20,273 nt of DNA from a virus, in the IMG/VR virus record IMGVR_UViG_3300009610_000104, positions 1 to 20,273 of that record; one strand, given 5' to 3'. The first letter of the stretch is position 1. Each line of letters begins with the position of its first letter. Below are positions 1 through 20,273 of this stretch, one piece after another. Position numbers and translations under genes: made by a program. Below the pieces are notes generated by a model. The model ran no database searches. It saw nothing but the letters and a program-made list of their open reading frames with translations, and had not been told where the DNA came from.

Positions 1-1961
1 GTGGTAGTTGTCGTTGTGGTTGTTGTAGTAGTTGGATAGCCGCAACCCGTATTCGTTACTTCACATTCCGCATGGCCGAAAATTGCGGGGTATGTACAAG
101 GGCAATCGCTATCACAATCGTCAACAATCAATTCCCAAGACATACCTACAGCGTCCCAATCCCAAATGCAATCTTGGTCGCATGGATCGGCAGTTGTGGT
201 TGTTGTCGTTGTTGGTTCGCCCGTGGTTGTATAGCAATTTGCGCACGGGTCTAGGGTTGTAGTTGTAGGCGGCGCGGGAGTTGTTGCGGGAGCATGGCAA
301 CCCGGATACACTGGCGCGCAAATATCACCATCTTCGGATGGTGCAACACAAGTACAACCTACAACCCCTTGCCATTCGCAATTGTTATCAATCAAAATCC
401 ATTCCGACAAATCAGGAATCCACCAATAGATACAACTACCGGTACAAAATATGTCCGGTGGTGGTGGTTCTACTGTTGTTGTTGTAACGCATGGCGTACT
501 ATCGGTTGCACAATCAATACAAGGGGTTTCGGGCGGGGAGCATGGACAACCCGCGTTGCAACCGTTTCGCGTGCGATGCCAAGTTAATACACCCGTTCCG
601 AAGTTTGGCAAACATGCCCAATCGCAACCATCCGCACAACCCGGCGCAAGAGTTGTTGTATTGCAATCGCAAGTTGTCGTTGGTGCTGGCGTAGTTGTTG
701 GTTCGGTTGTTGATGTAGTAGTTGTAGTTGTGGTTGTTGGTTCGGTTGTTGTAGTGCAATCAACTACCGGTTCCGTTTCACCCGATGCGCAAAATGTGTA
801 TGTGCATTCCCCCGGAGTTGTTCCGCAGAAGTTGGGATAGACGCAAGTGCAATTTGGTTCCGGGGTTGTCGTTGTGGTTGTGGTAGTTGTTGTATTATCA
901 CAATCGCACGGGTCATACGTTGTTGTAGTTGTTGGTTCCGGTTCTCCCGTGGTTGTTGGTTCGCTAGTTGTCGTTGTTGTGGTAGTGGTTGTTGTAGTTG
1001 TCGTTGTTGTGGTGCTAGTTGTAGTATTACAATAATCCTCAACTAAATGCCAACTTCCGTCCCCGCTCCATAACCATTGACAATTGCCGGAACATGGCGG
1101 CAGCGTGGTTGTAGTTCCCGGTTCTCCCGTAGTAGTCGTACTATGCATGTTGTGTTGTATGCCATCATGCACTAGCAACCCAACTCCCAATGTCTCAACC
1201 GCTTCCACTACATCGCACAAACCATATTCGGTTTCCTTTGGATTCCAAACATCCATGTACCACGGTTCTAGGCGGTTGTTAGGATCGCGCGCGGTTTTTA
1301 ATTCGCCTATTGCATTACGAAATCGTACCGCAATCCTCCCCGTTCCTAGTGTTTTTGTTTCCTTGTCGTATGCTGTAATTTCTTCTGTTACGCAACCAAT
1401 CACGTTGACCGGTTCGCGCGTGCGCGTAACGAGAATTAAATCATCGTCATTTGGTTCGGATAGACATACTAAACCGTGTCTATCGCTAGATACTTCCCAA
1501 GTATCAAAATCAACTCCGCAACTATGGGTTACTTCTGGAATCAAACCGGCAGCAACTTTGATCGGTACGGGTTTAGAAAACCCTATGATTTCTACAATGC
1601 CTTTATTGTTTGCAGGAATACCGATGCTGCCGTTTGTAAGCAGTACAAGCGGACTACCAAAATAGGTATCAATTCCGATACGTTCCGCGACAACTCTTGC
1701 CGGTTCCGCAAATGCGGCAGTATCTTTGATACCAAAAATGGAGTATGGGGGAATTTCGGCAACGGTTTCTATTTCGATATAGTACGTTGCATGTTTTGTT
1801 TTCGTTCCTAGTGCGCTACCTATTTCATCAATTACCCCATCCGCTCCAATACTCTTTGCCTTACACGCGCGTATAATGGCGTTAAACATATCCAAAGGGA
1901 TTCTATCCCCTTCGGATAATTCAATTAGAGTTTCGGCGGTTTGTGGTAAATGATTTGGCAC
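1..1961 (-). CDS. Giant Thr/Cys-rich putative tail fibre or adhesin, C-terminus cut by window edge
   Basis: One frame stays open from a GTG at 1961 to the left edge (653 codons read, no stop). I checked every codon. The first ~275 residues are an ordinary mixed sequence, probably the domain that joins it to the tail. From about 1134 leftwards it becomes Thr-rich linkers (runs of 4 to 16 Thr, broken by Pro, Glu and Gly) alternating with Cys/Trp modules. Its place after tape measure and a distal tail gene is where siphoviruses carry host-recognition fibres, so a surface adhesin role is inferred; no known domain is recognised. The GTG overlaps the upstream stop as TAGTG and has no clear Shine-Dalgarno; an in-frame ATG at 1889 is an alternative. 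Thr is written with ACT, ACA, ACG and ACC mixed, which supports selection on the protein. The true length is unknown. Confidence 0.85.
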   Translation of the reverse strand, partial: MPNHLPQTAETLIELSEGDRIPLDMFNAIIRACKAKSIGADGVIDEIGSALGTKTKHATYYIEIETVAEIPPYSIFGIKDTAAFAEPARVVAERIGIDTYFGSPLVLLTNGSIGIPANNKGIVEIIGFSKPVPIKVAAGLIPEVTHSCGVDFDTWEVSSDRHGLVCLSEPNDDDLILVTRTREPVNVIGCVTEEITAYDKETKTLGTGRIAVRFRNAIGELKTARDPNNRLEPWYMDVWNPKETEYGLCDVVEAVETLGVGLLVHDGIQHNMHSTTTTGEPGTTTTLPPCSGNCQWLWSGDGSWHLVEDYCNTTTSTTTTTTTTTTTTTTTTSEPTTTGEPEPTTTTTYDPCDCDNTTTTTTTTTTPEPNCTCVYPNFCGTTPGECTYTFCASGETEPVVDCTTTTEPTTTTTTTTSTTEPTTTPAPTTTCDCNTTTLAPGCADGCDWACLPNFGTGVLTWHRTRNGCNAGCPCSPPETPCIDCATDSTPCVTTTTVEPPPPDIFCTGSCIYWWIPDLSEWILIDNNCEWQGVVGCTCVAPSEDGDICAPVYPGCHAPATTPAPPTTTTLDPCANCYTTTGEPTTTTTTTADPCDQDCIWDWDAVGMSWELIVDDCDSDCPCTYPAIFGHAECEVTNTGCGYPTTTTTTTTTT
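3..1136 (-). repeat. Poly-threonine linkers and Cys/Trp modules inside the fibre gene
   Basis: Two half-modules recur. The first has the form C-x(2,3)-C-x-W-x-W ... W-x-L-(I/V)-x-(D/N)-x-C and is seen at about 1029-1094, 380-446 and 115-182, with a diverged copy at 540-638. The second has the form C-x-C-x-(Y/A)-P ... G ... C ... C and follows the first at about 300-365 and 45-110, and occurs alone near 790-855. Linkers between them are nearly pure Thr; the longest unbroken run is 16 Thr at 966-1013. The even number and regular spacing of Cys suggest disulfide-stabilised knots on extended stalks, which is inference. Confidence 0.8.
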
Positions 1962-2722
1962 TAGAACAAAATGCTAGAGAAATCACCCGGCGGATAATTC
2001 TTATACTCGCCAGCGGGATCGCGCAAAAAGATTTTTTCCCATGCTTGGGATTTCGCACGCCAGTATTTATTCCATCCCTGCGGTTTGTACGAAAACTTTA
2101 GGGCTAATGTCCACCCTTCGCTGCCGTTGGTGCGAATGATTCGGTTGAGTTGCGGCGGTTGATATAGTAAGGTTTCCTCATCAAACGTGAAACCTAGCAA
2201 CCCCGATACATAGGCAGTATCGTTGACTTGACCGATTGCCGTTAGAACGGCAGCGGGCATTGATGAAAGATTGTAAAGCGTGCGAACTAAGTTAAGCGAT
2301 TTGTATTGCCGTCCCGGCGCTTCACCTTCTAGCAATGCATCGCCATCCGCTGCCGCCCATGCAAACCGTTTGTAATCTTGCGTTATAAACTCAACATTCG
2401 GTTCCAAAGATTCGGATATTAAATCTTTGATTCGATGCGAGTAAGCAACAGTTACTAGCGCATGGTCATAGACTAACTGTTGACCATCGGTTGCCCCGCA
2501 CTCTCCCCCGCTTCGTATAGAAGCGTTGACCGCTTGCGGCGGGGAAGCAAAACCAGTACCCGGATAGACGCGCGGAGTACTTAGCAAGTCTGCCACAAGG
2601 GAAAAACGGTCATTCCAAGCGCAGCGGAGCGTAACCCCTGCGCTCATTCCGGTTTCAATGTCGAAACCTTCGGAAACTGTATTATGTTCTTCCGAACATG
2701 CAACAGCGGAGTAAGTACCCAT
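1961..2722 (-). CDS. Putative distal tail protein, function not recognised
   Basis: 253 residues with an ATG start 4 bases after the tape measure stop, preceded by AGGTAG at close spacing, so it is probably translationally coupled. I recognise no family. The protein is mixed alpha/beta in character, rich in aromatic residues, with no signal peptide or membrane segment, and has a few Cys in its N-terminal third (residues ~9-75). The gene between the tape measure and the fibre in siphoviruses commonly codes for the distal tail or hub protein that joins tube to fibre, so that is the likeliest role, from position only. Its stop overlaps the GTG of the fibre gene. Confidence 0.7.
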   Translation of the reverse strand: MGTYSAVACSEEHNTVSEGFDIETGMSAGVTLRCAWNDRFSLVADLLSTPRVYPGTGFASPPQAVNASIRSGGECGATDGQQLVYDHALVTVAYSHRIKDLISESLEPNVEFITQDYKRFAWAAADGDALLEGEAPGRQYKSLNLVRTLYNLSSMPAAVLTAIGQVNDTAYVSGLLGFTFDEETLLYQPPQLNRIIRTNGSEGWTLALKFSYKPQGWNKYWRAKSQAWEKIFLRDPAGEYKNYPPGDFSSILF

Positions 2723-2726
2723 TTAA

Positions 2727-4451
2727 CTACCTATGCAATGTGCCTACGGTTTCGATTGTTTCGGCGGTTTCTTCCGTTGCCTTAACAGTCTTATCCGCCA
2801 AGCTAATATGGTCTTTGGTAGTATGTACCAACTCGCCTAGCAACTTGTTATTTTCCGCCGCTAGTTCGTTAGCTTTTACAGCTAACTTAATTGGATCATT
2901 GTGAGTTGATGCAGCGGCGGCAGCAATACGCTTATTGAGGGAATCCAAATCCTCAAATGTTGCTTGCTGTCCCTTATCCTCTTTTTCTTTTTTCGCTGCC
3001 TTTGCCTTTTTCCCCTTTGTATCATCCTTCGTTGTGAATGCGTCCGGGTCAAATTCATCGCTTGCCGTATTGGTCAAGTCAATATCTTTTTCACCCTTGC
3101 GGAATAAGTCTAACAATGCTTTTTTGTTAGCGGCGAAATCTTCCGCAAATTTGCCGGTTAGTTTTAGAGTAAGCGCGGCAACTTTGGATTGTAAATCTTT
3201 TTCTAGTTCGGTTGGGATGCGCTCCGCAATTTCGGGTAACTCATCCATCGTTAATTGGAAACCTTCCAACAACGATGTAAACTTGAAATCAAATCCCCTG
3301 CCTTGCAACGCATCTTTGACGGCAACAACAAAATCCATAATGTTTTTGCCCATATTGGTTAAGATGGTTGCTTGAAACTGTTGCAAGTCAAACCATACCT
3401 TTAACCAATTATCACCAAACCAACTTAGATATTGCGGCAGCGCTTCCGTCAACCAATGTCGCAACATCTCAAAATTTGACACGGTTTGCAATGCCCATGT
3501 ATTGATCGCAAGCAAACCAACATCAACGAAATTTTCAATGACTAATTGCAATCCCGTGAATGCTGCAATTCCGGCATCTAGCATAAAATCAAAGAATGGT
3601 TGCAACTGTTGCATCATTGATTTAACTCCCGTTATCATCATGCTAGACCATGATGCAATAACCGGAATTAGATTTTCAATGACGGTAGCTAAACCATCCA
3701 TCATTGGGGATAGCTCTTGCAACCACGGTATCAACATTTCGCCAATTGATTCTGAAATATCCCCGAAACGGTTTTTCAGAATTTCCATTTGGCCGCTAAA
3801 TGTCCCGCCGATTTTTTCCGCCGCTCCCCCGAATTCGGATTGCAACTCTTTCAAGATAACACGCTGCGCGCCCATAACGTCGCCAGATTTAATTAGCGCG
3901 TTAATCATTTCCTCTTGTTGTTCCGTAAAGGATACGCCAGCGCGGGAAAGCGCGGTCATTCCTTTTAACGGATCATTGAGCGCTTTAGCAACTTGCATAG
4001 ATGCGCCGGATAAGTCTGTACCCATTACAGTTGCCATATCCTGCGCTGCTTTAGTTGCCTCAATAAAAATATCCCCCCGGATATTCTTAAAGGTTGCAAT
4101 GATTGCCATTGCCTCTTGCGTAGTTTCACTCTCAAATTTTGTTACGCTTTGCAACTGGTCTGCTAGTCCAACCAATTGTTCTGTAGTGAAACCGGCGGCG
4201 CGTCCCGTTGCTGTCATAACCGCATCTAGTTTCGCGGTTGATTCCTGCGCCGCTGCCGCTGCCTCAACAAAGGATTTGCCCCAATCAAAGACGGCGCGGA
4301 CAGACATAACCGCGCCGATGGTAGCACCAATAGCAGCAAACGCGCCCATGATTTTGCTACCGAATCCTTTAATCATGGATTCGGAACCACCTAGCGCATC
4401 CTTTAGGTTATCGTTCCTGCCTTTAATGTCGATGGTTACAGCGTTGCTCAT
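2727..4451 (-). CDS. Tail tape measure protein
   Basis: 574 residues. The N-terminal third has the family look: an early Ala/Gly-rich hydrophobic stretch (residues ~30-50), then a conserved-type region with alternating helices and an Ala/Gly/Phe-rich section around residues 75-250 typical of phage tape measure proteins. Several hydrophobic stretches follow at ~260-330, then a Lys/Glu/Asp-rich section (~460-500) and a terminal coiled coil-like segment. Such proteins fill the tail tube, fix its length and help DNA entry. At about 0.15 nm per residue, the known rule for this family, 574 residues would span roughly 85 nm of tail. The start ATG overlaps the stop of the upstream chaperone extension (ATGA). 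Length is on the short side for the family. Confidence 0.9.
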   Translation of the reverse strand: MSNAVTIDIKGRNDNLKDALGGSESMIKGFGSKIMGAFAAIGATIGAVMSVRAVFDWGKSFVEAAAAAQESTAKLDAVMTATGRAAGFTTEQLVGLADQLQSVTKFESETTQEAMAIIATFKNIRGDIFIEATKAAQDMATVMGTDLSGASMQVAKALNDPLKGMTALSRAGVSFTEQQEEMINALIKSGDVMGAQRVILKELQSEFGGAAEKIGGTFSGQMEILKNRFGDISESIGEMLIPWLQELSPMMDGLATVIENLIPVIASWSSMMITGVKSMMQQLQPFFDFMLDAGIAAFTGLQLVIENFVDVGLLAINTWALQTVSNFEMLRHWLTEALPQYLSWFGDNWLKVWFDLQQFQATILTNMGKNIMDFVVAVKDALQGRGFDFKFTSLLEGFQLTMDELPEIAERIPTELEKDLQSKVAALTLKLTGKFAEDFAANKKALLDLFRKGEKDIDLTNTASDEFDPDAFTTKDDTKGKKAKAAKKEKEDKGQQATFEDLDSLNKRIAAAAASTHNDPIKLAVKANELAAENNKLLGELVHTTKDHISLADKTVKATEETAETIETVGTLHR

Positions 4452-4681
4452 TCGTTATTCCTCTCCGCTAACCAACGCTTGTAATCCTCATCGGAAGCAA
4501 ACGTAATTGTTTTGCCGTCTGTTTCATCTTTCGACAAAGCAATCAGTTGCTCTAAGGGTGACATACTCGCAATGGTTGCGAATGACCACCCGTACGCGCG
4601 GGCGAGTGCGCGATATACCGTTATTTTTGACGGTGCGCTGCGTTTCTTCTCTTTCGATTTTTGCCCCCTTTTTTCCCGCTG
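4448..4681 (-). CDS. Tail chaperone C-terminal extension, reached by -1 frameshift (gpT-like)
   Basis: A 77-codon open frame lying -1 to the upstream chaperone gene. It opens just after a TAA at 4682-4684, overlaps the last 20 codons of the upstream gene and ends in a TGA that overlaps the tape measure ATG. It has no usable start near its beginning; the first in-frame ATG leaves only ~40 residues. The C-terminal half (Tyr/Trp-rich, with a motif resembling short chaperone T domains ending in a basic-acidic helix) looks like real protein. In lambda and many other siphoviruses the gene before the tape measure makes a second, longer product by ribosomal frameshift; position, frame and overlap all match that arrangement. 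It would be made only as a fusion. Confidence 0.75.
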   Translation of the reverse strand, partial: QREKRGQKSKEKKRSAPSKITVYRALARAYGWSFATIASMSPLEQLIALSKDETDGKTITFASDEDYKRWLAERNNE

Positions 4682-5109
4682 TTAGCGGGTAGGTTTGCCG
4701 TATCGGGCATGTTGAGAGTCTTGAAAACCCGGTTACATTCTTCTATGTTTTCCGGGTCTAACAACAATTGATGCAATGTTTCTTCGGAAACGTGCGGATG
4801 ATTCGTTTTGATTGTTTGCCAAATCAAACGGGTCATACCCTCAACTGTTGCCAGTATCCGCGCGCCCGTACCCGTGAAAGCGGATAGCGTGGCGGCAGTA
4901 CGGAAAGCAATGTCTAGCGATTCCTCCCGCTCCCGTTGCGTGGTCTGCGGGGTGAATGAGGATTTAACCGTATGAATATATTGGTTGCGTACCCATATAT
5001 CCAATTCGGTAATATCCGTATCGCTCAACCGGGATGCTGCAAACTTATGTTTGCCAAGATGCAACGGATGAGTTGCACCGGTTATTCTTTCCTCATTGCG
5101 AAGTATCAT
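4621..5109 (-). CDS. Tail assembly chaperone (gpG-like)
   Basis: 162 residues, soluble and mostly helical, ending in a Lys/Arg-rich tail that begins at the homopolymer run. It sits between the tail tube gene and the tape measure gene, the fixed position of the lambda G gene and its relatives, and its end overlaps an open -1 frame. The product would bind the tape measure during tail assembly and be absent from mature tails. The ATG has AGGA about 10 bases upstream. Sequence similarity is not obvious, so the call rests on order, length and the frameshift arrangement. Confidence 0.75.
   Translation of the reverse strand: MILRNEERITGATHPLHLGKHKFAASRLSDTDITELDIWVRNQYIHTVKSSFTPQTTQREREESLDIAFRTAATLSAFTGTGARILATVEGMTRLIWQTIKTNHPHVSEETLHQLLLDPENIEECNRVFKTLNMPDTANLPANSGKKGGKNRKRRNAAHRQK
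4663..4677 (-). promoter_or_regulatory. Candidate -1 ribosomal frameshift site
   Basis: The minus strand reads GGG AAA AAA GGG GGC in the chaperone frame, lying inside the overlap of the two frames. It is a run of homopolymers able to allow a one-base slip, but the phase is not the canonical X XXY YYZ heptamer. A second possible site is the AAA directly before the zero-frame TAA at 4621-4623, where a single tRNA could re-pair perfectly one base back. I cannot tell which is used. Confidence 0.5.
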
Positions 5110-5139
5110 TTTGCGGCGAATCCTACTAAAGAGAACGGA

Positions 5140-5976
5140 TTAACCCCACCATGCGGACATTGCGCCCGGTAGGGTAATGCTACCCAAATTCCCGCCAACG
5201 TGACCGTTCATTTCCATATTTACAGTACGTTGGATGATTGCTCCCGTTTCAATGTCAACGGTAATGTTGGTAAAGTTTCGTACCTTACCCCATACCAATT
5301 CCCAATAATCGGTATCGTCAATCCACAACCGGAGTTGCAAATCGTCCCCCTTATCAAATGCGTATGCACCCCGGATTACATCTTGTTGGACAATCGCCAA
5401 CGTCCAATCAAGATTACCCTTTTTGCGACCCGTGTTGCAACCAGTTGAGGAATTGACGTAAGCAAGGTTTTCGCTTGTGAGAGTAAGCGAAGCGGAAAGC
5501 AAATCTGTCATTTCCGCCCATGCCATGCCATCCGTCGAATACTCAATTTTGGTTCCGCAGACTTCCGGTACAGTTGGATCGGTCGCATCCGTAACCGCCG
5601 CGCCGCTTGCCCAAGTCAAACCCAAATGACCGGAGAAGTTGATTGTATGATTGATGATTTCCCCGTTTTGCCAATTCCAATTGATGTTGAGGGAATCAAC
5701 AATTGCGTTGCCGCTTGCCCGTTCGCCCGCGCCTGATACATCATCATTAGGCGCGGTGTAACCGATGAAAGCAAATATATCACCGGGTAAAACTACGGGG
5801 GAATGTCCGTAACCTTGAAACGTACCGTTCCAAGAGTTGATACCGTTGCGCCGCGCCGCTCCCTTTGCGGTATTGCTGGCGACGAATTTTTGAGGGGTCA
5901 TTTCATCAACAATCGTCCAATTACGAATTGTTGATTGACCATTGACAACGCCATGTTTGCCGGAACGAATAGACAT
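5140..5976 (-). CDS. Major tail tube protein with two related halves
   Basis: 278 residues, beta-rich. The two halves (about residues 3-125 and 139-262) follow the same pattern: a Trp-containing strand after a basic Gly/Asn-rich loop, then a Gly-Asp turn before a hydrophobic strand, then a final strand pair built around Asn/Glu-Gly-x-Ile-Ile and ending in an Asn/Ser-Gly-His turn. This suggests a fused double tube domain. Tail tube proteins stack as hexameric rings around the tape measure; a double domain would do so as trimers, as known for phage T5 pb6. ATG follows the upstream stop immediately, with GGAG nine bases before it. Location between the completion protein and the chaperone supports the call. 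Confidence 0.75.
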   Translation of the reverse strand: MSIRSGKHGVVNGQSTIRNWTIVDEMTPQKFVASNTAKGAARRNGINSWNGTFQGYGHSPVVLPGDIFAFIGYTAPNDDVSGAGERASGNAIVDSLNINWNWQNGEIINHTINFSGHLGLTWASGAAVTDATDPTVPEVCGTKIEYSTDGMAWAEMTDLLSASLTLTSENLAYVNSSTGCNTGRKKGNLDWTLAIVQQDVIRGAYAFDKGDDLQLRLWIDDTDYWELVWGKVRNFTNITVDIETGAIIQRTVNMEMNGHVGGNLGSITLPGAMSAWWG

Positions 5977-6501
5977 TTAGGGTGACTCCGAAAAAACTAG
6001 GTTAGTTGTCTTAAAGTGCATTTCGATTTCAAGGTTAAACACACTTGTCCAACCCTTGATTTGTCGATTGCGGTTAGGGTCGCTTTCCCCGGATGCTAGG
6101 TCTAGTATATGTACCCGCTTAACAAAGGTTTCCCCTTTCCAAGTTAAAGCGCCTAGACCGGTTTTCCATTGGCGAAGATTGCATAATACAATCCAATTCA
6201 ACACTTGCGCGAATTCATTTACGCGCCAATCGCCAGTGTTGATTACAAACATCCAACGGGAAACAACCTTAGTTGATGAGGATGAATCAAATAGGTTGAT
6301 TGCCGCGCCACCAAATGCAACAGCGAATTCGGGTAGGTCTGCGGTTGCAACGATTTGTTTGATTGGGTTGTTATCGGTGGTGCTGTCATACTTAACCCGA
6401 TTTGCAGGAGGGATACGATCAGTAAATTGCGTATCCGCTTCTAGCAATGTCCAAAGTTGTTCTAAAACTTTGGTAAACGGGTTAGGATATGTTGCGGCCA
6501 T
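5977..6501 (-). CDS. Probable tail terminator / minor tail protein
   Basis: 174 residues, soluble. The N-terminal helix followed by mixed strands, with a strong hydrophobic strand around residues 80-110 and a final beta strand before the C-terminus, fits the small alpha/beta proteins that cap the tail tube in siphoviruses, but I cannot show homology. It sits between the gpG-like completion protein and the tube gene, the usual slot of the tail terminator. Its ATG overlaps the upstream stop as TAATG, so translation is probably coupled. Confidence 0.6.
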   Translation of the reverse strand: MAATYPNPFTKVLEQLWTLLEADTQFTDRIPPANRVKYDSTTDNNPIKQIVATADLPEFAVAFGGAAINLFDSSSSTKVVSRWMFVINTGDWRVNEFAQVLNWIVLCNLRQWKTGLGALTWKGETFVKRVHILDLASGESDPNRNRQIKGWTSVFNLEIEMHFKTTNLVFSESP

Positions 6502-7067
6502 TACTTTATTTCGTCGCCTAGTTGCTTTAACGCTTTTTCCATATCGTTCGCCATTGCGGTAACGACATTAGCAAGCGGTGCAACTATGATTTCTCGTTTT
6601 GGTAAATGTCCTGCGCCGTCGTTGTGAAAACTGGCAATATCTGCAATGGTAGCGTTGCCGCCGCTGCCGTGTTTATGGGGGCCACCGAAACCAACACGAA
6701 TACCAAACGGGATATGCTCTTGTAATGCGCCGGGTTTGCCGCTGAATACGGGAGCAAGCACCGCAAACAAAATTCCCATATCTCGCAATATGCTTGCCTT
6801 GACCGCCTCAACTGTCCCCTTTCCTTTTGGTCGCTTTCCTTTCCTGCGCCTTGCTAATGTTGACGCTGCTAGTTGCGGCCAATCCCCGCCACCCTTAGAA
6901 AATTTATCAAACCGCTCTTGTACGAATGATCTATACCGTACTCCCCATTGTTTGATTGCTTTTTCTACTGGTCCGGTACGTTGATTATTTAATTCGGCAT
7001 CAACTCTTGCCCAGAATTGATGTAACCCGGATAAATCAACATCAACGCTAATTTCCGGGGTTGCCAT
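6501..7067 (-). CDS. Mu gpG-like virion morphogenesis / tail completion protein
   Basis: 188 residues from an ATG at 7067. Features of the phage virion morphogenesis family are visible: an N-terminal helix, a Trp-Pro-x-Leu segment followed by Thr and an Arg/Lys-rich stretch (residues ~70-90), an Ile-Leu-x-Asp-x-Gly segment, and a late His-x(2)-Gly ... Leu-Pro-x-Arg-x-(I/V) motif that is typical of this family. Such proteins join head and tail or complete tail assembly. A longer frame starting with TTG at 7103 exists, but it would begin inside the terminator hairpin. There is no Shine-Dalgarno before the ATG, which lies only 14 bases after the hairpin's T run. Confidence 0.75.
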   Translation of the reverse strand: MATPEISVDVDLSGLHQFWARVDAELNNQRTGPVEKAIKQWGVRYRSFVQERFDKFSKGGGDWPQLAASTLARRRKGKRPKGKGTVEAVKASILRDMGILFAVLAPVFSGKPGALQEHIPFGIRVGFGGPHKHGSGGNATIADIASFHNDGAGHLPKREIIVAPLANVVTAMANDMEKALKQLGDEIK

Positions 7068-7080
7068 TGATACGCTAGGA

Positions 7081-7124
7081 AAACAAAAACACCCGCGCCC
7101 CACAAATCATTTGCGAAGCGCGGG
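7081..7124 (-). terminator. Intrinsic terminator after the capsid gene
   Basis: A 7-bp GC stem (7092-7098 with 7118-7124) with a further small AT stem in its loop is followed on the minus strand by TGTTTTTGTTT. It lies 46 bases after the major capsid stop and 14 bases before the next ATG, so it probably lowers expression of the tail genes relative to capsid. Confidence 0.75.
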
Positions 7125-7169
7125 CGATTGCATTGCCGTACCCCGCTCAATCAATGTTCCCTTCGCCGC

Positions 7170-8156
7170 TTAGGAACCCTTGACAAGAGCGCCGGGACGG
7201 GTGCAAATAAGCAGCGGATTGCTTTGCGAGTGCATTGCAATTCCCGTCCCCATTGGCAACGGTTCCTGTTTTGCATAAACAGGCTTGCCAACCGTGTTGA
7301 CGGTTTCGATAAAGTTGGCGGGCGCGTAATGCTCCAAAAACAAATCGGGTACGCCAACCGGAAAGAAACGGCAAGTATCGGCAGGGATGAAATCGACCGT
7401 ACCAACTTTGCCGCGATAGTTTTCCCAGATAATATCCGAGAATGCAAAACCGCTGCGCTGTTGAGTACGCGCGAAACTGTTTTCCTGATGCCGCTCAAAA
7501 GCGCGGACAACGGATTCATGCGCGATGAATGAATCCCAAAAATCATTTCCACAAATCGCGTGGATATGATCGTAAGGGGTAGCGCCCAGCGCTTCCTCAA
7601 CCACCCGAATTACTTCGGTCGATTTGGTTTTCATATCCTGCGCGCCTGCGGTGAAATCGAAATTCACCGTATTTTCCGTAATGGAAAATTCGGTAAACAG
7701 ATTGCGCAGAACGGTTGAACCATCGGCATCCAACACGATTCCGCGAATCGCGCCAATGCGGTGATACTCAACCGTTACTTCCAACGATTGGCGCATCGTT
7801 GCCAACATTTCGTTGACAACATCCGCGATGGTTTCGGTAGCATCTTCGCTACCGAAAGCGCGGATGCCTTGTACATCATCCGCTAAAATCTGGTCATTCA
7901 CGGGCAAATGGTTTGCCTTGAATGGCCGCGCTTCACGCGATGCGCGCGTATTGAGCGTTGTTTGTACGCCGCGCGGCTTATCGGGAATCAACGACAACTT
8001 GCCGTGTTGTTCCTCAATAAGTGCAACGGTTTTGGTAATTCCGATGCGACGAAAAAGACCCATCGCACCCAATCGACCGGGTTTGTACGGCAACTTATTC
8101 ATCGCTGCCGTAAGGGAAAGCGAATCAAACGCGCTTCCCGTGAAAACATTCAACAT
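7170..8156 (-). CDS. Major capsid protein, lambda gpE-like
   Basis: 328 residues. The N-terminus (Phe, Ser-Leu-x-x-Ala then a short helix and a Gly-rich turn), the central stretch around Arg-Pro-Phe and Asp-Asp-x-Gln, and the pattern of a Gln/Arg-rich long helix, a middle domain around 'Gly-Asn-Asp-Phe' and a C-terminal aromatic-Pro segment match the phage major capsid protein E family of HK97 fold. It forms the icosahedral shell. An ATG at 8162 lies only 2 bases after GGAG, while the ATG at 8156 has GGAG 8 bases away, so I chose 8156. It follows the decoration gene, as in lambda (D then E). Confidence 0.9.
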   Translation of the reverse strand: MLNVFTGSAFDSLSLTAAMNKLPYKPGRLGAMGLFRRIGITKTVALIEEQHGKLSLIPDKPRGVQTTLNTRASREARPFKANHLPVNDQILADDVQGIRAFGSEDATETIADVVNEMLATMRQSLEVTVEYHRIGAIRGIVLDADGSTVLRNLFTEFSITENTVNFDFTAGAQDMKTKSTEVIRVVEEALGATPYDHIHAICGNDFWDSFIAHESVVRAFERHQENSFARTQQRSGFAFSDIIWENYRGKVGTVDFIPADTCRFFPVGVPDLFLEHYAPANFIETVNTVGKPVYAKQEPLPMGTGIAMHSQSNPLLICTRPGALVKGS

Positions 8157-8241
8157 TGTCATAGCTCCAAAAGGGATATTGTTTGCGTTTCGCTTTCACT
8201 TCTACCCGGTTGATTTGTTGCCGCTCTATCGTACGCGCCGA

Positions 8242-8676
8242 TTACTCAACTTGCGTTGTCGTTTCCGCAGGTTCAGTATGGCAAAGAATCGGCGGGGAAA
8301 GCGCCGCAAGTCGCGTAACAATGTCCGCGATTGTAAATGCAGCATCTTCCGCATCGTTCGCGGGGAGCATGGATTTTCGGATGATCGCTGGACCGCGCAC
8401 GAGAAATGCACGCTTACCACCGGGATAATCGTTCGCTGTTGCAACTTCATCAATATCTTCCGAAGTAAGCAACAAACCGTCGATTCCCGCTTCGCCGCCA
8501 GCAACCGCCAATTCCGCTTTGCCGCCCGTGATATTTACGGGCATCAACATTGGATTGGTAACGCCAACGGTGCTACCCGTTGTATTGCGCAAAGTGTATT
8601 CTTCGCGCGTATAGGCGGGGTTAGCTTCGTATGCAACCCCATCCGAAAGCGTTTTGTTTTTCGTCTTGACCGTCAT
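8242..8676 (-). CDS. Head decoration protein, lambda gpD-like
   Basis: 144 residues, Ala/Thr/Gly-rich and beta-strand rich, with the 'Gly-x-Pro ... Gly-x-x-x-Leu-x-Thr' style of the lambda D family: an early Tyr-Thr-x-Glu segment, a Gly-Ile-Asp-Gly-Leu-Leu-Leu segment near residue 65, and a Gly-Gly-Lys-Arg-x-x-x-Leu-Val-Arg-Gly-Pro strand near residue 85. Decoration proteins bind the three-fold axes of the expanded capsid and stabilise it. The position between protease/scaffold and major capsid genes is exactly that of lambda gpD. ATG has GAGG about 10 bases upstream. Confidence 0.85.
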   Translation of the reverse strand: MTVKTKNKTLSDGVAYEANPAYTREEYTLRNTTGSTVGVTNPMLMPVNITGGKAELAVAGGEAGIDGLLLTSEDIDEVATANDYPGGKRAFLVRGPAIIRKSMLPANDAEDAAFTIADIVTRLAALSPPILCHTEPAETTTQVE

Positions 8677-8753
8677 GGTTTGATTTCCTCAATACTGGTT
8701 TGTTGTTTGTACCGATGCTCTACCCGCTACCGCGACAACTGCAACCCGCTCAA

Positions 8754-9839
8754 CTATTGCTTCGCCGCTGCCGCACGCGCTTCCGCGTTTTTGATGAGCG
8801 GATTTTCGTTCGCGTCAAGCGAATGCGAAAGAGCAACCGTATTGCCTTGCGGTCCAGATTGCTCCCGCAGTTTCACGGGGTCATTTTTGGAAAGCGCCGA
8901 CAAAAGCGAATCAAATGGGTCGATTGCCTTAACATCGGTATTGGAAAGCGAAAGCGACAAAGCGCCATCGCTCAAATGCGATTTGGTCAAATCGTCCAAA
9001 ACCGCTGGCGTAATGTTTCCATTCTTAACCAGCGTATCCAGTTTCATTTTGCGATTGTCACGCAAAAGGTTGACCATGCTTGCCGTTACAACGGGCGGAT
9101 TGCCTTGCTGTACCGGCGGCGCGGGCGGGGTCGCTGGCGGGGTCGCCGGCGCGGGCGGGGTCGCTGGCGGGTCGCCTGCGGGGTTAGGCGGGTCGCTGGC
9201 GGCAGCGCTTACCTTTTTCAGAAGCGCCGCAACTGCCTTATCAATTGCCGCTTCCAATTCTTTTTCCTCAACCTTTTTGTCAATTCCCAATTTGTCCGCA
9301 ATAGAACGAAGCGCCATGTTTGGATTCTCCGCAAGGGTTAAAGATAACGCGATTGCCTCAAATTTTTCTAACCCCGGAATTACGGGATAATCCGTCAAGG
9401 CAACATGACGAATCGGACGATGATAAAGGTTTGCTTTACCATCCGTATATTCATCGGGTACGAAAATTGAGACGTTGGCGCTTTCGCCAAGTTTTAAGGA
9501 TTGCTCATCCTTAAATTCGATGTAACCATATAGCGCGGGAATTCCTCTTTTGTTTTGTCTGATTTCTGTTTTAATCAGAGTACCGCGCCGCTGGTCTGTA
9601 TCGGTGGTATGTTCTTTCGGTACGGGAATATCAACCCCGTTTGCACTCATTGCGATAAAAGTATTGTGCCAATGTTGCAATACTTTTTCGTCAACGGAAA
9701 ACTTGATATGCTCCCGCGCTGTTTTCTTCTCAAAATGTCCAACGTAAATCAACTCTTTACGACGTACTAACGGATTGCTTCCGCTCAATTCAAGCGGTTC
9801 CGTATTTGGAACATCGTAAGCAAAGTTGAGGATAGACAT
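8754..9839 (-). CDS. Prohead protease fused to scaffold, Mu I-like
   Basis: 361 residues. The N-terminal half (residues 1-165) has the layout of Mu I-like prohead proteases: a His in the Lys-Glu-His-Thr-Thr-Asp segment (His77) as likely catalytic residue, Ser120 or Ser124 as candidate nucleophile, and the family-typical Val-Ala-Leu-Thr-Asp-x-Pro segment near residue 150. A helical stretch (~175-212), a Pro/Ala/Thr spacer (~216-249) and a further helical C-terminus follow, which fits a scaffold that is cleaved away during capsid maturation. It comes before the decoration and capsid genes. The ATG at 9839 has no clear Shine-Dalgarno. Confidence 0.85.
   Translation of the reverse strand: MSILNFAYDVPNTEPLELSGSNPLVRRKELIYVGHFEKKTAREHIKFSVDEKVLQHWHNTFIAMSANGVDIPVPKEHTTDTDQRRGTLIKTEIRQNKRGIPALYGYIEFKDEQSLKLGESANVSIFVPDEYTDGKANLYHRPIRHVALTDYPVIPGLEKFEAIALSLTLAENPNMALRSIADKLGIDKKVEEKELEAAIDKAVAALLKKVSAAASDPPNPAGDPPATPPAPATPPATPPAPPVQQGNPPVVTASMVNLLRDNRKMKLDTLVKNGNITPAVLDDLTKSHLSDGALSLSLSNTDVKAIDPFDSLLSALSKNDPVKLREQSGPQGNTVALSHSLDANENPLIKNAEARAAAAKQ
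9093..9200 (-). repeat. GC-rich Pro/Ala/Thr spacer repeat in the protease gene
   Basis: Tandem copies of a GGCGGGGTCGC-like unit (plus strand) code for the Pro-Pro-Ala/Thr linker between protease and scaffold parts. It is the most GC-rich stretch in the window and could vary in unit number by slippage. Confidence 0.7.
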
Positions 9840-9864
9840 AGACGGTATGTACCCGGAAACCCTC

Positions 9865-9896
9865 TAGGTTAGCGGAGCGGCCAGCGGCTAGACCTA
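9865..9896 (-). other. Imperfect hairpin between minor head and protease genes
   Basis: TAGGTTAGC pairs imperfectly with GCTAGACCTA across a short GC-rich loop, in the only gap between the two genes. No T run follows, so it is more likely a processing or pausing structure than an intrinsic terminator. An 11-base word, GGGTACATACC, beside it recurs after the portal stop at 11521. Confidence 0.3.
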
Positions 9897-10772
9897 CTGA
9901 TATACTTGTCCGGGGTTAAAATCAAACCCCTTATCGGGCGATAGTTCCGCGCCGTTCTCTAGCGTATCCGGTGGTTTGCTGATTTCTCTTTCCTCAAAAA
10001 TTGGAATCGCTTGACAACGACAATTCCAACCATTAGGCGGATAGAATCGGGACCAAAAAGAATCACCCTTTGGCAGCGTTACATTATCTAGTACAGCGTG
10101 TGATTCTCTAACTCTATCATCGCCAACTGTTACATACTTGTAACCCCAAAGTATCTCTTGTATATCGGGGTCTTGCTCCGCTTGCCATTTACCTGCGCCG
10201 AATGTCAATTGTACTTGTGTACGAAAAATAGTTTCAAGTTGAAACGGTTTCTTTGGTGACAATCCCAATTCGTCAAACCGTTCCCCTAAAACCTTAATTG
10301 CTTCGCGTGCGGATGCCCCTTCGCGTACTAGGTCTGCAAAGGTTTCCTCTAGTTGTCCCTCAATTTCTTCCGATACGTTGTTGAGTATTCGCAACGCTTG
10401 CGTATCGTACTTCTCTTGCAACTCTTTTAGGTCTAACCCCGTGCGCTTTTGCAAGATGCTTAACGCATCATCTAGCGCGGACAGTTGCAATGCCCCCGCT
10501 TTTAGTTTCCTCATCAATGACGGTTCCTGCCGCTTAATCAAATAGAAGCGGCGGAAACCGGAAAGATGCGCCGCCATCATCGTATTAACTAGCAGTTGAT
10601 GTAACTGCTTAACGACATACGGCGCAACATGGAATTTGTTACCGCTACGGAAAGACTCAATTTGCCTTGCCCTAATCTTTCCACTAACGCGCACGGCAGA
10701 ACGAATAGACAACCGTGTTATGTTGTCTAAGTCTTTTAGGGAGCGTTGCAAAAAGATTGGCGATAACGGCAT
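9894..10772 (-). CDS. Minor head protein, Mu gpF-like
   Basis: 292 residues. The C-terminal third is characteristic of the phage Mu F family: Arg-Thr-Gln-x-Gln near residue 192, Tyr-x-x-x-x-Asp-x-Arg-Val-Arg-x-x-His, then Phe-Tyr-Pro-Pro-Asn-Gly-Trp-Asn-Cys-Arg-Cys near residue 255. These proteins are needed for head assembly and may be injected or stay at the portal. The N-terminal part is helical. Starts 2 bases after the lipoprotein stop (TAACAATG). It follows the portal region as in Mu-like head modules. Confidence 0.9.
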   Translation of the reverse strand: MPLSPIFLQRSLKDLDNITRLSIRSAVRVSGKIRARQIESFRSGNKFHVAPYVVKQLHQLLVNTMMAAHLSGFRRFYLIKRQEPSLMRKLKAGALQLSALDDALSILQKRTGLDLKELQEKYDTQALRILNNVSEEIEGQLEETFADLVREGASAREAIKVLGERFDELGLSPKKPFQLETIFRTQVQLTFGAGKWQAEQDPDIQEILWGYKYVTVGDDRVRESHAVLDNVTLPKGDSFWSRFYPPNGWNCRCQAIPIFEEREISKPPDTLENGAELSPDKGFDFNPGQVYQ

Positions 10773-10774
10773 TG

Positions 10775-10993
10775 TTAGCGGCGCGGTTGTTTTTGTTCGC
10801 GTGGTTTTCGCTCAATCTTTGGAAAGACAATAACGGGTTGAATAGGAATCGGATTCCCGTTAATGTCTTTCGGTGGTTCGGGAAATTCGATTTTGTGTTT
10901 TACGGTTGCATCATGCTTTACATTCACTTCCGTAGGACCACAACCCGATACGATGCAAGCGGAAACAACACAAACAATCAACATCATTCGCAT
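10775..10993 (-). CDS. Small lipoprotein
   Basis: 72 residues. ATG at 10993 is preceded by AAGGGAG at 8 bases spacing. A short basic start and hydrophobic stretch end in a Val-Ser-Gly-Cys lipobox (Cys near residue 13), followed by a Pro- and Lys-rich mature part. It would be exported and lipid-anchored. It sits between two head genes, where no virion role is needed. Small Pro-rich lipoproteins occur as outer-membrane spanins (lysis) or as superinfection-exclusion proteins; I cannot choose between them. No inner-membrane spanin partner is recognised nearby. Confidence 0.75.
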   Translation of the reverse strand: MRMMLIVCVVSACIVSGCGPTEVNVKHDATVKHKIEFPEPPKDINGNPIPIQPVIVFPKIERKPREQKQPRR

Positions 10994-11006
10994 AAACTGT
11001 ACTCCC

Positions 11007-11435
11007 TTACGCTGTATCCTCCGCATTAACAATGCCCGGAACGGAAGTAACGGACATTTCAACATCCAACTTGATTTGACCCGCAACGATACGCGCTAAT
11101 AGCGCTTCCGCCTCATCGCGTACCGCTTGCATTGCCGCTTGCGCATCTTCTCCCTCAACCAATCCGCGCGGCATTTGATACAGCGTACAACCGGCTAGTT
11201 GCGCCGATAGGTCGATGATTGTTTGCGGCGGGGTATCAAATGGAATATCGTAATATGTTCGCCGCAACCTATCGTTGATATAATCAGTTGCCTTTTGTGA
11301 TGCCCATGTAATACGGTTATTGATTGCCGTTGCACCCGCTCCGCTGTCCGCGACGTTATCAGCGTTTGCCCATTTCCTAGTATTGGTTTGACCAAACACT
11401 AGGTAAATATCATCGGCATCGTTATACGCTGGCAT
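11007..11435 (-). CDS. Head-tail connector, Mu gp36-like (DUF1320 type)
   Basis: 142 residues. An early Tyr/Phe-Gly, then a segment with Ile-x-x-Ala-Ser-x-x-x-x-Asp-Tyr-Ile-x-x-Arg-Leu, then Pro-x-x-(I/L)-x-x-x-x-Ala-x-Leu-Ala match the gp36-like family of head completion proteins. Helical throughout. It would form an adaptor ring under the portal, linking head and tail. The ATG has no Shine-Dalgarno and lies about 25 bases after a strong hairpin. Confidence 0.75.
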   Translation of the reverse strand: MPAYNDADDIYLVFGQTNTRKWANADNVADSGAGATAINNRITWASQKATDYINDRLRRTYYDIPFDTPPQTIIDLSAQLAGCTLYQMPRGLVEGEDAQAAMQAVRDEAEALLARIVAGQIKLDVEMSVTSVPGIVNAEDTA

Positions 11436-11460
11436 GATTCACGCAAGTTTAATCAAAGGA

Positions 11461-11500
11461 TAAATTGCCCGCACGCGCGCCATAGGTACGCGCGTGCGGG
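11461..11500 (-). terminator. Strong hairpin between portal and gp36-like genes
   Basis: A perfect 12-bp GC stem (CCCGCACGCGCG with its complement, 11468-11479 and 11489-11500) with a 9-base loop. On the minus strand it is followed by CAATTTATCC, only a weak T tract, so it may be a pause, partial terminator or RNA 3'-end stabiliser. Confidence 0.6.
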
Positions 11501-11531
11501 CGCGGGTAGAGCAGACTAGCGGTATGTACCC

Positions 11532-12860
11532 TTACTCCGCTGCCGGTAGCAAATCGTCAACCATCCGCCGCATACCGTTTCGCGCTTCGGTTTCATCCGC
11601 TCCCGCGCGTTGCTCATCCGAAATTGTCGGAATACCTAGTTTATCTCGCAACGCTGCCATATCAATCGAATCTGCCTCTTGCGCAAATCCTTCTATGTTG
11701 CTTAGAAATACTTCGTAAATCTTACGCAAGTATTGCAACGCTAGATCGGTAATGGGAGCAACCGCAATCCAAACTGTGTTTTCCGTTTCTGGTCCGTAGT
11801 TCAATCTCAACAACTGGTTTACTAGATGCCAATTGTATTGTTGCACCATGATTTGATGCCGCAACTCCATATTGGTAATTGCAAAATCCGCATGCGCTTC
11901 CGCTTCTGCTTTCGTTCCGAATTGCCCCTCTAAAACCGCACGTTCCGGTAAACCGAAAGCGCGTACTAGCAACTTGTCAATGTAGTTAAGTCGCTCAATA
12001 AACGCTGCGCCGCTTGTCGGATATGTACTCTTTAGTTCAATGATCCATGCGGGTTGATCTTTGTTTAAATCATCAACAAAGTTTTGCAGAGTACGGGGGA
12101 CAACGAAACTCCCGCTTGTTTCAAGAGTAACAAGCAAGTTGCGGGCAATTTCATAATTGTCTGTATCGACCCCGTTGAATGGGGATTTACCGGGCGGGTA
12201 ATGTATGACCCAATGCGCGCCCGCAATCTTTTTGTCATACCTTACGTTTGCGGTATTTGTAATGTTCCATTCGTCGTATGGTCCCTCAACCGCTTCCATA
12301 TCGGAAGTACCATACCAATTTGTTCCCTCAACATCAAAGTTGACTAGCAACGATTCGGGAATACCTAATTCAACTTTGATCGCTGTTTCGTTCAGCAATC
12401 CAGCGAATGAACCGTTTGCAGGATCAACTAGAATCTTTGTCTTGTCTTGCAATAACGGTTTGACTTTCGCTGGTACAATCTTTCCCGCGAATGCACCTAG
12501 CTCATTTAACTTGAATACTTTTTCGTATGGTTGCCAACCAAAATCAACACAACCATACAACGAAGTTTTCAATAGATGCATGCGCAACGGCATTACGCAA
12601 TCGTGTATGAAATCCTTTCCATCCGGGGGCGCGCCGTCTTTGGATTCAATCGACCATTGCGAAGCAAGTAGCGGAGCGATTGCCAATGCACGCGCCAACT
12701 TAACTGTTGGATGTTTGCGCATCAATCGCACCTTGCGATAGAATGCGCCGCTTGTCGCTGCTACTTTCGCCAACTCTACCGATTCACCACCGGTAATTAC
12801 TTGTCCTTGTGTTTGTTCGGTTAGGGGTGCTGATTCGGTTTGATTAGTTGCGGTTGGCAT
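11532..12860 (-). CDS. Portal protein, DUF935 (Mu gp29) type
   Basis: 442 residues from the ATG at 12860; a TTG three codons earlier is less likely. Matches the Mu-like DUF935 portal family by an N-terminal helical region, a segment of the type Lys-x-x-Phe-x-x-His-x-Cys near residue 70, and the late family motif Tyr-x-x-x-x-Leu-x-x-Ala-Phe-Gly-(L/I)-Pro with Gly-x-x-Gly-x-x-Ala-x-x-Ala near residues 315-340. It forms the dodecameric vertex through which DNA enters. Overlaps the terminase stop by 17 bases. A conserved-looking Ser-rich start is probably disordered. Confidence 0.9.
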   Translation of the reverse strand: MPTATNQTESAPLTEQTQGQVITGGESVELAKVAATSGAFYRKVRLMRKHPTVKLARALAIAPLLASQWSIESKDGAPPDGKDFIHDCVMPLRMHLLKTSLYGCVDFGWQPYEKVFKLNELGAFAGKIVPAKVKPLLQDKTKILVDPANGSFAGLLNETAIKVELGIPESLLVNFDVEGTNWYGTSDMEAVEGPYDEWNITNTANVRYDKKIAGAHWVIHYPPGKSPFNGVDTDNYEIARNLLVTLETSGSFVVPRTLQNFVDDLNKDQPAWIIELKSTYPTSGAAFIERLNYIDKLLVRAFGLPERAVLEGQFGTKAEAEAHADFAITNMELRHQIMVQQYNWHLVNQLLRLNYGPETENTVWIAVAPITDLALQYLRKIYEVFLSNIEGFAQEADSIDMAALRDKLGIPTISDEQRAGADETEARNGMRRMVDDLLPAAE

Positions 12861-14190
12861 CGGTAGCAATTCCGGGGTTTGCGTTTAATGTTGATTGTTG
12901 CAATGGGTAGGCGCGATGGATAATGTATCCTAACCCATCGCTAATATGTCCAATATCTCCGCTATCGTCGGGATGCCTTGACCCTTCCGCATACACTCTT
13001 TGTTGTAAGTCTTTCCGAAGTTGTTTACAGTTGGGATGAATGGTACAGCGTCGCTCTTTGTTGACGTTGCAAAACATTGCGTTGCACGCTGCAAACCTGT
13101 CAACAATAGCGGGATTTGATTTAGGGTAGAATACAGCGGCATCCTTAAACCGTGTATCCGCTCTAATGATTAGGTAATCTGATTGCGCTGCTTGATTCGC
13201 TGCCGTCTTTCGGGCGCGTCCCGTTGCATCGCCAAAGAATTCCCATCCTGATTTATGGTTTTTGTACCGCTCTAGCAGTATGTCTAGCGTTTGTTGAGTT
13301 GATGTATTGCGAATAAACAATTCATCAAAGATTTCCAAACGGTTTTTGTACCGATGCCCGATTACCCATGCCATAGGATCAACATTAAAATCCGATCCAA
13401 TGACAATTGGCAAATCTGGTCTATACTTAATCGCGGAATCGACGTTGTATAGATCATCGTAAGCGTAAAAGATTCTTCCGCCTACTTGCTCCCAAGATGC
13501 CCGATATTGTTCGTTGTAATCGCGTAGTTCTAGGTTTGCTTTTGCAAACGCTAATTCAGCGGGCGAAGTACGCGATAGAATATCTTCGCTAGTCCATGAA
13601 AACGATTGTATTTTTAGATCGTCCCCAATGTTTAGCGTATCATCGACAACCAATGACTCCCCTTTAACTCCATTATCAAAAAACTGCTTGAAATCTTCCG
13701 CGCCGATTCCATAGCGTTTAGGTACTCCAATACGCCAGCACCATGCGCGCCTATGCGATAGCGCGGGGAGTACCGATAGCTTAAAGCAATCTGGTTTTTG
13801 GTCGCTGCTTTCGTCTAATACTCCACCATCATATTGCGACCCCTCAAATCGTGCCGGTTTGTCCATTCCGAATATCTGCAAACTGCTACCGAAAACGGTA
13901 TCAATTCGCAATTCGGTTTTATTGATTTCCGTTATCCAATCTTTCGGAATCAATTTGAGAATTTCTTTCCATGCAATTCGTTTCGCTTGCGATACGGTTG
14001 GCAAGCAATAGAAATAGTATGGATCGGACCACGGTTTTTTAATCGGCAGCATGCGCACAACCCGTTTGCGCGCCAAATCTGTTTTGCCGGAACCGCGACC
14101 CGCGACTACCGCAACGAAACGCGATGTTGTACGCCACAACGCCGATTGCGTTGGATGGTACATCATCGGTTTCCAAGCGGCGGTTAGCAT
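12844..14190 (-). CDS. Terminase large subunit
   Basis: 448 residues. ATPase domain: Walker A Gly-Arg-Gly-Ser-Gly-Lys-Thr at residues 31-37 and Walker B ending Val-Leu-Asp-Glu (Asp126, Glu127). Nuclease domain (RNase H fold): Asp267 in Gly-Ser-Asp-Phe-Asn-Val-Asp-Pro, Asp321 in Phe-Phe-Gly-Asp-Ala-Thr-Gly, and a late Asp-rich segment near residue 420 supplying the third metal ligand. It packages DNA into the prohead and cuts the concatemer. The ATG at 14190 lacks a Shine-Dalgarno and lies only 10 bases past the T run of a hairpin; start may instead be one of the paired ATGs eight codons on. Full length for the family. Confidence 0.95.
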   Translation of the reverse strand: MLTAAWKPMMYHPTQSALWRTTSRFVAVVAGRGSGKTDLARKRVVRMLPIKKPWSDPYYFYCLPTVSQAKRIAWKEILKLIPKDWITEINKTELRIDTVFGSSLQIFGMDKPARFEGSQYDGGVLDESSDQKPDCFKLSVLPALSHRRAWCWRIGVPKRYGIGAEDFKQFFDNGVKGESLVVDDTLNIGDDLKIQSFSWTSEDILSRTSPAELAFAKANLELRDYNEQYRASWEQVGGRIFYAYDDLYNVDSAIKYRPDLPIVIGSDFNVDPMAWVIGHRYKNRLEIFDELFIRNTSTQQTLDILLERYKNHKSGWEFFGDATGRARKTAANQAAQSDYLIIRADTRFKDAAVFYPKSNPAIVDRFAACNAMFCNVNKERRCTIHPNCKQLRKDLQQRVYAEGSRHPDDSGDIGHISDGLGYIIHRAYPLQQSTLNANPGIATDANRN

Positions 14191-14199
14191 TGCATTAGC

Positions 14200-14239
14200 A
14201 AAAGAAACGCCAACAATAGTTTTCCCGCTATTGCTGGCG
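14200..14239 (-). terminator. Intrinsic terminator directly before the terminase gene
   Basis: A 12-bp stem with one wobble or mismatch (14208-14219 with 14228-14239), loop of 8, followed on the minus strand by TTTCTTTT. It lies 39 bases after the upstream gene stop and 10 bases before the terminase ATG, leaving no room for a promoter. Confidence 0.75.
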
Positions 14240-14278
14240 TTAGATTAGATGCGAAACAAGATGAGAACCGTGATTGTG

Positions 14279-14710
14279 CTACGCAATCGTTGCGGTGCAA
14301 TCGGACCAGTTAAAGAATGCCCATTTGTAAGTATCGGCAGCGGATTCAACCGCAACAAAATGACAGTACGCGCCGATTTTGTTTCCCGCTGTTGAGAACG
14401 TAACAGAATCCGCGCCCGCGTCATTCTTTGCAATGATGTTGTCCGCACTACCGCCGGAAAGAATCGCCAAATTTGCATCCGCGATTTGTCCGATTGTGTA
14501 ATGCAAACCTTTCGCGGGAGTTGGCAGCGTGAAATTGACGGCAGCGGTTGCGAGAAATGTTTTCCCGCTATCGTCTGCGGTCAATGTGTAATCCGCCGCC
14601 TTGCGAACTACGTTGTAGCCGAAACCGCTGATTGCTTCCAAGATATTTGTTGCAAGCGCGCCCAATCGCACAAACAACAAACGCTTTGCGTATTCGCTAA
14701 AAGATTTCAT
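14279..14710 (-). CDS. Small probable virion protein, beta-rich
   Basis: 143 residues. A short amphipathic N-terminal helix is followed by a beta-rich body with the pattern Asp-Tyr-Thr-Leu-Thr ... Asp-Ser-Gly-Lys-Thr ... Phe-Thr-Leu-Pro, a pattern found in phage and prophage surface proteins of the tail-fibre or decoration kind. It lies between the exported cassette and the terminase, with a terminator on each side, so it forms its own transcription unit or segment. ATG has GGAG about 9 bases upstream. Function is not established. Confidence 0.7.
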   Translation of the reverse strand: MKSFSEYAKRLLFVRLGALATNILEAISGFGYNVVRKAADYTLTADDSGKTFLATAAVNFTLPTPAKGLHYTIGQIADANLAILSGGSADNIIAKNDAGADSVTFSTAGNKIGAYCHFVAVESAADTYKWAFFNWSDCTATIA

Positions 14711-14774
14711 TACACTACTCCAAATGATGTTTGTTGGTGACGGTTGCGGCGGGTCTTAGTTAGTACCCCTACCT

Positions 14775-14808
14775 AAAGAAAAACCGCACGCTAGGTTGTA
14801 GCGTGCGG
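14775..14808 (-). terminator. Intrinsic terminator after the exported-protein cassette
   Basis: A perfect 10-bp stem, CCGCACGCTA with its complement (14784-14793 and 14799-14808), with a 5-base loop and followed on the minus strand by TTTTTCTTT. It comes 6 bases after the last stop of the cassette. This is the strongest terminator in the window. Confidence 0.9.
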
Positions 14809-14813
14809 CTAGG

Positions 14814-14942
14814 CTATCTCAACATTGCTCTAATTGCGTATGCAATCATCAACACAATTAGAGTAATGAAAAAGATAGTACAATAAAAAGGGATTGACCC
14901 AACAAACCGCCACCAATTAACGATTGGTGCAAACGGTCTTAT
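14814..14942 (-). CDS. Possible 42-residue membrane protein after the thioredoxin-like gene
   Basis: The frame ends with a strong membrane segment (about 20 hydrophobic residues) and Arg, then a stop 6 bases before the terminator. It has no ordinary start in the gap. An ATA at 14942 overlaps the upstream stop (ATAA) and has AAAGGGAG 9 bases before it; alternatively an ATG at 15113 gives about 99 residues, overlapping the neighbour out of frame as with embedded phage lysis genes; or a -1 frameshift adds it to the neighbour. The hydrophobic run is real in sequence, but expression is uncertain. Confidence 0.4.
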   Translation of the reverse strand: MRPFAPIVNWWRFVGSIPFYCTIFFITLIVLMIAYAIRAMLR

Positions 14943-16144
14943 TGCAGTACGCTCCCTTTCGGCACGATTTGGACGGGGGCGCTTGCGACCGATTGAATCG
15001 TCTGCTGTTGCTGTCCCCCGTTCATTAGCAGTTGATAAAGGTAATTGAATTGTTCGTCTGTTATCAACAGCGGTTTGTTGTTTGCTTTTTGCATCTTGCG
15101 ATAGAGCATCCATCCGCCAAACGCTAGACCTAGCAGATTGCCCCCGCCCATTAGCAAACTGAGTACCCCCATTATCCCACCGCTGGTTACGGTGGGAGTA
15201 GTAGGGTTTACAACCGTTCCATCCGGTTTGCGTTGTTGCCATGCTGTCCAGTACGAAAACAAAGTTTGCGGGTCTGCAACCTTTGCTGTCATACATTGCA
15301 AACAAAACTCCGCATCCGCTTGCGGAATCATCAAACGGATTTGATCGGGAGTAAATGGAGTTGGTGCGCTAGGGGGCCATGTATTGTCAACTGGTCCGTT
15401 TGGTTGAAACGGATTAACAACAGTGTTAGGAATCGCAAAGGGAGGGGGCGCACCGATTGTAGAATCAGCACCCGCGCCCGGTTCCACTTGCGAAATCCCC
15501 GCTTTGCGAATCGTGTTTTCGCCCGTAGCGCGTCGCTCTTGCAACGTGCGAACATACTTAATAATGGCATCCCGCCATTGTTGAGTTGTTTTTTCCGGGT
15601 TGCCGTCGTAACCATGCGACAACAGTACAACGGTTTTGTTTGGTCCGTATTCGTTATTCTTCGGTGGTTGAATAACGATTGCAGGGAAACCACCTTTTTC
15701 CAAACGCGGTTTGATCGCTGCAAACCAATCGCGTTGCGTGGCATCCTCAATACGTCGTACTTGATAGTGGCATGTTGACTTGTCTGGTTCGTCAACATTT
15801 ATCCATGCTTGGAATTCCTTTGCATGGATAATGTCGTATTTGAGTTTGTCACAATACTTGCAATTTTCCTTTGTGACAACACAAACAAACCACTTGTGGG
15901 AATCATCTTCGGGAACCGCAAGCGCGTCCGCGATAATGTCAACATCGCTTGCGCGAATGGTTCCGGTTTCCTGAACCATGTTCCCGCGCCGCTCAATTTC
16001 CCATTCCGCGATTTCCGGTACGTCTGCCTCTAATGTAGGCGCAGCAATTACCGGTTTCGGTGGTTCGGGTTTCGGTACGGGAGTTTGCGCGTATGCGAGT
16101 GTAGCACCCGCCAGCGCAATCAAAGTAAACAGATAGCGAAACAT
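14939..16144 (-). CDS. Exported thioredoxin-like protein with CxxC and membrane anchor
   Basis: 401 residues. Signal peptide (residues 1-20, ending Ala-Tyr-Ala), Pro-rich spacer, then a thioredoxin-like domain (~60-200) with Cys-Lys-Tyr-Cys at 95-98 after a hydrophobic strand and a cis-Pro candidate in Gly-Gly-Phe-Pro (154). A Pro/Gly-rich spacer (~220-265), a second Cys pair Cys-Leu-Gln-Cys (281-284), a Gly-rich membrane segment (~322-348) and a Gln-rich tail follow. Most of it would face the periplasm or outside. A disulfide isomerase or reductase role is plausible but inferred; it could also be a membrane-tethered host-modifying factor. AAAGGG is 7 bases before the ATG. Thioredoxin-fold proteins of this build are unusual in a head/tail operon. 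Confidence 0.85.
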   Translation of the reverse strand: MFRYLFTLIALAGATLAYAQTPVPKPEPPKPVIAAPTLEADVPEIAEWEIERRGNMVQETGTIRASDVDIIADALAVPEDDSHKWFVCVVTKENCKYCDKLKYDIIHAKEFQAWINVDEPDKSTCHYQVRRIEDATQRDWFAAIKPRLEKGGFPAIVIQPPKNNEYGPNKTVVLLSHGYDGNPEKTTQQWRDAIIKYVRTLQERRATGENTIRKAGISQVEPGAGADSTIGAPPPFAIPNTVVNPFQPNGPVDNTWPPSAPTPFTPDQIRLMIPQADAEFCLQCMTAKVADPQTLFSYWTAWQQRKPDGTVVNPTTPTVTSGGIMGVLSLLMGGGNLLGLAFGGWMLYRKMQKANNKPLLITDEQFNYLYQLLMNGGQQQQTIQSVASAPVQIVPKGSVLQ

Positions 16145-16194
16145 GATATTGCCCTTTCATTGCGGCAAAGTGAAACGAATGCGGCAACGCTACG

Positions 16195-16755
16195 TTAGCG
16201 CCACCATTCAATCAGTTGCGGATTCTCACTAGACGGACGTTGCAATACGACAATCCACGGACCACTAGCAAGGTGCAACCGCTTAAACGCATCTTCGCTG
16301 TACTCATCAACCTTACCGGTTGAATTGTTGTTACAGACAAACCACGTTTTCGTATTCGGGTCATAGCCGTATAGAGTTTGGAAATGGTTTCCACCCGCTC
16401 CAATTGCAGCAAATCGACCCGTACGCGCCGCCCATCGCATCCATTGATCGGTAAGCGGATACCCGGTTACATTCCACGCTTTGATACCCCGTGCATTGCA
16501 GTAGTTCGCCACGCGACTAGGACCACTACCGCCGCGCTGCGCTTTGCCGTATGGCGTATCCCATAACAGCGAAGTTGCATTTAAGTCGTTGCAATGTACG
16601 CCAGTCATTCCGATAGAACATTGCACGCAACTACCATCGGGGTTGCGAAACCATGCTCTTGTATCCGGTTCAAGTTGCATCTTGCTAACTGGCGTTTCGT
16701 CATTCGCAATAGCAGACATTGAACCGAACAAAACGATAAACAAAGCAAAACGCAT
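16195..16755 (-). CDS. Exported papain-like (C39-type) cysteine peptidase
   Basis: 186 residues with a signal peptide (1-17). Catalytic residues are visible in order: Gln45 (oxyanion) and Cys46 in Cys-Val-Gln-Cys-Ser, His124 in Gly-Gly-Asn-His-Phe, and Asn142/143 in Cys-Asn-Asn-Asn, the Gln-Cys-His-Asn set of papain-like peptidases. Several other Cys may form disulfides. It would act outside the cytoplasm, on cell-wall peptides (an endolysin), or on a protein at the surface. AAAGGGAG lies 5-6 bases before the ATG, the strongest ribosome site in the window. No other endolysin is seen here, which makes a lysis role attractive but unproven. Confidence 0.75.
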   Translation of the reverse strand: MRFALFIVLFGSMSAIANDETPVSKMQLEPDTRAWFRNPDGSCVQCSIGMTGVHCNDLNATSLLWDTPYGKAQRGGSGPSRVANYCNARGIKAWNVTGYPLTDQWMRWAARTGRFAAIGAGGNHFQTLYGYDPNTKTWFVCNNNSTGKVDEYSEDAFKRLHLASGPWIVVLQRPSSENPQLIEWWR

Positions 16756-16824
16756 TTCAACTCCCTTTCGTTTTGTTACTATGGATTCCGTTTCCGTTTT
16801 TGCTTTGCTCTACTCCGCTTCCAT

Positions 16825-17241
16825 CTATTGCGCTGGCGGTAGCGTTGTTGCATCCGGTACATCCGCAATTCCCGTTGCCGCTGGCGACTTTGGAAAACCG
16901 GGCGGATGGAAACCCCCGATAATGTTTTCCTGCGCGGGCGCGTCGCTTGCGGGCGCGTGCGCACGTGCGGGGGCACAATTGCAATTCTCCCCCGTGCAAT
17001 CGGTGCAATCGCACAACTCGTTACCGCAGTTGCTTTCAATGGAGCAATTCCGGCAGCGATTTCCCCAATTGCGGGGAAGCGCTTTGCGTAGTGGTTGCCG
17101 GTTCCAATTGCGGGGGAGTACCTTTCGCAATCCGCCACGATTCCCCCAAGTGCGCGGGCGCAAACCAGCGTCCGCAGATTCGGGCATGGTGAACGAAACC
17201 AGCGACAACACGAAAGCGACGATCAAAGCAAACCTAACCAT
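16825..17241 (-). CDS. Secreted Cys-rich protein
   Basis: 138 residues from ATG 17241, which overlaps the upstream small gene and has AAGGA 7 bases before it. Signal peptide (~1-25, ending Ala-Asp-Ala). A repeat of Leu-Arg-Lys-(V/A)-Leu-Pro-Arg-Asn-Trp occurs twice (~35-60), followed by a cluster of about ten Cys in 35 residues (Cys-x-x-Cys, Cys-x-Cys types), then a Pro/Ala-rich tail. It looks exported and disulfide-bonded. No family is recognised. A longer frame beginning at 17340 overlaps the neighbour and lacks a ribosome site. Confidence 0.7.
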   Translation of the reverse strand: MVRFALIVAFVLSLVSFTMPESADAGLRPRTWGNRGGLRKVLPRNWNRQPLRKALPRNWGNRCRNCSIESNCGNELCDCTDCTGENCNCAPARAHAPASDAPAQENIIGGFHPPGFPKSPAATGIADVPDATTLPPAQ

Positions 17242-17360
17242 TGCAAAATCCTTTCGATGAGGGACCAAACAACATTGGCACAAACAACAGCGATTGTACC
17301 AAACACGATAAACAGAATTGCAAAATACAATTCCGCCCATTGTTTAAGATTGCGCGGCAT
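17223..17360 (-). CDS. Small membrane protein, 45 residues
   Basis: ATG at 17360, AAGGT 8 bases upstream. One membrane segment (~residues 11-33) between a short basic/amphipathic start and a Trp/Leu-rich end. It overlaps the next gene by 19 bases, so the pair is probably coupled. Single-segment proteins of this size are common holin or antiholin candidates, but length alone does not prove that. Confidence 0.7.
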   Translation of the reverse strand: MPRNLKQWAELYFAILFIVFGTIAVVCANVVWSLIERILQWLGLL

Positions 17361-17373
17361 CGCTCTATACCTT
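17358..17373 (-). promoter_or_regulatory. Repeated start-region element, copy 1
   Basis: The 16 bases AAGGTATAGAGCGATG, a ribosome binding site plus start codon, are identical here and at the start of the first gene (20243-20258). Identity runs beyond the ribosome site itself. Confidence 0.6.
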
Positions 17374-17661
17374 GCGTGCGGTTGAATACCCAACTACCCC
17401 GCCTACTTGCACCGCTCCGCTAAGTAGGATGTTTAATCCCGTTTCACTTTTGCACCATCCATCGGGATTATGCGGCAACGTGATATTACCATTAGCAGCA
17501 ATCGCCATTGGTCCTATCAAGTTGTCACCCGCTGTATTTTCAATCGTAACCGTTACTGCGCCCGCTGCTAAAAGATACAACGACGTAACAACAATCGGAT
17601 TATCTTGATTGGCAACGACAACATGCGCAGCGGCGGTATTCTGATTGAAATTTGCAAACAT
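17365..17661 (-). CDS. Small beta-rich probable virion protein
   Basis: 98 residues, Ala/Val/Asn-rich with no charged core: strands around residues 13-50 and 73-95 and a Gly-Trp-Cys turn between. The build resembles small capsid-decoration or tail-surface proteins found beside phage packaging genes. Its ATG overlaps the upstream stop as TAATG, and GGAG is 8 bases before it. Function is not known. Confidence 0.65.
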   Translation of the reverse strand: MFANFNQNTAAAHVVVANQDNPIVVTSLYLLAAGAVTVTIENTAGDNLIGPMAIAANGNITLPHNPDGWCKSETGLNILLSGAVQVGGVVGYSTARKV

Positions 17662-18539
17662 TACTGTTGCTCCAATAACGGGGGTATTTCTTCTGCCGTC
17701 TGTGATTCTGAATTCAAATCCTCATCGTCGCTAGATGGGATTGTAGAATCCATTTCCGTAACGTCCATATCGGGCGTTAGATTGGTTCCATCAACTCCAA
17801 TCTTAGGCAACCGCAATTGATCGGTTAGCATTTGGTCAAACAATGCTAGACCATCTTTATCGTGGTCAAAGCAAAGGTAAACCATCTTTGTGATTTGCTG
17901 TACAACGTCTTGCAAAGCGTGTACAGAAAACTTGTCTTTGCTAACAGAGTTGATAGCGGCGGCAGTATGCGTAAATGTTCGTACTTGATGCATCGCATCC
18001 ATAGCGATTGCACTAGCGGCCGCGCGCAATTCTGTTTTCTTTGGGTTATCATCGGGCAATTCTTTTGCTGCCGACAACAACGCTACAGCATCGCCAGCAA
18101 TATCGCGGACGATTGCCAATTCTTCATCTAAGCGCAGGGTTTCGCTTTCGGGATTGTCTAGCAATTCCTCAATTACCGCTTTCATCTTCGGCGCTAATCG
18201 TTTGCCGTAGAAGCGTAATTTACTCACATCAAAAATCCCGTGAAAGTTTCCGATACAATCAGAAACATTGCGTTGTATTCTTCTACCCCCGCAGAATTGA
18301 CAATACTTGACTCCCTTTAGCGCCCATCGTCCGCATGGTTTACCGCGCCTAATACCTTGACATAATCGCGGGTGACGGTTGCCGTTCTCATCAACTCGTT
18401 TGACTAAACCTAAATTACCCCCGTGCGGTTGTGGTCTGCTAGGTGATATGCACGCTTCACCATTGGCAATCGCAATGTTTGTTTTGTGCGGGTGTACGTT
18501 CCCGTTTTTGTCTGTCCAAGTGAAGTTGTCAACGGGCAT
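17661..18539 (-). CDS. Probable terminase small subunit with Cys/Gly zinc motif
   Basis: 292 residues. The N-terminus carries Cys-x-x-x-x-x-Arg-Gly-Lys-Pro-Cys-Gly-Arg-Trp-Ala ... Tyr-Cys-x-x-Cys-Gly-Gly (about residues 60-90), a Cys-Gly-Gly variant of the Cys ... Cys ... Cys-x-x-His-Gly-Gly motif found next to many phage terminase genes. A long helical region (~120-240) and an acidic tail follow. It may recognise phage DNA ends and bring them to the large subunit. The large subunit gene is 3.5 kb further on, separated by the exported cassette, which is unusual. Alternative: a DNA-binding regulator. Confidence 0.6.
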   Translation of the reverse strand: MPVDNFTWTDKNGNVHPHKTNIAIANGEACISPSRPQPHGGNLGLVKRVDENGNRHPRLCQGIRRGKPCGRWALKGVKYCQFCGGRRIQRNVSDCIGNFHGIFDVSKLRFYGKRLAPKMKAVIEELLDNPESETLRLDEELAIVRDIAGDAVALLSAAKELPDDNPKKTELRAAASAIAMDAMHQVRTFTHTAAAINSVSKDKFSVHALQDVVQQITKMVYLCFDHDKDGLALFDQMLTDQLRLPKIGVDGTNLTPDMDVTEMDSTIPSSDDEDLNSESQTAEEIPPLLEQQ

Positions 18540-18546
18540 CGCTGTA

Positions 18547-19185
18547 TCACTCTTGACGTTGCAAGCGGTCTGCTATTTTCTTCGCGCTCCATAATGCTAT
18601 ATCACATTGTGCGCGTATTGTTGATTCAACGCATCCGAGTTGTGACGCTATTTCCCCGTATGTCCAACCTAGAACGTAGTACAAGTGTATTAGCGTGCGG
18701 TCATACTCGGATAGTTCCCGCAGTATGGTTTGTACTAATTCCCTATCGCCAATAGCGTCTAATCGGGAATCAACTGCAATCGTCTTATCTTGCAATGCCG
18801 CTGTATCGTAATTGACGGGTTGCAATACATACAACGAATCCCATATTGGAGTATCCCCCGGACTAAAGAGCGATATTGCAACTTCTCTTTCGCCATCCCG
18901 CAAACGACGGTTTAACCATTTCATTGTGTACCATCGCACGGTATGGCAAACATGCCAAAGTAATTCCCCCTTTGTTGGATCATAGGTATTGATTGCGCGT
19001 GGTACACACTCAATAACTACATCGCTCCATAGATCGTCAAGCAAATGAAATTGCTTACGACAACAATTGCGCAGAGTACCGCGCAAGGTTGATTCATGCT
19101 CTAGGATGAAATCGAATATGCCCGCGTAGTATTCGCGTTGCAATCGTTTCAACTCTTTTGCAGATTCCGTATCGCCCGATTCCAT
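18547..19185 (-). CDS. Phage-encoded sigma-70 family factor
   Basis: 212 residues from ATG 19185 (GTG at 19191 is possible). Region 2 lies at about 31-96, with the Asp-Asp-Leu-Trp-Ser-Asp core-binding segment and a long basic/aromatic helix (His-Val-x-x-Thr-Val-Arg-Trp-Tyr) for -10 contact. Region 4 lies at about 148-206, with a helix-turn-helix at ~173-196 (Thr-Tyr-Gly-Glu-Ile-Ala-x-x-Leu-Gly-x-x-x-x-Thr-Ile). There is no region 3, so it resembles ECF-type factors. It stands first among the recognised genes and probably directs RNA polymerase to phage promoters, perhaps for the virion genes downstream. Confidence 0.85.
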   Translation of the reverse strand: MESGDTESAKELKRLQREYYAGIFDFILEHESTLRGTLRNCCRKQFHLLDDLWSDVVIECVPRAINTYDPTKGELLWHVCHTVRWYTMKWLNRRLRDGEREVAISLFSPGDTPIWDSLYVLQPVNYDTAALQDKTIAVDSRLDAIGDRELVQTILRELSEYDRTLIHLYYVLGWTYGEIASQLGCVESTIRAQCDIALWSAKKIADRLQRQE

Positions 19186-19212
19186 TCGCACGCATCCATT
19201 GCGGTTTAGAGT

Positions 19213-19470
19213 TTAGATGAAACCTTCCATTAGGTATATTTTGATGTTGCAATTCTCAATGTACGCATTGCATTGCAACAAATGAATTCGCTTTTTCTCA
19301 TCGTCTGTTGCCTTGCGATAAGAAACCCAATTGCGTCTATCATAATGCAGATAGACCAACCATCCATCCCATGCGCCACCCTCAACTAAGATGAATTCAA
19401 CTCCCGTGCGCAAATCTTGGAAATGTACTCCCGCTGGCGCGAAATCGGGATATGTTTGTTTGGTTGCCAT
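19213..19470 (-). CDS. Unknown protein, 85 residues
   Basis: Soluble, with an N-terminal half that looks like a small beta domain (Phe-Ile-Leu-Val-Glu, Trp-Leu-Val-Tyr, Trp-Val-Ser-Tyr strands) and a short helical segment near Asp-Asp-Glu-Lys-Lys-Arg. No family recognised. ATG has AAGG about 11 bases upstream. Precedes the sigma factor gene by 27 bases. Confidence 0.65.
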   Translation of the reverse strand: MATKQTYPDFAPAGVHFQDLRTGVEFILVEGGAWDGWLVYLHYDRRNWVSYRKATDDEKKRIHLLQCNAYIENCNIKIYLMEGFI

Positions 19471-19496
19471 GATACTGCAAACCTTATTCGTTTTGC

Positions 19497-19712
19497 TTAC
19501 TCATTCGCCATTGTCCACAACATCAACGATGATGGTGGTAGAACGTGGTCAACATGGTCGATGCGTACTGTTACTCTCCCGTTGGGAGTAATGCCGATAA
19601 CGCGACCAATCTTGTTAGCTAGTGGCGTACCCGTTTCATGCTCTAGCGCAACAATATCATAGGTCTGCATTACGCGAACGGTTTTACCCAAATCAATCTT
19701 TTGTTGTTGCAT
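19497..19712 (-). CDS. Unknown protein, 71 residues, small beta barrel-like
   Basis: ATG at 19712 is chosen over 19730 because GGGAG is 8 bases upstream. It overlaps the previous gene by 20 bases. The Arg-Val ... Gly-Arg-Val-Ile-Gly-Ile ... Gly-Arg-Val-Thr-Val-Arg-Ile pattern suggests a small SH3- or KOW-like barrel, as in nucleic-acid or ribosome-associated proteins; this is inferred from pattern only. Confidence 0.65.
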   Translation of the reverse strand: MQQQKIDLGKTVRVMQTYDIVALEHETGTPLANKIGRVIGITPNGRVTVRIDHVDHVLPPSSLMLWTMANE

Positions 19713-19965
19713 CTGACATACTCCCACCAAAAAGTTTGTACTCGCACGCTTCTAATCGACCCTCAACACGCTGTTGATGCGATTCCAATTCAGATAATTT
19801 GTTGTAGTCTGTTGCCAACCATTTATAGATGCCAACAGAAACAACAATCATACAAATCATCATTGCGAAAAACGCAACAGCGCAACCAAATTCAATTGGT
19901 TTCATCGCTTGTTTTCTTTCGTTGCGTAGTTGTTCGCAACGGTCGCTCTTGCATACATCGGGCAT
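19693..19965 (-). CDS. Small membrane protein with coiled coil
   Basis: 90 residues from the ATG at 19965, which has GAGG 9 bases upstream and lies 4 bases after the previous stop. A charged N-terminus with two Cys is followed by one membrane segment (~28-47), then a Glu/Leu-rich coiled-coil-like stretch. An inner ATG at 19905 gives a 70-residue form. The build resembles an inner-membrane spanin or other envelope protein; function is unknown. Confidence 0.65.
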   Translation of the reverse strand: MPDVCKSDRCEQLRNERKQAMKPIEFGCAVAFFAMMICMIVVSVGIYKWLATDYNKLSELESHQQRVEGRLEACEYKLFGGSMSDATTKD

Positions 19966-19969
19966 TGGT

Positions 19970-20245
19970 TCAATCCTCAACCGGGTAAGGGGAAATCGGT
20001 ATTCCGAATTCGCTACGTTGCGGATTCGCAAGATTGTGGTTTAATTCAATCTCCCATTGATACGCTTGACGCAATGACTCCAATTCGATGCGATGATGAT
20101 TGCACGCTTCACATTCTTTACATGTACCATCGCAATTGATTGGTAGCGAAATGATTGCAAACAACTTCGCAACATTCCAATACGCATCCCATAGACCAGA
20201 ACGATAATGAGATTGATTTATCAATTCATCATAATTTTCTTTCAT
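19970..20245 (-). CDS. Unknown protein with Cys cluster, 91 residues
   Basis: Starts with ATG at 20245 after AAGGTATAGAGCG. The middle holds Cys-x-x-x-Cys-x-x-Cys-x-x-Cys-x-His-His (about residues 39-52), a likely zinc-binding cluster, followed by a helical segment. Function is unknown; small zinc proteins in phages often bind nucleic acid or host proteins. It is the first gene in the window. Confidence 0.65.
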   Translation of the reverse strand: MKENYDELINQSHYRSGLWDAYWNVAKLFAIISLPINCDGTCKECEACNHHRIELESLRQAYQWEIELNHNLANPQRSEFGIPISPYPVED

Positions 20246-20258
20246 CGCTCTATACCTT
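20243..20258 (-). promoter_or_regulatory. Repeated start-region element, copy 2
   Basis: The same 16 bases (AAGGTATAGAGCGATG) as at 17358-17373, here with GAGGA just upstream. The rest of the right edge (20259-20273) shows no feature. Confidence 0.6.
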
Positions 20259-20273
20259 TCCTCAATTGGGAAA

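Follow-up and report, generated by a model that had tools for sequence, protein, structure and literature searches.

The stretch of DNA analysed here (the window) is an entire IMG/VR record of 20,273 bases, and its left contig end cuts through a minus-strand ORF of 653 amino acids (positions 3–1961), whose product, referred to below as the stalk protein, carries Cys/Trp modules and runs of threonine. The features of this ORF and of the two genes that precede it, in the order of transcription, are as follows.

2727..4451, minus strand: tail tape measure protein, upstream of the stalk gene (Pfam TMP_2, 7.1e-12; phrog_27166, 1.6e-31)
1961..2722, minus strand: gene of unknown function, 253 amino acids, between the tape measure and stalk genes, without a family match
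1140..1961, minus strand: N-terminus of the stalk protein, 274 residues without Thr runs or a family match
1029..1094, minus strand: first half of module 1, residues 290–311, CSGNCQWLWSGDGSWHLVEDYC (positions 1–24 of an independent profile, i-E 2.4e-7)
852..1028, minus strand: Thr-rich insertion loop that splits module 1, with runs of 16, 5, and 10 Thr
789..851, minus strand: second half of module 1, residues 371–391, CTCVYPNFCGTTPGECTYTFC (profile positions 23–46, i-E 0.02, weak alone)
639..788, minus strand: Thr-rich linker between modules 1 and 2, with runs of 4 and 8
489..638, minus strand: module 2, residues 442–491 (i-E 1.5e-9)
297..446, minus strand: module 3, residues 506–555 (i-E 1.4e-11)
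183..296, minus strand: Thr-rich linker between modules 3 and 4, with runs of 4 and 7
42..182, minus strand: module 4, residues 594–640 (i-E 3.2e-15), the copy folded by AlphaFold2 (pLDDT 93.5)
3..32, minus strand: beginning of the terminal Thr run, truncated where the contig stops; in the sister contig, 31 Thr are followed by a Cys-rich C-terminus and then by a glycosyltransferase (GT) gene

An earlier note on this DNA had described a fibre gene at positions 1–1136; the feature is real, but that interval holds only the part of the ORF that bears the modules and Thr runs. The remainder was recovered from a sister contig, IMGVR_UViG_3300027533_000027 (L002; 49,383 bases), which differs from the window at two of the 7,961 bases compared and was the sole match in scans with the single stalk protein. 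The full gene product has 818 amino acids, 65 of them Cys; its longest Thr run has 31 residues, and its C-terminus is rich in Cys. It is complete in this independent contig, with no stop codons or frame changes over the repeats, and the window contig breaks off within the longest Thr run, the site of 30-nt repeats. Chimeric assembly was ruled out by the agreement of the two contigs and by the same layout in dozens of relatives. The N-terminal 274 residues are the probable virion-attachment part of the protein. At the C-terminus (approximately positions 8320–8457 of L002) lies a second Cys motif, GACC...C...C..(R)GG....G..C....C, which occurs in tandem in the stalks of L310, L333, and L269 and may represent a separate small domain family. 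In two further loci (L287, positions 2007–5800; L290, positions 1763–5814), two adjoining stalk proteins stand in tandem ahead of one GT, suggesting duplication of the stalk gene.

The Cys/Trp domain has six Cys residues in approximately 47 amino acids (C-x3-C-x-W-x-W-x4..6-W-x6-C-x3-C-x-C-x2-P...C). An initial alignment of the modules proved too diverse to scan with, and degenerate DNA patterns were used instead; most of the pattern matches were low-complexity antisense frames, which were discarded by script. A profile built from 60 relatives, with all window sequences left out, detected three complete domains in the window protein (modules 2–4 above) and also matched residues 290–313 (profile positions 1–24, 2.4e-7) and 368–391 (positions 23–46, 0.02, weak), these two parts of the first domain lying 54 residues apart. 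Most of the 25 related rows have a first domain split in the same order by a Thr-rich insert of 12–105 residues, and in L299 and L302 the halves are only 5 and 3 residues apart. The profile matches and these unsplit copies indicate that what the earlier note had counted as three first-half and three second-half modules are parts of one kind of domain: the Cys/Trp modules are real, but they make up four domains, and a Thr-rich insert interrupts the first. Judging from these alignments, a Thr-rich tract can sit as a loop inside the domain.

An iterated search collected 325 domain copies from 88 viral proteins, the number of modules varying from 1 to 9 per protein; 201 of the 325 copies were less than approximately 70% identical in a simple ungapped comparison. 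AlphaFold2, run on 62 natural domain sequences, predicted a confident fold with three strands (pLDDT 93.5). Foldseek searches with this model gave best E values of 1.4 in the PDB and 1.8 in BFVD, neither of which is meaningful, and because small domains search poorly, we do not claim a new fold. No consistent match to the domain was found in Pfam, a profile search of PDB sequences with the module returned none, and the stalk matched no known fibre family in PHROGs or Pfam, in keeping with the initial impression that no described family has this form. One of 294 planctomycete genomes carried the module. The Cys/Trp domains are probably disulphide-rich adhesion heads. They also occur in other protein contexts: two proteins (L258, positions 1–1626; L265, positions 9921–11645) combine a poly-Ser linker with one Cys/Trp domain, the frame of the latter ending early where the former, from a Gemmata MAG, has a GT25 domain in the same ORF, and one viral protein (L193, positions 3–1646) unites collagen-like Gly-x-y repeats, Thr runs, and Cys/Trp domains.

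The longest Thr run inside the window contains 16 residues, as originally reported, and the run at the window edge reaches 31 in the full gene. When residues 271–687 were shuffled 10,000 times, the longest Thr run averaged 5.4 residues and never exceeded 12. The linkers, at 61% Thr, 14% Ser, and 11% Pro, form long Thr/Ser/Pro tracts, as in mucins; the Pfam Mucin model scored 17.8 bits, under its cut-off of 34.7, a likeness of composition only and not of homology. Summed over the runs, the Thr codons were ACA (51), ACT (24), ACC (19), and ACG (13). All four codons are therefore used over the runs together, but not within every run as had been claimed, one run consisting of four ACA codons. The description of the DNA as something other than a simple repeat likewise holds in that four Thr codons are used, but the run DNA contains tandem repeats of approximately 30 nt, and ACA is enriched in the runs compared with other genes (chi-square p 1e-5), indicating that DNA duplication also shapes the Thr runs. 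Given the 30-nt repeats, part of the Thr run length may be mutational, which counts against a mucin reading.

In all 10 of the phage loci tested with PHROGs (the window and nine others), a tape measure gene lay upstream of the stalk, which sat one or two genes past it. This conserved place suggests that the stalk is probably a tail-tip or fibre protein, and its position in the genome makes a tail fibre within the virion the probable gene product. It resembles other tail fibres encoded past a tape measure gene in its genome position, modular repeats, and variable module number, whereas it differs from them in matching no PHROGs or Pfam fibre family. In a tblastn search of 50,697 phage records, the stalk protein, the module consensus, and a second GT were all unmatched, and the GT of the window phage found one short, weak match in a Leptospira phage. 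The IMG/VR loci represent uncultured viruses, and the labels of three MAGs (L257, an archaeon; L264, Chloroflexota; L258, Gemmata) may reflect binning. A prophage described below (L372) points to Planctomycetota as the host of a relative of the window phage only.

Elsewhere on the minus strand of the window, positions 14939–16144 encode a protein of 401 amino acids with a signal-like N-terminus, a weak Thioredoxin_2 match (E 0.0019), and a CKYC motif. Phage tails assemble in the reducing cytoplasm, and this thioredoxin-like protein might be relevant to how disulphides form in the Cys-rich stalk. Its gene is adjoined by one for a secreted-looking protein of 186 amino acids without a family match (positions 16195–16755), and a phage sigma-70 region 4 protein (Sigma70_r4_2, 2.8e-9) is encoded at positions 18547–19191; both of these genes are on the minus strand as well.

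Outside the window, the gene next after the stalk in the sister contig (L002, positions 8486–10348) encodes an enzyme of 621 amino acids that matches Pfam GT2 (6e-10) and, less strongly, a methyltransferase-like family (RMNT_CmcI, 1.2e-4). Its sequence matched a generic GT2 enzyme, TarP, at E 4e-9 and GalNAc-T10 at only 0.38, which counts against a mucin-type reading, and it had no significant similarity to GT27 or GT60. Among 45 divergent enzymes of this family, Pfam assigned GT2 to all 45 and Glyco_transf_7C to two; no ricin-type lectin domain was found at the C-terminus, where Pfam gives methyltransferase-like families and DUF6171. The AlphaFold2 model, made from six sequences, was moderate overall (pLDDT 70, pTM 0.53, core approximately 80–94). 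When Foldseek was run with this model, the best 50 PDB rows were all polypeptide GalNAc-transferases (best E 2.9e-12), and VIA ranked a polypeptide GalNAc-transferase (Z 22.0 over 251 residues) above chondroitin polymerase (Z 20.0 over 200 residues), with teichoic-acid and other GT2 enzymes lower. The moderate quality of the model and the score of chondroitin polymerase count against a mucin-type reading. The residues D97-x-H99, F255-G256-G257, E259, H263, W281, and H283 were invariant in all 45 enzymes. DxH (D97 and H99) thus stands in place of DxD in the phage GT, and Taujale et al. (2020, PMC7185993) report this replacement for GT27 and GT60, which both O-glycosylate Ser/Thr in polypeptides. 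In ppGalNAcTs, a C-terminal His coordinates the metal (Taujale et al. 2020, PMC7185993), and the invariant H283 is its candidate counterpart.

The phage enzyme is therefore predicted to be a GT-A enzyme with a fold closest to that of the polypeptide GalNAc-transferases, and its likeness to GT27 and GT60 extends over the predicted fold (Z 22, approximately 250 residues), the DxH metal motif, the region of the GGE motif, and the Thr-rich partner protein. It differs in being phage-encoded and in falling under Pfam Glycos_transf_2, and whereas most GalNAc-Ts of GT27 have a C-terminal ricin-type lectin domain, it has a methyltransferase-like region instead. Because its sequence is of the GT2 type and lacks significant similarity to GT27, we refer to it as GT27-like and not as a GT27 member. 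A relative encoded on a planctomycete chromosome (L369, positions 9422–11884), with no stalk near it, carries a C-terminal TOD1/MUCI70 glycosyltransferase-like domain (4.9e-17).

The association of the enzyme with Thr-rich stalks was examined from both sides. Among eight module-bearing records found with the DNA patterns, the GT occurred in five, all of them Thr-linker loci, and was absent from two Ser-linker records and from L268. A profile of six GTs, used alone on IMG/VR, detected 207 viral relatives, and in 75 of the best 80 of these 207 loci, a Cys-rich ORF with Thr/Ser runs lay upstream on the same strand, at no more than 120 nt from the GT in 66 of the 75. As for the other five of the best 80, four are truncated, the GT starting less than 400 nt from a contig end, and in the fifth (L342) a module protein is encoded 2.2 kb upstream. 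When redundancy was reduced, the best 80 formed 58 clusters at 95% identity and 32 at 50% identity, with a stalk in all 32 of the latter. A stricter definition of the stalk was satisfied by 72 of the 80 GT loci versus 5 of 239 other viral loci, three of these five being true relatives; as the 239 loci came from pattern scans and are a non-random sample of viruses, the contrast serves as a guide, not a probability.

Three of 294 planctomycete genomes also contained the GT (L369, L370, and L372/L373). The last of these lies on a 5.2-Mb contig and adjoins terminase, portal, and head-protease genes, indicating that it is a prophage. Its GT (in L372) comes after a protein of 1003 amino acids with Thr/Ser-Gly repeats (TGTGSD...) and a Laminin_G_3 match, and in L370 a tape measure gene is followed by a TTGTGTT-repeat protein, small genes, and then the GT. 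The Cys/Trp domain is absent from the stalks of both L370 and L372, suggesting that the enzyme follows the Thr and not the knots. The GT homologue of L369 has no stalk nearby, which counts against the pairing. The Ser-linker knot proteins have other GTs: L258 has a GT25 within the same ORF, and L266 an adjoining GT71-like enzyme with a weak GT9. In L193, which has a Thr linker, the next ORF contains GT9 and a weak GT2. The guess in the earlier note that the stalks are mucin-like and could be glycosylated is thus backed by their near-obligate linkage to a GT with a predicted GalNAc-transferase-like fold.

The combination of a Thr-rich stalk with an adjoining GalNAc-transferase-like GT makes it probable that these viruses produce a mucin of their own. 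We assign a probability of roughly 0.7 to the reading that the locus encodes a mucin-like phage tail stalk with a dedicated O-glycosyltransferase. The computation covers the structure of the gene, the family of the domain, the synteny, the conserved motifs, and a predicted fold; we infer in addition a location in the virion and mechanical and adhesive roles for the stalk. The Cys/Trp domains (four here and 1–9 in relatives) would be strung on Thr-rich linkers, the Thr tract of the first forming a loop within it. In the infected cell, the GT-A enzyme would move a sugar from a nucleotide donor onto the hydroxyls of the Thr tracts, its presumed acceptors, and the methyltransferase-like region of the same enzyme, together with further GTs downstream, could lengthen the glycans or cap them. 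Densely O-glycosylated Thr tracts would be stiff, extended, and protease-resistant, and the stiff stalks would keep the Cys/Trp domains, as probable adhesion heads, away from the virion. We also favour, somewhat less firmly, a fuller version in which near-pure-Thr tail stalks with a new six-Cys adhesion domain are O-glycosylated by a phage enzyme with the eukaryotic mucin-initiating fold and DxH, the fused methyltransferase-like region may cap the glycan, and the Ser-linker lineages use other GTs.

The linkage of a GT with tail genes can have other causes, which counts against a dedicated enzyme. The GT might modify something else, such as a different protein of the virion or, in receptor masking or superinfection exclusion, a host surface glycan; it would then adjoin the stalk only through a shared tail region. 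It is well established that phage GTs can alter host polysaccharides, further GTs and methyltransferases often lie downstream as in glycan-synthesis clusters, and the best sequence matches include the wall-teichoic-acid GTs TarP and TarS. We nevertheless consider this unlikely, given the near-obligate Thr-rich partner over 32 divergent clusters, a pairing that is kept where the Cys/Trp domain is lost, the DxH motif with a ppGalNAcT-like predicted fold, and the fusion in L258 of a GT25 to a module protein with Ser linkers. A little less credible again is the proposal that the Thr tracts are bare flexible spacers, which grow by slippage or unequal exchange of the 30-nt repeats, with glycosylation absent or irrelevant. 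It would account for the tandem repeats and the ACA-skewed codons, but four Thr codons are used, the linkers keep approximately 61% Thr with Ser, Pro, and Ala across dozens of diverged phages, and the GT partner would then be unexplained.

It is also conceivable, at long odds, that the stalk gene is of the moron type and that its product is secreted by the infected host or displayed on the cell surface instead of forming part of the virion. Relatives with the same domain (L141 and L193) lie without tail context in these data, and the disulphides of Cys-rich domains need an oxidising place; against this stand the position of the stalk gene, one or two genes past that of the tape measure protein in each of the 10 phage loci tested, and the start of the window protein, where no signal peptide is evident by eye.

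The reading as a glycosylated tail stalk has partial parallels in known systems. Animal mucins and apicomplexan mucin-like proteins also alternate Thr/Ser/Pro-rich tracts with Cys-rich domains, whereas the phage stalk has nearly pure Thr runs, a new Cys/Trp domain, and a place in the tail module of a tailed phage, and its glycosylation is predicted. Glycosylated virions are reported for the mycobacteriophages Che8, Corndog, and Myrna, in which the capsid and the tail tube carry the modified proteins (PMC12363180, citing Freeman et al. 2023). The likeness lies in a phage-encoded GT that acts on virion proteins; the system described here differs in pairing the predicted enzyme with a dedicated Thr-rich stalk. 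A literature search on poly-threonine, mucin-like, or GalNAc-transferase phage proteins, with subscription papers and preprints outside its scope, returned nothing relevant.

Phage-encoded virion glycosylation is already known, and what would be new is a phage protein that would be mucin-like by design together with a dedicated, mucin-type-like enzyme, of which we found no account. If this reading is correct, it would reveal a prokaryotic-virus route to mucin architecture and a new small disulphide domain family, and would offer an enzyme family testable as a bacterial tool for Thr O-glycosylation. It would also allow a direct test of what virion glycans do in phage adsorption and would bear on the origin of the GT27 and GT60 enzymes.
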